This document shows, one piece after another, positions 1 to 64,000 of a stretch of DNA of 64,000 nt. The notes under the pieces are model-generated. The model made no database searches, was not told the origin of the DNA, and was given only the letters and a program-made list of their open reading frames with translations. Origin of the DNA: Hyphomicrobiales bacterium (lineage in GTDB: Bacteria; Pseudomonadota; Alphaproteobacteria; Rhizobiales; Methyloligellaceae); contig JANQLP010000126.1 in the NCBI GenBank assembly GCA_028280515.1, positions 1 through 64,000 on the forward strand, given 5' to 3'. The position numbers were made by a program, and so were the translations under genes. Position 1 is the first letter of the stretch. Each line of letters opens with the position of its first letter.

Positions 1-32
1 AACGCATAAAGATGCTCTAACACTTGAAGATA

Positions 33-94
33 TAGAGCAAATTTATCCGATTAGGTTGAAACAGGGTGAGTCAACCTAATCGGATTTTGCTCTA
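33..94. repeat. Palindromic intergenic repeat ending TAGAGC...GCTCTA
   Basis: This 62 bp palindrome has arms that pair almost end to end. The inner arms at 45-59 and 71-85 are perfect 15 bp complements (ATCCGATTAGGTTGA and its reverse complement) around an 11 nt loop. The outer arms continue to TAGAGC at 33 and GCTCTA at 94, with a 3 nt bulge at 41-44. The same TAGAGC/GCTCTA ends bound the larger element at 6089-6364. A further GCTCTA at 14-19 suggests that another unit ends just inside the window. Similar AGAGC-ended palindromes are common intergenic repeats in Hyphomicrobiales, so I read it as a dispersed repeat. It could also act as a transcription terminator hairpin. Confidence 0.75.
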
Positions 95-221
95 GGCCAT
101 TGGTATGTGAGACGTTGGGCCTAAACCGATTTGCGAATTGATAACGACGACCGGGCGCATAGTCTCGATGCCGGAACAAGGTTGCCATGCGGCCGGACTT
201 CGAAAGCAAGGGGAGAGAAGA

Positions 222-308
222 ATGTCGGCATTCGTGAAAAAGAACACCTGGGTCATTCCGGCGATTGGTTTTGCGCTTTTGATCGTCGCGGGAATCGCAT
301 TTTCGTAA
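222..308 (+). CDS. Small single-span membrane protein, 28 aa
   Basis: A 28-codon frame begins at ATG 222 and ends with TAA at 306-308. A strong purine-rich ribosome site (GGGGAGAGAAG) lies directly upstream. The peptide starts MSAFVKKN and then has one hydrophobic stretch from about residue 10 to the end (WVIPAIGFALLIVAGIAF), which is enough for one membrane span with lysines on the cytoplasmic side. A clean hairpin terminator follows 25 nt later. The unit of RBS, short hydrophobic frame and terminator looks like a real small-protein gene. I do not recognise a family and no function is assigned. Confidence 0.6.
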   Translation: MSAFVKKNTWVIPAIGFALLIVAGIAFS

Positions 309-333
309 AGCGAACAATCGCACACGAGAATCC

Positions 334-359
334 AAGGGAGGCGCGAGCCTCCCTTTCTT
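334..359 (+). terminator. Intrinsic terminator after the 28 aa ORF
   Basis: The perfect 9 bp stem AAGGGAGGC / GCCTCCCTT with a GCGA tetraloop is followed by TTCTT. It sits 25 nt after the small ORF and ahead of a convergent minus-strand gene. Confidence 0.75.
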
Positions 360-416
360 GTTGAACACCCGAGTTGAACACCCGAAAAGTGCGGCATGCG
401 TGAGCAAGCGTCGCGC

Positions 417-587
417 TTACAGGCCTTTCGCAATGTTCCCGATGAACAGAACCAGATAGGCGATCAGCGCAACCCACAGGGAGTTGCCGGTCACAAAGGG
501 AATGGGTGTCGCCGTCCCCACAACGGCAAGGATCGCCAACACAACCGAAATGAGAAAAACCGGGGTGGTTGGAGCACTTAGGTTCAT
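417..587 (-). CDS. Small two-span membrane protein, 56 aa
   Basis: The protein starts at ATG 585-587 (MNLSAPTTP), chosen over an upstream start because GGAGGGG lies just ahead of it. It has two hydrophobic segments, roughly residues 9-28 and 34-52, joined by a short loop containing PIPF, and it ends in GNIAKGL. The pattern of hydrophobic ISV-L start, central loop, W-A---A---VL and terminal KG is shared with the 61 aa protein encoded at 1290-1475, so the two may be paralogs. It is divergent from the SRPBCC gene at 668. Function unknown. Confidence 0.6.
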   Translation of the reverse strand: MNLSAPTTPVFLISVVLAILAVVGTATPIPFVTGNSLWVALIAYLVLFIGNIAKGL

Positions 588-667
588 TGTCCCCTCCAAT
601 TCATTGACGCGGCGCACTCTAGCCGTATTTTGTATCACCAATACGTCGGACAAGAAGGAGTGGGACC

Positions 668-1198
668 ATGCGTCCGTTGGTCAGGCTTGCGCTCGGTATC
701 GTTCTGTTGGTTGTCCTGCTGGTCGGCGTTGCCTTCGCATTGCCGCAGGAAATAACGGTTGCGCGCTCGAAAGTCATCAACGCCCCGGAATCGGATGTGT
801 TTCCTTACGTCAACAGTCCGAAACGCTTCAATGAATGGTCGCCCTGGGCGGCGCGCGACCCGGACATGAAATACACTTTCTCGGGTCCGGCCGAGGGCAG
901 GGGCGCCAAGATGGAGTGGAACAGCGAAGAGTTCGAGACCGGGTCTCAGGAGATCGTCGAAAGCCAGCCGAATACCTTCGTGAAGGTGAACCTCGATTTC
1001 GGCGATATGGGAAATGCCGTTGCGTCGTATCAACTTCGACCGGACGGTGCCGGAACGCGGGTCGTTTGGATCTTTGAGACCAACACCGGCAACAATCCGA
1101 TCCGGCGCTGGATGGGCCTCATGTTCGACCGCTGGATTGGCAGCGACTACGAAATGGGGCTTGAGAAGCTGAAACAGGTTGTCGAGGCCGGGCAATAG
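668..1198 (+). CDS. SRPBCC (polyketide cyclase-like) family protein with N-terminal anchor
   Basis: This 176 aa protein begins MRPLVRLALGIVLLVVLL, one membrane segment (about residues 4-24). The rest fits the START/SRPBCC fold of the polyketide cyclase 2 type. Diagnostic signs are INAPESDVFPYVNSPKRFNEWSPW near residues 38-57, an alternating strand pattern, and a C-terminal helix (GSDYEMGLEKLKQVVE). Such domains bind hydrophobic ligands, but the ligand here is unknown. AAGGAG precedes the ATG. It stands alone between two small membrane-protein genes on the other strand. Family assignment is good; function is open. Confidence 0.8.
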   Translation: MRPLVRLALGIVLLVVLLVGVAFALPQEITVARSKVINAPESDVFPYVNSPKRFNEWSPWAARDPDMKYTFSGPAEGRGAKMEWNSEEFETGSQEIVESQPNTFVKVNLDFGDMGNAVASYQLRPDGAGTRVVWIFETNTGNNPIRRWMGLMFDRWIGSDYEMGLEKLKQVVEAGQ

Positions 1199-1289
1199 AG
1201 ACGGTTGCCGGCGCGCGTGTTACCGCACCGTTGATCGCGCAGCCGAAGCAGAATTGGCCGGCAGAGGAGCTGGTCCGGCAAATGACCGG

Positions 1290-1475
1290 TCAGACGCCTT
1301 TCATGCACACCCCGGCGGTCAGCACAGCCCACGCCGCGGCCGCGATCCAGAATGCGAGGTTCATCGAAATTTCCGCGACACCAAAAACGTTGACGAAATA
1401 CAAGATCAACGCGATGACGCCGAGGATCACGGAAATATTGAAATTCATCCTGGTCGGTGGTGTGAGTCTGGCCAT
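1290..1475 (-). CDS. Small two-span membrane protein, 61 aa
   Basis: The protein starts MARLTPP at 1473-1475, with GGGGAAG upstream. An internal start at MNFNIS, 9 residues later, is possible. Two hydrophobic segments (about residues 12-33 and 40-58) are joined by a short loop, and the C-terminus is CMKGV. The spacing of ISVILG, the tryptophans and the terminal KG resembles the 56 aa protein at 417-587. It is convergent with the SRPBCC gene. I know of no function. The resemblance to its neighbour makes it more likely to be real than a chance frame. Confidence 0.55.
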   Translation of the reverse strand: MARLTPPTRMNFNISVILGVIALILYFVNVFGVAEISMNLAFWIAAAAWAVLTAGVCMKGV

Positions 1476-1609
1476 CGTTCGCTTCCCCGATGATTCGCGA
1501 TGGGCGAGGGTAGCACGCGGTACCCTGGCGCTTAACGCGAGGCGATGTTGACGTCCGGGAGCGGCGATGACGACGCGCGGTACAGATTGCAGGTGAAACG
1601 GTTACCCCG

Positions 1610-2488
1610 ATGGCTCAGAGCCCAGTCATTTCAGACTATTTCGTCTGCATCGGCGCCCAGAAGGCGGGCACGACCTGGCTCGCCCGTGTGCTTGCACGCC
1701 ACGACGACGTGTTCATGACCCCTGTGAAGGAGATCCACTATTTCGATCACATCGCCGGCCTGACAGATCATCTCGGGCCGCGAAAGCGCCGGTCGCGTTA
1801 CCGCAAATATCATCAGCGGATGTGGACCCAGTGGAGCAAATGGCGCGAGCACCGCGCCCAGGGCGACTGGTATCGTGCCTACATGCGCGCCGGGCTCGAC
1901 GATGATTGGTACGCATCCTTGTTTGCCGACCGCGGCGGTCGCAAGGTCGCGGGAGAGATCACGCCGGAATATGCGCTCATCGGTGCGCCGGGGTTGACGC
2001 ATCTGAAGAAGCTCGCTCCCGATGCGCGCATCATTTTCATCATGCGCAATCCGGTGACCCGCGCCTGGTCGCAACTCCTTCATCTGTGCCGGGTGCGCAA
2101 GCTGAACGCGGAGGAACTGAGCTCGTCACGGTTGCTGGCAATGACAGAGGAAGAGCGGTTCAAGGACCTTTCCGACTACAACGCTGTGCTGGACGCCCTT
2201 GCGGCCGTGTTCCCGCCGGAGCATGTGCATCTGGAATACTACGAAGACATCCATGCGGACCGGGCAGCGGCGCTTGTGCGCATTTGCAGGTTTCTCGGCG
2301 TTGCCGACGATCCCGACCGGTTCAGCGGTCTGGAGGAGCGGCACAATCCGTCTCAGAAGGCACGTATGCCCGCGGAGTTGCGCAAGGAATTGCGCCTTCG
2401 GTATCGGGCAATGGTCCGCGAAGTCCTGGACCGGGTCGGGCGTGTTCCATCGGCGTGGAAGCGTGAATTCAACCTGCCCGCCGACTGA
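1610..2488 (+). CDS. PAPS-dependent sulfotransferase family protein
   Basis: This 292 aa protein has GAQKAGTTWL at residues 15-24, the 5'-phosphosulfate-binding loop of PAPS-dependent sulfotransferases. Further on is DARIIFIMRNPVTRAWSQ (about 140-157), whose Arg and Ser match the 3'-phosphate-binding site. The C-terminal part (ERHNPSQKARMPAELRKELR) is typical of the bacterial Sulfotransfer_1/3 families that sulfate carbohydrates, lipids or small acceptors. The length is normal and the protein is probably cytosolic. The acceptor cannot be predicted and no PAPS-synthesis genes are nearby. Confidence 0.85.
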   Translation: MAQSPVISDYFVCIGAQKAGTTWLARVLARHDDVFMTPVKEIHYFDHIAGLTDHLGPRKRRSRYRKYHQRMWTQWSKWREHRAQGDWYRAYMRAGLDDDWYASLFADRGGRKVAGEITPEYALIGAPGLTHLKKLAPDARIIFIMRNPVTRAWSQLLHLCRVRKLNAEELSSSRLLAMTEEERFKDLSDYNAVLDALAAVFPPEHVHLEYYEDIHADRAAALVRICRFLGVADDPDRFSGLEERHNPSQKARMPAELRKELRLRYRAMVREVLDRVGRVPSAWKREFNLPAD

Positions 2489-2521
2489 TCGGGAGAATTG
2501 CCGGCGCATCCAGTACGCCTG

Positions 2522-4915
2522 TCAGAACGCCTGGTTTTCACCTCTGCGGCGCCGATTGGGTTCGACGGAGCGGCGCAGGTGCCGCCACAGTCCAAGCGTC
2601 AGGGCGCTCATCAGGGAGAAGATCACCGCCATCGTCGTCAGGACCCATGTCCGGCTGTCGCCGGCGTCCGCCGTCCCGTTCGAACCCGGCGTCGCGGAAT
2701 ATGACGCATTGGGTCCGGTCTTGGCCGCCACGCGCAGCGCGGTTCCTTCTCTTGACGTTTCAGCCGATGCCGCCTCGCTCGCGTTCCGCGTTGCGGTGAG
2801 CGTCAGCAACTTGGATTTTGCCGGGGTCACGTCGTCTCCGGGGCGCGCGTCGGCCGACGCAAGGGCCGTCAATCCCTGTCCGGCATTGTTGTCATAAACC
2901 CACCCGGCCGGTAGATCGAACGGCAGGCTTTCGCTCGCAAGCGGCTGATCCTCGGGGCGCGGAGGGGTCACGTCGATGGCGATCAGGCTCGTCGTCGGTC
3001 CGACCAGACCGTGAGCGAGGGCAACTTCTTCAATGGCGTTGTTGACGTCGCGCGCGGATTGGCCCGTGTAACTCCGTGCTTCGAGCGACGCAATCTTGTT
3101 GCGAGCCCAGAATTTGCCGATGCCGGAGCCGATCCTGGAGTCGGTCAGCGAGAGTTCCTGCGACCATGCCTGGCCAGCAAGCCGTCCTGAGATCTTCAGC
3201 GCGCCTTTCAGGGCGGACACGCGGGCAGTGAAGATCAGCGATTCATCCAGATAGAGGTCGGGAAGCGGGTTAGGCCAGGAATCGACGCGCACGCCAGACG
3301 CCCATTCCAGTTTCAGGTTGGTGATGATGGGGCGCTCAAGACGTTCGAAGAACTGGTTCAGCCGGTCCGGGACCTCGCCATCCGTTGGAATGTCGACGAA
3401 GGCACCGCGACCGATCTCCGCCGCGCGGCGCATGAGAGATTCATTCGGAATGGACCCAAGCCCGATGATGAACACCCGTGAGCGGCCGCGCTTCTGGGCG
3501 AGCGTGGAAAGGAATGCGCTGTCGCTTGAAACCGCGCCACCCGTCAGGAGCACAACCTGGCGCACGCGCTGGGTGTCTTTCCTGCGCGGATCGGTCAAAG
3601 CGGCTTCGAGGGCGGGCAGCACCAGCGCTTCGCCCTCGGCCTGCAGACCGTCGATGAACTTCGCGGCGATCCCGAGGCTTTCCTTCGTAACGGCCACCGG
3701 CTCCTCGAAGAGCTGCGCGGTCTCGCCATCAAAAGCGATGATGTTGAAGCGGTCCCCGGGACGAAGCCGCTTCAGGGCGAATGCGAGGCTCTCGCGCACC
3801 TGATCGATCGCCTTGCCTTCCATGGAGACAGATGAATCGACGACAAAGACGATTTCCCGGGCCACCGGGGCGGGCGCTGCCTTTGTCTGCGGCGGGGCAA
3901 GCACGGTCAGAATGTAATCGTCTTCGCCGAGTCTCTGGTGAAAAGCCGTCGTGAGCGGTGTCGCGGCCCGCTTTGTCTCCCACGTGAGTTCAAAATCCCG
4001 GTCGGCGCGGACGTTGCCCTGATGCAGGCTGACGATCGCGGTCGCGTCACCTGTCCGCCGCAATGCGATTTCATGGGTATCGCTCTTCACGCCATCAAGC
4101 GGCAGCCCGGCGTTGATGCGCACACGCAGCGAAACTGTATTGGTTTTTCGGTCCGTTGTTCCGCCTACTTGCTTGGCGTGGCCGGACGCCCCGGCATGGC
4201 CCTCGAGCTTAACCGGTTGCAGATAAGACCGGGGCGCATACCGGGGCGACGCGACGAGGGGGATGCGGAGGGTGTATGCCCCTCCGCTCCCGCGCAGCAA
4301 TTCCTGAAACTCTATCTTCACCGTGATCTCTTCGCCGGGACCGATCCTTGCGACCGAGGCCATGAAGACGTCCGGCCGATATGGTACAGGCGGCTTCGTG
4401 TCCATTCCGGCGTCGGTTGCGACCTTAAACAGCTTCCTTGCCTCGGTGCCGGGTACGATCGCTCCTTTGATGACGCGCTTGCCGATGCGCATTGACATTA
4501 TGTCGACGGTGGAACGGTGAGGCAGGGGATGTGCATAGATGCCCTCGACCCATCCCGTGCCGGTGTTGCGGAAGCGTTGCGTGACTGTGGTCCGGGCGAT
4601 GGGTCCGCTGACGGTGACGTCGACATTCGTGTCGAGACGCGTTGCCGGGCTGACCGTCGCCTTCGCCCGGTCTCCGCCGATCACTTTTCGGACAATCAGC
4701 GTCCCGCTTTTCACGCGCTCCGGTGAGAGCGCATCTGCCCAGTCGGTCGTTGCGGCGATCCCGGAAGACGGGGTTGTCGGTGCAAGTGTGGGAGCCGAAC
4801 GTGCCGCACGGCTGTCGAGTATGGCCAAAACGATGACCGCCACGAACACGGCGAGTCCGACAGAAAAATCACGTGCGAACTCACGCACGCACCGATTACG
4901 ACGTCTGGATTTCAT
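2522..4915 (-). CDS. VIT and von Willebrand factor A domain protein, marine sortase target-like
   Basis: I place the start at ATG 4913-4915 (MKSRRRN), giving about 797 aa. A longer frame exists, but the basic residues and membrane segment (VGLAVFVAVIVLAIL) follow this start as expected for an export signal. A VIT domain covers about residues 95-220 (SGPIARTTVTQRFRNTG, EGIYAHPLP). A vWA domain begins near 375 with VDSSVSM, which keeps the DxSxS half of the metal site. The later Thr and Asp positions look lost (EGEALVLPAL and LLTGGAVS in place of GGT- and LTDG-type sequence). The C-terminus is one membrane span followed by arginines, as in sorting signals, but no LPxTG-like motif precedes it and no sortase gene is in the window. 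Confidence 0.8.
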   Translation of the reverse strand: MKSRRRNRCVREFARDFSVGLAVFVAVIVLAILDSRAARSAPTLAPTTPSSGIAATTDWADALSPERVKSGTLIVRKVIGGDRAKATVSPATRLDTNVDVTVSGPIARTTVTQRFRNTGTGWVEGIYAHPLPHRSTVDIMSMRIGKRVIKGAIVPGTEARKLFKVATDAGMDTKPPVPYRPDVFMASVARIGPGEEITVKIEFQELLRGSGGAYTLRIPLVASPRYAPRSYLQPVKLEGHAGASGHAKQVGGTTDRKTNTVSLRVRINAGLPLDGVKSDTHEIALRRTGDATAIVSLHQGNVRADRDFELTWETKRAATPLTTAFHQRLGEDDYILTVLAPPQTKAAPAPVAREIVFVVDSSVSMEGKAIDQVRESLAFALKRLRPGDRFNIIAFDGETAQLFEEPVAVTKESLGIAAKFIDGLQAEGEALVLPALEAALTDPRRKDTQRVRQVVLLTGGAVSSDSAFLSTLAQKRGRSRVFIIGLGSIPNESLMRRAAEIGRGAFVDIPTDGEVPDRLNQFFERLERPIITNLKLEWASGVRVDSWPNPLPDLYLDESLIFTARVSALKGALKISGRLAGQAWSQELSLTDSRIGSGIGKFWARNKIASLEARSYTGQSARDVNNAIEEVALAHGLVGPTTSLIAIDVTPPRPEDQPLASESLPFDLPAGWVYDNNAGQGLTALASADARPGDDVTPAKSKLLTLTATRNASEAASAETSREGTALRVAAKTGPNASYSATPGSNGTADAGDSRTWVLTTMAVIFSLMSALTLGLWRHLRRSVEPNRRRRGENQAF

Positions 4916-5156
4916 GGATAGGGCCCTCGCGCCAACGGGCAATGTCTCGCAGCGTCTATAGGCCATGGCTTTGCGGCACCGGTTTAACGGCAATGTGTCG
5001 CGCAAAGGCAGATTCTATGGCGCTTTTATGAACACTCCGGACACAGATCGGGTCGGCGTGGTTGTGTTTAGGTATGTGACGGTCCATAACGAACGCAGAT
5101 TGGGTGGGCGTTGCTCTGGCCGCCGCACCCATCCCTCTGATTTCAGGAGATAATTT

Positions 5157-5621
5157 GTGGATATCGGCGATAAATGCGTGGTTTCATTTCACTACACCCT
5201 GACGAACTCTGACGGAGAGACGCTGGATTCCTCGGACGGGCGAGATCCCCTCAAATACCTGCACGGCGCCAAGAATATCGTCCCGGGTCTTGAACGGGCG
5301 CTCGAGGGCAAATCTGTCGGAGACAGCCTCAAGGTCACAGTTGAACCGGACGACGCTTACGGTCAGGTTAACCCGCAGCTTGTGAACAAGGTTCCGCGCA
5401 GCGCCTTCGAGGCCACGCAGGACATCAAGGCGGGCATGCAGTTTCAGGCCCAGGGACCGGGCGGCGAGATACACCTCGTGACGATCAGGGACGTCAGCGG
5501 CGATGAAGTCACTGTCGACGCCAATCACCCACTGGCCGGACAGACCCTCCATTTCGACGTTGAGATAAAGGACGTCCGGGAAGCAACAAAGGAAGAGCTC
5601 GAGAACGGCCACGCGCAATAG
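5157..5621 (+). CDS. slyD: FKBP-type peptidyl-prolyl cis-trans isomerase, SlyD-like
   Basis: This 154 aa protein starts at GTG 5157 behind AGGAGA. It has the SlyD layout: a split FKBP domain (VSFHYTLTNSDGETLDSS at the start, then GLERALEGKSVGDSLKVTVEP) with an inserted IF-type flap domain (about residues 70-125, including FQAQGPGGEIHLVTI and DANHPLAGQTLHFDVEI). It catalyses prolyl isomerisation and acts as a folding chaperone in the cytosol. The C-terminus lacks the His/Cys-rich nickel-binding tail of E. coli SlyD, so a role in nickel delivery is unlikely. It stands alone. Confidence 0.9.
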   Translation: MDIGDKCVVSFHYTLTNSDGETLDSSDGRDPLKYLHGAKNIVPGLERALEGKSVGDSLKVTVEPDDAYGQVNPQLVNKVPRSAFEATQDIKAGMQFQAQGPGGEIHLVTIRDVSGDEVTVDANHPLAGQTLHFDVEIKDVREATKEELENGHAQ

Positions 5622-5710
5622 ACGGTCGGCGTAAAATCGCCGAACGTTTGCCGCAGCATCACATGCCCGTGTTTTGACATGGATCGCGGCGTGGTTCGAG
5701 ACTGGCCGTC

Positions 5711-6091
5711 ATGCGCCAGCTTCGTCCGATCGTGCTTGCCGGGTTGTTCCTTTTCGCAGCCTCGGATGCCCGCGTGGACGAAAGGGCGAAATATGCGAAA
5801 CCGCCTGAAAGCATGATCATCGCCATGGCCCAGCAATTCGTGCTGGAACACTTCGAACGCGATCCCGCCGACCACTTCGACGTTGCCTTTGATATCGTCA
5901 ACATTCACCCGCAGCCGGATCCGAACTATTGGGCGGTCATCGGCGGCTTCATGGCGGACTCAGGCGGCAAGAGCTACAGGCCCCATGCCTACGGCGTCGC
6001 CATGCGGCTGGTGTGTCCCGAGGCGGAAATGGTTAAATGCTGGCAGCTCGAAAAGCTGGTGATCGACCAGCGGATCATCCTGAACAACTAG
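5711..6091 (+). CDS. Hypothetical secreted protein, 126 aa
   Basis: The protein begins MRQLRPIVLAGLFLFAASDA, a probable signal peptide cleaved near residue 20. The mature part is about 105 residues, rich in aromatic and acidic residues, with two cysteines (in RLVCPEAEMVKCWQ) that could form a disulfide in the periplasm. I do not recognise a family. Its stop codon TAG (6089-6091) lies within the end of the 276 bp inverted-repeat element, so the element may have set the present C-terminus. Comparison with relatives would show whether the protein is full length. Confidence 0.65.
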   Translation: MRQLRPIVLAGLFLFAASDARVDERAKYAKPPESMIIAMAQQFVLEHFERDPADHFDVAFDIVNIHPQPDPNYWAVIGGFMADSGGKSYRPHAYGVAMRLVCPEAEMVKCWQLEKLVIDQRIILNN

Positions 6092-6364
6092 AGCCTATTC
6101 GGTTAAATCGGAGCCATTCTGACGGAGCGATTTTGCGACAGGATCAAGCAAAGACCCGTGGCGCGTACCCGGGCGTACGGGCAAGGGGCTTTGCGCCGGG
6201 ATTGGCGCAAAGCCGCCCGTCCCGAAAGGGTTTCCGATTGGCGGACGCCCGCCGGCGAAACGACCTTGCCCGATGCGCTGCATCGCGCCGCGCCCGTTTC
6301 GGCGACGGATCGCACACGCCAATCGAGAAACAGAATTGACTCGGATTTAGCCGAATAGGCTCTA
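6089..6364. mobile_element. 276 bp inverted-repeat element (MITE-like), TAGAGC-ended
   Basis: Terminal inverted repeats of about 25 bp bound this element: CTAGAGCCTATTCGGTTAAA from 6088 and its near-perfect complement ending at 6365, with two mismatches. The ends TAGAGC...GCTCTA match those of the repeat at 33-94. The interior codes for nothing I can support. It contains a strong hairpin with 11 bp arms (6187-6197 and 6204-6214, GGCTTTGCGCC). No transposase is present, so it is a non-autonomous or palindromic repeat unit. CTAG at both ends could be a target-site remnant. The left end overlaps the stop codon of the upstream gene. Confidence 0.7.
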
Positions 6365-6389
6365 GGCCCTGGCAGGCGTGCGTAAAGGA

Positions 6390-7694
6390 TCAGGAGAACG
6401 CCTGCTCCATGGCGCGGCGCGTCTTGACGGCGTCCGCCGCCTCGTCCGCCGCCACATCGTCCCACCGGACGATTTCACCTTCCTTGATCGGACGCTTGAG
6501 TTTCACGCCGTGGGCAAGCCCGATGGGCAGTGCGCCGAACTGCAGGCTCTTGGCCGCCGGCTGCGCCTTGCCCCAGACCGTGAAACCGCCTTCGCCATCG
6601 AGCATCTCACCGTCCTTCAGGTCGCGCTTTGCGACCGACACCACATCGGAAACGAAGTCCCTCGTGCACCCCGTCGGTTCACTGCGCAGCGCGGCGGACA
6701 GGACGGAGATGCCTAGTTCGAGGCCGATGAGATGGTAGGGCCGGTACATGGCCGAGTAGCGGCCGGACGGATCGGTCTTCAGGCCGTATTGCCGAAAGCA
6801 GGCCCTGGCATAATCATTTGGCGCCTCGAACACGGCGTAGACGCCCCAGCGCAGATTGTTCGGTACTTCGCTTCCGTCACGATGAACGGATGCGATGACT
6901 TCCACCTGTCCCTTGTGATGCAGCAAGCCACCATCGTCGATCGGGATCAGCCTATTCTGCAACTCATCTGTCGGAACGTCGGGAAACGACAAACCGTCGG
7001 GGGAGGGGGCAAGTCCCGTGGCGTTGGCGATTGCCGTCATCTCGATGCCGGACTTGGTTCCGTCGATGAAGGAGTTGAACATCTGCGGGTTCATACCCGC
7101 CTTCTTTGCGCCCTCCGGCGTCTGACCGTAGTGCTCCCAGACCGTATCCGGCGTGGAGGCGTGAAAGTGCGGGAGGTACTTGGTTCCCTTGCCGGCGGCC
7201 ACGACCTCGAAGCCGCAGGCGCGCGCCCAATCCACGATTTCGCAGACGAGCGCCGGCTGGTCGCCATATCCCATGGAGTAGACGACGCCCGCGCTCTCCG
7301 CTTCCCGTGCAAGCAACGGCCCCGCGAGCACGTCGGCCTCGACATTGACCATGACAATGTGCTTGCCGTTTGCGAACGCGGTACGCGCATGTGCGATGCC
7401 CGCCGCAGGAGATCCTGTCACCTCCAGAACCACGTCGACATCGTCGCGCGCGGCAAGTGCGTTCCCGTCCTCCAGAAAATCGACACCATCGATGCGGGCG
7501 TCGTCCCAGCCGACATTCCTGCAGGCCGCCCTGGCCCTGTCGGGTGAGAGATCGGCAATGGCCGTGACATCCAGCGGACTTGTCGGCACCTGATTGAGAA
7601 ACATCGAGCCGAACTTTCCGGCGCCGATCAGGCCGACGCGGACAGGACCTTCGCCGCGCTCGATGCGGGCGAGTGCGAGGGCATTGAGATTCAT
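6390..7694 (-). CDS. NAD(P)-dependent oxidoreductase with C-terminal SAF domain
   Basis: This 434 aa protein has an N-terminal Rossmann fold (VGLIGAGKFGSMFLNQ, residues 19-34) followed by a dehydrogenase core resembling homoserine dehydrogenase and the Gfo/Idh/MocA type (DVDVVLEVTGSPAAG; KHIVMVNVEADV; AAGKGTKYLPHFH). The last 70 residues (KRPIKEGEIVRWDDVA) look like a SAF domain. This architecture corresponds to the predicted homoserine-dehydrogenase-like SAF proteins (COG4091). Members are often found in sugar-acid or polyol catabolism, but the substrate here is not evident. The gene stands alone, and its 3' end is 25 bp from the inverted-repeat element. Confidence 0.8.
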   Translation of the reverse strand: MNLNALALARIERGEGPVRVGLIGAGKFGSMFLNQVPTSPLDVTAIADLSPDRARAACRNVGWDDARIDGVDFLEDGNALAARDDVDVVLEVTGSPAAGIAHARTAFANGKHIVMVNVEADVLAGPLLAREAESAGVVYSMGYGDQPALVCEIVDWARACGFEVVAAGKGTKYLPHFHASTPDTVWEHYGQTPEGAKKAGMNPQMFNSFIDGTKSGIEMTAIANATGLAPSPDGLSFPDVPTDELQNRLIPIDDGGLLHHKGQVEVIASVHRDGSEVPNNLRWGVYAVFEAPNDYARACFRQYGLKTDPSGRYSAMYRPYHLIGLELGISVLSAALRSEPTGCTRDFVSDVVSVAKRDLKDGEMLDGEGGFTVWGKAQPAAKSLQFGALPIGLAHGVKLKRPIKEGEIVRWDDVAADEAADAVKTRRAMEQAFS

Positions 7695-7736
7695 GAAAAC
7701 TGTTCCCGGACTAAGATGACTGCATGCGCATTCCTG

Positions 7737-7771
7737 AAAAGAAAAACGCGACGGCGATGGACGCCGTCGCG
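7737..7771 (-). terminator. Intrinsic terminator for the minus-strand gene at 7810
   Basis: A perfect 10 bp stem CGCGACGGCG / CGCCGTCGCG (7747-7756 and 7762-7771) with a 5 nt loop is followed on the minus strand by TTTTTCTTTT (7737-7746). Confidence 0.85.
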
Positions 7772-7809
7772 TTACTTAGCGCATATCCGTGTGGTTCGAC
7801 GAGTCGCGT

Positions 7810-8184
7810 CTACTCTTCCGTCAGAACCTTCACGACCGATCGGTCGACCACGCCGGCAAGCAGCGCCTCGCCGTCATCGGAGCATTCCGCCTCGATTGCG
7901 GCAGCGAACCTGTTGCGCAGCTCCGTCTTTTCTTCATCGGTCCGGGCGAATTCGCTTATGTCGAGTTCGCGGTTGTACAGGGACACGGCGACCATCAGCT
8001 GAACGATCATGTCCAGTTGCACCGGGTCGTTGCCCGATTCTTCCACAACGCTGGTGCAGCTGTGATGCATGATGTCTTCCGCCTGCTCCAGGTAGAGCTC
8101 GGCGGCCTTGTCGGCGGACGCCGGTCCTGCAAATGCGAACTGCATGACAGGGACGGCGACAAGTGCGGCAAATATCTTTTTCAT
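7810..8184 (-). CDS. Hypothetical secreted protein, 124 aa
   Basis: The start at ATG 8182-8184 (MKKIFAALVAVPVMQFAFAG) is supported by AGGAG at the right distance and by the signal peptide it creates, probably cleaved after ASA near residue 24. The mature protein is about 100 residues, helical and acidic, with two cysteines (HHSCTSVVEE and EAECSDDGE). I do not recognise a family. A strong terminator follows 40 nt downstream. The glycine-zipper gene lies upstream on the same strand, so the two may be co-transcribed. Confidence 0.7.
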   Translation of the reverse strand: MKKIFAALVAVPVMQFAFAGPASADKAAELYLEQAEDIMHHSCTSVVEESGNDPVQLDMIVQLMVAVSLYNRELDISEFARTDEEKTELRNRFAAAIEAECSDDGEALLAGVVDRSVVKVLTEE

Positions 8185-8239
8185 TGCAATCTCCTGCCTC
8201 GATCCGAGGCGCGGTTTGAATTTCAAGAATTGGGCGGGG

Positions 8240-8518
8240 CTAGTAACGGCGGCGGTATTTTCTTCTGTATTTGCGCTTCCGCTTGCTGCTCTTCTGTGTC
8301 GCCCCGACAATCGCACCGGCGACCGCGCCGGTCCGCGCGCCGCGTCCACCGTCAACAAGGGCGCCGACGCCGGCGCCGATCACGGCCCCTTTCACAATGT
8401 TCTTGCCCCGTCTGGCGTCAGCCGGATCGGCTGCAAGGCCGACCAGAAAGACGGCGGCGCAGGCGGCCACAGTGACGGATCGCAAGCGCCGTCCGTTTCC
8501 AACATGTTTTGTATGCAT
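8240..8518 (-). CDS. Secreted glycine-zipper protein with basic C-terminus, 92 aa
   Basis: I chose ATG 8516-8518 (MHTKHVGNG) because GGAGAAA precedes it; a longer TTG frame has no such site. Residues 13-36 form a signal peptide ending in ADARRG. The core (KGAVIGAGVGALVDGG followed by GAVAGAIVGATQ) is a glycine-zipper repeat like those in outer-membrane or periplasmic small proteins. The tail is strikingly basic and tyrosine-rich (KRKRKYRRKYRRRY), which suggests binding to nucleic acid, LPS or another polyanion. No specific family is recognised. It lies 55 nt upstream of the 124 aa secreted protein. Confidence 0.7.
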   Translation of the reverse strand: MHTKHVGNGRRLRSVTVAACAAVFLVGLAADPADARRGKNIVKGAVIGAGVGALVDGGRGARTGAVAGAIVGATQKSSKRKRKYRRKYRRRY

Positions 8519-8672
8519 AAGGTTTCTCCATCTCACCAATCATTAATCGGACTACGAACATGAAGAGTTCGCGCCAATGTGTGAAGTCTTGGAGGGATAG
8601 TGTGCCGGTTTTTTGACCGTGTATGCGACATACCGCCAGATGATGGCGGTAGATACTGAAGTTCTTCAGCGA

Positions 8673-8750
8673 TCAACCACCGGACATGGCGGTCAGCACG
8701 TAGACTGTCGCGCCCGGTTCCAGCGCCGTGTCGAGGGTGGCGCGCGTTAC
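8673..8750 (-). pseudogene. MoaD/ThiS-like C-terminal remnant
   Basis: On the minus strand, in a different frame from the dioxygenase and overlapping its stop codon, 25 codons read VTRATLDTALEPGATVY followed by VLTAMSGG and a stop. The pattern of L-x-T-x-L-x-x-G-x-x-V then hydrophobics and a terminal Gly-Gly is the hallmark of the C-terminal third of MoaD/ThiS ubiquitin-like sulfur carriers. No start codon or N-terminal part is visible, since the dioxygenase gene occupies the upstream sequence. I read it as a decayed gene end. The match is by eye over a short stretch, so chance similarity is possible. Confidence 0.4.
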
Positions 8751-9547
8751 GCGGCTTTCACCCGGTATTCGCGGGCATACTCCAGCAAGGCGTCGTCCGG
8801 GGCAGGCTCGATCGGCGTGAAATCACGATGGGCGATCCATTCCTCGCGGTTGAACTTGGTGATGTGGTTGGAGACGGCGCAAAGGGTGAGATACACGATC
8901 TTCCGCGGGTAGGGCGTGATGTTCGGCGGCGATGCGTGCACGATGTTGCCGTGGAACATGATCACCGCTCCGGGTTTGCCCGTTGGCGCGACGATGCCGC
9001 CGTCGTCCGCAAGCGCCGCGATGGTCTCGTTGTCCAGCGTCCATAGCGGATACGAGGTGGTCTCGACATCGTGGCCAGCCTCCAGAACGCCGTGCCTGTG
9101 GCTTTTTGGAATGAACATCAGCGGACCGTTGATCGCCATGACCTCGTCCATGAAGACCGCGATGTTCATAGCGCGCGGCGCGGGCATGCCGTCGTCGCGC
9201 GCCCACACGCCATAGTCCTGATGCCATTGCCAGACATCCCCGTCGAACGGCGCTTTCGCGTTCACCTTGAACTGATGCATGTACAGCTGCTCGCCGAAGA
9301 CCTGCTCGACGGGTTCGATCAGCCGGGGATGGCGTCCGAGGATGGCGAAGGCGTCATTGTAGGTGTGCGCGGCGAATGCGGTGCGCGGGGCTCCGGAGGA
9401 CTCGTACCAGATCTCCTTGCGTTCGGTTTTGAAGATCTCGTCAGCCTCGGCGCCCAGTACAGAGACCTCTTCTTCGGAAAAACACTCCGGCAGAAACAAG
9501 TATCCTTGCTCGTCGAACGCCGCAAGCTGCTCTTCTGACAGCTTCAT
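8747..9547 (-). CDS. Phytanoyl-CoA dioxygenase (PhyH) family Fe(II)/2-oxoglutarate oxygenase
   Basis: The start at ATG 9545-9547 (MKLSEEQLAAFDEQGYLFLP) has GGGGAGGA upstream and gives 266 aa. The iron site is visible as WHQDYGVW (HxD, about residue 138) and a distal His in HGNIVHASPPN, with the Arg of PYPRKIVY as a likely 2-oxoglutarate anchor. The order matches PhyH and the related ectoine and proline hydroxylases (FMDEVMAINGPLMFIPKSHRHG). The substrate cannot be fixed from the sequence; no ectoine genes are nearby. Its 3' end runs into the MoaD-like remnant. Confidence 0.88.
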   Translation of the reverse strand: MKLSEEQLAAFDEQGYLFLPECFSEEEVSVLGAEADEIFKTERKEIWYESSGAPRTAFAAHTYNDAFAILGRHPRLIEPVEQVFGEQLYMHQFKVNAKAPFDGDVWQWHQDYGVWARDDGMPAPRAMNIAVFMDEVMAINGPLMFIPKSHRHGVLEAGHDVETTSYPLWTLDNETIAALADDGGIVAPTGKPGAVIMFHGNIVHASPPNITPYPRKIVYLTLCAVSNHITKFNREEWIAHRDFTPIEPAPDDALLEYAREYRVKAA

Positions 9548-9745
9548 CTTATCCTCCCCTGCGAAAAGACTTTGTTTACCAAAGACTACCGCGCGTTCCT
9601 CAAAATGCCCAGCGGTGAATCGGAGCATTGTACCGCCCGGTCAGTCGCGCCAGCGTTGTCGGCCTGTCCTTGCACGGGATGTTTGACTGGCAGGGGGATC
9701 GCGCTAAGGTGCGCGCCCTCGCACAAACCCCGATGAGGCCCTCAT

Positions 9746-10474
9746 ATGAGTGCACGCGCCGCAATTCCCGCAGCCCTCATTCTCGCCATCGGCGTGGCGC
9801 TGGCCGGCTGGCTCGCCGGGCAGGGTCTGGTGGAAAGCCGGCTTGGACATCGCACGGTGACGGTGAAGGGCTTCTCCGAACGGCTGGTCAAGGCGGACAT
9901 CGGCTTCCTACCCGTTCGCTTCAATGCCGTCGGTCCGGATCTGGCAACCACGCGGGGCTTGCTGGAAGCGTCCGAGCAGGCGGTGTTCCGCTACCTGGAG
10001 GCAAAGGGGTTCAAGCCAGAAGATTGGGAGGTCCAGAACGTGCGGGTGGAGGATCGTCTGACCGCGTACAACGCTTCAGCCGCGCAACGGCCCAACCGAT
10101 TTGTGCTGACGGAGGATCTCGTGGTGCGGTCCACCGATGTGGACAAGCTCGCAGCCGCCTCGCGCAACATCGCCGATCTCATCCGCAATGGCGTGGTGCT
10201 CACGTCTGATCAGTACAACTCCGGCGCGTCTTTCGTTTTCACGAAGCTGAATGAACTGAAGCCCGAGATGTTGACTGAGGCGACCAAACGGGCGCGCGAA
10301 GCGGCGGAACAGTTCGCCCGTGAATCAGGTGCCAAGGTCGGCGCCATCTTCTCCGCCAATCAGGGACTGTTCACCATCGGACCGGCGATCCGGATTCCCA
10401 ACGAACGGCCCGAAAAGCAGCTTGAGAAGAAGGTCCGCGTGGTCACCACGATCACCTATTTCCTCACTGATTAG
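9746..10474 (+). CDS. SIMPL domain (DUF541) protein
   Basis: This 242 aa protein has an N-terminal membrane or signal segment (AAIPAALILAIGVALAGWLAG) followed by TVTVKGFSERLVKADIG, the conserved opening of SIMPL/DUF541 proteins. The rest contains the family's repeated pattern and ends with a strand (KKVRVVTTITYFLTD). SIMPL proteins are periplasmic or membrane-anchored and their molecular role is poorly defined. Its stop codon overlaps the stop of a tiny convergent ORF at 10471-10542. Confidence 0.85.
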   Translation: MSARAAIPAALILAIGVALAGWLAGQGLVESRLGHRTVTVKGFSERLVKADIGFLPVRFNAVGPDLATTRGLLEASEQAVFRYLEAKGFKPEDWEVQNVRVEDRLTAYNASAAQRPNRFVLTEDLVVRSTDVDKLAAASRNIADLIRNGVVLTSDQYNSGASFVFTKLNELKPEMLTEATKRAREAAEQFARESGAKVGAIFSANQGLFTIGPAIRIPNERPEKQLEKKVRVVTTITYFLTD

Positions 10475-10542
10475 GTACTTAGCCAGAGCAGCAAAATCAA
10501 AACGGTCATGAAAATGACCGGCAGGAAGACCCAGCGCGTCAC
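10471..10542 (-). CDS. Possible 23 aa membrane micropeptide
   Basis: A GTG start (10540-10542) is preceded by AAGGAG at ideal spacing. The frame encodes MTRWVFLPVIFMTVLILLLW and then LST, essentially one hydrophobic span. Its TAA overlaps the stop codon of the convergent SIMPL gene, and it lies just downstream of the lrp gene on the same strand. No family is recognised. The ribosome site and pure transmembrane composition argue for a real gene; the tiny size argues for caution. Confidence 0.4.
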   Translation of the reverse strand: MTRWVFLPVIFMTVLILLLWLST

Positions 10543-10578
10543 CAGTTCATCTCCTTCTGCATCTGCCGGCCCATAGCG

Positions 10579-11067
10579 TTAGCCATTTTCACCTCGCTTC
10601 AGGCCGGGGATCGGCGGTAACCGCCGCGGGACCGGAGATGACTGCACGATCGACGTGTTGGTCATCGCGTAGGGCATGATCTTGTCGATGACGGTTTCGA
10701 GCTCGCCAACCGAAGCGACATGCGCACGTGCGATGAAACAATCCTCGCCGGTGATACGATCGCACTCGACGATCTCGGGAAGGTCATCGATGATTTTCGC
10801 GACCTTGTGAAACAGTCCGGGCATGGGACGTACCCGAATCCAGGCCGAAAGGCCGAGACCGAGCGCCGCCGGTTCAATCGTGGCGGCGTAGCCGGTGATG
10901 ATCCCCGCTTCCTCGAGGCGCTTGATCCGTTCCGCCACGCTCGGGGCGGAAAGCCCGACGCTGCGTGCGATCTCGGCCGTGCTGGTGCGCGCATCCAGCA
11001 GCAAAGCGCTCAGGATCCGCACGTCGATGTTGTCCAGGTCGCCGTTTTCGTATCGAAGGCGTTTCAT
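10579..11067 (-). CDS. Lrp/AsnC family transcriptional regulator
   Basis: This 162 aa protein has an N-terminal winged helix-turn-helix (NIDVRILSALLLDARTSTAE through SVGLSAPSVAERIKRLEEAG) and a C-terminal RAM/AsnC effector domain (GLSAWIRVRPMPG, DRITGEDCFIARAHV). These proteins form dimers to octamers and respond to amino acids. It is divergent from an EamA exporter across a 104 bp AT-rich gap. The usual arrangement is an Lrp-type regulator controlling the adjacent amino-acid exporter, which I infer here. Confidence 0.9.
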   Translation of the reverse strand: MKRLRYENGDLDNIDVRILSALLLDARTSTAEIARSVGLSAPSVAERIKRLEEAGIITGYAATIEPAALGLGLSAWIRVRPMPGLFHKVAKIIDDLPEIVECDRITGEDCFIARAHVASVGELETVIDKIMPYAMTNTSIVQSSPVPRRLPPIPGLKRGENG

Positions 11068-11171
11068 CGTTTATAGCATTCAAATTGCCGCATAAAATAA
11101 TAATACTCCTACCTTCATATAAATAAAAGGCTTCTTAAACCTCTCATAGTGAACCGCCTGAGAGGTGAGTC
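11068..11171. promoter_or_regulatory. AT-rich divergent lrp/exporter control region
   Basis: This 104 bp gap is markedly AT-rich (for example CATAAAATAATAATACTCC and TATAAATAAAAGGC) compared with the GC-rich genes on each side, as expected for an Lrp binding region with divergent promoters. No exact promoter boxes are assigned. Confidence 0.5.
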
Positions 11172-13389
<2,218 letters not shown>

Positions 13390-13413
13390 GCGGGTTTCCA
13401 TGTTGCAGCAGTC

Positions 13414-13827
13414 ATGAGCACAGCAAACGTGATAATGCCGCTGATCGGTGGCGTGATGATCGGCGCCGCGGCGCTGATCCTGCTGGCTTTCAACGGGCGT
13501 GTCATGGGTGTCAGCGGGATCTGGTCCGGCCTCGTTCGGTGGTCGGACGGCCCGGGTTGGCGCCTTGCCTTTGTCCTTGGCAGCATCGCCGCGCCGCTCG
13601 GGTTGGCCCTTCTCGGGCGGCCGGGTGAGGTTCAGATCGGCGCATCCGTACCGGTCCTGATCATCGCCGGTCTGCTCGTCGGTTTTGGCTCCGCATTGGG
13701 GGCGGGGTGCACTTCGGGACATGGCATTTGCGGCATTTCCAGACTTTCGCCGCGCTCGATTCTTGCAACGCTCGTCTTTATGGCGGTTGCCATCGTGACG
13801 GTCTTTCTGGTGCGCCATGTCGTATAG
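13414..13827 (+). CDS. YeeE/YedE family membrane protein, first half
   Basis: This 137 aa protein has four hydrophobic segments. The motif LGAGCTSGHGICG at about residues 97-109 has two cysteines and is the signature of YeeE/YedE (thiosulfate/sulfur transporter) proteins. Here the usual single protein is split over two adjacent genes, as in PmpA/PmpB-type pairs, with the second half 9 nt downstream. These proteins probably form one inner-membrane unit importing thiosulfate or another sulfur species. No sulfur-metabolism enzyme is next to it. Confidence 0.85.
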   Translation: MSTANVIMPLIGGVMIGAAALILLAFNGRVMGVSGIWSGLVRWSDGPGWRLAFVLGSIAAPLGLALLGRPGEVQIGASVPVLIIAGLLVGFGSALGAGCTSGHGICGISRLSPRSILATLVFMAVAIVTVFLVRHVV

Positions 13828-13836
13828 GGGGCGGAC

Positions 13837-14262
13837 ATGAACATTCTTGTCGCCGCATTGGCGGGATTGATTTTTGGCGCTGGCCTCACGCTGTCCGGCA
13901 TGGTCAATCCGGCGGTGGTCCTGGGGTTTCTCGATCTGACGGGAAACTGGAACCCGGCGCTTCTGTTCGTCATGGTTGGGGCGCTGGCGGTGGCGGTGCC
14001 CGGCTACCAGTTGCTCAAGGGCAAGCGTCCCGTACTTGCCGAGGCGCAGGCGGTTCCCACACGCACGGACATTGATAAACCGCTCCTTCTCGGCGCCGCC
14101 ATTTTCGGTCTGGGCTGGGGCCTCGCCGGCATCTGTCCGGGGCCGGCGCTCACCATGCTGGCCATCAAGCCGGCCACGGCGGCACTGTTCATTGTCTCTA
14201 TGACCGCCGGCATGCTCGGGGCGCGATATGCGGCCCGTCAGCTCGCGGGCCGCGCCGACTGA
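13837..14262 (+). CDS. YeeE/YedE family membrane protein, second half (DUF6691-like)
   Basis: This 141 aa protein has four hydrophobic segments. It opens with LAGLIFGAGLTLSGMVNPAV, the common start of the second YeeE/YedE half, and carries GLAGICPGPALT near residue 105 with the conserved cysteine. It follows the first half by 9 nt and is surely co-transcribed with it. The two together equal the length of a fused YeeE protein. Confidence 0.85.
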   Translation: MNILVAALAGLIFGAGLTLSGMVNPAVVLGFLDLTGNWNPALLFVMVGALAVAVPGYQLLKGKRPVLAEAQAVPTRTDIDKPLLLGAAIFGLGWGLAGICPGPALTMLAIKPATAALFIVSMTAGMLGARYAARQLAGRAD

Positions 14263-14286
14263 CACGTTGGGCCGGGGCAGGTTCGT

Positions 14287-14913
14287 TCAGGCGCCGGTGG
14301 CGTTTGCGAGCTGTTCCTTCAGGCGGGCGTTTTCGGCTTCCAGTTCGGCCACCCGCGTTGCGAGCTTCTGTGTGACCTGGCGGACCGTCTCTTCATCATA
14401 GCGGCCGACGATGTGCTGCGGGCAGTTCGCATCCCATGCAGTGATCGTAAACACGAACGCGCGTTCGGGACGCGCGGCGTAGCCCTCGGGCGAAAGCCGG
14501 GCCAGCAGGTCCGGATCATCCTCAACCACCTTCAACTGCCCCCAGATCTTGACGCGCTGCCGGTTGGCATAGTCCATCAGAAAGATATGTGCCTGATCGT
14601 TTTCGGCGAGATTTCCCAGCGAAATGTATTGCTTGTTGCCGCCATAGTCGGCGAAGGCGAGGGTGCGGTCGTCGAGCACGCGCAGGAACCCTCTTGGGCC
14701 GCCGCGATGCTGGATGTACGGCTGGCCGTTCTTGTTTGCGGTGGCGAGATAGAAGCTGTCGCGTTCGGCAACGAATGCCTTCAGGTTTTCGTCGACCGTG
14801 TCCGGCCAGTCCCGCTTGGCTGCCATCGTCTCATAGCCGGTGCGCGACCCGCGTTTGCGCTGTTCTTTTTTGACGGAAGGCGTAAACGCGACATCGCTCA
14901 CATACTCGTTCAT
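14287..14913 (-). CDS. Pyridoxamine 5'-phosphate oxidase-like flavoprotein
   Basis: I start at ATG 14911-14913 (MNEYVSDVAFTPSVKKEQ), giving 208 aa; a GTG seven codons upstream is also open. The core (FVAERDSFYLATANKNGQPY, IQHRGGPRGFLRVLDD, AFADYGGNKQYISLGNL) is the split-barrel fold of PNPOx-like FMN proteins. The C-terminal 30 residues (ATRVAELEAENARLKEQLA) form a short coiled coil that probably aids dimerisation. Related proteins reduce or bind small molecules using FMN; the reaction is not known here. It is convergent with the YeeE pair. Confidence 0.82.
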   Translation of the reverse strand: MNEYVSDVAFTPSVKKEQRKRGSRTGYETMAAKRDWPDTVDENLKAFVAERDSFYLATANKNGQPYIQHRGGPRGFLRVLDDRTLAFADYGGNKQYISLGNLAENDQAHIFLMDYANRQRVKIWGQLKVVEDDPDLLARLSPEGYAARPERAFVFTITAWDANCPQHIVGRYDEETVRQVTQKLATRVAELEAENARLKEQLANATGA

Positions 14914-14992
14914 GGCGTACTCCCGGAACGGCACTCAGGACCGGGAGACAAGCATGATCCCCCGGTTGAGGCCAGCCCATGATCTAGGCAAT

Positions 14993-15024
14993 GGGGCCAT
15001 TCCGCAGACGTTCGGAATGGCCCC
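14993..15024. terminator. Strong hairpin between two minus-strand genes
   Basis: The perfect 12 bp stem GGGGCCATTCCG / CGGAATGGCCCC has an 8 nt loop and lies directly after the stop of the AhpD-like gene (minus strand). The following T-run is weak, so termination strength is uncertain. Confidence 0.5.
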
Positions 15025-15030
15025 GATTGT

Positions 15031-15591
15031 TTATGCTGCCGCGGCTGCTTCGGCCTCGCCGGCGGAGACATAGGGGAAATCCACCTCCGTCTGCGCCACG
15101 TGGTTCAGGTAGTTGGTCAGGACGTTCAACGCCACTTCTCCGACCACCTCGACGATTTCGGCGTCCGAGATTCCGGCCGCGCGCGCATCGGAGAACTCCC
15201 GGTCGCTCACGAATCCGCGTTTTGCGACAACCGCCTTTGCGAAGCTGAGGAGTGTCTGGGTGTGGGCATCGCTGGATACGCCCTTGAGATTGGCCGAAAG
15301 CTCATCCTCGCCGACACCGGCGCTGCGGCCGAGCAGGGTGTGGGCCGAGGCGCAGTAGTCACAATGGTTTTCGCCGGCGATTGCGAGTGCGATCTGCTCG
15401 CGAGCCGCCTTGGACAGGCTGCCTCCGGACAGGGCCTTCGAAAGCGAAAGATAGGCGTTGAGTACGGAAGGTGCCTGGGCAAGCGTACGGAGCAGATTCG
15501 GGGTTGCGCCAAGTTCGGCCTGAACCGCGTCGAGCAGTTCCTTTGCGTGGCCTGTCGCGTTCCTGGGATCTACGGGGTCTATGCGGGACAT
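15031..15591 (-). CDS. AhpD-like carboxymuconolactone decarboxylase family protein
   Basis: The start at ATG 15589-15591 (MSRIDPVDPRNATGHAKELL) has GAGGAGATA upstream and gives 186 aa. The all-helical CMD fold carries ENHCDYCASAH at about residues 87-97, the AhpD-type CxxC with a trailing His, so a peroxidase or disulfide-reductase activity is likely. The AxxxG and VVGEVALNVLTNYLNH segments fit peroxidase-related CMD proteins. It is divergent from a TetR gene with an operator-like palindrome between them, so it is probably the regulator's target. Confidence 0.87.
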   Translation of the reverse strand: MSRIDPVDPRNATGHAKELLDAVQAELGATPNLLRTLAQAPSVLNAYLSLSKALSGGSLSKAAREQIALAIAGENHCDYCASAHTLLGRSAGVGEDELSANLKGVSSDAHTQTLLSFAKAVVAKRGFVSDREFSDARAAGISDAEIVEVVGEVALNVLTNYLNHVAQTEVDFPYVSAGEAEAAAAA

Positions 15592-15678
15592 GTTCACTAT
15601 CTCCTCGGATTGTCTGTTGCGATCGTGTGTTCTGGCACCGCCGTCCGGCATTGCGATACGGTCGATCGGCGGCTGTTG

Positions 15679-15702
15679 AATAGATAGATCGATCGGTCTA
15701 TT
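15679..15702. promoter_or_regulatory. TetR-type operator candidate
   Basis: AATAGATAGATCGATCGGTCTATT is a 24 bp imperfect palindrome (two mismatched pairs in the half-sites ATAGATAGAT / ATCGGTCTAT). Its right half matches the ATAGACCGATCGGTCTAT sites bound by many TetR/AcrR proteins. It lies between the CMD gene and the tetR gene, well placed to control both. Confidence 0.7.
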
Positions 15703-15780
15703 TTACAATTCAACATTTTTTGATTGTGGTGAATGAGTGAAGATACCATACTGAACGGTACGTATATCGAGGCGAATCGC

Positions 15781-16383
15781 ATGGCACGACAATCGAAACG
15801 AGATCATCTGGTCGAGACGGCGATAAAGCTGTTTTGCCGCGACGGGTTTCACGCCACTGGCGTCGACCGTATCCTGCAGGAGGCGGGGGTTGCCCGGATG
15901 ACGCTCTACAAGCATTTTCGCTCGAAGGATGAGCTCATTCTCGCTGCGCTGCGCCGGCGTGACGAGCAGTTTCGGACCTGGTTCAAGAGCCGGATCGAAC
16001 GTACCGGCGGTGCGCCCGCGGATCGTCTGCTCGCAAGTTTCGACGCGTTGGAGGAGTGGTTCGAGGGCAAGGCGTTTCCGGGCATGCCTTTTGCCGGATG
16101 CACGTTCATCAATGCCGCAGCCGAGTATTCGGAGGCCAAGCACCCCGCGCATCAGCTTGCCGCCGAGCACAAGCGACTCATTTTGGAATATCTGCGGTTG
16201 CTGGCTTCGTCGGCCGGCGCGCGCGATTCGGACGGCCTCGCCTGGTCGATTGGGCTGTTGCATGAGGGGGCGATCGTGACCGCGCAGGTTTCCGGAGACC
16301 CGTCCGCGGCCCGTGGCGCAAAAGAGATCGCGAAGACGTTGATGCAGCAGCATGGCGTGCTGCTGGAAGAAAAGGCCGCCTGA
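15781..16383 (+). CDS. TetR/AcrR family transcriptional regulator
   Basis: I prefer the start at ATG 15781 (MARQSKRDHLVETAIKLFCR), 200 aa, because GAGG sits 8 nt upstream; an in-frame ATG at 15733 would add 16 residues. The helix-turn-helix is clear (GFHATGVDRILQEAGVARMT then LYKHFRSKDELILAAL). The C-terminal ligand domain is of the TetR_C type often paired with a small oxidoreductase. It probably represses the divergent AhpD-like gene and itself through the palindrome at 15679-15702. Confidence 0.9.
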   Translation: MARQSKRDHLVETAIKLFCRDGFHATGVDRILQEAGVARMTLYKHFRSKDELILAALRRRDEQFRTWFKSRIERTGGAPADRLLASFDALEEWFEGKAFPGMPFAGCTFINAAAEYSEAKHPAHQLAAEHKRLILEYLRLLASSAGARDSDGLAWSIGLLHEGAIVTAQVSGDPSAARGAKEIAKTLMQQHGVLLEEKAA

Positions 16384-18031
16384 TCCCTTCAGTGTGAAGC
16401 GGCGACAGCCGACCAGAATTGCTTCAATTGCGGTTTCTGCGATTTCGAAACAATTTGCAAAATTGTGTCTTAATAATTTGCCGGAGTGCAATTTTGTTCT
16501 AATTAAATTTCTACATAAGATAAAAAATTCCTAATTCTGATGATTTTAAGGATGCCAATCCAGGCGAGGACCTGGAATTCGGTGGCATCACGTTCCGGTG
16601 ATCTTGAACCGCGGCCAGTGGTTCTTACCTCCTCTATAACTTGACCGGCTCACCAACCAAATGGGTTGGATCATAAGAGCAAAAGGGCTATTCGGTATGA
16701 AGGCCCATGGTCATAGGAAGCGGTGGGCACGTATCAGGTTTCGCACATCGTTTCCGGCGGACGCGGTCGCAGCCGGCCCGCATCGGTGACGCTCCCCCTC
16801 CCTGGCGTCATCGCGGGCAGACGGTCTGGAGACAGACTCGCGGCGGCAGGCAGAAGTGTCCGTTGAGAGTTTTAGCCTCAGTACAGTAAGAGGCGGCCGG
16901 CTCTCCCTATGTCCCACCGATGTTGGCGCGGGGAACAAGGGAGGCCGGCCTGAGCGCGTTGCGGGCGATCCGCGGGTGGGGTGTGCGAGTTCACCCCGAT
17001 CCCGGACGCGAGACTATCGACCGGACCCACAATACGCGCGTCGCGCCAGGCAGTGGCGAGGGCTGTGACGGCGAACAGTCCCAGGGCACTGCGCTCGCGC
17101 CGGGACAACAATCCCCTCGCTGCGCGGGGGCAGCGGCGAAGGATCGAAGTCCCAAGAGAAAGGCAGAATTCGTTCAACTCGATTGCCCGCATGCAGCTGC
17201 GCATCGGCGTGACCGTCCTTGATGCGTGTCCGGCTTTGGGCAGGTGAAGGTTTGCAGACCCGGCAGCGTTGTTGCCGCTGGCGGCCGGGATGTGCGTTGT
17301 CAATCCTGACGACGCGAATGCGGGGGGGAGCATACCCGGCATCACCAGCGGCAGAGCCGGTCCGAACCGGAGGCACGGGGGTACACACCGGTTTCAAAAC
17401 GACATAACTCATACGTGGGTCAGCCATCATATCCGTCGCAATGTTCAGGAAGGAACGCCGTTCGCTCGAAGTCAAACTCGCGTGGGACAGTCCCGGAAAA
17501 ACACGAAATGCACTTGGAACTGATCGTCTGCTTACGTACCACGAGCCAGCAGACGCACTGGATGCGAACATGACGTTTTTTCCCTCCCGAACGCTTTGAA
17601 TTGAACCTGTGCCCCCAAGCACGAGGTTCACGCGTTTCTTATTGAGGAAACTAAAGACGATTCTTGCCGACAGTGAGGCGGGGAAGGGCCCGATTCAGGC
17701 GAAAATTCGTCCATTTCGTGGAGAATGGAGGCATTGAGCCGCTTTTGACACCGAACACACAAAGAATGCCCGTGGCGCATACGCAGTTGTGACCACCACT
17801 GCCAGAGCATTTGCGATAACAACATTAAGGAGTGCATTTCAGCTTGCCGATGCTGGGCGGCGAGTGCCGCCGGAGTGCCAAGTGGGAAGACGTTCCGAGA
17901 TTTGACTTAATCCCGTGGAAGAAATGGCGTATGCCGTGCGCTGGGAAAGTACCCGTCCGCACGTACAAGGTTGCGGGCGGCGACACCCGCGAAAACCAAA
18001 ATATGTCAATGATCATAAAAAGAAGGCTGCT
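16384..18031. other. 1.6 kb without a supportable gene; AT-rich stretch and hairpins
   Basis: No reading frame here shows family motifs or a ribosome site with a plausible product. The part at 16435-16560 is strongly AT-rich (for example AATTAAATTTCTACATAAG) compared with everything around it. It is followed by a nested hairpin at 16551-16589 (GATGCCA, TCCAGG, loop, CCTGGA, TGGCATC) and a second at 16653-16669 (CCAACC / GGTTGG). From about 16700 to 17850 the composition is GC-rich again, with stops in all frames. It may be decayed coding DNA, the leader of the RND operon, or a non-coding RNA locus. Confidence 0.6.
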
Positions 18032-19222
18032 ATGCTGCGCGTCCGGAGCATGTTCGAACTAGCCATGAGACTATTGCCGCAGACCCGAAGCCACTCTCCC
18101 GTGCGCTGCCGTTCCGCCATGGTGATGCTGACGGCTGTGTTGGTGGCCGCGTTGGCGACGGATCCCAGGCCTGCGGTGGCGCAGGAGCCCGAGGCCGTCC
18201 TCGTGGGTGTGGAAAAGACGCGGATCGAGCCGCTCAGTCAGACCGTTCCCATCGCCGGAAGGCTGGTTTCGCTTCGGGTCGGCGATGTGGCGGCGCGAAT
18301 CGCCGGGCCCGTCGAGGGAATCAGGGTTGAGGTCGGAGACCCGGTCTCAGAGGGGCAGGTTCTGGCCGTTCTCGACAACGAGACCTTGCAGGCCGAGGTC
18401 AACATGTCGAACAGCGAGCTTGCAGAGGCGCAGGCCGAGCTGGAAACCTGGGTGGCGGAGAAAGACGTCGCGCTCACAGAACTGCGCCGTCAGGAAGGTC
18501 TTCGCAAGTCGGCGGCTTTCTCGCAGGCAAGGTTCGAAGACGCACAAAAGAAGGCCGCCGTCGCCGACGCGCGCGTGGGCCGAGCGCGGGCGAACGTGGC
18601 CATCAAACGCACCAACCTGCAGCGACGTCAGATCGATTTCGAATACGCAACCATCCGTGCGCCATACGCCGGCGTGGTTGTGCGCCGCTATACCGAAGTC
18701 GGCGCCTATGTAAGCAAGGGCGACAGAATCGTCAGGGTGATTGCTGATCGCGCGCTGGAGGTCGAAGCCGATGTTCCGTTCCGCCGCCTTGCCGGGCTGC
18801 CAATCGGCCGACAGGTGGACTTCACCCTCGACGACGGAACCAAACACGTTGCCACGGTGCGCGCGATCCTGCCGTCGGAAAACCCGCTGACCCGGACACG
18901 GGTTGTGCGGCTCGTGCCGGATTTTTCCGAAACCAAACGTCCACTTGCCGAATCGCAGGCGGTCATCGTCGCGGTGCCGATCAGCGACGACCGTGAGGTG
19001 GTCACGGTGCATAAGGACGCCATTCTCAAACGGCCCACCGGTGACATGGTTTTCGTGATCCAGGATGACAAGGCAACGCCGCGTCCGGTCACGGTCGGCG
19101 AGGCCATCGGCGGCCGGCTGGAAGTGGTGTCCGGCCTGAAGAACGGCGAGATGGTCGTCATCCGCGGCAATGAGCGTATTCAGCCCGGCGCCAAGGTCAG
19201 GGTCGAAAAGGGCTCTTCATGA
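18032..19222 (+). CDS. RND efflux periplasmic adaptor (membrane fusion protein)
   Basis: The start at ATG 18032 (MLRVRSMFELAMRLLPQTRS) is preceded by AGAAGG and gives 396 aa; ATGs at 18050 and 18065 are alternatives. A signal segment (MVMLTAVLVAALATDPRPAVAQ) is followed by the lipoyl half-motif (AGPVEGIRVEVGDPVSEGQV), a coiled-coil hairpin (about residues 125-200), the second lipoyl half (TIRAPYAGVVVRRYTEVGAY) and beta-barrel domains. It bridges the inner-membrane pump encoded immediately downstream to an outer-membrane channel that is not in this window. Its stop codon overlaps the next start (ATGA). Confidence 0.9.
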   Translation: MLRVRSMFELAMRLLPQTRSHSPVRCRSAMVMLTAVLVAALATDPRPAVAQEPEAVLVGVEKTRIEPLSQTVPIAGRLVSLRVGDVAARIAGPVEGIRVEVGDPVSEGQVLAVLDNETLQAEVNMSNSELAEAQAELETWVAEKDVALTELRRQEGLRKSAAFSQARFEDAQKKAAVADARVGRARANVAIKRTNLQRRQIDFEYATIRAPYAGVVVRRYTEVGAYVSKGDRIVRVIADRALEVEADVPFRRLAGLPIGRQVDFTLDDGTKHVATVRAILPSENPLTRTRVVRLVPDFSETKRPLAESQAVIVAVPISDDREVVTVHKDAILKRPTGDMVFVIQDDKATPRPVTVGEAIGGRLEVVSGLKNGEMVVIRGNERIQPGAKVRVEKGSS

Positions 19223-22200
19223 ACATCATCCGCGCATCGATCGAACGTCCGACCGCCGTCATCGCCATAGTGCTGATGGTCGTGATGTTCGGTATTGTTG
19301 CGCTGCAGACCATCCCGATCCAGCTTACACCCGACGTCAACCGGCCAATTATCACTGTGTCGACCGACTGGTTTGGTGCGGCTCCCGCGGAAGTCGAGCG
19401 TGAGATTGTTATACGCCAGGAAGACGTGTTGCGCGGCATCGGCGGATTGACGGAGATCATCAGTAGCTCTGAGCAGGGCAGCAGCCGGATTACCATGGAG
19501 TTTGCCGTCGGTACCGGCATGGACCGGGCGATGCTGGAAGTCGCCAACCGTCTCGACCGTGTAACCGGCTATCCCGATGAGGCGGAAGAACCCGTAATCA
19601 AGCTCGCCGGCGCCGAAGACAGCCCCATTGCCTGGTTCATCGTGACGCGCGAACCCGGCAACACCCGGCCGATCCACGAATATGGCGATTTCGTCAAGGA
19701 TGTCATCCAGGACCGGGTCGAGCGCGTCAAAGGGGTCGGGCAGGTCAATGTCTATGGCGGCAGCGAGCGGGAGATCGAAGTCGTCGTCGAGCCGGAACTG
19801 CTGGCCCGCTACCGTTTGACCGTATCGAACGTGATCGACGTGCTCCGGCGCAACAATGCGGTCATGAGTGCGGGCGACGTTGATGAAGGCAAGCGCCGCT
19901 ACGTGGTGCGCACCGAAGGCGAACTCAACACGCTCGACGGTATCCGTAATGTTGTTCTGCGTTCCGTTCGCGACGAACAGTCCGGCGGTCTTGCGCGCGT
20001 CACGATTGCCGACATTGCGAAGGTCGGTTTCGCCTACAAGGAAGCGTTCGCCAAGATCAGACTGGACGGTGAGGCGGCACTGGCCTTCAACGCCGAACGC
20101 GAGACCGGCGCCAATGTGATCGAGACAATGGCCGGTATCCAGGAGGCCATCGGCGAACTCAATGCCGAACCGGTGCCGCGTGAGGGTCTGCAACTCAGAC
20201 AGGTCTATGATGAGACGATTTACATCACGTCGTCGGTCGATCTCGTGCAGCAGAACATCTGGATCGGCGGCACGCTCGCCGCACTTATTCTGATGCTCTT
20301 CCTGCGCTCATGGCGGGCAACCGTCATCGTCTCTCTGGCGATCCCGGTATCGGTGATCGGCTCGTTTGTCGCGATGGCGGCCTTGGGCCGGTCGATTAAC
20401 GTTATTTCTCTGGCGGGTCTGGCCTTTGCGGTCGGCATGGTCGTCGATGCGGCAATCGTGGTGCTCGAGAACATCTTCCGGCTCCGCGAGAAGGGCAAAT
20501 CGGCCCAGGACGCGGCCTACGAGGGAACGCAACAGGTCTGGGGCGCCGTGTTCGTTTCGGCCCTGACCACCGTGATGGTCTTCATCCCGGTGCTGATCAT
20601 GCAGCTCGAAGTCGGCCAGTTGTTCCGCGACATCGGCGTCGCAATCTCGGTCTCGGTCATCCTATCCCTGCTCGTCTCGGTGACCGTCATTCCGGCGCTC
20701 GCAAGCCGTCTGCTCGCGGGCAGGTCCGGCAAGGCGGGCGAACCCCTCAAGAGGGTGTACATCCCCGGCATCGATGAATTGGCCCATGTATCCGTGAGAG
20801 GCATCATCGGCTTCACGAAGCTGGTCACCCGCAACAAGGTTGCCGCCGTTCTTGTCGTTGGCGCCACATCGGCGGCCTGCGCCGCCGGGGCCTGGACGTT
20901 CCTGCCGAAACTCGAATATCTGCCGGAAGGCAACCGTAATCTGATGTTCGGCGTTCTCATACCGCCGCCGGGATACAACCTGGAAACCACCACCAATATC
21001 GCCAAGCGCATCGAGGACGACATCAAGCCTCTGCTCAAGTCGGTTTCCGGTCCGGAAGAAGTGGAAGGCAGCCCGCCCAAGATCGACCGGTTCTTTTTCG
21101 TCGCCTGGCGTTCGCGGACGTTTCTCGGGGCTGCTGCGGTCGATCCAACTCGGGTCGCGGAGCTGAAACCCGTTCTGCAGGAGCCGGTCTTCAAGGAGCC
21201 GGGAACCTTTGCGATTATTGATCAACGGTCCTTGTTCGCGCGCGGCATCGGTGGTGGCCGTAAAATAGAGCTCGACATTTCTGGAGATGAACTTGAACCG
21301 ATTCTCGCGACAGCGGTGGCGGCGACCGGCCGGATACTGAGAATTCTGCCATTAGATCAGGGCAACCAGTTCACGCCCAATCCGGGACTGGAACTCGGGG
21401 CACCGGAAGTTCGCGTCTACCCCGATCGTATGCGGCTGACAGACAATGGAGTTACGCCGGTTGAACTTGGCGAAACACTCGACACCTTCAACGATGGATT
21501 GCGAGTCGTCGAGGTCACGGTTGGAAACTCTCGGCTCGACCTGATGCTCAAGGGACCGCTCGACAAGGTCGGTAATACCCAGGACGTGGGCAATCTCCCG
21601 GTTGTGACGCGCGACGGACAGATCCTTCCCGTTTCTTCGGTGGCGCGTGTGGAGATGACGTCCGGACCGACGGCAATCCGGCACCGGGAGCGTCAGCGCA
21701 CGGTTACGCTTGAAGTCGTGCCGTCACCGGCCATCCCGCTCGAAGCGGCAATCGAGATGATTAACAGCGAGGTCGTCGCGCCGTTGCGCGAGGCGGGCTT
21801 GCCGGAGGGCGTTCGCATTCGCATTTCCGGCACGGCGGATAAGCTGACCGAGACGTGGAGTCACATGGTGGGGGATCTCATCGTTGCGATGATCATCGTC
21901 TATCTGGTGATGGCGATCCTGTTTGAGAGCTTCATCTACCCGCTCGTCATCATGTTGTCCGTGCCGATGGCGGCGGCGGGCGGCGTGGCCGGCCTTGCGT
22001 TTCTCAACATGTTCTATTTCCAGTCGCTCGACATGCTCACGCTGCTCGGCTTCGTCATTCTCATCGGCATCGTTGTGAACAACGCCATTCTGCTGGTTCA
22101 CCAGACGCTCCTGCATTTGCGGGCGGACAAGATGCCGCCGCAGGAGGCGATCATCGAGGCGACCCGGAACCGCATTCGGCCTATTTTCATGTCGACCCTG

Positions 22201-22446
22201 ACATCCGTGTTCGGGATGCTGCCGCTCGTGTTCTTCCCCGGTGCGGGATCGGAACTCTATCGCGGTCTGGGGTCGGTCGTGGTCGGCGGACTGTCGCTTT
22301 CCGCCGTGCTGACACTGCTGATCGTGCCGCCGATGCTGACCCTGGTCGTCGGGCCGCTGGAAGAGCGCGCCTTGCGCCGCGCAGCCGAGAAGACGAAGAA
22401 ACGCCGGCCGCCGCGCAGACGCAGAAAGACGGCGCCCGCCGAGTAA
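19219..22446 (+). CDS. RND multidrug efflux permease (AcrB/HAE-1 type)
   Basis: This 1075 aa protein overlaps the adaptor gene by 4 nt. It has the RND plan: TM1 near residues 13-32, a large periplasmic loop, TM2-6 with VGMVVDAAIVVLENIFRLRE (the proton-relay Asp region in TM4), a second loop, TM7, and a last helix block with GFVILIGIVVNNAILLVHQ. The C-terminus is very basic (KTKKRRPPRRRRK). It is a proton-driven exporter in the inner membrane. It differs clearly from the second pump at 50625, so the two are not recent duplicates. No dedicated regulator is adjacent. Confidence 0.92.
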   Translation: MNIIRASIERPTAVIAIVLMVVMFGIVALQTIPIQLTPDVNRPIITVSTDWFGAAPAEVEREIVIRQEDVLRGIGGLTEIISSSEQGSSRITMEFAVGTGMDRAMLEVANRLDRVTGYPDEAEEPVIKLAGAEDSPIAWFIVTREPGNTRPIHEYGDFVKDVIQDRVERVKGVGQVNVYGGSEREIEVVVEPELLARYRLTVSNVIDVLRRNNAVMSAGDVDEGKRRYVVRTEGELNTLDGIRNVVLRSVRDEQSGGLARVTIADIAKVGFAYKEAFAKIRLDGEAALAFNAERETGANVIETMAGIQEAIGELNAEPVPREGLQLRQVYDETIYITSSVDLVQQNIWIGGTLAALILMLFLRSWRATVIVSLAIPVSVIGSFVAMAALGRSINVISLAGLAFAVGMVVDAAIVVLENIFRLREKGKSAQDAAYEGTQQVWGAVFVSALTTVMVFIPVLIMQLEVGQLFRDIGVAISVSVILSLLVSVTVIPALASRLLAGRSGKAGEPLKRVYIPGIDELAHVSVRGIIGFTKLVTRNKVAAVLVVGATSAACAAGAWTFLPKLEYLPEGNRNLMFGVLIPPPGYNLETTTNIAKRIEDDIKPLLKSVSGPEEVEGSPPKIDRFFFVAWRSRTFLGAAAVDPTRVAELKPVLQEPVFKEPGTFAIIDQRSLFARGIGGGRKIELDISGDELEPILATAVAATGRILRILPLDQGNQFTPNPGLELGAPEVRVYPDRMRLTDNGVTPVELGETLDTFNDGLRVVEVTVGNSRLDLMLKGPLDKVGNTQDVGNLPVVTRDGQILPVSSVARVEMTSGPTAIRHRERQRTVTLEVVPSPAIPLEAAIEMINSEVVAPLREAGLPEGVRIRISGTADKLTETWSHMVGDLIVAMIIVYLVMAILFESFIYPLVIMLSVPMAAAGGVAGLAFLNMFYFQSLDMLTLLGFVILIGIVVNNAILLVHQTLLHLRADKMPPQEAIIEATRNRIRPIFMSTLTSVFGMLPLVFFPGAGSELYRGLGSVVVGGLSLSAVLTLLIVPPMLTLVVGPLEERALRRAAEKTKKRRPPRRRRKTAPAE

Positions 22447-22470
22447 ACTCATCAATTACGTACTTCAAAA

Positions 22471-22498
22471 AAGGCGGCACAGAGGTGCCGCCTTCTTG
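22471..22498. terminator. Bidirectional terminator between RND permease and methyltransferase
   Basis: The perfect 10 bp stem AAGGCGGCAC / GTGCCGCCTT with an AGAG loop is followed by TCTTGT on the plus strand and by a TTTTTT run on the minus strand. It serves two convergent genes. Confidence 0.85.
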
Positions 22499-22542
22499 TC
22501 TCGCGCTGCGAACCCGGAATGATCCGTCGCTTTGCGCGCCGG

Positions 22543-23376
22543 TTATGCCTTTGAGATCACGACCTCGACATATTCGGCGGGCGCGACAAACGTGCCATCG
22601 GTTGCAACGTTGAACCGGTTGATAACAGCGCGCAAGTCGGTCTCGAGCGCCGCCTGACCGTCGCCGTCCAGAGCGAGGAACGCCTTGTGGACCGGCCCGT
22701 AGTAGCTGCGGAAGATCTCCAGAAAATGATCCGTCGAGAGGTAGCGGAAGGCGAAGTGCCTTTGCGTGACGTCAATTGCGGCTGCGTCATCTCCGAACAG
22801 TTCCTCGACCCGGTCCCGTGTCCCCCAAAGGGCCGGCGAAGCGACACCGGCAGGCGGCGGCACATGTTTGCCGAGAGCCTTGAACATCTGGCCGATGAAG
22901 CCGGCGGGCGTCCAGTTTGCAAGCGCGATTTTCCCGCCCGGCCGGCAGACACGGAGCAATTCGGCGGCCGCTCCGGTCTGGTTTGGCGTGAACATGACGC
23001 CGAAGGTCGACAGCACGGCGTCAAAGGCGGCGTCGGCGTAGGGCAGGTTCTCCGCGTCGGCCTGATCGAAGGTCACCTTGAGGTTCTCCGCGTCCGCGCG
23101 CGTCCTTCCCTTGTCGAGAAGGCCTTGCACATAATCGCTGGAGGTGACGTCGCAGAACCGGCGCGCCGCGGCGAGCGTGGCGTTGCCGTTGCCGGCGGCA
23201 ACATCGAGCACCTTGGCGCCCGGCCGCAGATCAATGGTTTCGCAAAGCTGCTCGCCGACGATCTGGAGCGTCGTACCGACAATCGCATAGTCGCCTGATG
23301 CCCAGGCGCCCTGCTGTTTGAGTTTGATGGCATCGAAGTCGGGTGTCGTCAGGTCCCGTTCCTGCACGAGTGTCAT
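22543..23376 (-). CDS. Class I SAM-dependent methyltransferase
   Basis: This 277 aa protein carries motif I AKVLDVAAGNGNATLAAARR (about residues 54-73), VTSSDYVQGLLDKGR (motif II region), QADAENLPYADAAFDAVLST and ELLRVCRPGGKIALANW, the standard UbiE/Methyltransf_11 order. It transfers a methyl group from SAM to an unidentified acceptor in the cytosol. It is divergent from an HxlR regulator across 191 bp that holds a small palindrome, so it is a probable target of that regulator. Confidence 0.88.
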   Translation of the reverse strand: MTLVQERDLTTPDFDAIKLKQQGAWASGDYAIVGTTLQIVGEQLCETIDLRPGAKVLDVAAGNGNATLAAARRFCDVTSSDYVQGLLDKGRTRADAENLKVTFDQADAENLPYADAAFDAVLSTFGVMFTPNQTGAAAELLRVCRPGGKIALANWTPAGFIGQMFKALGKHVPPPAGVASPALWGTRDRVEELFGDDAAAIDVTQRHFAFRYLSTDHFLEIFRSYYGPVHKAFLALDGDGQAALETDLRAVINRFNVATDGTFVAPAEYVEVVISKA

Positions 23377-23473
23377 GTCTCAGTTCCTTTCAAATGGTCG
23401 CCTGCGCGCTCAAGCGCAGGCCGCTCGATTGGCAATGTGGGAGGCATGACCCGGAATTGAAGTGAACTTCCAG

Positions 23474-23486
23474 TTCAGTAACTGAA
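23474..23486. promoter_or_regulatory. Operator-like palindrome between methyltransferase and HxlR gene
   Basis: TTCAGTAACTGAA is a perfect 13 bp dyad. Related CTGAA-type sequences recur within 60 bp on the HxlR side (near 23503 and 23530). The position between divergent genes suggests an HxlR binding region. Confidence 0.5.
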
Positions 23487-23567
23487 TCGACCCGGTACAG
23501 AATCTGAACTACGCTGGCGGCACTACAGAACTGAAACCTATTGGCACGAGATCATCCGGAGGTGGCG

Positions 23568-24266
23568 ATGGCTGACGGGAGCTACCACCAGTTCTGTCCG
23601 GTTGCGATGGCATCTGAAGTCCTTGGCACACGCTGGACGCTTGTGGTACTGCGCGAGATGGTCGCCGGCTCAAGCCGTTTCAACGATATCAGGCGCGGCG
23701 TGCCGCGCATGTCGCCGGCGCTTCTGTCGAAGCGTCTGAAGGAGCTGGAGGAAGCGGGGGTTGTGGAACGCGCCCCTGTTCCCGGCGAAGCCGGCGTCAT
23801 GGAGTACCGCTTGACCGCCGCCGGCAAGGAGCTGACACCGATCATCGTCGCCGTCGGCGAGTGGGGTCATCGCTGGACAGAGACGAAGCCGCAGCTCGAG
23901 AATCTTGACGCTGGTCTTCTGATGTGGGACATGCGCCGGAACCTGCATATCGATGAGCTTCCGGCCCGGCGCACGGTCATCCAGTTCATCTATCCCGAGC
24001 GCCGTCCGGGCGAACGTCACTGGTGGATTGTCGTCGACCCTAAGGACGGTGCTGATCTGTGCGCGGTCGATCCGGGGTTTGATGTCGATCTGTATGTGAA
24101 GACCGACCTGCGGACGATGACGTCCATCTACATGGGGACTGACAAGTTCTCCAAGGCGATCGACGAGGAAAGACTCACGCTGATCGGCGATCAGGCGCTG
24201 CAACGCTCCCTGAAAGACTGGCTCGGCCTCGGCATGTTCTCGAGCGTTCGCAAACAGGTGCCGTAA
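23568..24266 (+). CDS. HxlR family transcriptional regulator with C-terminal domain
   Basis: The start at ATG 23568 (MADGSYHQFCPVAMASEVLG) follows GGAGGTGG and gives 232 aa, about twice the length of a minimal HxlR protein. Residues 8-100 are the HxlR winged helix (GTRWTLVVLREMVAGSSRFN; PRMSPALLSKRLKELEEAG; YRLTAAGKEL) with the conserved N-terminal Cys. The second half (about 115-225) resembles the SCP2-like or effector domain seen in long HxlR proteins. It is divergent from the methyltransferase gene and probably controls it. Confidence 0.88.
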   Translation: MADGSYHQFCPVAMASEVLGTRWTLVVLREMVAGSSRFNDIRRGVPRMSPALLSKRLKELEEAGVVERAPVPGEAGVMEYRLTAAGKELTPIIVAVGEWGHRWTETKPQLENLDAGLLMWDMRRNLHIDELPARRTVIQFIYPERRPGERHWWIVVDPKDGADLCAVDPGFDVDLYVKTDLRTMTSIYMGTDKFSKAIDEERLTLIGDQALQRSLKDWLGLGMFSSVRKQVP

Positions 24267-24290
24267 AAAAACGGCCCGGAAACCGGGCCG
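24265..24290 (-). terminator. Intrinsic terminator downstream of the Hsp20 remnant
   Basis: CGGCCCGG / CCGGGCCG with a 3 nt loop is followed on the minus strand by TTTTTTT (24265-24271). The orientation fits the minus-strand Hsp20 fragment just upstream and supports the view that a complete gene once lay here. Confidence 0.8.
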
Positions 24291-24319
24291 CTCAATGATT
24301 CCCGCGCAAGGCGTGCGCC

Positions 24320-24421
24320 TCATGAGGACTTGATCTGGATGGTGCGTTCCTTCGGTTCGGAGCCCGGTTTCTTGGCGATCGTCACCGTCAGGATGCCCTT
24401 CTTGAAGTCCGCGGCAAGCTC
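24320..24421 (-). pseudogene. Truncated Hsp20 (alpha-crystallin) gene, C-terminal 33 codons
   Basis: The minus strand reads ELAADFKKGILTVTIAKKPG, then SEPKERTIQIKSS and a stop. This is the final strand and IxI-type tail of small heat-shock proteins (compare the usual FKNGVLTVTLPK pattern). Upstream, the frame meets a stop after about five more codons, and the start of the VOC gene on the other strand occupies the place where the rest should be. The intact terminator downstream remains. Deletion or replacement of the 5' part of an hsp20 gene is the simplest reading. Confidence 0.75.
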
Positions 24422-24441
24422 AAACGGAGGTTCATCTCGTC

Positions 24442-24861
24442 ATGAAGACGGCTTTTACGCACTGCGCCTTGCACGTCCGGGATCTTGATCGCTCGATCGC
24501 GTTCTATGAGCGGTTCTGCGGGCTTCAGGTTGTGCGGCGCCACGGCGAGGGGCCAAACGACGCAGCCGCGTGGCTGGCAGAGGAAGACGGCGAGCCCCGG
24601 TTCGTGCTGGTTTTGCTTGAAGGGGGCAAGGGCCAAGCGCGGACGGAAGGTGATATGACCCATTACGGGTTCGCCGTCGCCGCGCGGGACGATGTGGACA
24701 GGGTGGCGGATGAGGGCCGTGCAGCCGGTTGTCTGCTGTGGGAACCGCAACAGCTTCCCCATCCGGTTGGCTATCTGTGTGCGCTCGAAGACCCCGACGG
24801 CTATGTGGTGGAATTCAGCTATGGGCAGCCGCTCGGACCGGGTGCGGATACGATGGCATGA
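24442..24861 (+). CDS. Glyoxalase/VOC family protein
   Basis: This 139 aa protein is preceded by GGAGG. It shows the two beta-alpha-beta-beta-beta modules of the vicinal oxygen chelate fold. Likely metal ligands are His in THCALHVRDLDRSIAFYERF, His in MTHYGFAVAARD and Glu in DPDGYVVEFSYGQP. The pattern is close to lactoylglutathione lyase-like proteins, but the substrate is not certain. It starts right beside the truncated hsp20 gene and overlaps the next small gene by ATGA. Confidence 0.85.
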   Translation: MKTAFTHCALHVRDLDRSIAFYERFCGLQVVRRHGEGPNDAAAWLAEEDGEPRFVLVLLEGGKGQARTEGDMTHYGFAVAARDDVDRVADEGRAAGCLLWEPQQLPHPVGYLCALEDPDGYVVEFSYGQPLGPGADTMA

Positions 24862-25094
24862 ACCGTAAGAGCTCCGAAGCGTTACGCGCACGCCGCAATG
24901 GTACTGTGATCCTTTTGTCCGTTGCTGCGGGAATGGCGCTGCTTGTCGCCGCCTTCAGCCATTTCGACGGGCCGGCGGCGCGATGCGAGGGGCGCGGAGG
25001 GCACATGTTGGTTGGTCCAGGTGGCGAAACCTCTTGTATCAGTCCGCAGACATTCCTGCCGGTCGAGGGCTTCGCGACGGCTCAGACGGAGTGA
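24858..25094 (+). CDS. Hypothetical small membrane-anchored protein, 78 aa
   Basis: The ATG overlaps the stop of the VOC gene (ATGA), indicating translational coupling. A basic N-terminus (MNRKSSEALRARRNG) is followed by one span (TVILLSVAAGMALLVAAF) and a 45-residue exported part with two cysteines (AARCEGRGGHM and GETSCISPQ) that could form a disulfide. No family is recognised. Confidence 0.6.
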   Translation: MNRKSSEALRARRNGTVILLSVAAGMALLVAAFSHFDGPAARCEGRGGHMLVGPGGETSCISPQTFLPVEGFATAQTE

Positions 25095-25254
25095 AAAACA
25101 GCGGCATATGGCCACTGGTCCGGCCGCGTGTCCCGTTCCGGGACTCCAGAGACTTGCCATAACGTCATACACTTGACACGATAGCGTCAGGACGTTCTCC
25201 GCGCGCCGGGCGGACGCGTCAGCAAGTTGCTAAGTTGTTGAGGGGAGGTACAAA

Positions 25255-27303
25255 ATGACAGACGCCAAGGGGCAAGGAGGCAATAGTCCGCGCTGTATTG
25301 CACTGGTCGGTCCCTATCTCAGTGGTAAGACGACACTTCTGGAAGCCATTCTCGCACGTACGGGGGCCGTTACACGCCAGGGCACGATTGCCGATAAGAA
25401 CACAGTGGGCGATGCAAGTCAGGAAGCTCGCGATCATGACATGAGTGTCGAGCTGAACGTTGCCCAGACCGAATTTCTCGGTGACACCTATACATTTATT
25501 GATTGTCCGGGGTCCGTTGAATTTCAGTATGACACCTCCGCCGCGCTGACCGGTTGTGACGCCGCGGTTGTCGTATGCGAACCGGACGACAAGAAAGTCC
25601 CCGCGCTCCAGCTGATTCTGAAACAGCTTGAGGATCGCGGCATTCCGCATTTTCTTTTCCTGAACAAACTCGACAAGGCGGAGGGACGCGTCCGCGATAT
25701 CCTGCCGATACTGCAGCCGGCCAGTTCCAAGCCGCTCGTCCTGCGGCAGATCCCGATCTGGGAAAACGAGATCATGACCGGTTTCGTGGATCTCGCGCTC
25801 GAGCGCGCCTTCGTCTACCGCGAGCATGAACCGAGCGAAGTCATCGATATTCCGGGTGATCTCTCGGAACGCCAAAAGGAAGCGCGTTTCTCCATGCTGG
25901 AGCAACTGGCCGATTATGATGATGAACTGATGGAGCAGTTGCTGGAAGACATCGAGCCGCCCCAGGACAAGGTCTTCGACGATCTTTCCAAGGAAATGCA
26001 GGACGGCGATATCTGCCCCGTCCTTCTGGGCTCGGCCGAAAACGGCAACGGCATTCTGCGTTTGCTCAAAGCCTTGCGTCACGAGGCGCCGGGTGTTGTT
26101 CAGACGGCGGAGCGGCTTGGCGTCGCCGACGCGCCATCCTGCGCGCAGGTGCTCAAGACCTTCCACACCGAGCATGGCGGCAAGCTCTCACTGGTGCGGA
26201 TCCTCACCGGATCTTTCTCGGACGGGGACACTGTCTACAGCGAGGATGGAGACGAGCGGATTTCCGGTATTTTCACACTGATGGGGCAGGACCCGGTCAA
26301 GGGCGGCGATGCAGGTCCCGGTTCGACGGTCGCGTTTGGCCGCATGGACTCGATAAAGACCGGCGCGACTCTGGGCCTCGAGAAGGGATCGGTTCCTAAA
26401 ATCGAAACCCCTGCGGCGCCTTCACCGGTCATGGGGCTTGCGGTTGCGGCGGCCGAGCGCAAGGACGAAGTCAAAATGACGGAGGCGTTCGGCAAGATCA
26501 TCGAGGAAGACCCGTCCATCTCGCTGGTGCACAGTCAGGAGCTCGGTGAAATGGTCATGTGGGGGCAGGGCGAGATGCACTTGCGTGTGGCGCTCGAGCG
26601 GCTGAAGCGCAAATACGGCATTGCCGCGCAGACGCGTCCGCGCCAGGTTCCCTACAAGGAGACCATCAAAAAGCCGATCGAGATACGCGGCCGGCACAAG
26701 AAGCAATCCGGCGGTCATGGTCAGTTCGGTGACGTGGTGGTGGACATCAAGCCGCTTCCGCGCGGTGGCGGGTTCGAGTTCAGCGATACCATCACCGGCG
26801 GCGTCGTGCCCAAGCAGTACATTCCCTCCGTCGAAACCGGCGTAAGGGAGTATCTGACGAGCGGGCCGCTCGGGTTCCCGGTCGTGGACGTGTCGGTCTG
26901 CCTCAAGGACGGGTCGTATCACAGCGTCGATTCATCCGATCAGGCCTTCAAGACCGCCGGCGCGCTCGCCATGCGCGAAGGCATGCCAAAATGCGCACCG
27001 GTTCTACTGGAGCCGGTCATGGCGGTCGAGATTGCGGTGCCGTCGGACGCAACGGCGCGCATCAATCAGATCATTACCGGACGTCGCGGCCAGATTCTCG
27101 GGTTCGACGCACGTCCGGGATGGGACGGCTGGGATCTGGTCCAGGCGCATATGCCGGAGTCCGAGATGCAGAACCTGATCATCGAGCTTCGCTCTGCGAC
27201 CGCAGGTGTCGGCACGTACACCGCGCAGTTCGATCACCTTGCCGAGCTGACCGGCAAGATCGCAGAACAGGTTCTCGCAAGCCATGCGGCCGAGGCCGCC
27301 TGA
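25255..27303 (+). CDS. Elongation factor G-like GTPase with altered switch residues
   Basis: This 682 aa protein has the full EF-G domain order: G domain (1-270), domain II (290-370), III, IV (KETIKKPIEIRGRHKKQSGG; GGFEFSDTITGGVVPKQYIP) and V. The P-loop is GPYLSGKTTL, and NKLD is present. Two key positions differ from translational EF-G. Switch II reads DCPGSVEF where EF-G has DTPGH, so the catalytic His is Ser. The RGITI segment of switch I is replaced by HDMSV. Proteins of this kind are known as second EF-G-like copies in alphaproteobacteria, with no settled role. The gene stands alone behind GAGGGGAGG and ends at a shared terminator. Confidence 0.88.
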   Translation: MTDAKGQGGNSPRCIALVGPYLSGKTTLLEAILARTGAVTRQGTIADKNTVGDASQEARDHDMSVELNVAQTEFLGDTYTFIDCPGSVEFQYDTSAALTGCDAAVVVCEPDDKKVPALQLILKQLEDRGIPHFLFLNKLDKAEGRVRDILPILQPASSKPLVLRQIPIWENEIMTGFVDLALERAFVYREHEPSEVIDIPGDLSERQKEARFSMLEQLADYDDELMEQLLEDIEPPQDKVFDDLSKEMQDGDICPVLLGSAENGNGILRLLKALRHEAPGVVQTAERLGVADAPSCAQVLKTFHTEHGGKLSLVRILTGSFSDGDTVYSEDGDERISGIFTLMGQDPVKGGDAGPGSTVAFGRMDSIKTGATLGLEKGSVPKIETPAAPSPVMGLAVAAAERKDEVKMTEAFGKIIEEDPSISLVHSQELGEMVMWGQGEMHLRVALERLKRKYGIAAQTRPRQVPYKETIKKPIEIRGRHKKQSGGHGQFGDVVVDIKPLPRGGGFEFSDTITGGVVPKQYIPSVETGVREYLTSGPLGFPVVDVSVCLKDGSYHSVDSSDQAFKTAGALAMREGMPKCAPVLLEPVMAVEIAVPSDATARINQIITGRRGQILGFDARPGWDGWDLVQAHMPESEMQNLIIELRSATAGVGTYTAQFDHLAELTGKIAEQVLASHAAEAA

Positions 27304-27330
27304 CAACAGGCGCTTGCTGTTCGTGACGAG

Positions 27331-27363
27331 AAAAGGGGCCGGAGAATCCGGCCCCTTCGCATT
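27331..27363. terminator. Bidirectional terminator between EF-G-like gene and membrane repeat protein
   Basis: The stem GGGGCCGGA / TCCGGCCCC has a 3 nt loop. It is followed by TTCGCATTT on plus and TTTTCTCG on minus and serves two convergent genes. Confidence 0.8.
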
Positions 27364-27392
27364 TGAAGCGGTTTTTGCTGTTGGCGTTCTCG

Positions 27393-29219
27393 TTATTGCG
27401 CGGTCGCGGTTGTCTGCTTGGCGCGTTCATACCATTCGGCTGCCTTGGCCGGGTCCGGTTCAACGCCGCGCACACCGAGCTGTGACAGGAATTCCGGATC
27501 GTAGCTTCGTCCCAGCTTCAGCATCGCGTCCTTGTTGCCACGCGTTGCGGCATATCCGAGCAACAACCGGGCGCCTGCCACGTCTCCCTGAGCCAGCAGG
27601 GCATCGCCACGCTTGAGAATATTGCTGACCTGTTTCGCACTGAGCGGGGGCAGGGTCGGGGTGGGTGCGGCGGCCGGGGGCGCAGGCGGAGGTGCAGCAG
27701 TAGGTGCGACCGCTGTCTCTTTCACCGTGTCAGCCGGCCTGGGTTGAACAGCAGGATTCTTCGGCGCAGGTGCCTTCTGGACCGCAGCATCGATAGCAAC
27801 GGCGACCTTGCGCGCATCCGGCACCTTCCCGTCGCTTCGCACCATGATGACTTCGATCTGATATTCCCCAGGTTGCAAGTCGCGTTTGGTGATCAGCGTC
27901 AGTCCGTCCAGCTGACCGGTTGTCAGCAACCAGTTGCCGGAGCCGAGATTCTTGCCTGCCGACAGTTCCATCTGCTTCGGGACGCTCTGGATCATGATCG
28001 ACATTTCCGCGCCTCCGGCATCCGCAGGTATCTCGATGCCAAGCGCGATCTTGTCTCCGGCCGTCCCGCGGATCGGCTCAAGCGCCGGGGCTGCCGTCAC
28101 CGGTGCTTTTTCAGGGCTTTGCATGGGCACCGGGTCGTCTTCCGGTGGCGTCAGAGCAGATAGGGACGGCTTTGGCGCTGCCGGAGCCGCGTCGGTCGCG
28201 GGCGGCTGCACCTCGTTTTCAGTCCTGGGCAGGGCTGCCTGCTCAGTCTTCGGCGGAGATGCCTGTTCAGTCCGGGGCAGGGGTGCCTGCTCGGTCTTCG
28301 GGAGCGGCGTCTGCTGACCGCCGAGCTGGGTTTGGTCCTTCGCAGCTTCCGGATTCGCCGCTGCGGTCTCTTGTGTCTGGATGGTGACAGCCTGCTCTGG
28401 TTCCGGCGCGGGTGCGGTGGGTTCGCCGCCACCTTCAAAGATCCACGGGTTCGTGTAGGCGAGCCACCCGAAACCGGCGGCAACGATTACGCCCGTGAGG
28501 GCGGCGTTCGCGACGAGGCCGAATTTCCCACGTTTCTCCCGGCCCATATCGCCGGAATTCGGCTTCGATGCGAACCGCTCCGCCAGCGGACGAAGGTCAT
28601 CCTTTTCCTGCTGCATGCCGCTGAGACGGTCGGCGAGCCGGTCAAACTGTTGATCAGGGCCTTGTGGGTTTTGCATGTGCATTGTGTTGTCCGGCTGTGG
28701 AAGTGGCGGTTCAGTCAGGTTTTCCGCCTGTGGCGGCAATGTTTCTGGGGGAACGTTTGCGGCAGCGTCGAGGACGGTGTTTGCCGTATCGATGGTGACG
28801 CTCAGTTGCTCAAGCAATTCCAGAAGTTCCGGGTCTGAAACCTGATTTTCGTTGGCGTGATCTTCGTTTTCGACGGCCGTGCTGTCGGCAGCAGGACTGG
28901 CCTCTTCATCCGCCGCGCCCGCCTCATTTGCCGCCGGCGGCGGCATGTGAATGACTTGTGGCTGTTCGTTATCCTGATCCTTGGCCTTGTCGGGGGGCGG
29001 GGCGCTTGCGCCACTTCCATCGACAATGTCGATGGCGCGCAGCTTCATGATCGGCAGTCCGCCATTCTCCGTCTGCTTCGCGCTTCGCGACGATGCCGTC
29101 TTCTTGCGCGTTGAAGAGCTGCTTGCCTTCTTGGTTCCCGTCGAACGCTTCTTCTTCGACTTCGTCGTTTTTTGCTGGTCGCCGTTTTTCGCCAGCGCCC
29201 TCTCTGTCTGACCGGACAT
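27393..29219 (-). CDS. Single-span membrane protein with low-complexity linkers and a C-terminal Sel1/TPR-like region
   Basis: I start at ATG 29217-29219 (MSGQTERALAKNGDQQK), 608 aa, because GGAG lies 7 nt upstream; a longer GTG frame overlaps the preceding gene. The N-terminal 60 residues are extremely basic and Ser-rich (KKKRSTGTKKASSSSTRKKT). A long acidic, Pro-rich cytoplasmic part follows, then one membrane span (LVANAALTGVIVAAGFGWLAY). After it come four tandem octapeptides of the P-L-P-x-T-E-Q-A type (DNA 28215-28310), a beta-rich module, and a TPR/Sel1-like end (GDALLAQGDVAGARLLLGYA; EPDPAKAAEWYERAKQ). It follows a TAXI binding-protein gene by 80 nt and is probably co-transcribed. Function unknown. 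Confidence 0.75.
   Translation of the reverse strand: MSGQTERALAKNGDQQKTTKSKKKRSTGTKKASSSSTRKKTASSRSAKQTENGGLPIMKLRAIDIVDGSGASAPPPDKAKDQDNEQPQVIHMPPPAANEAGAADEEASPAADSTAVENEDHANENQVSDPELLELLEQLSVTIDTANTVLDAAANVPPETLPPQAENLTEPPLPQPDNTMHMQNPQGPDQQFDRLADRLSGMQQEKDDLRPLAERFASKPNSGDMGREKRGKFGLVANAALTGVIVAAGFGWLAYTNPWIFEGGGEPTAPAPEPEQAVTIQTQETAAANPEAAKDQTQLGGQQTPLPKTEQAPLPRTEQASPPKTEQAALPRTENEVQPPATDAAPAAPKPSLSALTPPEDDPVPMQSPEKAPVTAAPALEPIRGTAGDKIALGIEIPADAGGAEMSIMIQSVPKQMELSAGKNLGSGNWLLTTGQLDGLTLITKRDLQPGEYQIEVIMVRSDGKVPDARKVAVAIDAAVQKAPAPKNPAVQPRPADTVKETAVAPTAAPPPAPPAAAPTPTLPPLSAKQVSNILKRGDALLAQGDVAGARLLLGYAATRGNKDAMLKLGRSYDPEFLSQLGVRGVEPDPAKAAEWYERAKQTTATAQ
28215..28310 (-). repeat. Four 24 bp tandem coding repeats
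   Basis: Four consecutive 24 bp units (28215-28238, 28239-28262, 28263-28286, 28287-28310) encode variants of the octapeptide PLPKTEQA in the membrane repeat protein. They diverge at the DNA level, so the repeat is old or selected at the protein level. The copy number may vary between strains. Confidence 0.85.
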
Positions 29220-29299
29220 CTTCCTGCTCCGTACTAAATACACTCCGGACCCGTTGGCATTTTTGGCCCCGTGCGGCGGCTCGCCGTCGGGGGATCCGT

Positions 29300-30421
29300 T
29301 TATTGTTTTATCTGCTGCCACTGAACGAACTTTTTGAACAATGCTTCTAGTTCAGGCTGCGAAAAGCCGGAATTGGGTCCTTGCGCAGCTACGAATTTCT
29401 TGAACGCCTCCGTCGTGCTCACCTGAGACTCCGGCTTGTTCTCCGCCAACCATTGCTCGGCGTAAGAAAAGCGTGTCCACCCCGGCAGTTCGGCGGCGAG
29501 ATCGACCTCGCGCCATTTCCGGTGACGTGGCGTTTTTTTGAGATCATCAAAGTTTGAAAAGAATGTGTCGATGAACCTTGCGACGCGCTGGTAGCGAGTG
29601 CTGGTCGGCTGCCAGTTGAAGACCGCCATCACCGCCCCGACGGCTATGGTATCGACCGACGCACCGCGTTTGACGAGTTTCGGATAATCGCTCGCAGAAA
29701 TGCGCGCCGGCAGATAGGTCTCCTGCAACTCTTCCGTTAGCGGCACGGGCAGAAGCCGGAAACCGACCTTTCGCTTGAGCTCGGAAATGGCGGGCGCCGG
29801 TTTCCCGGCCATGTAGACGGTGGCCGCGATCTCGCCTTTCCTGATTTTTTCGATTGCCAGAGCCTGATCGTAGTGAACCGGCACAACCTCGACACCGAGA
29901 CTTGAGAACACGGTGGCGGCCGTCATCGCCGAGCCGCTGCCCTTGACGCCGAAGTTCACCTTGCGCCTGGCAAGTTGCTTGATATCCGAAAAACCACTGG
30001 CGGCAACGAGATGGAATTCTTCGTCGTGCAGTTTGGTTATGTAGTGGATGCGGGAATCGATATCGCGATGCGCTCCGTCGCGCTTCATGAAGTCAAGCAC
30101 GTCCGATTGAACGATGCCGATGTCGATGCCCTTGAGATAGAGAATATCGGAGACGTTCTGAACCGACCCCTTGCCCATGATCGGCAACACACGAATACGA
30201 TCGCCGTCATCGAGGACGGACGACAGGTCCGTCGCCATGCGGATGTACGTGCCGTCAATGCCACCGGAGATGATTCCCACACGACCGCCGTTGACACGGG
30301 CAATCGTGTCATTGTGCGATTCCTGCAGACCTCCAACAGCCGTCTGGGCCTGTGCCGTATCGAGCGCAGATGCGGCCGTGATAAGCACGGCGAGACCAAC
30401 GGCCTTGAGCAGACGCGTCAT
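29300..30421 (-). CDS. TAXI family TRAP-type solute-binding protein
   Basis: This 373 aa protein has a signal peptide (MTRLLKAVGLAVLITAASAL, cleavage near AQAQ). It shows the TAXI pattern: VGIISGGIDGTYIRMATDLS, IDIGIVQSDVLDFMKRDG, KVNFGVKGSGSAMTAATVF and the later YLPARISASDYP. TAXI proteins usually feed a TRAP permease with fused DctQM parts, but no permease gene is in the window. The downstream partner is the single-span repeat protein, so a sensing rather than transport role is possible. The C-terminal 60 residues are longer than the minimal fold. Confidence 0.82.
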   Translation of the reverse strand: MTRLLKAVGLAVLITAASALDTAQAQTAVGGLQESHNDTIARVNGGRVGIISGGIDGTYIRMATDLSSVLDDGDRIRVLPIMGKGSVQNVSDILYLKGIDIGIVQSDVLDFMKRDGAHRDIDSRIHYITKLHDEEFHLVAASGFSDIKQLARRKVNFGVKGSGSAMTAATVFSSLGVEVVPVHYDQALAIEKIRKGEIAATVYMAGKPAPAISELKRKVGFRLLPVPLTEELQETYLPARISASDYPKLVKRGASVDTIAVGAVMAVFNWQPTSTRYQRVARFIDTFFSNFDDLKKTPRHRKWREVDLAAELPGWTRFSYAEQWLAENKPESQVSTTEAFKKFVAAQGPNSGFSQPELEALFKKFVQWQQIKQ

Positions 30422-30959
30422 CGTTCCCTCCCTGACGCAAATTCAGTCACTCGCCCCCAGCGAGTTATGTAGTGCCCGACTACGAAGTTAGCCGAGCAAT
30501 TTGCCGAGTTTTAGCCGACACTGGGGCAATTGGTACGGGAATAAGACAGGATTTGGCCGATTTCGAGATGTATTGCGCCCAAAAGCCAGTATTTCGCCAT
30601 AAAGTCTTGAATTCAGTTCAGGAGTTGATGTTGCAGCGCCGCAACTCCGACGCCGTCATTACGCATCCCTGCCCACAGCTTTTTCCCTTTCATGAGCAAG
30701 TCTGTGCCCGACAGTGTGCAAACATGACAATGTTTGTCGATGGGCGCTGTAACCCTGCAGTGCGCGCGGCGGGGCGTTCGAAACACTTGAGCGAGTCGCG
30801 TCGCGCGCATCCGTGAACAGGCGTTGGGCGTATCACTCTCAAGGACGTGTTGGCGCGTACCGGAACCGACGTCATGCCATGACGGCGATCTCTCACACAC
30901 GTGATTTGCCGGCCTGAGTCCGCAACCGTAACACTACCGGATCGGCAAGGGAGAGAAGC
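30422..30959. other. 538 bp divergent intergenic region
   Basis: This stretch separates the TAXI gene (minus) from msrP (plus). I see no frame with family motifs, no tRNA and no clear terminator. The only visible signal is AAGGGAGAGAAG just before the msrP start. Confidence 0.5.
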
Positions 30960-31925
30960 ATGCACATCAGGATACCGAAGGGTTGGGAGCTCCCGGAGCG
31001 ATTGGCGACACCCGAAGACGTATTTCTCAACCGCCGAACCTTTCTCGCCGGAAGCGGCTCGATTGCAGCCGTGAGCGCGTTGCCCGGAGCGGCTTTTGCC
31101 GCACCGCAAGATGCTGACCCGACCGCCGACCTCTACCCGGCGCAGCGCAACGCCAAGTATCAGATACAGCGCCAGCTGACGCCCGAAAGCGTTGCCTCCC
31201 GGTACAACAATTTCTACGAGTTCGGTTCGCACAAGAAGATTCATGAGGCGGCGCAGGCTTTGCCGATCCGCCCATGGGAAGTTGCGATCGACGGTGAGGT
31301 GGAAAAACCGTTCAAGATCAGCATCGATGACCTGATCCGCAAAATGACTCTCGAGGAGCGGTTGTATCGCCACCGGTGCGTCGAGGCCTGGTCCATGACC
31401 GTTCCGTGGTCCGGCTTTCCGATGAAGGACCTGGTTGAGCTGGCGAAGCCGCTTGCCAAGGCGAAGTATGTCCGGATGGAGACATTCAAGAATCCGGAAA
31501 TTGCCCGAGGCCAACGCGCCTCGTGGTATCCTTGGCCCTATGTTGAAGGCCTGACGATCGAGGAGGCGACCAACGAGCTCGCATTCATGGTGACCGGCGC
31601 GTACGGCAAGCCCATGGCCAAGCAGTTCGGCGCACCGATGCGCCTCGCCGTTCCCTGGAAGTACGGCTTTAAACACATCAAATCCATCGTGCGTTTCACG
31701 TTCACGGATGAGCGGCCGAAGAGTTTCTGGGAGATTGTCCAGGGCAAGGAATACGGGTTCTGGGCGAACGTGAACCCGGAAGTGGATCATCCGCGCTGGA
31801 GTCAGGCGACGGAACGGGTGCTGGGCACGACCATTCGGGTGCCGACGTTGAAGTACAACGGTTATGGCGACTTCGTCGCGCAGTTGTACACAGGCATGGA
31901 AGGCGAGCGCACGACCTGGATGTAA
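30960..31925 (+). CDS. msrP: Protein-methionine-sulfoxide reductase catalytic subunit MsrP
   Basis: This 321 aa protein follows GGGAGAGAAG. It begins with a twin-arginine signal (LNRRTFLAGSGSIAAV, residues 23-38) that exports the folded molybdoenzyme. The molybdopterin Cys is in LYRHRCVEAWSM, C140 by my count. GAYGKPMAKQFGAPMRLAVP and KYGFKHIKSIVRFTF are further YedY/MsrP signatures. It reduces methionine sulfoxide in periplasmic proteins. Its usual haem-membrane partner MsrQ is not next to it; the following gene is on the opposite strand and unrelated. Confidence 0.93.
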   Translation: MHIRIPKGWELPERLATPEDVFLNRRTFLAGSGSIAAVSALPGAAFAAPQDADPTADLYPAQRNAKYQIQRQLTPESVASRYNNFYEFGSHKKIHEAAQALPIRPWEVAIDGEVEKPFKISIDDLIRKMTLEERLYRHRCVEAWSMTVPWSGFPMKDLVELAKPLAKAKYVRMETFKNPEIARGQRASWYPWPYVEGLTIEEATNELAFMVTGAYGKPMAKQFGAPMRLAVPWKYGFKHIKSIVRFTFTDERPKSFWEIVQGKEYGFWANVNPEVDHPRWSQATERVLGTTIRVPTLKYNGYGDFVAQLYTGMEGERTTWM

Positions 31926-31948
31926 CGGTTCGGGTGTCGTGAAGAGGT

Positions 31949-32800
31949 CTATCCAGCCAGCAGTGTGTCGAGATAGCGCGCCGTTTCGTCGGCGAGAACG
32001 TCCCTGTGGAGACGGTCCTTCTCGGCAAACACGGCCTGCGACGCATGGGCGTCCAGCATCAGGGTGCCCAACCGCTCCAGCGCCAACTCAACGTCGTCCC
32101 CTTCATAGTAGACGAGTCTACGGTCGCCTTGTTCGGGCGTATGCAGCACGCGTGAAAAATACTGCAGGAAAAGCTCGCCCTGCCGCGCCATGTAGTTTCC
32201 CAGCACAAGCACCCACAGCGATTCCCATTCCTGTGCTGATAGGAGTTCGGTGCGAATCCTGGTGACGCGCTCATGACACGCATCGAGCTGGGCCCGCGCG
32301 GCCCCGGCGAGCGCCACATTGATGTCTTCTTCCGACTCCCGCGCGAATGCGCCGAGTTCGTCCGGTTTCGCGCAACCGGCATCGAGCACGGCATCCATGA
32401 ACGTGATGCAGCGGTCCAACAGGTGAACCGGCGTGTCGAGAAGGCCGGCGCGGAGTTCTTTCTCCGGATCGATGTCTGCGGACGCAGCCTTCACCGCGTC
32501 AGCATACGCGGCAAGGTCGCGCAGTCTGGGCGCTGGCAATGGCTCTCCATTTGCCACGTCGCCCAACAGACAGAGAATGGCCATCGGTATGTGCCCGTTG
32601 GTCTTCAGCCTGTCATAGGCCTCCGGCCGCATTCCGCTAAACACCCGAACGCGCTTTCCGGCGTGATGCAGCCGCATCTCGTCCCCGACCAGGACTAACA
32701 ATCCCTTGGTCTTCTGGTCGTCAATGACGCGCTGACGCGCGTGCTCGTAAATCTCGACAAAACGGTCGTCGACTCGCTTCAAGGCCGGGGGCTCACCCAT
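31949..32800 (-). CDS. Conserved hypothetical protein, 283 aa
   Basis: The start at ATG 32798-32800 (MGEPPALKRVDDRFVEIYEH) has GGAG 8 nt upstream; a longer frame adds an unlikely N-terminus. The protein looks soluble and largely helical, with an RFVEIYEHARQRVIDDQ opening and a long helical middle (LLDRCITFMDAVLDAGCAKP). There is no signal peptide, membrane span or known catalytic motif. It lies downstream of the sRNA candidate and its terminator on the same strand, so it needs its own promoter. Function unknown. Confidence 0.7.
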   Translation of the reverse strand: MGEPPALKRVDDRFVEIYEHARQRVIDDQKTKGLLVLVGDEMRLHHAGKRVRVFSGMRPEAYDRLKTNGHIPMAILCLLGDVANGEPLPAPRLRDLAAYADAVKAASADIDPEKELRAGLLDTPVHLLDRCITFMDAVLDAGCAKPDELGAFARESEEDINVALAGAARAQLDACHERVTRIRTELLSAQEWESLWVLVLGNYMARQGELFLQYFSRVLHTPEQGDRRLVYYEGDDVELALERLGTLMLDAHASQAVFAEKDRLHRDVLADETARYLDTLLAG

Positions 32801-32878
32801 GTGCAATGCTCCGTGGTTCGGCTTGTGCGATATGCGTATCGTCTGCGCGTTTCTGTAGGGCAAAGCTGAGCAGGGTGG

Positions 32879-32916
32879 CAAAAGAAAAAGCCGGACCAGT
32901 TGGCGTGGCCCGGCTT
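32879..32916 (-). terminator. Rho-independent terminator of the sRNA candidate
   Basis: On the minus strand AAGCCGGGCC, a 9 nt loop and GGTCCGGCTT are followed by TTTTCTTT. It is over 240 nt past the lsrB stop and ahead of the next gene, so it ends a separate transcript. Confidence 0.85.
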
Positions 32917-33034
32917 CACTTCATTTTGCCGCTCCAGGGGGGTAGAGCGCCAAAGTTGCGACCGCGAACGGACCTTGCGGTCCTTGAAGGCATCTAAAGG
33001 GAGGAAGACGAGCCTTCTGTTCGCGATCACAGAT
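32881..33034 (-). ncRNA. Candidate AbcR-like small RNA beside lsrB
   Basis: Between lsrB and the next minus-strand gene lies a complete transcription unit without a convincing ORF. It has TTGTTG (33063-33068), a 16 bp spacer, TAAACT (33041-33046), an inferred start near 33034, and a strong terminator ending at about 32881. The transcript carries a CU-rich segment (CTTCCTCCC) able to pair with ribosome sites, and a GGACCGCAAGGTCC hairpin. In several rhizobia the tandem AbcR sRNAs lie near the LsrB/VtlR gene and are controlled by that regulator. The identity rests on position and architecture, not on sequence comparison. Confidence 0.55.
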
Positions 33035-33086
33035 GTCCGGAGTTTAAGCATTTGGTGCAGCGCAACAAGTGTCCGGCGCGCATGGC

Positions 33087-33108
33087 AGCTATGCAGAAGT
33101 GCATAGCT
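33087..33108. promoter_or_regulatory. Perfect dyad, probable LysR-type site for the sRNA promoter
   Basis: AGCTATGCA and TGCATAGCT are perfect 9 bp arms around GAAG. The centre is about 64 bp upstream of the inferred sRNA start, where LysR-type regulators normally bind. The adjacent LsrB/VtlR-like protein is the obvious candidate. Confidence 0.6.
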
Positions 33109-33163
33109 TTAACCATTTGAATTCATGCGGAAAATGTCCTGTTCAACAATTTTTGATTGCGCT

Positions 33164-34054
33164 TCAGAAAGACCACTCGCGTGCCTTGGCGACGAGGAAG
33201 TCCCGGAACACGCTGACCCGCTTGGACTCACGGGCGCCTTCCGGATAGACGAAGTAGGTTTCGAACGCCGGCAAGTCGGCATATTTCATGACCTGCACGA
33301 GATTGGTTTCTTCGCGCGCCATGTAGTCGGGCAGAATGGCGAGCCCCAGATCCCGCTGGCAGGCACGCTTCAGGCCATACAGATTGTTGACGCGCAGGAC
33401 GGGTGCGCGCCGTTCCTTGCCGTCGCGTCCCGCTTCCTCGAGCCAGTTGATCTCGCGAATCTGTGCGGGCGTCGTGCCGCCGAACGTCAGGATCCGGTGG
33501 TTATCGAGATCCGAGAGGTCTTTCGGTGAACCGAACCGTTTGAGATATCCGCTGGATGCGTAAATGTGCAGGTGCACCGTAAACAGCCGGCGTTGAATGA
33601 GGTCTCCCTGGGAGGGTGGCCGCAACCAGATGCCGACATCCGCCTCGCGCATGGTCAGATCGAGCTGGTCGTATTCCAGAATGAGCTCGACCCGAATATC
33701 CGGATAGAGCTCGATGAACTCGCCGATGCGCGGCGCCAGCCACGATGAACCAAGGGCTACCGTGGTGGTGATGCGCAGATCGCCGGACGGTTTGGTTTTC
33801 GAATCGGCCAGGCGCGTCTGTGTCGCCCGCAGCTTCTCGAACACGTCGTGCGCGGTGCGATAGAGCATCTCGCCCTGTTCGGTCAGCATCAGTCCGCGCG
33901 CGTGACGGTTGAAGAGCGGAACGTTGAGTTCCTTCTCCAGAGCGCTGACCTGCCGGCTGACGGCGGACTGGCTCATTTCCAGCTTCTCACCCGCGTGGGT
34001 GAAGCTGCCGGCCTCGGCCGCCTCGTGAAAAATCCTGAGCTTGTCCCAATCCAT
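33164..34054 (-). CDS. lsrB: LysR family regulator, LsrB/VtlR-like
   Basis: This 296 aa protein has an N-terminal helix-turn-helix (MDWDKLRIFHEAAEAGSFTH; KLEMSQSAVSRQVSALEKEL) and a periplasmic-binding-like effector domain. The opening MDWDKLRIFH-AAEAGSFTHAG and RHARGLMLTEQGE match what I know of rhizobial LsrB and Brucella VtlR. As in those genomes it lies directly downstream of trxB (30 nt gap), so the two probably share a transcript. LsrB responds to oxidants in Sinorhizobium, and VtlR controls AbcR2 and small-protein genes in Brucella. One Cys (KRACQRDLG) is visible in the effector domain. Confidence 0.88.
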   Translation of the reverse strand: MDWDKLRIFHEAAEAGSFTHAGEKLEMSQSAVSRQVSALEKELNVPLFNRHARGLMLTEQGEMLYRTAHDVFEKLRATQTRLADSKTKPSGDLRITTTVALGSSWLAPRIGEFIELYPDIRVELILEYDQLDLTMREADVGIWLRPPSQGDLIQRRLFTVHLHIYASSGYLKRFGSPKDLSDLDNHRILTFGGTTPAQIREINWLEEAGRDGKERRAPVLRVNNLYGLKRACQRDLGLAILPDYMAREETNLVQVMKYADLPAFETYFVYPEGARESKRVSVFRDFLVAKAREWSF

Positions 34055-34084
34055 AGGTGCCCCCGGTGCGTTGGCGCGGAGTCT

Positions 34085-35047
34085 TTACTCTGCGGCTTCC
34101 GCGTGGGCCTCCAGTTCTGCCAGATACTTCTCGGCTTCGAGCGCGGCCATGCAGCCCATGCCTGCCGCGGTCACGGCCTGGCGATAGATGTCATCGGTGA
34201 CGTCGCCGGCCGCATAGACGCCCGGGACCGCGGTTGCGGTGGAATCGGGTGCCGTCACGAGATAGCCGCCGCGCGTGGACTCGAGCTGTCCGGTGAAGAG
34301 TTCGGTCGAGGGCGCATGTCCGATGGCAATAAAGATACCGTGCACCGCTATGTCCGTGATCTCGTCGGTCTTCACGTTCCGCAGTTTCGCGCCGGTCACG
34401 CTCAAGGGCTCATCGGTACCCACGACCTCTTCCAGAACCGTGTCCCAAACCACCTCGATTTTCTCGTGGTTCAGTAGTCGTTGCTGGAGGATTTTCTCCG
34501 CACGCAACTCGTCGCGTCGGTGTACCAGTGTCACCTTCGACGCGAAATTGGTGAGGAAAAGGGCTTCCTCGACGGCCGTGTTTCCGCCGCCGACAACGAG
34601 CACTTCCTTGTCGCGGTAGAAGAACCCGTCGCACGTGGCGCACGCTGAGACGCCGAATCCCTTGAATTTCTCCTCTGAAGGCAGTCCGAGCCATCTGGCC
34701 TGTGCGCCGGTCGCGATGATCAGCGCATCACAGGTATACTCCGCGCCGCTGTCGCCCTTCATCCAGAAGGGACGGCGCTTCAGGTCCACCTCGACGATGG
34801 TGTCGGAGATCATCTCGGTGCCGACATGCTCGGCCTGGGCCTGCATCTGCTCCATGAGCCACGGTCCCTGAATGACCTCGGCGAATCCCGGATAGTTCTC
34901 GACATCCGTCGTGATGGTCATCTGCCCGCCCGGTTGAATACCCTGGATGATTACGGGTTTCAGCATGGCCCGCGCGGCATAGATCGCCGCCGTGTAACCG
35001 GCGGGCCCGGACCCGACTATGATGACCTTTTCATGTCTCGCGCTCAT
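34085..35047 (-). CDS. trxB: Thioredoxin-disulfide reductase
   Basis: This 320 aa protein has the FAD site [16 protein letters not shown] (residues 12-27), redox motif [13 protein letters not shown] site [15 protein letters not shown] and the second FAD motif [11 protein letters not shown]. The length is normal. It reduces thioredoxin with NADPH in the cytosol. It is followed by lsrB, the arrangement seen in rhizobia, and is divergent from a TauD-like gene. Confidence 0.95.
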
Positions 35048-35226
35048 GATTGTAGACGCCTTTGAGTTTGACTCGCGAATTGACCAGCCGATTCGGAAAG
35101 TTGCCGTTCGCCACGGAGATAGGATGCGAGGCTGGAAATGGCAAGGGAAAGCGCCTGCGACTCAATTGGATTGACAAGCTTCCGGACACGAACTCTCTTA
35201 GGCTCAAAAACAGGGAGAAGAAGCCA

Positions 35227-36090
35227 ATGAACTTTGAGGCAACGCGCCTGTGCCCGGCCATCGGCGCGGAGATTTCGGGTTTCGATGCGTCCGAGATTTC
35301 AGGCGGAAACCTGATCGGTGAGCTCCGCGAGGCAGTGAACGAGGCGGGCGGCCTTCTGGTTCTTCGGGACCAGAAGCTGACTCCGCAACAGCATGTGGAT
35401 TTTTCGCGCGCCTTCGGCCCGCTGTTCGGCGAAGCGGAGGAACTCCAAAACACGGTGAAGCCTTACCTGCACCCCGATTTCCCGCAGATCTATCGCGTTT
35501 CGAACAAGGTGGTCGAAGGCAAACCGCAGGGGCGTCAGCGTGCCGGCACCTACTGGCACTCCGATGTCTCGTTCCGCAAGAAGCCGGCCATGATGTCGAT
35601 CCTGTATGGCATCGAAGTGCCGCCGCTCGGCGGGGACACGGTTTTCACCAATATGACGCTCGCCTACGACGCGCTCTCCGACGCCATGAAAGAGATGATT
35701 GCGCCGTTGCGCGCGCTGCATCATTTCGCCGGCGCCAGCAATGCGGCGTGGAGCCACGAGAGCGTCGACGAAGACGATCTTGAAGGCGCAAACGTGGCCG
35801 AGCACCCTGTCGTTCGTGTGCATGCGGAGACCGGGGCCAGGAGCCTGTTCGTCAATCCCGGCAACACGTCACATCTGATCGGTTTCTCGCCCGAGGAGAG
35901 CAGGGCGTTGCTTGGCTTCCTCTACGAACATGCTATCCAGCCCGAATTCCAGTATCGCCATCGCTGGTGCCCGCGTGATCTCATCATCTGGGACAACCGG
36001 TGCACGCTGCATTATGCGATTTCCGACTACGACGCGGACCGCTACATGCATCGCACGACGGTTATCGGCGAAGAACCGGTCGCGGCCTGA
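35227..36090 (+). CDS. TauD/TfdA family Fe(II)/2-oxoglutarate dioxygenase
   Basis: The start at ATG 35227 (MNFEATRLCPAIGAEISGFD) follows AGGGAGAAG and gives 287 aa; the upstream extension overlaps the trxB promoter region. The iron ligands appear as YWHSDVSF (HxD) and the distal His of NRCTLHYAISDYD, with Arg in DRYMHRTTV as the likely 2-oxoglutarate anchor. GGDTVFTNMTLAYDAL is a further family mark. Members cleave taurine, other sulfonates or phenoxyacetates. No sulfonate transporter is adjacent, so the substrate is undetermined. Confidence 0.9.
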   Translation: MNFEATRLCPAIGAEISGFDASEISGGNLIGELREAVNEAGGLLVLRDQKLTPQQHVDFSRAFGPLFGEAEELQNTVKPYLHPDFPQIYRVSNKVVEGKPQGRQRAGTYWHSDVSFRKKPAMMSILYGIEVPPLGGDTVFTNMTLAYDALSDAMKEMIAPLRALHHFAGASNAAWSHESVDEDDLEGANVAEHPVVRVHAETGARSLFVNPGNTSHLIGFSPEESRALLGFLYEHAIQPEFQYRHRWCPRDLIIWDNRCTLHYAISDYDADRYMHRTTVIGEEPVAA

Positions 36091-36106
36091 GGTGGCCGCA
36101 AGGACT

Positions 36107-37588
36107 CTAAAATTGCGCCTGCATTTTCCGGATCTTGACCTGTCTGCTGGATACGTCGAGCGCATCGCCCAGGGTCACCACGCCGCGTTGCTGCAGGGGC
36201 CCAAGCATTGCAAGGAGAATTGCGCCGGTCGTCATGGCGTCTCCGAGGGCCGTGTGGCGGTCGGAAACATTCACGCCGAAACGCTCGGCGGTGGCCGCGA
36301 GCGAATGATCATCGGTGTGATCGTGCAGAAAGGCGGAAAGCAGCAGGACGTCGAGCACCGGATTGGTGAAGGACACGCCTGAGGCCTTCTCCTTGAGTTC
36401 CAGGAACTTCATGTCGAACGCGGCGTTATGAGCCACGAGCACGGCGCGGCCGCAGAAGCGATGGAACTGCGGCAAGACGGCATGCGCCTTCGGCTTCCCC
36501 TTCACATGTTCGTCGGTGATGCCGTGGAAGCGGATCGATGCCTTTGGGATTTTCTTTCCCGGATGGATCAGCTGCTCGAACGTCTCGCCGCTGACCATTC
36601 GGTTGTTGACGATCCTGACCGCGCCGATGGAAATCAGCTCATCGCCCTCCGACGGTCGCAGGCCCGTCGTTTCGGTGTCGAACACCACGTACCGGATTTC
36701 TCTCAAGGGGATTTCCATGACGTCGCGGTCGGGCGGACATTTGAACAGATCGAAGTCGTAAAATTCGGGGCGGGGCGGCAGGGAGGTGTCCGCATCCTCA
36801 AGGCTCGCGGCGTCAGGGGCGAATGTCAGCACATACCCTTCCGTTTCAACCTCGTCCGAGCAGATCAGCGCCAGTTGCGCATCGCGGGTTTCACCGCCGT
36901 CGAGGCGCTTGCAGTCGACCGTCCGGGTGATCCGCAGCTTGCGGGTTGTATCGGCACGTTGCTTCTCCGTGAGTTCGGCCAGTGCCTTGAGAATCTCGTC
37001 GCGCTCGAACAGCGCGAACAGGCGCCGTCCCAGACCGAGGGATTCCGGGCGGTCGAGGATGCGCATGGCCGCCTGGTTGTAGAGCAGGACCCGGTTGTCG
37101 AGATTGCAGACGATAACGCCTTCGCTCAGGTCGAGCAGGATTGTCTCAAGGCGCCGCTTGTAGGTGTCGCCGCGTTCCAGCGCCGCATCGATCGCGTCCT
37201 GGCGCGCGGTACGCGCTTCGATGAACTTTGCGATCAGGTCCTGCAGGGACGTGCCGAGCGCGCCTGTCATATGGCCTTCGGGAAGGTCGATAGGCCGCAG
37301 TGTGCGCGCGTGGCTCAGGGTCTGCACTTCCCGTGTGAGCGTGTCGATCGGTTTGAGGATGCGCAACTGTATGAGCGCCCAGGAGCCGGCGAGGGCGAAA
37401 AGGAAAAGCACAAGGCCGGCCGCGCCGATCAATACGGTGCCCTGCAGAGCTTGCGTCCCTTCGGCATTGAGAACGGCCCAGCCGAACGCAAGTCCCAGCG
37501 CGATTGCGATCAGCCCGAGTCCGGAGAAAACAAGGACAATGAATGGGGCAGGGCGCATCGGTGACGTCTCGTACTTTGCATTCGCCAC
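36107..37588 (-). CDS. Membrane-bound HAMP/PAS protein fused to a DnaQ-type 3'-5' exonuclease
   Basis: I prefer GTG 37586-37588 (VANAKYETSPM), which has AGGAGA just upstream, giving 493 aa. Two membrane spans (about residues 12-35 and 44-68) lead into a HAMP-like linker (RILKPIDTLTREVQTLSH), a PAS domain (ETILLDLSEGVIVCNLDNRV) and a C-terminal DEDDh exonuclease. The exonuclease motifs are VVFDTETTGL (D, E), VLVAHNAAFDMKFL (D) and SDRHTALGDAMTT (H, D), so it appears catalytically intact. Such proteins are often labelled DNA polymerase III epsilon, but the sensor-like N-terminus suggests signal-controlled nuclease activity at the membrane. Confidence 0.87.
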   Translation of the reverse strand: MANAKYETSPMRPAPFIVLVFSGLGLIAIALGLAFGWAVLNAEGTQALQGTVLIGAAGLVLFLFALAGSWALIQLRILKPIDTLTREVQTLSHARTLRPIDLPEGHMTGALGTSLQDLIAKFIEARTARQDAIDAALERGDTYKRRLETILLDLSEGVIVCNLDNRVLLYNQAAMRILDRPESLGLGRRLFALFERDEILKALAELTEKQRADTTRKLRITRTVDCKRLDGGETRDAQLALICSDEVETEGYVLTFAPDAASLEDADTSLPPRPEFYDFDLFKCPPDRDVMEIPLREIRYVVFDTETTGLRPSEGDELISIGAVRIVNNRMVSGETFEQLIHPGKKIPKASIRFHGITDEHVKGKPKAHAVLPQFHRFCGRAVLVAHNAAFDMKFLELKEKASGVSFTNPVLDVLLLSAFLHDHTDDHSLAATAERFGVNVSDRHTALGDAMTTGAILLAMLGPLQQRGVVTLGDALDVSSRQVKIRKMQAQF

Positions 37589-37713
37589 AGGTCTCCTGCC
37601 GGCAATCGCCAACACACCCGCAGCGTGTCGCAAAGGCTAATACGTCAAGGTCCGGCTGTCACCGCGACGAAGTAATGAGTGTATCCTGGGAGTGAGAGAT
37701 TTGCTGAATGAAT

Positions 37714-39699
37714 TCAGTGGATCAGACGCGAGGCTGGCGCCCAGTCGCCGCCTTCGTCCTGTTCGAACTCGATGCCCTGCGGGTCGCCCTTATAGCCTTC
37801 CACGGTGCGTTTGAGAACGTCATGGACCTTATCCGCGTCATAGGCATTGATCGCGCGCTCCAGCTCCGTGAGCTCGGTTTTTAACGCCGGCCATTTCAGG
37901 AACGGTTCGGAGTTCTTCATGATGCGGGGGTGCTTCGTGCCGGTCGTGTTCTCGCCGATCAGCAGCTCTTCATAGAGCTTCTCGCCCTGACGCAGCCCCA
38001 CATACTCGATTGCGATATCGCCCTCGGGATTGTCCTCGTCCTGGACCTCCAATCCGGTGAGATGGATCATGGTCCGGGCAAGGTCGGCGATTCTGACCGG
38101 GCTGCCCATATCGAGAACAAAGACTTCGCCGCCGCCGGCCATGGCGCCAGCCTGTAGAACGAGCTCCGCGGCCTCGGGGATCGACATGAAGTACCGGATG
38201 ATCTCCGGATGCGTGACCGTGACCGGCCCACCGTCATGGATTTGCTTGCGGAAACGCCGGACAACCGATCCCGAGGAGTCGAGCACGTTGCCGAACCGCA
38301 CCATGGTGAACACGGTCTTGGAGCGGTTCCTGGCGGATAGCGCCTGCAGGACCATCTCGGCGAGACGCTTGCTCGCGCCCATGATGCTCGTTGGACGGAC
38401 CGCCTTGTCGGTTGAGATGAGCACCATGCGTTCAACGCCGGCCGCGATCGCCGCCTGCGAAACCAACAGCGTGCCGAAGGTATTGTTCCGCAATCCGGTG
38501 AACGGGTTTTGCTCGACGATCGGCACGTGCTTGTACGCGGCGGCATGGTAGATCGTATCCACGCCATGGGCGTCCAGAACCCGATTCACGTGCTCCTGGT
38601 CCAGAACCGAGCCAAGAACGACTTCAATCTCCGTGTTCGGGACAGAGGTGCCGTCTTCCTCGGCGTCCGCGCGGGCTTTCTTGAGAAGCCTCACCACCTG
38701 GTCTTCGATCTCATAAAGCGCGGCTTCGGAGATATCGAAAAGAATGAGCTTGTTCGGGGTGCGTTTCACGATCTGCCGGGTGAGCTCGGAACCGATCGAA
38801 CCGCCGGCGCCTGTGATCAGAACGTTCTTGGCGGTAATGTGCGCGCCGAGCAGGCTCGCATCGGGCGGGACGGGGTCACGCCCCAGAAGGTCTTCCACAT
38901 CGATCGGCCTCAAGTCGGTTACCTCAACGCGGCCTGAGGCGATGTCCTCCAGAGCGGGAAGCGTCTTCACGACGACAGGGAGCGCTTCAAGAGAGCGGAT
39001 GACGGCGCTGCGCCGCTGGCGCGATGCGGAGGAAATGGCCAGAAAAACCTCTTTGATGCCGTTGCGCTCGATCAGTTTTTCGATCTTGCCGGGCCGGTTC
39101 ACCTTGATTTTGTGGATGTTCTGGCCCCAGAGCGACGCATTGTCGTCGACAAGCGCAACCGGCCGGTAGTCCTTGCTGTCACGAAGCGAGCGCAACAGCT
39201 GCAACCCCGTATCTCCGGCACCGTATATCAGAACTTTCGTGCGCGGATCGATGCTCGCGAATGTGATGTTGGGAACCGATTGCAGCAGCCAGCCTGCAAA
39301 CTGGCGGGAAATCCTGATCAGAGCCGCAGCGAAAAAGCCGTAAATGATGACGACCGAACGCGGCACACCCGGCAGGCCGATCAGAAACAGGAGCAATGCC
39401 CAGATCAGGACGGCGAGGAAGACGGTGATGTAGAGCCGTCCGGCCGCTTCGTGGCTGAAATAGCGTGTGACCAGCCGGTAGAGGCCCCGTACGTAAAAGG
39501 TGGCGACGCCAACGGCCGGTGCCAGCGCAAACAGGGCGAGGGTGACCTCGTCCGGAGGAACGTAAAGGACCCCGAGCCGCAGGGAGTAGGCAGCCCAGAG
39601 TGCGATGCTCAGCAGCAGAAAATCATTGCCGATGAGCAGGCCGCGCTTTGCCCATCGTGGCAAGGCAATCAACCCTTCGCGATAGGTTTTGTCGGCCAT
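37714..39699 (-). CDS. CapD/FlaA1-type nucleoside-diphosphate-sugar dehydratase/epimerase
   Basis: This 661 aa protein has four N-terminal membrane spans (about residues 18-130), a first Rossmann domain (KVLIYGAGDTGLQLLRSLRD) and the catalytic SDR domain (NVLITGAGGSIGSELTRQI; YHAAAYKHVPIVEQNP; STDKAVRPTSIMGASKR; GEKLYEELLIGE). This is the membrane-bound WbpM/CapD layout, which forms 4-keto-6-deoxy UDP-sugars such as those for UDP-QuiNAc or UDP-bacillosamine in O-antigen or capsule synthesis. No other polysaccharide genes are nearby, so it serves a locus elsewhere or is an orphan. Confidence 0.92.
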   Translation of the reverse strand: MADKTYREGLIALPRWAKRGLLIGNDFLLLSIALWAAYSLRLGVLYVPPDEVTLALFALAPAVGVATFYVRGLYRLVTRYFSHEAAGRLYITVFLAVLIWALLLFLIGLPGVPRSVVIIYGFFAAALIRISRQFAGWLLQSVPNITFASIDPRTKVLIYGAGDTGLQLLRSLRDSKDYRPVALVDDNASLWGQNIHKIKVNRPGKIEKLIERNGIKEVFLAISSASRQRRSAVIRSLEALPVVVKTLPALEDIASGRVEVTDLRPIDVEDLLGRDPVPPDASLLGAHITAKNVLITGAGGSIGSELTRQIVKRTPNKLILFDISEAALYEIEDQVVRLLKKARADAEEDGTSVPNTEIEVVLGSVLDQEHVNRVLDAHGVDTIYHAAAYKHVPIVEQNPFTGLRNNTFGTLLVSQAAIAAGVERMVLISTDKAVRPTSIMGASKRLAEMVLQALSARNRSKTVFTMVRFGNVLDSSGSVVRRFRKQIHDGGPVTVTHPEIIRYFMSIPEAAELVLQAGAMAGGGEVFVLDMGSPVRIADLARTMIHLTGLEVQDEDNPEGDIAIEYVGLRQGEKLYEELLIGENTTGTKHPRIMKNSEPFLKWPALKTELTELERAINAYDADKVHDVLKRTVEGYKGDPQGIEFEQDEGGDWAPASRLIH

Positions 39700-39870
39700 G
39701 GCCTTGCGCTGTTGCCTTCCGCTCGACGCTGCGCGTCGTTGCCCGTCAGAGGCAGCGTGCCTCGCATCACACCTTCCAAGCTATGGGTCACCATACCGGA
39801 GGCAGATTTGCAAGCAAATCATTGGAGATGACATGTCCCCCCGCGCCGTCGGCGGACCCGGCACCGATTC

Positions 39871-40551
39871 TCATCCGGCGATGATGACGTGCAGCCGCCG
39901 TGGTCCGTGCGCGCCCATGACTATAATCTGCTCGATGTCGGCGGTGCGCGACGGGCCGGAAACGAGGTTAATGGTGCGCGGAAATCCTTGTTTTTCATGC
40001 GTTTTACGCAAAACGTTCCAGGCATCCTCGTATGATCCGTGGATGTCCTCGGCGCGGATCACGACGATATGGGTGTCAGGCAGGAAGTTGAGCGTTGTCG
40101 GATTTTCCGGGCCCGAGGTCAGGAACAGCGTTCCCGTCTCCGCTGCGGCCGTTTCGGCCCGGCTGAGAGTGACGGCATCGCCGCCGTGACCGGCACCTGT
40201 GTGGCGGGTCAATGATGCGGCTGTGTCCCAAGGGATTTCGGCCAGCAAGGCATCGCTGCCGGTGCGGAACTCGGCCGGCAAATTGTTGTCGCGCAGATAC
40301 GCCGCAAGCTGTTCCGGAATCTCGTCGGGCTTGGTGATGCGGCTCACACTGGCGCCCTGTCCCTTGAGCTTTTCGGTGAACAGCTTGATCGCCTTGGCGC
40401 CGCTGACCTTCGCCATTGCCGGGATCAGGTTCGGCGCGCGCGCTTTCAGCCGTTCGGCGACGGCTGCCGTCCGGGCGGCGTCATCGCCCGTCACGCCAAG
40501 CGACTTGCGAACGGCGCCCAGCAGGCGCTCGCGGGCGTTCGCGCCGCTCAT
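39871..40551 (-). CDS. lutC: LutC/YkgG family lactate utilisation protein (LUD domain)
   Basis: This 226 aa protein is the last gene of the lutABC operon and overlaps lutB by 4 nt. The LUD domain covers most of the protein (SLTRHTGAGHGGDAVTLSRA; GTLFLTSGPENPTTLNFLPD; HIVVIRAEDI). Together with LutA and LutB it oxidises L-lactate to pyruvate independently of the flavin LldD enzyme. Its exact role in the complex is not settled. Confidence 0.88.
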   Translation of the reverse strand: MSGANARERLLGAVRKSLGVTGDDAARTAAVAERLKARAPNLIPAMAKVSGAKAIKLFTEKLKGQGASVSRITKPDEIPEQLAAYLRDNNLPAEFRTGSDALLAEIPWDTAASLTRHTGAGHGGDAVTLSRAETAAAETGTLFLTSGPENPTTLNFLPDTHIVVIRAEDIHGSYEDAWNVLRKTHEKQGFPRTINLVSGPSRTADIEQIIVMGAHGPRRLHVIIAG

Positions 40552-41966
40552 CGCCGCGTCTCCCGCTCACGCCAACGCTGCTGGAAGGTCTTGCCCTGAG
40601 GTGCGGGAAGATCGCGATGGTCTGTCCAGCCACCCGCGAGCGGCATGGAGGCAAAACGTCCCTTCCGGCCGAACCGGGAGAGGAGGGGTGAAACGAGGCC
40701 CGTCAGCCGGTGATAGAGCGCCGGCCTTTTCGCGGCAAACGCCCAGAGCTTGAGGCCGGCCTTGTACAATGCGGGCGTGTCACCGTTTTCGTATTCGCGC
40801 TCACGCCAGTGCCGCATCATCTTCGGCAACGGAATGCGCATCGGGCAAACGGACTCGCACCGCCCGCAGAACGTCGAAGCGTTCGGCAGATGACCGGCTT
40901 CACCAACACCGATGAGCGTGGGCGTAAGGACCGCACCCATCGGTCCGGGGTAGACCCAGCCATAAGCATGGCCGCCGACAGCGCCATAGACGGGGCAATG
41001 GTTCATGCAGGCGCCGCACCGGATGCAGCGCAACATGTCGTGGAACTCACCGCCCAGCATTTCGCTGCGCCCGTTGTCCAGCAACACCACGTGATACTCG
41101 TCCGGTCCGTCGAGGTCGCCTTCACGCTTCGGCCCGGTCGTGAAGGTCGTGTAGGTGGAGAATTCCTGTCCGGTCGCGGATCGGGCAAGCACCCGGAGGA
41201 TCGTGTCGGCATCCTCGAGTGTCGGCACAACCTTTTCGATCGACGTGATGACGATGTGGATGCGCGGTAGGCATTGCGTCAGGTCACCATTGCCCTCGTT
41301 GGTGACGATGACCGAGGTGCCCGTTTCCGCGATCAGGAGATTCGCACCGGTGATGCCGACGTCGGCGGCGAGAAACTTCTCGCGCAGAATCGCGCGCGCC
41401 TCGCTGACCAGTTGCTCAGGTTCCTCAAGGACACGCTCGGGAGAAAGCTCCGTGTGCGTCTTGCGGAAGTCGGCCTCGACCTGATCCTTGGTCAGGTGAA
41501 TGGCCGGCGCAATGATATGGCTCGGCGGTTCATGGCGCAGCTGAATGAGGTATTCGCCGAGATCCGTCTCAACCGGTGTGATGCCCGCCTGTTCCAGATG
41601 CTCGTTGATGGCGATTTCCTCGCCGACCATCGACTTGCCCTTGGTGACCGTCTTTGCACCGGCGTCGCGGCAGATTTTCAGGATCGCCGCGCGGGCATCG
41701 TCGGCCGAACTTGCCCAATGGACATGCCCGCCCGTTTCGACGACCTTTTTCTCGTACGCTTCCAGATAGAGATCGAGATGCGCGAGCGTGTGCTCCTTGA
41801 CGGCCTTCGCCTCGTCACGAAGGTCTTCGAATTCCGGCAGATTGGCGCGGGCACGGGCGCGATTGGCGACAAAACCCCGCTTGATGCCGCCCAAAGCCCG
41901 TCTCAGCGGCTCGTTGCCGAGCGCCTCCTTGGCGTTGGACTTGAAGGCATGGGACGTCGGCTTCAC
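40548..41966 (-). CDS. lutB: LutB/LldF family lactate-oxidation iron-sulfur protein
   Basis: This 472 aa protein has an N-terminal LUD domain (ADVGITGANLLIAETGTSVI) and two [4Fe-4S] motifs, CIRCGACMNHCPVY and CGRCESVCPMRIPLPK, in the C-terminal half, with a DUF3390-like tail. It carries electrons between LutC and LutA in L-lactate oxidation. It overlaps both neighbours by 4 nt, so the three are translationally coupled. Confidence 0.92.
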   Translation of the reverse strand: MKPTSHAFKSNAKEALGNEPLRRALGGIKRGFVANRARARANLPEFEDLRDEAKAVKEHTLAHLDLYLEAYEKKVVETGGHVHWASSADDARAAILKICRDAGAKTVTKGKSMVGEEIAINEHLEQAGITPVETDLGEYLIQLRHEPPSHIIAPAIHLTKDQVEADFRKTHTELSPERVLEEPEQLVSEARAILREKFLAADVGITGANLLIAETGTSVIVTNEGNGDLTQCLPRIHIVITSIEKVVPTLEDADTILRVLARSATGQEFSTYTTFTTGPKREGDLDGPDEYHVVLLDNGRSEMLGGEFHDMLRCIRCGACMNHCPVYGAVGGHAYGWVYPGPMGAVLTPTLIGVGEAGHLPNASTFCGRCESVCPMRIPLPKMMRHWREREYENGDTPALYKAGLKLWAFAAKRPALYHRLTGLVSPLLSRFGRKGRFASMPLAGGWTDHRDLPAPQGKTFQQRWRERETRR

Positions 41967-42754
41967 TTCTTGTCCTCGATGCTCTGGCCGATCGCCGGTT
42001 CATCGGTCATGCCGGCCAGCACCTCGGCGACGTGACGGGCTTCGATGGCGCGGCCTTCGCGCGACATCTTGCCCGCCATATTCATCAGGCAGCCAAGGTC
42101 ACCGGCCAAAAGGCAATCAGGGTCGCTTGCGGCGATGTTTGCGGTCTTCTTCTCAACGATCGCGTTGGAGACATCCGGATACTTGATGCAGAAGGTACCC
42201 CCGAAGCCGCAGCAGATCTCGGCCTCTTCCATTTCCGTCAGGGTGAGGCCGTTCACGCTGGCCAGCAGTTTTCGTGGTTGCTGCTTCACGCCGAGTTCGC
42301 GCAAGCCGGCGCAACTGTCGTGATAGGTCACGGTGCTCTGAAAGTCGGCCTCGACCCTGTCGAACCCGCGCACGTCGACGAGAAAGGAAATCAGCTCGAA
42401 AACACGCTCCGAGAACGCGCGCGCCTGCTCGGCGCTCTGTGGGTCGTCGCCAAGAAGTTCGGGGTAGTGGTGCTTGAGCATCCCGGCGCAAGAGCCGGAC
42501 GGCGCGACCACGTAGTCAAAACCCTCAAACGCCGCGATCGTGTTCAGCGCCAGCGCGCGGGCGTCCGCCTTGTCGCCGGAATTGTAGGCGGGCTGGCCGC
42601 AGCATGTCTGGGCAGCAGGGACGGCAACGTCGCAACCGGCGTCCTCAAGGAGCTTGACCGCAGCGAACCCGACCGACGGGCGGATGAGGTCGACGAGGCA
42701 GGTTACGAACAGGCCGACGCGCGGCCTGGTTGAGCTTTCGGTTGTCTTTGCCAT
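41963..42754 (-). CDS. lutA: LutA/YkgE family lactate-oxidation Fe-S oxidoreductase
   Basis: I start at ATG 42752-42754 (MAKTTESSTRPRVGLFVTCL), 263 aa; a GTG four codons upstream is also possible and neither has a clear ribosome site. Two CCG (cysteine-rich) domains are visible: CLVDLIRP with AAQTCCGQPAYNSG, and HDSCAGLREL with AEICCGFGGTFC. These bind a [4Fe-4S] cluster as in heterodisulfide-reductase-like proteins. It is the first gene of lutABC; a LysR gene on the same strand ends 80 bp upstream. Confidence 0.9.
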   Translation of the reverse strand: MAKTTESSTRPRVGLFVTCLVDLIRPSVGFAAVKLLEDAGCDVAVPAAQTCCGQPAYNSGDKADARALALNTIAAFEGFDYVVAPSGSCAGMLKHHYPELLGDDPQSAEQARAFSERVFELISFLVDVRGFDRVEADFQSTVTYHDSCAGLRELGVKQQPRKLLASVNGLTLTEMEEAEICCGFGGTFCIKYPDVSNAIVEKKTANIAASDPDCLLAGDLGCLMNMAGKMSREGRAIEARHVAEVLAGMTDEPAIGQSIEDKK

Positions 42755-42834
42755 GCGAGCCGACACTAGCGCGCGGTTTCTTTAACCGCCAGCAAACCTT
42801 AGGCGAAAACCCGGGAAGGCGCCGCCAGGGTTGG

Positions 42835-43752
42835 TCAATTGAGGTGCGGCAGCTTGAGGCCGTTGTCCCAGTACGGGTCGGGTCCGTACAGGTTGCCCAG
42901 ATAGTCGATAAAGACCCTGAGCTTTGCCGGAATGAACTGACGGCAGGGATAGACCGCGTAAACGGCCACGCGGGACGATTCATGGTATTCGGGCAGAACG
43001 ATCTGGAGTTTCCCTGACTTCAGTTCCGGTCCCACATCCCAGGTGGACCGCAGCGCAACGCCCAGCCCGGCAATGACGGACTCGCGTACCACCTCGGTCG
43101 AGTTGGTGCGGATGTTCCCGTTGACGCGCACCGATACCGGTCCTTCCGGTCCCTGGAGGCGCCAGACTTCCTGAGCGGCGGCTGTAAGGCAGTTGAATTT
43201 GGAGAGATCTGAGAGCGATTCGGGTTCGCCGACCTTCTCCAGATAGCTGGGCGCGGCGCAGATCACGCGATGGTTGGGAGCGAGTTTACGGGCCACGAGG
43301 CTTGAATCTTCGAGTTCCGCAATTCGGATTGCGACATCGAAGCCTTCCCCGACGATATCCACGAAATTGTCGGACAGTTCGAGATCGAGCCGCATGTCCG
43401 GATATTGTTCGAGAAACTCGCCCATGAAAGGTGCAACGTGCATGCGCCCGAACGCGGTCGGAATGGATGCCTTGAGTGTGCCGCGGGGTATCGCGTTGCG
43501 CCGGGTCACATATGCTTCCGCTTCCTCGATGCCGGCAAGAATGTTGACCACACGGTCGTAGAACCCCTGACCGGACTCCGTCAGCGTCAACTGCCGGGTG
43601 GTGCGTTGAAACAGTCTTGCGCCAAGACGTTCTTCCAGATGGCTGATACGTTTGCTGACGACCGCCGGGGACAAGCCCATTTCGCGGCCGGCTGCGGACA
43701 TGTTGCCTGCCGTGACCACTCGCGCGAAGATTTCCAGATCACCGGTCGACAT
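42835..43752 (-). CDS. LysR family transcriptional regulator between lut and glc operons
   Basis: The start at ATG 43750-43752 (MSTGDLEIFARVVTAGNMSA) follows GGGAGAAGC, giving 305 aa. The helix-turn-helix (AAGREMGLSPAVVSKRISHL) and the CrgA-like effector region (LKASIPTAFGRMHVAPFMGE; VVRESVIAGLGVALRSTWDV) are clear. It is divergent from glcD across 239 bp and lies just upstream of lutA. Control of glycolate and possibly lactate use is therefore likely, but is inferred from position only. Confidence 0.9.
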   Translation of the reverse strand: MSTGDLEIFARVVTAGNMSAAGREMGLSPAVVSKRISHLEERLGARLFQRTTRQLTLTESGQGFYDRVVNILAGIEEAEAYVTRRNAIPRGTLKASIPTAFGRMHVAPFMGEFLEQYPDMRLDLELSDNFVDIVGEGFDVAIRIAELEDSSLVARKLAPNHRVICAAPSYLEKVGEPESLSDLSKFNCLTAAAQEVWRLQGPEGPVSVRVNGNIRTNSTEVVRESVIAGLGVALRSTWDVGPELKSGKLQIVLPEYHESSRVAVYAVYPCRQFIPAKLRVFIDYLGNLYGPDPYWDNGLKLPHLN

Positions 43753-43991
43753 TGCTTCTCCCACTTACGCTTATTTTCAACTCTGACGAATAAATCAATT
43801 GGCTTATTTTACAATATCGCAACTATGGCGGCAATGGGTATAAGGTATTCCACACACCAAAATTGGCGTGATTTGTGACCTAAGTCCGGCTGGATTATGG
43901 TCCGGTTTCGTGGGCACACTTTGAACAGGAAAAACGGGGGACAGGAAGAACCGAACACCAGTGTTCGGGCGGTTCTAAAAGGACAGCGAAC
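43753..43991. promoter_or_regulatory. Divergent lysR/glcD control region
   Basis: The lysR-proximal part (about 43785-43860) is AT-rich and includes AATAA-N10-TTATT (AATAAATCAATTGGCTTATT), a LysR-box-like dyad, and CCAAAATTGG near 43857. The glcD start is preceded by AAAAGGACAG. Exact promoters are not assigned. Confidence 0.5.
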
Positions 43992-45425
43992 ATGACCAGC
44001 CTGGCAATTCTTGAACCGGACGCCGAAGTCCTCAGCCGCCGCGACCAGCTCATCCGCGGCCTGCGCGGCCTGCTTCCCGCAGATTGCATCATCGCCGACG
44101 AGGATGGCCGGCGCGCGTTCGAAACGGACGCCTTGACCGCGTACAAGCAAATGCCGCTTGCCGCCGTTCTGCCGACGACGACCGATGAGGTCTCACGCGT
44201 GCTGCGCTATTGCCATGAGAACAAGATCAAGGTCATTGCGCGCGGCGCCGGTACGTCGCTTTGCGGCGGTGCCCTGCCGTCCGAAGACTCGATCGTACTC
44301 GGCGTGTCGAAAATGAACCGCGTTCTCGATATCGATTACATGAACCGGACCGCCCAGGTGCAGACCGGCATCACCAATATCGGTATTTCCAACATGGTCT
44401 CGCCGAACGGTTTCTTCTATGCGCCGGACCCGTCGAGCCAGCTTGCATGTACGCTCGCCGGGAACCTCGCCATGAACTCCGGCGGTGCGCATTGCCTGAA
44501 ATACGGTGTGACCACCAACAATGTGCTCGGCCTGAAGATGGTGATGATGGACGGCGAGATCATCGAGATCGGCGGGCAGGAGCTCGATGCCGCGGGATAC
44601 GACCTGCTCGGCCTCATCATCGGATCGGAGGGCCAGTTCGGGGTCATCACCGAGGCAACGGTTCGAATCCTGCGTGCCGCGGAGGGCGCGCGCCCGATGC
44701 TGATGGGGTTTGATTCCAGCGAGGCCGCCGGTGAGTGCGTCGCCGCAATCATAGGGTCCGGCATTATTCCGGTTGCCATCGAGTTCATGGATAAGCCGGC
44801 GATCCGCGTCTGCGAGGAGTTCGCGAAGGCCGGATATCCGCTCGATGTCGAGGCGTTGCTGATCATCGAGGTGGAGGGCTCTGAGGATGAGATCGAAACC
44901 CTGCTGACGCGGATTTCCGACATTGCCAAGCCGTTCAAGCCGCAAGGCATCCGGGTCAGCCAGAGCGAGGCCGAAAGCAAGGCAATCTGGCTCGGGCGCA
45001 AATCGGCCTTTGGCGCCATTGGTCGGATTTCCGACTATTACTGCATGGACGGCACCATTCCGCTTGGCAAGCTGCCTGAAGTTCTCGTCGAAATCGGTGA
45101 GATCTGTGCCAGGTACAAACTGAACGTGGCCAACATCTTCCATGCGGGCGACGGCAACCTGCACCCGTTGATCCTTTACAACGCGAACGATCCCGCCGAG
45201 GTGGAACGGGCGGAAAAGTGCGGCGCGGAGGTTCTGGAGCTCTGCGTCAAGGCCGGAGGCTGCCTCACGGGTGAACACGGCGTCGGTGTCGAGAAGCGGG
45301 AATTGATGTTGACGCAGTTCTCGAGGACCGATCTCGAGCAGCAGATGCGCATCAAGACCGTGTTCGACCCTGACTGGCTGCTCAATCCGGAAAAGGTCTT
45401 CCCGCTCGAGTTGCATACGTCGTAG
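43992..45425 (+). CDS. glcD: Glycolate oxidase FAD-linked subunit GlcD
   Basis: This 477 aa protein has an N-terminal FAD_binding_4 domain (KVIARGAGTSLCGGALPSED; SSQLACTLAGNLAMNSGGAH; LLGLIIGSEGQFGVITEATV) and a C-terminal FAD-oxidase domain with FHAGDGNLHPLILY and TGEHGVGVEKRELM. It oxidises glycolate to glyoxylate and passes electrons through GlcE and GlcF to the quinone pool. It heads a glcD-glcE-glcF-aceB operon. Confidence 0.95.
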   Translation: MTSLAILEPDAEVLSRRDQLIRGLRGLLPADCIIADEDGRRAFETDALTAYKQMPLAAVLPTTTDEVSRVLRYCHENKIKVIARGAGTSLCGGALPSEDSIVLGVSKMNRVLDIDYMNRTAQVQTGITNIGISNMVSPNGFFYAPDPSSQLACTLAGNLAMNSGGAHCLKYGVTTNNVLGLKMVMMDGEIIEIGGQELDAAGYDLLGLIIGSEGQFGVITEATVRILRAAEGARPMLMGFDSSEAAGECVAAIIGSGIIPVAIEFMDKPAIRVCEEFAKAGYPLDVEALLIIEVEGSEDEIETLLTRISDIAKPFKPQGIRVSQSEAESKAIWLGRKSAFGAIGRISDYYCMDGTIPLGKLPEVLVEIGEICARYKLNVANIFHAGDGNLHPLILYNANDPAEVERAEKCGAEVLELCVKAGGCLTGEHGVGVEKRELMLTQFSRTDLEQQMRIKTVFDPDWLLNPEKVFPLELHTS

Positions 45426-45445
45426 ATACCGAGAGGCCAGTATTT

Positions 45446-46666
45446 GTGTCCGATTTGATCCGTCCCAAGGACGAAACAGAACTCGCGGCCGCGGTAGCCG
45501 AGGCGAGCGCGTCGCAGACGCCGCTCGAAGTTGTTGGCGCGGGGTCCAAACGCAACGTCGGCCGCCCGCTTCAGATCGCGTCTTCGCTCACGACCGAACG
45601 GTTGAAAGGCATCACACTCTATGAGCCCAACGAGCTTGTTCTCTCGGCCCGGGCCGGAACGCCTCTGAAGGAGATCGAGGCCGCTCTCGCCAAGAACAAC
45701 CAGGAGCTCGCCTTCGAACCGATCGATCTCGGACCGATGCTCGGGGAACAGGAAAGAAGGGCGACGATCGGCGCGGTGTTCGCGGCAAATCTGTCCGGCG
45801 CACGGCGCATCCACGTCGGCGCTGCACGGGACCATCTGCTTGGCATTCGCGCAGTCAACGGGCGCGGCGAGATCATCCGGTCGGGCGGACGGGTGATGAA
45901 GAACGTCACCGGATACGACCTCTGCCGCGGAATAGCCGGCTCCTGGGGAACGTTGTCGGTCTTGAGCGAGGTGACGATGAAGGTGCTCCCCAAGGCTGAA
46001 GCGACGCGAACCCTGTTACTCATCGGCCTGACCGACGAGGTGGCAATCGACGCGCTGTGCACCGGGCTTGGCACGCCCTACGAAGTGTCAGGCGCGGTAC
46101 ATTTGCACGCGGACTATGCGCGCCAATTGATAGACGAGGAGATTCTGCGCCGGCCCGCACCGGTCACGGCGTTGCGGCTTGAAAACTTCGACAGTTCGCT
46201 CGGCTACCGCGCGGACCAGCTTGCCGAGAGCCTGACGGCATTCGGCAAGATCGTTGAACTCGACGATACGGCATCAGACGCCTTTTGGGGCGGAATGCGG
46301 TCGCTGAGCTTTCTGACAGGCTCGCAGGACCCCGTCTGGCGCATTTCGACGGCACCGACAAACGGATCGAAGGTCGTCTCCGCGCTCTCGAAACGGCTCG
46401 AATGCCGAGCGGCATTTGACTGGTCAGGTGGACTGATCTGGCTGCAGACGGACCCGACGGCCGATGCCGGAGCGACCGAAGTGCGGCGCGTTCTCGCGGA
46501 AACCGGCGGATTCGCGACGCTGATCCGGGCCGACGCCGCCCTGCGCAATTCCGTCGATGTGTTCCACCCGATGAGCGCGGGCGTTGCCGCACTCACGCAA
46601 AAGCTGAAACAGAGCTTCGATCCGTCCGGGATACTGAATCCGGGCCGGATGTACGCCGGAATCTAG
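45446..46666 (+). CDS. glcE: Glycolate oxidase FAD-binding subunit GlcE
   Basis: This 406 aa protein starts at GTG 45446 with AGAGG upstream, 20 nt after glcD. It has a single FAD_binding_4 domain (QTPLEVVGAGSKRNVGRP; ARAGTPLKEIEAALAKNNQE; GRVMKNVTGYDLCRGIAGSW; GTLSVLSEVTMKVLPK) and lacks the catalytic C-terminal domain of GlcD, as expected for GlcE. It ends with FDPSGILNPGRMYAGI, the family's typical C-terminus. glcF starts 5 nt later. Confidence 0.93.
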   Translation: MSDLIRPKDETELAAAVAEASASQTPLEVVGAGSKRNVGRPLQIASSLTTERLKGITLYEPNELVLSARAGTPLKEIEAALAKNNQELAFEPIDLGPMLGEQERRATIGAVFAANLSGARRIHVGAARDHLLGIRAVNGRGEIIRSGGRVMKNVTGYDLCRGIAGSWGTLSVLSEVTMKVLPKAEATRTLLLIGLTDEVAIDALCTGLGTPYEVSGAVHLHADYARQLIDEEILRRPAPVTALRLENFDSSLGYRADQLAESLTAFGKIVELDDTASDAFWGGMRSLSFLTGSQDPVWRISTAPTNGSKVVSALSKRLECRAAFDWSGGLIWLQTDPTADAGATEVRRVLAETGGFATLIRADAALRNSVDVFHPMSAGVAALTQKLKQSFDPSGILNPGRMYAGI

Positions 46667-46671
46667 CAACA

Positions 46672-48063
46672 ATGCAGACGAACTTCACCGAAGAGCAACT
46701 GCAGAACCCTCGCATGGCCGAGGCGGAGAAAATCCTGCGCACCTGCGTGCATTGCGGGTTCTGCACGGCGACCTGCCCCACCTATGTCCTGCTTGGCGAT
46801 GAGAGGGACAGTCCACGCGGCCGCATCTACCTGATGAAGGACATGTTCGAAGGCAACCGCGACGCCAGCGACGAGGTCACGTTTCATGTTGACCGATGCC
46901 TGTCGTGCCTGTCCTGCATGACCACATGTCCGAGCGGTGTCGACTATATGCATCTGGTCGATCTTGCGCGTGGGCATATCGAGGAAACGCACACGCGCTC
47001 GATCAAGGACCGCCTCATCCGCAAGATGCTGATGGTGGTGGTCCCCGATCCGAAGCGCTTCAGCCTGGCGTTGCGCGCGGCCGCACTGGGACGGCCGTTC
47101 AAAAATCTGTTCCGCGCCATCGGACTGAAGGAACTCAGCGCCATGCTGGAGTTGTCGAGCGGCGGGGCGCGCATCGGCAAGCTGGTTGAGCCGGGTACGT
47201 TTCCGGCCGAAGGGACGCGCAAGAAACGCGTGGCGCTTCTGACGGGATGCGCGCAGCAGCCGTTGCGGCCATCCATCAACGAGGCAACCATTCGTGTCCT
47301 GGCGCGCCACGGCGTCGAGGTCGTCGTCGCGCCGGATCAGGGATGTTGCGGCGCGCTTGTGCATCACATGGGACAAGAGCAGGCCGCCATCGAGGCGGCA
47401 CGGCGGAACGTGGATGCGTGGTCGGCGCTGATGCGCGAGGAACCGCTGGACGCCGTACTGATAAATGCCTCAGGCTGCGGCACGACGGTCAAGGACTACG
47501 GCCATATGCTCGCGCGTGACGAAGGGTATCGCGAGCGTGCCGAACAGTTTTCCGCCATGACCCGGGACATCACGGAATTCCTGTCCGAGCTCGGCATGCG
47601 CGCACCGGAACGCTGGTCGGATCTCAAGGTCGCCTATCATTCGGCATGCTCCATGCAACATGGACAGCGGATCACGGCGGAACCGCGGACGCTGCTCGAA
47701 CAGGCAGGTTTCACGGTCGTCAACGTGCCGGAGGGGCACATATGCTGTGGCTCCGCGGGGACGTACAACATTCTGCAACCGGAACTCGCGCAGGAGTTGC
47801 GCGACCGGAAGATTTGGAATATCGAAAGCACGAAACCGGACATTGTCGCGGCAGGAAACATCGGCTGCATCACACAACTCCAAGGTGCAAGCCAGATTCC
47901 CATCGTACATACAGTCGAACTCCTCGACTGGGCTCTCGGTGGCCCGTGTCCGGAGTTGCTTCGGCCTCTCGAAGGTCGCACCAAGGCCGTCAGAAGCCTG
48001 CTGGAGGAACGTCAGGGCCGTGAAGTAGAACTGACAGGGACAAGCGAGAAAAGTGACACTTGA
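46672..48063 (+). CDS. glcF: Glycolate oxidase iron-sulfur subunit GlcF
   Basis: This 463 aa protein has two [4Fe-4S] ferredoxin motifs (CVHCGFCTATCPTY and CLSCLSCMTTCPSG) and two CCG cysteine-rich domains (TGCAQQPLRP with DQGCCGALVHHMG; HSACSMQHGQ with GHICCGSAGTYN). It carries electrons from the flavin subunits to the membrane. Its 3' end overlaps the aceB start by 11 nt, and the last 25 residues have no known motif. Confidence 0.95.
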   Translation: MQTNFTEEQLQNPRMAEAEKILRTCVHCGFCTATCPTYVLLGDERDSPRGRIYLMKDMFEGNRDASDEVTFHVDRCLSCLSCMTTCPSGVDYMHLVDLARGHIEETHTRSIKDRLIRKMLMVVVPDPKRFSLALRAAALGRPFKNLFRAIGLKELSAMLELSSGGARIGKLVEPGTFPAEGTRKKRVALLTGCAQQPLRPSINEATIRVLARHGVEVVVAPDQGCCGALVHHMGQEQAAIEAARRNVDAWSALMREEPLDAVLINASGCGTTVKDYGHMLARDEGYRERAEQFSAMTRDITEFLSELGMRAPERWSDLKVAYHSACSMQHGQRITAEPRTLLEQAGFTVVNVPEGHICCGSAGTYNILQPELAQELRDRKIWNIESTKPDIVAAGNIGCITQLQGASQIPIVHTVELLDWALGGPCPELLRPLEGRTKAVRSLLEERQGREVELTGTSEKSDT

Positions 48064-49672
48064 AATCGGTGAAGTGGCGGCAGAGTCGCCCAGTGGCTTG
48101 AGGGTCAAAGGAGCACTCAAGCCAGGATACGAGCGCGTGCTGACGGACGATGCCTTGCGGTTCGTCGTCGATATCGCTCGGAAGTTTGACGGCGCGCGCC
48201 GGGACTTGCTCAAGGCCCGCGAGGTCCGTCAGAGTGCGTGGGATGCCGGCGGCTTGCCGGATTTTCTGCCCGAGACCAGCGAGATACGCGAGGGCGATTG
48301 GAAGATCGCGGGAATTCCGTCGGATCTTCAGAAGCGGTGGGTGGAACTCACCGGCCCGACCGAGCGAAAGATGGTTATCAATGCGCTGAACTCGGGGGCC
48401 GACGTCTTCATGACGGATTTCGAGGATGCGCTCTCACCGACCTGGTCGAACATCGTCGAGGGGCAAATCGCACTGCGCGATTACTGGCGCGGCGAGTTGA
48501 CGTTCACCGACGCCGTGTCCGGCAAGAGCTATGAGGTGGGGCCTGACCCGGCCATGCTTCTCGTGCGCCCGCGGGGTTGGCATCTGCCGGAAGCGCATAT
48601 CCTGCTGGACGGAGATCCCATAGCCGGCGCGTTCGTGGATTTCGGCCTGTACTTCTTCCACAATGCGCGGGGGATTGTCGAAAAAGGGTCAGCTCCTTAC
48701 TTCTATTTGCCGAAGCTGGAGAGCCATCAGGAAGCGAAACTGTGGAACGATGTCTTCGTGTTCGCCCAGGAGGCGTTCGGGATGCCGGTCGGCACGATCA
48801 AGGCGACGGTGCTGATCGAGACGCTTCCCGCCGCCTTCGAGATGGACGAGATCCTGTACGTCATGCGGGACCACATCGTCGGCCTGAACGTCGGACGCTG
48901 GGACTATATCTTCTCGTTCATCAAGGTCCTGCGAAACAAACCGGAATACACGTTGCCGGACCGGCAGCAGGTGGTGATGGGCAAGGCGTTTCTCGGCGCG
49001 TATGCGCGTCTGCTCGTGCAGACCTGCCACAAGCGCGGTGCCTTCGCCATGGGCGGTATGGCAGCGCAGATTCCAAATCGGCGCGAGCCGGAGATCAACG
49101 AAAAGGCGATGGCCGCGGTCCAGAAAGACAAGGAACGCGAGGTGCGCGAAGGGTGCGACGGCAGCTGGGTGGCGCATCCCGACCTGGTGCCCGTGGCCCG
49201 GGACGTTTTCGAGCGGCTGATGAAGGGAGACAATCAGGTCGATGTCATTCCCGACACGACGCCGGTGAGCCAGGCCGACCTGCTGCAGATACACGAGGGG
49301 ACGCGTACCGAGGCCGGGCTGCGCACCAATATCCGCGTGGGCGTTCAGTACATTGAGGCGTGGCTGCGCGGTAACGGTGCCGTTCCGCTCTACAATCTGA
49401 TGGAGGACGCGGCGACGGCGGAGATTTCGCGGACGCAGATCTGGCAATGGCAGAAGCACGGCGCAACGCTGGACGACGGCCGCCAGGTAACCGTGGAACT
49501 CGTTGACGAGTTGCTTACGGATGAAATGGCCAAGCTGCGCGAAACACTCGGACCCGACGTCTACGAGGGCGGAAGGTTCGCGGACGCGATTGCGATCTTC
49601 AATCTGATGTCCGAAGCGCCGGAGCTTGCGCCGTTTCTTACCTTGCACGCCTATCCGCTTCTCGCTGATTGA
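48053..49672 (+). CDS. aceB: Malate synthase A
   Basis: This 539 aa protein is of normal length for the A isoform. Family signs are NSGADVFMTDFEDALSPTWS, LLVRPRGWHLPEAHILLDG, YFYLPKLESHQEAKLWNDVF and LIETLPAAFEMDEILYVMRD, which hold the catalytic Arg and metal-binding Glu/Asp. It condenses glyoxylate and acetyl-CoA to malate. The GTG start at 48053 lies inside the glcF end, so aceB is coupled to glycolate oxidation. No isocitrate lyase gene is adjacent, so here the enzyme seems dedicated to glyoxylate made from glycolate. Confidence 0.95.
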   Translation: MTLEIGEVAAESPSGLRVKGALKPGYERVLTDDALRFVVDIARKFDGARRDLLKAREVRQSAWDAGGLPDFLPETSEIREGDWKIAGIPSDLQKRWVELTGPTERKMVINALNSGADVFMTDFEDALSPTWSNIVEGQIALRDYWRGELTFTDAVSGKSYEVGPDPAMLLVRPRGWHLPEAHILLDGDPIAGAFVDFGLYFFHNARGIVEKGSAPYFYLPKLESHQEAKLWNDVFVFAQEAFGMPVGTIKATVLIETLPAAFEMDEILYVMRDHIVGLNVGRWDYIFSFIKVLRNKPEYTLPDRQQVVMGKAFLGAYARLLVQTCHKRGAFAMGGMAAQIPNRREPEINEKAMAAVQKDKEREVREGCDGSWVAHPDLVPVARDVFERLMKGDNQVDVIPDTTPVSQADLLQIHEGTRTEAGLRTNIRVGVQYIEAWLRGNGAVPLYNLMEDAATAEISRTQIWQWQKHGATLDDGRQVTVELVDELLTDEMAKLRETLGPDVYEGGRFADAIAIFNLMSEAPELAPFLTLHAYPLLAD

Positions 49673-49740
49673 CAAACAGGGCGGTTTCGCCCGTTTGCCA
49701 CACCTGAATGCGCCGCAAAGACGCACGTCTTTTGCGGCGC
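49673..49740 (+). terminator. Tandem hairpins after the glc-aceB operon
   Basis: The first hairpin, 49673-49697, has arms CAAAC and GGGCG with a one-base bulge. The second, 49710-49740, has about 13 paired bases (GCGCCGCAAAGAC / GTCTTTTGCGGCGC). Neither ends in a long T-run, so termination may be partial or factor-dependent. Confidence 0.55.
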
Positions 49741-49806
49741 CAATGAACCACTTGTTAGGGATTGTCATTCACTCTCGTTTGGTTGCAGCGACCATGGGGT
49801 GGGGTG

Positions 49807-50580
49807 ATGCGTTCAGCGAACAAGCGGGTGTTCCGTATTGAGCGGACGGCAGCGCAGGATACTGCGCAAAAGCCGTATATTGTTTCCGATCAGGACACAG
49901 GCGCCTCCGACGAATTTGCGCGGGTGCGGCATCAGGAAGTGATGGAGGCGCTTGGCGAGATCAACGCCAGGCTGACGTCGGCTGACAGCGGTGGAGAGCC
50001 TGAAAACGCGATCAGCGAACAGGTCATCGAGTCCTGTCGGCGCGACCTGCGCGAAGCGCAGAAGATCAAGGACGAGTTGCAGGAGATTCACGACGCGATT
50101 GCCCGCACCAAGCAGGAGATCGCGACCCTTCACCGCGGCGAGTATCAAGGGGTCGAGATCTCGCGCATGACGAACGAATTGTCTGCAATCGTCGACGGAA
50201 CGGAGCAGGCGACGGAGAGCATTCTGCACGCTGCCGAACAGATCGATAATGACGCCGCCGATCTCGTCGCCGCGTTGCGGCAGGAGCGGAACCGGAATGC
50301 CGCGTCCGACATTCAGGACCAGGTCATCAAGATCTTCGAGGCGTGCAACTTCCAGGACCTGACCGGACAACGCATCAGCAAGGTGGTGGCGGCCTTTACG
50401 TTCATCGAGGAGCGCGTCGGCCGCATGATGGAGATCTGGGGCGGGCTCGAGTCCTTCAAGGAAATCGAGCTTGAGGCGTCCTGCACGCGCGATGAGGACG
50501 AAGCCCTGCTGAACGGTCCGGCACTCGAGGACGACACCGACATCGCCTCACAGGATGACATCGACGCTCTGTTCGATTAG
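49807..50580 (+). CDS. cheZ: CheZ-type chemotaxis phosphatase
   Basis: I start at ATG 49807 (MRSANKRVFRIERT) with GGGGTGGGG upstream, giving 257 aa. The long helical core carries KIFEACNFQDLTGQRISKVV near residues 178-197, where the Asp and second Gln match the catalytic CheY-dephosphorylating residues of CheZ. The C-terminus SQDDIDALFD matches the short CheY-binding tail after an acidic linker. CheZ dephosphorylates CheY-P in the cytosol. No other chemotaxis or flagellar gene is in the window. Confidence 0.87.
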   Translation: MRSANKRVFRIERTAAQDTAQKPYIVSDQDTGASDEFARVRHQEVMEALGEINARLTSADSGGEPENAISEQVIESCRRDLREAQKIKDELQEIHDAIARTKQEIATLHRGEYQGVEISRMTNELSAIVDGTEQATESILHAAEQIDNDAADLVAALRQERNRNAASDIQDQVIKIFEACNFQDLTGQRISKVVAAFTFIEERVGRMMEIWGGLESFKEIELEASCTRDEDEALLNGPALEDDTDIASQDDIDALFD

Positions 50581-50624
50581 GCAGAGTTTCGGCGCGGCGA
50601 TCAGGCCATTTAACCAGGATTCAG

Positions 50625-53600
50625 CTAGGATTTCGTTCCGGCTGCGGCCTTCTTCGCCGGTGGCGGAGCCGCGCGGCTCAGCTTGACCCGTTCGCGCAGC
50701 GACTGGAACACCACATACAGAACCGGAATGAACACTACCCCGAGGATCGTCGCCGCGACCATACCGCCAAACACGGTCATGCCGACGGAGACCCGGCTGG
50801 CGGCGCCGGCCCCTGTCGCCAGCACCAGCGGCGCCACGCCGAGCACGAAGGACAGCGCCGTCATCAGAACGGCGCGGAACCTGAGCCGCGCCGCGTCTTC
50901 CGCCGCGGAGAGGATGTCCTTGCCTTCCTCGCGCAGCTGCTTGGCAAACTCGACGATGAGAATGGCATTCTTCGCCGCAAGGCCGATCAGAAGCACAAGC
51001 CCGACTTGTGCGTAAATGTTAAGGGCGAGTCCCACCGTGAGCAGCAGGCCAAGCGCACCGAACATGGCGAAGGCGACGGAGAGCATGACGGGGAAGGGGA
51101 TGGTCCAGCTCTCGTACTGCGCGACGAGGAACAGATAGGCAAAGAGGATCGACAGCACGAAAACGAAGGAGCCCGCCTCCGCCGCCTTGATTTCCTCAAG
51201 TGCCATTCCGGTCCACTCATAAACATAGCCGTCAGGCAATGACGTATTGCCGAGTTTCTCCATGGCCTCGATGGCCTGCCCGGACGCGTAGCCGGGCGCA
51301 GGACCGCCATTGACGACGGCTGAGCGGAACAGGTTGTAGCGCTCGATGCTCTCCGGTCCCTGAATCGGTTTGACCGTGACGAAGCTTTGCATCGGGATCA
51401 TCTCGCCGTCCTTGTTGCGGACGTAGATCTTCCCGATGTCCGCCGGCGTCGATCGGCGCTCGCCCTCGGCTTGCACGTAGACTCTATAAACCCTACCGAA
51501 CTTGTTGAAGTCGTTGACGTAATAGGAACCGAAATTGGCGCTCAGAACCTGGAAAATCTCGTTGATGTCGACGCCTTTGGTCTTGGCAAGCTGCCGATTG
51601 ACATCGATGAAAAGCTGCGGGGCGTTGGCGCGGAAGGTACTGAACGCATTCGAAATCTGCGGTTGGCTGTTGGCGGCGACGATCAGACCTCCGAGCGCTG
51701 AGGCAAGCTCGGTCGGCGGACGCCCCCGCGTGTCCTGAAGCACGAACTCGAAACCGCCGGTCGTGCCGAGCCCGGGGATCGGTGGGACATTGAAGGGGAT
51801 GATCGTTGCCGTCGGAATGGCCAGCAGTTTCGGCGTCACGCTCTGAAGGACACTGCGCAGGCGCAACTCCGGTGTGTCGCGTTCGTCCCACGGATCGAGC
51901 ACCGCGATCAACAAGCCGCCATTGGGAATGACAGAGCCGCCGAGGATCGAATAACCGGTAATCGCCGCGACATTCGCGATGCCGGGCGTTTCCAGAAGGA
52001 TCTGTTCGGCTTCCGTGACGACCGCCGTCGTGCGCGGCAGGGCAGCGCCGTCGGGCAAGCGGATATCGACGAAAAACGCGCCGCGGTCCTCCGGCGGCAC
52101 GAAGCCCGTCGGGAGTGTGGTTCCCAGCCAGCCGGTGAACACCAGAATGCCGGCAAATCCCACCATGCAGATGGTCAGCAGCCGCACCAGCCGTCCCACC
52201 AGCCACATGTACCCGTCCCGGGTCTTGCTCAGGGCTTTTTCGAACCAGGCAAGCGGACCGCGTTTTACTTCACTGGGCGGCTTCAGAATGCTGGCGCACA
52301 ACGCCGGGCTGAGGGTCAGCGCGTTGATGGAGGAAATCGATACAGCCACCGCAATGGTGGCGGCAAATTGTTCAAAGAGCCGACCCGTCAGTCCCGGCGT
52401 GAAAGCGACCGGAATGAACACCGCAAGAAGAACGAGCGTGGTGGCGACTACCGGTGCCGTCACTTCACGCATCGCGACACGCGTCGCTTCGCGCGGCTCG
52501 AGGCCGTCCGCCATGTGCCGCTGGACGTTCTCGACCACGACGATGGCGTCATCCACGACCACGCCGATCGCAAGAATGAGTCCGAACAGGCTGATCGTGT
52601 TGATGGTGAAGCCCATGACCAGCAAGGCGGCAAACGTTCCTATCAGTGACACCGGGATGGCGATTGCGGGGATCAGCGTCGATCGCCAGTCCTGCAGGAA
52701 GATGAAGACGACCAGAATGACCAGCGCCAGTGCCTGGAACAGCGTGACCAGCACCTCCTTGATCGATGTCTGGACATAGAGGGTCGTGTCGTAAGTCACC
52801 TGAAACTCAAGATCGTCCGGGAACCGCCCCGACAGGCGCTCCATCTCGGCGCGCAGGTTGGTGGCGAGATCGAGCGCGTTCGCGTCGGGAAGCTGATAGA
52901 TCGCGAGCAGGGCCGCGGGTTTGCCGTTCAACTTGCCGAACCAGCCATATGTTTCCGAACCGAGTTCGATCCGCGAAACGTCGCCGACCCTGATGAGCGA
53001 GCCGTCAGGATTGGCGCGAATGACGATGTTCTCGAATTCCTTCACGTCTCCGAGGCGGCCCTTGGCCTGAAGCGTGTACTGGAACTGCTGGTTCGCGGGG
53101 GCGGGAGCCTGGCCGATGCTGCCGGCCGAGACCTGAACGTTCTGGTCGCGAATGGCATTGATGACGTCGCTTGCGGTCAGGCCGAGGCTCGTCATGCGGT
53201 CCGGCTGCAGCCAGATGCGCATCGAATAGTCCCGCGCGCCGAGAATATCGACGCTGGCGACACCGGGCACGCGTGCCAGCGTGTCGCGAACGTTGATGCT
53301 GGCATAGTTGGACAGGAAGATATCGTCGTACGTGCCGTTCGGTGAGAACATCGCGATCACCATCAGCATGCTCGTCGACTGCTTCTTGACGGAAAGGCCC
53401 TGGCGCGTGACCTCCTCGGGAAGCTTCGGCGTGGCGAGCGAGACGCGGTTCTGGACGTTGACCTGGGCGATATCTCCGTCGGTCCCGACCTCGAAGGTCA
53501 CGGTCAGGGTATAGCTGCCGTCGTTGGCGCTTTTGGAGGACATGTAGATCATGTCCTCGACGCCGTTGACCTCCGCCTCGACGACGGCGGCCACCGTCTC

Positions 53601-53777
53601 CTCGACCACATTCGCATTGGCGCCGGGATATTTCGCGGTGACCTGAACCTGCGGCGGGGTGAGCTCGGGATACTCGGCGATCGGCAGGGCGGCGATGGCG
53701 AGCGCGCCGGCGAGAACCGTGACAATCGCTATGACGAATGCAAATTTCGGACGGTCAATGAAGAATGCGCTGAGCAT
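50625..53777 (-). CDS. RND multidrug efflux permease, AcrB/MexB-like (HAE-1)
   Basis: This 1050 aa protein is the usual HAE-1 length. TM1 is at residues 10-29, the porter loop includes [20 protein letters not shown], and TM4 carries [20 protein letters not shown] with the paired Asp residues of the proton relay. The second half ends with [20 protein letters not shown] and [20 protein letters not shown]. It is closer to AcrB than the pump at 19219. It works with the lipoprotein adaptor encoded 9 nt upstream; the outer-membrane channel is not in the window. Confidence 0.94.
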
Positions 53778-53786
53778 CTACCTTAT

Positions 53787-54920
53787 CTACTTTTGTACCG
53801 CCGCCGACTTTTGCGGAACGGGATTAACCTTCATGCCCGGACGCACCTTCTGGATACCGGCAACGATGACTTTCTCCCCTTCGGTCAATCCTTCGAGCAC
53901 CGCAATATCGGCGCCGTTTCGCTGTCCCGTCTTGATCGGGCGCAACACGACCTTGTCGTCCTTGTCGACCACAAGCACGAACGGTCCCGTCTGGTTCTCC
54001 TGCACGGCCGCCTGCGGAACGACCAGCTGATTCTCGGGTTTCGCGCTGACGAGATTGACGTTCACGAACTGACCCGGAAGAAGGAATCCGTCCGGGTTCG
54101 GAAAATCGAGATAGAGTTTGATGGTGCCGGTGGTGGGGTCGACGCGGTTGTCGATAAATTCGAACTTGCCGTCCTTGTCGTAGAGCTGGTCGTTCGCCAG
54201 CTTGATCTTCGGCGTGTACTCCTCGGCCGTGCCCGCCTTTTGCGCCTCCTTGTAGTTCAGGAAATCACGTTCGGAGACGGCGAAGCTGACGCGGATGGGA
54301 TCGAGATCGTTGATGGTCGCCAGCACGCCGCTGTCCGGTCCGATCAGATTGCCGACGTCGACGGTGCTCTTGCCGATGCGGCCGTTGATGGGAGCCGTGA
54401 TCCGGGTGTAGCCGACATCGAGTTTCGCCTTTTCGAGATCAGCCTGCGCCGCCGCCAGGTCGGCGCGCGCCCGGCCGGCCTGGGCCTTGGCCTCGTCGAG
54501 CTTTGCCTCGCTTGCCGTGCCGCGGTCGCGCAATTCACGATAGCGGGCAAGCTGAAGTTCGGTCTCCCGGATGGTTGCCTCGACACCGTCGACCTTGGCC
54601 TCTGCCGCGTCGCGGTTGGCATCGAACTCTGAAGGGTCGATGACGTAGAGCACGTCACCCTTCTTCACCTCCGAACCTTCCTCGAATTTCTCCTCGAGCA
54701 GGAACCCGGTCACCCGGGCGCGCAGATCGACGGTCTGGACCGCTTCCGTCTGGCCGACAAATTCGAGCGACGAGGCAACCGGTTTGGAGACGACCGGCGT
54801 TGTCTCGACGCCCGGCGCCGGTTGACTTGCCGGCGCGGCTGTCTTGTCGCCTTCGCTGCATCCGGCGAGTATGGCCATGCTGCCTGCAACTATAACGGGA
54901 ACTAAAAGCCAGAGTCGCAT
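53787..54920 (-). CDS. RND efflux adaptor lipoprotein, AcrA-like
   Basis: The start at ATG 54918-54920 (MRLWLLVPVIVAGSMA) has GAGG 6 nt upstream; a GTG four codons earlier is open. The lipobox LAGC shows lipid anchoring to the inner membrane. The lipoyl halves (VDLRARVTGFLLEEKFEEGS; YTRITAPINGRIGKSTVDVG) flank a coiled-coil hairpin (about residues 95-165), followed by the barrel and membrane-proximal domains. It sits 9 nt before the permease and is divergent from hisS. The gap of about 200 bp contains no adjacent TetR gene, unlike many acrAB loci. Confidence 0.93.
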   Translation of the reverse strand: MRLWLLVPVIVAGSMAILAGCSEGDKTAAPASQPAPGVETTPVVSKPVASSLEFVGQTEAVQTVDLRARVTGFLLEEKFEEGSEVKKGDVLYVIDPSEFDANRDAAEAKVDGVEATIRETELQLARYRELRDRGTASEAKLDEAKAQAGRARADLAAAQADLEKAKLDVGYTRITAPINGRIGKSTVDVGNLIGPDSGVLATINDLDPIRVSFAVSERDFLNYKEAQKAGTAEEYTPKIKLANDQLYDKDGKFEFIDNRVDPTTGTIKLYLDFPNPDGFLLPGQFVNVNLVSAKPENQLVVPQAAVQENQTGPFVLVVDKDDKVVLRPIKTGQRNGADIAVLEGLTEGEKVIVAGIQKVRPGMKVNPVPQKSAAVQK

Positions 54921-55124
54921 CACGTACCTCACCGGTTTGGACGCTTTTCGACGCGATCAGTTTTGCGCCGATTCACCAATGCGTCAAAACAAATTACGAC
55001 AATTTCAGACCGCGTCGGATCATGCAACCTCAGGGTGAGTGGCATCGCCCTTGCTGCGAGATATGCGATGCGCTAAACCCGCCGCACCCGTAAGGGTCTG
55101 ATACGAAGCCGGAACTTTAAACAC

Positions 55125-56621
55125 ATGGGCAAGAACAAGAAGCCGCCGCGCCTGAAGGCACGGCTGCCGAAAGGCCTTAGGGACATCGGCGCTCAGGAAA
55201 TCCGCGCGCGCGAAGCCATGTTGCGCACGATCCGCGACGTTTATGAATCCTATGGCTTCGAGCCGCTCGATACGCCGGCGTTCGAATACACCGATGCGCT
55301 CGGCAAGTTCCTCCCGGACCAGGACCGGCCCAATGAAGGCGTGTTCTCCTTTCAGGACGAGGACGAGCAATGGCTGTCGCTGCGCTATGATCTGACGGCG
55401 CCGTTGGCGCGCCATGTGGCGGAGAACTACGAAGCGCTGCCGAAGCCGTTCCGTCGCTATCAGGCGGGCCCCGTCTGGCGCAACGAGAAGCCGGGCCCGG
55501 GCCGCTTCCGCGAGTTCATCCAGTTCGACGCCGATACGGTCGGCACCTCGTCCGTCGCGGCGGACGCGGAAATGTGCATGCTCGCTGCCGACGCGCTCGA
55601 GGCGCTGGGCGTCGCGCGTGGCGACTATGTCATCAGGGTCAACAACCGGAAGGTGCTCGACGGCGTGCTGGCCTCCATCGGCGTCGACCCGAGCGCCGAC
55701 GATCAACTCGGCACGCGTCTGATCATATTGCGGGCGCTCGACAAGTATGAGCGGCTCGGCGCTGACGGCGTCGAGCTTCTGCTCGGGGAAGGCCGCAAGG
55801 ACGAGTCCGGAGACTTTACAAAGGGTGCAGGGCTGGCTCCGGATCAAATCAAGCCGTTGATGGGATTTGTGCAGGCAGAGAGCAATGGGCGTAGCCGGAC
55901 CTTGACCGTAATGGGCGACCTCGTCCGCGACAACGAAATCGGCGCGCAGGGCGTCGAGGAATTGAGATCGATGGATGCGGTGCTTTCGGCATCGGGCTTC
56001 GCTGATGACCGGGTCGTCATCGACCCGTCCATCGTGCGCGGCCTCGACTATTACACCGGACCCGTCTTCGAGGCGGAACTGACGTTTGAGGTCAAGGACG
56101 AAAAGGGCCGGCCCGTCCGGTTCGGCTCGGTCGGCGGCGGTGGCCGCTATGACGGTCTCGTCGCACGTTTCAAGGGGCAACCGGTGCCGGCGACCGGTTT
56201 CTCCATCGGCGTGTCGCGCCTCTACACGGCGCTGACCGCGCTCGGGAAACTGACAGACGCGGAACCTTTCGGACCAGTGGTCGTGAGTGTTTTCGACAAG
56301 GCGGCGATGGCCGACTATCAGGCTCTTGTCGGTAGGCTGCGCGACGCCGGCATCCGCGCCGAGCTCTATCTCGGCAGTGGAAAGATGGGGCAGCAGTTCA
56401 AATATGCCGATCAGCGCGGCGCGCCGTGCGTGGTCATTCAGGGCCCCGACGAGAAGGAGCGCGGCGAGGTCCAGATCAAGGACCTGATCGAAGGGGCGAA
56501 GGCAGCCCAATCCGTCGCCTCAAACGAGGAGTGGCGGGCCGAGCGTCCGGCGCAGTTTGCCGTTCCGGAAGAAAAACTCGTGGAGGCGGTGCAGGACGTG
56601 CTTGCGCGGCATCGGACCTGA
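55125..56621 (+). CDS. hisS: Histidine-tRNA ligase
   Basis: This 498 aa protein is a class II synthetase. Motif 2 is [20 protein letters not shown], the His-specific motifs are [17 protein letters not shown] and [13 protein letters not shown], motif 3 is in [16 protein letters not shown], and the C-terminal anticodon-binding domain begins near residue 385. It charges tRNA-His in the cytosol. The hisS-hisZ-hisG order, with a 3 nt gap and then a 4 nt overlap, is a typical alphaproteobacterial arrangement. Confidence 0.95.
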
Positions 56622-56624
56622 CCC

Positions 56625-57803
56625 ATGGTTGCCGAACCCACAGCGAGCTACGCAGCGCTTCAGGCGCAGGCCAACGCCATCACCGAGCTGTTCAATGCGC
56701 AGGGCTACGAGCTCGTCGCGCCTGCATACCTGCAGCCGGCCGATCTGTTCCTCGACCGGATGGGAGAGGCGATCCGCGGGCGCACTTACGTGTTCACCGA
56801 TCTCGACGGCGAAGAGCTGTGCCTGCGTCCGGACGTGACGTTGCCAGCCTGCCGGGTCTATCTGGAGCGTCATCCGCTAGCGGATGTGGAAGCGCGCCTC
56901 TGCTACAACGGGCCCGTCTTCCGTTACCAGCCGGGCGGTGGTGACGAGATGCGGCCGCGCGAGTTCCGCCAGGCGGGGATTGAGTATATCGGCGGCTCCG
57001 ACCGTCCCGGCGCCGAGGCGGAAGTGACCGGGCTGGCGGTCGCGGCTGTCCGCGACGCCGGCCTGAAGGCCTTTTCGATCCGGATTGGCGATCTCGGCCT
57101 GTTCGCGGCCTTCGTGGCGGCGCTCGACATTCCCGAACGTTGGCGCTTGCGTTTGCATCATTTCTTCTGGCGCCCGCCCGTGTTCCGCAATCTGTTGCGG
57201 CAACTTTCGACGGCGCCGGCGGGAAACATGGACGGCGACGACGCCAAACTGCTGGCAAGCCTCGATATCGACGATGCGGAAGGATCGCGGGCGCGCGTCG
57301 CCGCGCATCTGGAAGGGGCGGGCATCCCGCTCGAGGGTTCACGAACGTTGGTGGAGATTACCGACCGCCTGCTCGACAGGGCGGCCGACGCCAAGGAGCA
57401 ACCGCTGTCGGAAGCAACGGTGAAACTCATCGAAGCCTACCTCGCCATTTCCGAACCGGCGCGGAACGCGCTTGACCGCATCGCGAAAGACGCCAATGCG
57501 GCCGGGCTCGGCATGGACGAGGCGCTTTCCGCCGCGCACGCCCGGCTGGACCGCCTCGGCGAGGCGGGAATCGATGTCGGCACGGTCACATTCAGCGCCG
57601 AGTTCGGGCGCGACCTTGAATACTACACGGGGCATGTTTTCCAGATCGAACTGCCGGGTCGGGGCCGGGCCGGTCAGATCGCCGGTGGCGGAAGGTATGA
57701 TGATCTTCTCGAAAGCCTCGGCGCACCGCGGTCCACGCCCGCCGTCGGGTCCGCCATTCACACCGAGCGGTTGCTGGCGGCTGTCCGGGGAGGCGCGGCA
57801 TGA
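56625..57803 (+). CDS. hisZ: ATP phosphoribosyltransferase regulatory subunit HisZ
   Basis: This 392 aa protein is a HisS-like paralog without the anticodon domain. It shows FLDRMGEAIRGRTYVFTDLD, CLRPDVTLPACRVYLERHP, CYNGPVFRYQPGGGDEMRPR and FSAEFGRDLEYYTGHVFQIE. It binds short-form HisG and gives histidine feedback control to the first step of histidine synthesis. It begins 3 nt after hisS and overlaps hisG by 4 nt. Confidence 0.94.
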   Translation: MVAEPTASYAALQAQANAITELFNAQGYELVAPAYLQPADLFLDRMGEAIRGRTYVFTDLDGEELCLRPDVTLPACRVYLERHPLADVEARLCYNGPVFRYQPGGGDEMRPREFRQAGIEYIGGSDRPGAEAEVTGLAVAAVRDAGLKAFSIRIGDLGLFAAFVAALDIPERWRLRLHHFFWRPPVFRNLLRQLSTAPAGNMDGDDAKLLASLDIDDAEGSRARVAAHLEGAGIPLEGSRTLVEITDRLLDRAADAKEQPLSEATVKLIEAYLAISEPARNALDRIAKDANAAGLGMDEALSAAHARLDRLGEAGIDVGTVTFSAEFGRDLEYYTGHVFQIELPGRGRAGQIAGGGRYDDLLESLGAPRSTPAVGSAIHTERLLAAVRGGAA

Positions 57804-58510
57804 GCGGTGAACCCCTCATCCTGGCGCTTCCGTCCAAGGGGCGGTTGATGGAGCAGGCCGGAGAGCTCTTCGCAGCCGCCGGACTGCCCGTGCGCAAAAC
57901 CGGGCATGAGCGTGGCTATCGCGGCGAGATCGGCGGCCAGAACGACGTGGAGATCGCGTTTCTTTCCGCCGCGGAAATCGCCTACGACCTGAGCCTCGGT
58001 CGTGTGCACCTCGGTATCACCGGCGAGAACCTGATTCGCGAGTCGGGCCGTGACGGGGTATCGCGGACGGAGATCATTCGCCCGCTCGGCTTCGGAAAAG
58101 CCGACGTGGTCGTTGCCGTCCCGGAGTGCTGGATCGATGTCACGCGCATGGGGGACCTTGAGGACGTGTCCGCCATGTTCTTCCGGCGGCATGGACGGCG
58201 GCTGCGTGTCGCCACGAAATACATGAACCTCACGCGCCGCTTCTTTTCCGACAAGGGCGTCACGGGTTACCGGCTTGTCGAAAGCCTCGGCGCGACGGAG
58301 GGTACCGTCGCAGGCGGTACAGCGGAGATGATCGTCGACATAACCTCGACCGGAACGACGCTCAGGGCCAATCACCTCAAGGTGCTCTCCGACGGGTTGA
58401 TCCTCAAGAGTCAGGCCGTGCTGGCGAGATCGAAAACCGCAGAGTGGCAGCCTCAAACCAGTGATGCGCTGACCGAGATTCTCTCAAGACTGGACACGAA
58501 CGGCAGCTGA
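57800..58510 (+). CDS. hisG: ATP phosphoribosyltransferase catalytic subunit, short form
   Basis: This 236 aa protein begins LILALPSKGRLMEQAGELFA and contains HLGITGENLIRESG, KADVVVAVPECWID and AGGTAEMIVDITSTGTTLRA, the phosphoribosyl-binding signature. The length is that of HisG-S, which needs HisZ, consistent with the gene before it. It joins ATP and PRPP as the first step of histidine synthesis. Its last 27 nt overlap the end of the convergent GNAT gene. Confidence 0.95.
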   Translation: MSGEPLILALPSKGRLMEQAGELFAAAGLPVRKTGHERGYRGEIGGQNDVEIAFLSAAEIAYDLSLGRVHLGITGENLIRESGRDGVSRTEIIRPLGFGKADVVVAVPECWIDVTRMGDLEDVSAMFFRRHGRRLRVATKYMNLTRRFFSDKGVTGYRLVESLGATEGTVAGGTAEMIVDITSTGTTLRANHLKVLSDGLILKSQAVLARSKTAEWQPQTSDALTEILSRLDTNGS

Positions 58511-59692
58511 GCCGACATCCGTACGTGTCTGAGAGGCCGATGGCGCGTTGGCAGTCGAGCCGAGCTGTCTCAGACGTTTCGCCAGCTTCCACAAACGTCT
58601 CGAATTCTTTATGCGCTGTTTGGCCAGAAGTTTGATCCTAAGGCTCGTGGTGTAAAGGTGGCCCTTCAGGGTGGTCGGGACAATCGTGTGCATCCGGGGC
58701 CGCTTGATTGTGCACCACCGGCGCTTGTTTTCATCTTCGCCGGCGCCGCAGTCCATGCGCTTGATGCCTCTGCCGGCGAGATGTTCGATCAAGCGTAAAA
58801 ACAGTATGTTGCCCGGACCGTAACGCAGCATCGGACCATCGCTGGTCGATGAGATCAGGCCGTAAAACACGGCGTTGTGGACATACCCGAGATTGGCGGC
58901 AACTGGCTGGCCACCCACCGTCAGCTCGAACAGTTCCAGATGCGGCACGTCCTTGCGCGTCGGTGTCCGCAACAGCATCAGGTAAAAATCGCGGAGCGTC
59001 TCGTCGGCGAGAAAGTCGTTGATGCCGCGGTTCGCGAACCAGCGCCGCTTGTCGTCGATCATCCGGTCTATGGCCGCGACGAGTTCCTCATCCGATGTAA
59101 CCTTGCGAAGGCGGACGTCTCCGTGCTCGCTCAGCCGGCGTTCCCTGCGCCGCAAATCGGCGCGGATACGCTGGCCGAACCGTCGCTTGTAATGCGCAGC
59201 CCAGTCGGCGTTCAAGGGGAAGGCATAGCCTGCGCTCGCCATTTCCATTCCGGGCAGGTCGGCAAGCGGGTTCGAGGTCGTGCTGTCGTCGTTCGGCTGG
59301 CTCGTCAGGTGAACCGCGTCGACCGGTGGCAGAACTTTAAGCAACTGCGCCAGGAGTTGCTTCCCGCGCGGCAGATCCGGTTTTTCCCACGCGGACTGCA
59401 GGAACAGCCCCGATGCATAGTTTCCCTGCTCGGCGCTCAGCCATTCGAGCACCGCATATGCGCCGCGATGCCGGATGGCCAGCGGCAACAGGAACACAAT
59501 CCCGTCTGCCGCCGTTCTGCCGATGGCGATCAACGGCGTAGTGGATGCGCCTGCCGTCCGCGCCCAGGCGTCGTTCCACTCCCAGGTGTCATGCGGTCCC
59601 GCATTCGCGCGCGCCTGAAACGCGCGCCAATCGTCCCTCAACGCTGCGACGTCGTGGTGAACCTCTATGGTTAAGACGTCCGGTTTTGGCAC
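58484..59692 (-). CDS. GNAT-fold acetyltransferase, CelD/BcsL-like
   Basis: This 402 aa protein matches the Acetyltransf_6 (CelD/BcsL) pattern: TWEWNDAWARTAG near residue 36, YKRRFGQRIRADLRRRERRL in the middle, and VGGQPVAANLGYVHNAVFYG, then GPGNILFLRLIEHLAGRGIK as the acyl-CoA-binding part. Related proteins act in exopolysaccharide synthesis or peptide-bridge transfer; the acceptor here is not known. The C-terminal 30 residues overlap the hisG end and look unconserved. Confidence 0.8.
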   Translation of the reverse strand: MPKPDVLTIEVHHDVAALRDDWRAFQARANAGPHDTWEWNDAWARTAGASTTPLIAIGRTAADGIVFLLPLAIRHRGAYAVLEWLSAEQGNYASGLFLQSAWEKPDLPRGKQLLAQLLKVLPPVDAVHLTSQPNDDSTTSNPLADLPGMEMASAGYAFPLNADWAAHYKRRFGQRIRADLRRRERRLSEHGDVRLRKVTSDEELVAAIDRMIDDKRRWFANRGINDFLADETLRDFYLMLLRTPTRKDVPHLELFELTVGGQPVAANLGYVHNAVFYGLISSTSDGPMLRYGPGNILFLRLIEHLAGRGIKRMDCGAGEDENKRRWCTIKRPRMHTIVPTTLKGHLYTTSLRIKLLAKQRIKNSRRLWKLAKRLRQLGSTANAPSASQTRTDVGSAAVRVQS

Positions 59693-59999
59693 CGCTCACT
59701 CACTCCTTGCCCGTTCCGGCACACGCACCAGCACTGATCTTGCCGAAATGGCACAACGCGACGGTTTCCGGATTGGCCAGAAGACTGGCCCTAAACGTTG
59801 AATTCAATAAGGAATTCCGGCTCATTCCGAACAACCTCTGGTTGATTCGATCTGTATACCGCAAGTGCCCTGCCAAACGGTTGCGCCTGGGCCATCGGCG
59901 TATTTTGTGGCGATTAGTCTTTCCCGCGCCTTAACGCCGCGGGGCACACGGTCGAACCCGGTCAAGGCAACACGAGACGGTGCGTTCGGATGCGCAAAC
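59693..59999. other. 307 bp intergenic region
   Basis: This lies between the start of the GNAT gene and the groEL terminator. I see no coding frame with support, no tRNA and no clear repeat. It must hold the GNAT promoter, which I cannot locate. Confidence 0.5.
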
Positions 60000-60031
60000 G
60001 AAAAGGCCGCCCCGGTTGCCCGGGACGGCCT
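60000..60031 (-). terminator. groESL operon terminator
   Basis: On the minus strand AGGCCGTCCCGG, a 3 nt loop and CCGGGGCGGCCT (one G-U pair) are followed by TTTTCGTTT, 35 nt after the groEL stop. Confidence 0.85.
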
Positions 60032-60065
60032 GTGTTCATGTGATGAACCGCTGGAAAGCGGGTGG

Positions 60066-61718
<1,653 letters not shown>

Positions 61719-61791
61719 CTAAGAATTGAACACTACGTTTGATTGTTTGGGGTCGGCGTCCGCGGACGCCGGCGGTTCGTCGGGTCTGGCG

Positions 61792-62079
61792 CTACTGAAG
61801 CACACCCATGATGTCGGACTCCTTCATGATGAGGAGATCCTCATTGTCGATCTTGACCTCGGTGCCCGACCATTTGCCGAACAGAACCTTGTCGCCGCTC
61901 TTGACGTCCAGGGCCTCGATCTTGCCGGCGTCCGTCCGGGCGCCGGGACCAACCGCGATGACCTCGCCGGTCTGGGGCTTTTCAGCCGCCGTGTCGGGAA
62001 TGATGATCCCGCCTGCGGTTTTCTGGTCTTCCTCGATGCGCCGAACAACGACGCGGTCATGGAGTGGACGAAATTTCAT
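61792..62079 (-). CDS. groS: Co-chaperonin GroES
   Basis: This 95 aa protein begins [20 protein letters not shown], has the mobile loop region [20 protein letters not shown] that docks on GroEL, and ends with [10 protein letters not shown]. It forms the heptameric lid of the chaperonin. It is the first gene of the operon; an AGGAGTTAGCA site precedes the ATG. Confidence 0.97.
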
Positions 62080-62152
62080 CGTTGCTAACTCCTGCTAACA
62101 CTTTGCGTTTCAACGAGAAAACACGTTTCTCTTTGGGTTTTCCGATGGGTCG

Positions 62153-62179
62153 TTAGCACTCTTCATAACTGAGTGCTAA
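62153..62179 (-). promoter_or_regulatory. CIRCE element (HrcA operator)
   Basis: TTAGCACTC and GAGTGCTAA are perfect 9 bp arms separated by 9 nt, the classical CIRCE. It lies immediately after the inferred transcription start of groES, where HrcA blocks transcription until heat shock. Confidence 0.97.
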
Positions 62180-62191
62180 CAGATGAAAAGT

Positions 62192-62220
62192 GAGATAATG
62201 AAGCGCTCGATTTTTGTCAA
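62192..62220 (-). promoter_or_regulatory. groESL promoter
   Basis: On the minus strand TTGACA (62215-62220), a 17 bp spacer and TATCTC (62192-62197) place the start near 62185, just ahead of the CIRCE element. The CTTGAC opening also fits the -35 region of alphaproteobacterial heat-shock sigma factor promoters, so dual control is possible. Confidence 0.75.
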
Positions 62221-62326
62221 GCGGTTCTGCGACATACGGGCGCGATACGGTGAATTCGGTCGCCCGGTCAGTTTGGGAGGAACCGTCGGTATATAAGGCG
62301 CGGAATTGCCCCTGCAAGGCCTCGGC

Positions 62327-62354
62327 AAAAAAAGGCGGGCACCGGGCCCGCCTT
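62327..62354 (-). terminator. Terminator of the cytochrome P460 gene
   Basis: On the minus strand AAGGCGGGC, a 5 nt loop and GCCCGCCTT are followed by a run of T (62327-62333), about 40 nt after the gene's stop. Confidence 0.88.
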
Positions 62355-62395
62355 GATGAGGTAACCGAAGATGGTTTCGATGCGGTGAACAGGTC

Positions 62396-62959
62396 CTAGC
62401 TCTGCTTGCCGAACAGATAATCCTTGTCTTTCACGGCCGAGTGGCAGGCGATGCAGCCCTTGTCGGCGCCCTTCATCACACGGCCGGCGAGCTGCATGCC
62501 CTTGGGATTCTTGTCGAGAGATCCGTCGGGTTTGTACTTTGCCCAGAACCAGTTGGCGTTGTCGGGATCATATCCGGCTTCGCGTTTGAACATCACGGTG
62601 ACGGCCTTCAGGTATTTGGCCGGGTCCTTTTTCACCGCATCAATGCTGACGCCTTCACCGCCATAGTTGCGTTTCACCACGACCGTGCCCTTGTGTCCGT
62701 TGACCGCTGCTTCCGAGGTGATGGTTTCAAGCACGGCACCGTGCGGCGCTTGTCCTTTATACGGCGCATCCTGCCTGGCACTTGCGCCGACCAGCTTGGC
62801 ATTCGTCAATACGGACCACAGATCCTGCGAATACTTGATGTTCGCCTCGTCGCAGCACGGCTTCATCTGGCTGTAGGCGGAGCCCATGGACAAACCGACA
62901 GCGATGACGCCCGCGGCAGCGGTGGCACCAACGGCAAAAAGCTTGCGTTGTTTCAGCAT
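62396..62959 (-). CDS. Cytochrome P460 family protein
   Basis: The start at ATG 62957-62959 (MLKQRKLFAVGATAAAGVIA) follows GGGAGGG, giving 187 aa with a signal peptide cleaved near AYSQ. The mature protein begins MKPCCDEANIKYSQD and contains KREAGYDPDNANWFWAKYKP and a C-terminal haem c motif GCIACHSAVKDKDYLF. These are the marks of cytochrome P460, a periplasmic haem protein that oxidises hydroxylamine or handles nitric oxide in ammonia oxidisers and some methylotrophs. Many relatives in other bacteria have no proven activity. The adjacent Cys pair near the N-terminus is not part of the haem motif. It is a single-gene unit. Confidence 0.85.
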   Translation of the reverse strand: MLKQRKLFAVGATAAAGVIAVGLSMGSAYSQMKPCCDEANIKYSQDLWSVLTNAKLVGASARQDAPYKGQAPHGAVLETITSEAAVNGHKGTVVVKRNYGGEGVSIDAVKKDPAKYLKAVTVMFKREAGYDPDNANWFWAKYKPDGSLDKNPKGMQLAGRVMKGADKGCIACHSAVKDKDYLFGKQS

Positions 62960-63234
62960 GATAAAACCCTCCCAGAGATCATGGCAGCGGACACATGCGC
63001 ACGGATCGCGCAGTCCACGGCCGACTTGAAGGATAGGCGGGCAAGGGGCGCGCCCGGCGTCACCTTTGCTCACAACCGGGTGAGAGCATCGTGATGTCGA
63101 CGGAGCCTTAACAGACGTTCAAAAACCGGGATCTGGCGCCGGGGCCCTTTGTGGAAGACAGGCAAAAACCGTGTTGCCCTCAACCGGCGAAAGATGAAGG
63201 ATCGACCAAGCGGCGGCTAACTGATTCGGGGCGC

Positions 63235-64000
63235 ATGAGAGACCGCAATAACAACGCAAAACTGCTGAGCCGGCTCAAACGCATTCTTGCTGAGACACTG
63301 GTTCCGTGCGCCATGGCCCTGGCGGCGATGGCGTTCGGCGCGGGTTTGTACATGCAGGTCGGATTCGGACTGGTGGCATCGCTCATCGCGTCGGTCACGC
63401 TCTTTCTCGTCATGATTTGCGCCCAGGCGGCATTCATCGGGTCGCAGCGCGCCGCCTATGCCGTCGATCGCGTAAATGCGCTTGAAATGGCCTACAAGGG
63501 TGGTCTGAACGGCGACAGCGAGCAATTGGCCCAGCTGGCGGCAAAGGTGGCGCAGATCGACGGGCTGTCGGATCGTGTACAGCAGATCGAGGCGCTGGCG
63601 GAACGCATCGAGGCCCTGGATCATGAGGTCACGCTCGTGCGGCGCGACCGGACCGAGGTCGACCCCGCCCGCATTCAACGGCTCGCGGCCGAGGTCGATC
63701 GTCTGGACGCCCGCCAGGAAGCGCTGCGGACTCAGTTGCAGATCGAGTCGCGCGAACGCTACGAGGATCTGAGCGCGGAACTGCAGATGATCGAAACCCT
63801 CGTCAAGCAGATGGCGGAGAACGTCGCCATGAGCAAGCGTGCGGCCCTGCAGAGTGCCGAGGTGGCCGAACCGCAAGCCGCAGACGAGGACCAAGCCGCA
63901 CCGCCGCCTTACGGGAGCGAGGGGCGAGCGGACGGACCAGAGGCGGTTCCGGACACCGCACCACAACAGCCGGTCGCCGCGAGGGCGCCGGAGGATGTGC
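63235..64000 (+). CDS. Membrane-anchored coiled-coil protein, 5' part, cut by window end
   Basis: The frame is open from ATG 63235 to the window end (about 255 codons seen). It starts MRDRNNNAKLLSRLKR, then has two membrane spans (AMALAAMAFGAGLYMQVGFG and VASLIASVTLFLVMICAQAA). A long charged coiled coil follows (about residues 75-205; AERIEALDHEVTLVRRDRTE), then an Ala/Pro/Glu-rich linker. EAL-domain cyclic-di-GMP phosphodiesterases of Hyphomicrobiales often have this plan, with the EAL domain after the linker. The catalytic part, if any, is beyond the window, so that identity is only a suggestion. Confidence 0.6.
   Translation, partial: MRDRNNNAKLLSRLKRILAETLVPCAMALAAMAFGAGLYMQVGFGLVASLIASVTLFLVMICAQAAFIGSQRAAYAVDRVNALEMAYKGGLNGDSEQLAQLAAKVAQIDGLSDRVQQIEALAERIEALDHEVTLVRRDRTEVDPARIQRLAAEVDRLDARQEALRTQLQIESRERYEDLSAELQMIETLVKQMAENVAMSKRAALQSAEVAEPQAADEDQAAPPPYGSEGRADGPEAVPDTAPQQPVAARAPEDV

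What the first reader, a model, noticed from the sequence alone, without database searches (positions are those of the whole stretch)
32881..33108. Candidate AbcR-like sRNA with a perfect LysR-type dyad next to lsrB
A full transcription unit lies in the gap downstream of lsrB: dyad AGCTATGCA-GAAG-TGCATAGCT, TTGTTG-N16-TAAACT, an inferred start 64 bp from the dyad centre, a CU-rich segment that could pair with ribosome sites, and a strong terminator. In several rhizobia AbcR sRNAs lie near this regulator and are activated by it. The coincidence of dyad position, promoter and terminator makes a regulated sRNA likely, and shows how it would be controlled in this lineage.
Basis: partly seen in the sequence, partly recalled or inferred. 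Interest (0 to 1): 0.7.

Follow-up and report, generated by a model that had tools for sequence, protein, structure and literature searches.

The report
LsrB-linked AbcR-like small regulatory RNA
Beside the gene for the regulator LsrB, a Hyphomicrobiales bacterium and the seven relatives of its genus that were searched keep a conserved DNA stretch predicted to make a folded small RNA, likely switched on by LsrB and predicted to block production of nutrient-capture proteins, in the place where rhizobia keep the AbcR RNA, although the standard AbcR family model does not recognise it.

Summary
In detail: the minus strand at 33108-32880 holds a perfect dyad, a plausible promoter, a structured ~155-nt RNA and a strong terminator. 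The unit is conserved in all 8 genomes of the genus, with compensatory base changes, and follows lsrB in two further genera. The dyad overlaps GCATAGCTGCCAT, an exact match to the published VtlR/LsrB box GCAT-N3-TG-N3-T, at -60 to -48 of the inferred start (S. meliloti PabcR1: -61 to -49). A covariance model built only from this genus finds RNAs just downstream of lsrB in other Hyphomicrobiales and overlaps 6 of 7 Rfam AbcR (ar15) places. But ar15 does not match the window RNA, which has four hairpins and a C-rich loop instead of AbcR's linker motif: it works like AbcR but is not filed as AbcR. Its first loop exposes UCCUCCC. Genes whose ribosome site is GGGAGGAA are often solute-binding proteins of transporters (18 of 42 ORFs; control site 1 of 17; 8 of 19 DctP genes). 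Most likely LsrB activates an anti-Shine-Dalgarno sRNA that represses nutrient-uptake mRNAs. Transcription, LsrB binding and repression are untested, and the ribosome-site signature could also serve other anti-SD RNAs of this genome.

The parts
33087..33108 (-). perfect 9+4+9 dyad AGCTATGCA-N4-TGCATAGCT, predicted LsrB recognition site
   Evidence: arms kept in the 8 genomes of the genus with one A/G change
33082..33094 (-). GCATAGCTGCCAT, exact match to the published VtlR/LsrB box GCAT-N3-TG-N3-T, -60 to -48 of the inferred start
   Evidence: (position); box from PMC8844928 and PMC7486931 (passages)
33052..33068 (-). TTGTTGCGCTGCACCAA, imperfect dyad over the -35 (TTGTTGCAATGCAACAA in G005); possible second LsrB contact, inferred
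33063..33068 (-). -35-like TTGTTG
   Evidence: not found by the generic promoter scan
33041..33046 (-). -10-like TAAACT (TAAATT in several relatives)
32880..33034 (-). predicted sRNA, about 155 nt; start 33034 inferred
   Evidence: fold z -7.0, covariation, conservation
33017..33032 (-). 5' element CTGTGATCGCGAACAG, short hairpin or outer stem (lowest-energy fold pairs it with a later stretch)
32986..33017 (-). hairpin SL1, GAAGGC...GCCTTC
32999..33005 (-). SL1 loop UCCUCCC, anti-Shine-Dalgarno; predicted unpaired
   Evidence: unpaired probability 1.0 at all 7 bases; CCTCCC invariant in 8 genomes
32970..32984 (-). hairpin AGGACC-GCA-AGGTCC region in the window fold; weakest helix across the genus (81% of cells paired)
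32930..32950 (-). hairpin SL3 with CCCCCC loop (32942-32937), possible second targeting loop
32880..32917 (-). intrinsic terminator, 12-pair stem and U tract
   Evidence: helix kept in 100% of cells
33164..34054 (-). lsrB/vtlR, LysR-type regulator (best PDB sequence match 9hh1)
   Evidence: 9HH1 is A. tumefaciens LsrB (PMC11975290)
34085..35047 (-). trxB, thioredoxin reductase, upstream of lsrB
   Evidence: TIGR01292 above cut-off

Best explanation
A conserved sequence unit directly downstream of lsrB has the make-up of a small RNA gene, and it is likely transcribed from its own promoter when LsrB binds the dyad about 63 bp upstream, giving an RNA predicted to act like rhizobial AbcR: its exposed UCCUCCC loop (and perhaps the CCCCCC loop) would pair with GGGAGG-type ribosome sites of solute-binding-protein mRNAs and so lower nutrient uptake. 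Shown here: the sequence elements, their conservation and covariation, the position of a published-type LsrB box, the same arrangement in relatives, and the link of the complementary ribosome site to transporter genes. Inferred: transcription, activation by LsrB, pairing and repression. The RNA body is a divergent type at the AbcR position that the ar15 model does not recognise.
For: Box and spacing as in PabcR1. Gene order trxB-lsrB-RNA as in A. tumefaciens trxB-vtlR-abcR1-abcR2; trxB directly upstream of lsrB in 78 of 80 named loci. Unit found in 8 of 8 genomes of the genus; dyad, C-rich first hairpin and terminator-like hairpins after lsrB also in G011 and G012. Covariation. Model R1, built from the genus alone: of 24 matches at E 0.05 or better outside the window, 22 are in named lsrB loci (78 of the 80 searched), all sense and starting 81-359 nt after lsrB, where about 3% would fall by chance; R1 overlaps 6 of 7 ar15 places, two of them only at E 0.21 and 0.52. 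Operator TGCATRGCTGNNATGC at 11 or more of 14 letters before 28 of 34 such RNAs (1.0% of shuffles), 27 of the 28 spaced 80-100 nt from the first CCTCC; window spacing 91. Targets: GGGAGGAA-N3-10-ATG 51 times in G000, control 7; 18 of 42 ORFs solute-binding proteins against 1 of 17 for AAGGAGGA, Fisher p 0.005; 8 of 19 DctP genes carry it; in G012 at least 16 of 28 ORFs.
Against: No expression or binding data. No sigma-70 promoter in the generic scan. ar15 and ar14 models do not match here. The box motif alone is common. In several sister species the loop reads CCCUCCC, not UUCCUCCC, yet GGGAGGAA sites are as frequent there, so the last A of the octamer is not set by this RNA. Other anti-SD RNAs occur in the genome and could explain the ribosome-site signature. 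Only 2 of 14 Peripla_BP_6 and 1 of 16 SBP_bac_5 genes carry the site. The lsrB-minus comparison is uninformative.
Confidence: 0.78

Rival explanations
1. It is a true AbcR (ar15) orthologue that has diverged past the Rfam model: same locus and operator, same kind of first hairpin, with the linker motif turned into a hairpin loop.
For: Same place and operator as ar15 RNAs; R1 overlaps 6 of 7 ar15 places; CCCCCCTGGAG resembles the AbcR core CCCCTCTGGAG.
Against: ar15 gives no match up to E 10 and none in the genus; four hairpins; the first hairpin is nearer to that of the CAGCTGTGACGGACAGCT-type RNAs, and the type-B model links G011 at E 3e-5 but the window only at E 0.22.
Confidence: 0.35
2. 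There is no separate gene: the stretch is the 3' end and terminator of the trxB-lsrB mRNA, perhaps with an LsrB site for autoregulation.
For: The RNA follows lsrB on the same strand; LsrB-dependent autoregulation of trxB-lsrB is reported for A. tumefaciens (PMC11975290); no generic promoter found.
Against: The dyad lies downstream of lsrB, not at its promoter; the dyad, the -35/-10-like boxes and the RNA body are conserved together with fixed spacing; AbcR1 at this place has its own start (passage).
Confidence: 0.08
3. The RNA is real and LsrB-linked, but the GGGAGGAA signature of transporter genes is due to other anti-SD RNAs or to plain ribosome-site strength, and its own targets lie elsewhere.
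For: An ar14-like three-loop RNA and a second lsrB-linked RNA are in the genome; GGGAGGAA stays frequent where the loop differs.
Against: Strength alone does not explain it: AGGAGG marks 1 of 17 solute-binding genes and 10 of 660 others, GGGAGG 7 of 17 and 20 of 660 (crude gene calls); the loop fits GGGAGGA perfectly.
Confidence: 0.2

Closest known systems
AbcR1/AbcR2 (alpha-r15, Rfam RF02345), S. meliloti, A. tumefaciens, Brucella
   Same: Downstream of trxB-lsrB, published-type LsrB box at the same distance from the start, anti-SD sequence in the first hairpin loop, own terminator, predicted targets among solute-binding proteins
   Different: No ar15 match; four hairpins; CCCCCC in a hairpin loop instead of UUCCCCUC in the linker; one copy found; predicted targets include TRAP and TctC transporters
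NfeR1 (alpha-r14, Rfam RF02344) and SmelA075/A099 anti-SD RNAs
   Same: Anti-SD loops; NfeR1 is LsrB-activated through a T-N11-A type site (PMC10746234, passages)
   Different: Those have three or four CCUCCUCCC loops; the window RNA has one UCCUCCC and one CCCCCC loop; no ar14 match here
lsrB-linked type-B RNAs of other Hyphomicrobiales (L048, L056, L062, L068, L081; named type B here)
   Same: Place after lsrB; GAAGG...CCCTCCC...CCTTC first hairpin; L081 also has a CCCCC-loop hairpin
   Different: Invariant 5' hairpin CAGCTGTGACGGACAGCT, only loosely matched by CTGTGATCGCGAACAG in the window
VrsA (A. tumefaciens)
   Same: sRNA activated by VtlR/LsrB through the same box (PMC7486931, passages)
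   Different: Not next to lsrB; sequence not compared here

Membership tests
AbcR (ar15) | match to covariance model RF02345 | tested here: not met
AbcR (ar15) | gene downstream of trxB-lsrB, same strand | tested here: met
   order in A. tumefaciens
AbcR (ar15) | LsrB box GCAT-N3-TG-N3-T about -61 to -49 | tested here: met
   sequence and position only, start inferred; binding not tested
[quoted passage not shown]
   in sister species CCUCCC
AbcR (ar15) | second motif UUCCCCUC single-stranded between first and second hairpin | tested here: not met
   CCCCCC sits in a later hairpin loop
AbcR (ar15) | three hairpins | tested here: not met
   SL1, middle hairpin, SL3, terminator, plus a 5' element
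AbcR (ar15) | several copies per genome (reported for Rhizobiaceae and Brucellaceae) | tested here: not met
   one place per genus genome in the DNA search; G006's two rows are pieces of one place
AbcR (ar15) | Hfq binding and repression of ABC-transporter mRNAs | not testable with these tools
   only the ribosome-site signature was tested
NfeR1 (ar14) | match to RF02344 | tested here: not met
   no match at this locus
NfeR1 (ar14) | three CCUCCUCCC loops | tested here: not met
   one UCCUCCC loop
type-B lsrB-linked RNA | match to model R2 of the 5' module | tested here: inconclusive
   window E 0.22, its best hit in the 64 kb; G011 E 3e-5, G012 0.04

The most novel reading that the evidence does not exclude
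trxB-lsrB-operator-anti-SD RNA is one ancient alphaproteobacterial module in which operator, spacing and the CCUCCC loop are held fixed while the RNA body is rebuilt or replaced between lineages (AbcR, the window type, the CAGCUGUGACGGACAGCU type, a Sneathiella type). It reads a common ribosome-site code, GGGAGG(A), on the solute-binding proteins of ABC, TRAP and tripartite-tricarboxylate transporters, so that AbcR is one local version of a wider brake on nutrient uptake.
Probability: 0.45. Interest if true: 0.72.

Novelty: new variant of a known kind. Interest (0 to 1): 0.52.

Why it matters
AbcR has been worked on in rhizobia, Agrobacterium and Brucella (papers). A sister RNA with the same apparent control but another body, plus a readable ribosome-site code on its likely targets, would carry LsrB-sRNA control of nutrient uptake into unnamed Hyphomicrobiales, would make such uptake regulons predictable from sequence, and would widen the predicted targets from ABC to TRAP and TctC-type transporters.

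Tried and rejected
Rfam matches up to E 10 in the stretch (Scr3202, ctRNA_p42d, BcKCsr2, astro_FSE, RRE) were rejected: all below gathering, the best resting on the terminator hairpin. A coding reading of the 90-aa ORF was rejected. A first alignment mixed strands and was not used. A genus-only weight matrix for the operator scored 8 or more in 10 of 76 named loci (0 of 76 coding stretches, 0 of 68 stretches further downstream, 0.4% of shuffles); it was too narrow and was replaced. For one search I took 34 rows by hand from the 57, sense matches near lsrB; dropped were the window, L117, L091, antisense rows and rows elsewhere. R2 as a membership test was inconclusive; over 297 genomes of the order it found 5 at E 0.01, not G000, and their neighbourhoods were not examined. 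The lsrB-minus control (1 solute-binding protein by phmmer in 38 ORFs of G008, G010 and G015) was set aside after only 2 such genes were found in 800 kb of G015. Site density, mean 8.7 per Mb in 8 lsrB-plus and 6.0 in 7 lsrB-minus genomes, follows kinship and is not used as evidence. One search uses a crude gene caller, and many of its G000 contigs were known to me from site or transporter lists. The DctP p value of 5e-12 assumes 5,000 genes, an estimate. One of the 51 G000 sites and four of the 38 G012 sites were not read; in G012, 9 of the 18 ORFs without a phmmer match were scanned with Pfam.

Full report
What is there. The minus strand from 33108 to 32880 carries, in order, a perfect 9+9 dyad, a published-type LsrB box overlapping its right arm (GCATAGCTGCCAT), an imperfect dyad over the -35, TTGTTG-N16-TAAACT, a structured stretch and a terminator. 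It lies between lsrB (33164-34054) and a 310-aa ORF without Pfam or NCBIfam match. trxB lies upstream of lsrB.

More than chance. The dyad is the only site in the 5.4-Mb genome with fewer than 3 mismatches and is expected 0.02 times per window at up to 3 mismatches. The short box alone is common. The RNA folds 27 kcal/mol below the mean of its shuffles. Against the reading: the generic promoter scan is empty here.

Conservation. A DNA search of 41 genomes (own plus 40 relatives) hits 9: all 8 of the genus and, weakly and over the operator only, G011. By protein, lsrB is found in 10 of 30 genomes of the family (genera g1, g5, g6) and not, at E 1e-90, in the 20 genomes of g2, g3 and g4. In G011 and G012 a dyad, a C-rich first hairpin and a terminator-like hairpin again follow lsrB. 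In the genus the dyad arms, GCTGCCATGC, CCTCCC and most of the terminator are invariant, and 10 of 35 base pairs have changes on both sides. In G007 lsrB and the RNA lie on two contigs whose ends share sequence, with a repeat-like stretch between.

Known biology used; passages only were read. LsrB activates abcR1 through a box at -61 to -49 in S. meliloti, and AbcR1/2 use CUCCUCCC in the first loop and UUCCCCUC between the first two stem-loops (PMC8844928). VtlR has the proposed box GCAT-N3-TG-N3-T and activates abcR1 and vrsA in A. tumefaciens, where the order is trxB-vtlR-abcR1-abcR2 (PMC7486931). NfeR1 has three CCUCCUCCC motifs and is LsrB-activated (PMC10746234). Brucella AbcR motifs are CUCCCA and GUUCCC (PMC5461406). 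AbcR has three hairpins, and alpha-r15 members are multi-copy in Rhizobiaceae and Brucellaceae (PMC3712013). SmelA075/A099 carry anti-SD loops (PMC3927594). LsrB cysteines and structure 9HH1 are from PMC11975290.

Relatives. LsrB was sought in named genomes (80 loci kept, more existed). trxB is directly upstream of lsrB in 78 of 80. An exact LsrB box lies within 700 nt downstream in 24 of 80. Rfam ar15 was found downstream of lsrB in 7 of the 60 loci scanned. R1, trained on the genus only, gave 57 matches at E 10 or better over 86 sources; the 22 in named lsrB loci at E 0.05 or better are all sense and start 81-359 nt after lsrB. Weaker rows include antisense matches and matches elsewhere. An operator TGCATRGCTGNNATGC precedes 28 of 34 such RNAs. 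Many of these RNAs carry the AbcR core TTCCCCTCTGGA; others, like the window's, do not.

Targets. The loop UUCCUCCC is complementary to GGGAGGAA. That octamer 3-10 nt before ATG occurs 51 times in G000 (control 7); AAGGAGGA occurs 20 times (control 7). Of 42 ORFs of 50 aa or more (50 of 51 sites read), 18 are solute-binding proteins: 8 DctP (one a short frame), 5 TctC, 2 Peripla_BP_6 and one each of SBP_bac_5, OpuAC/NMT1 and SBP_bac_6; two more are transporter permeases. Of 17 ORFs with the control site one is a solute-binding protein. By family, 8 of 19 DctP, 2 of 14 Peripla_BP_6 and 1 of 16 SBP_bac_5 genes carry the site. In G012, a second genus with lsrB and the RNA, at least 16 of 28 ORFs (34 of 38 sites read) are solute-binding proteins. 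With crude gene calls in 0.86 Mb of G000, GGGAGGAA marks 4 of 17 solute-binding genes and 3 of 660 others, while AGGAGG shows no such link.

Limits. The signature points to anti-SD RNAs in general: an ar14-like RNA and a second lsrB-linked RNA are in the same assembly, and the last A of the octamer is not tied to the loop in sister species. Transcription, binding and repression are untested. What signal LsrB would sense here is open: it has a single cysteine, whereas the proposed sensor pair in A. tumefaciens is C144-C273.

Verdict. An LsrB-controlled, AbcR-like anti-SD sRNA is the best reading. It is not filed as AbcR, because the ar15 model, the linker motif and the three-hairpin form were tested and not met. 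I found no paper on an lsrB-linked sRNA in this lineage in the listings; that library lacks most subscription journals.

Noticed in passing
L119 (G000:C86:562-1437, near a contig end): A second LsrB-like protein (50% identity) is followed by its own dyad (TTATGCATTATTTGCATGCC), an RNA-like stretch with GTCTCCCAGAC...GCCTCCCT and a terminator, then another box-like site: the whole module may be duplicated. The assembly is rated 2.4% contaminated, so the contig could be foreign.
   Followed up: partly
L096 (G000:C112:8091-8204): Three hairpins with TCCTCCC loops, ar14-like at 37 bits (cut-off 58.8), right after an ORF; no LsrB box was found in the 160 nt before exact CCTCCTCCC-type motifs scanned (that scan had no motif hit in L096).
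   Followed up: partly
L048, L056, L062, L068, L081, downstream of lsrB: RNAs with an invariant 5' hairpin CAGCTGTGACGGACAGCT and a CCCTCCC-loop hairpin; no Rfam match in the four that were scanned (L081 was not).
   Followed up: partly
window 33164-34054 and the loci: LsrB of this genus has one cysteine (C232); of 77 named orthologues readable (of 80), 45 have none, 23 one, 7 two, 2 three. The proposed C144-C273 redox pair cannot be general.
   Followed up: partly
L066, L069, L071, L073, L074, L077, L083, L085: lsrB orthologues (55-59% identity) with trxB directly upstream occur in Oceanibacterium, Kiloniella, Caenispirillum, Pelagibius, Sneathiella and Magnetovibrio, although PMC11975290 calls LsrB unique to Rhizobiales; some have dyads and C-rich hairpins downstream.
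   Followed up: partly
window 30960-31925 (+) and 33 of 80 named lsrB loci: msrP (protein-methionine-sulfoxide reductase) lies in the lsrB neighbourhood repeatedly: trxB, lsrB, RNA and msrP form a redox-flavoured cluster.
   Followed up: no
window 31949-32881 (-): 310-aa ORF without Pfam or NCBIfam match; relatives only in the loci of G003 and G001 among the genus loci and in none of the 80 named loci.
   Followed up: no
G015 (genus g2, no lsrB at E 1e-90): Only 2 solute-binding proteins were recognised in 800 kb: regulator and uptake genes may have been lost together in these family members.
   Followed up: no
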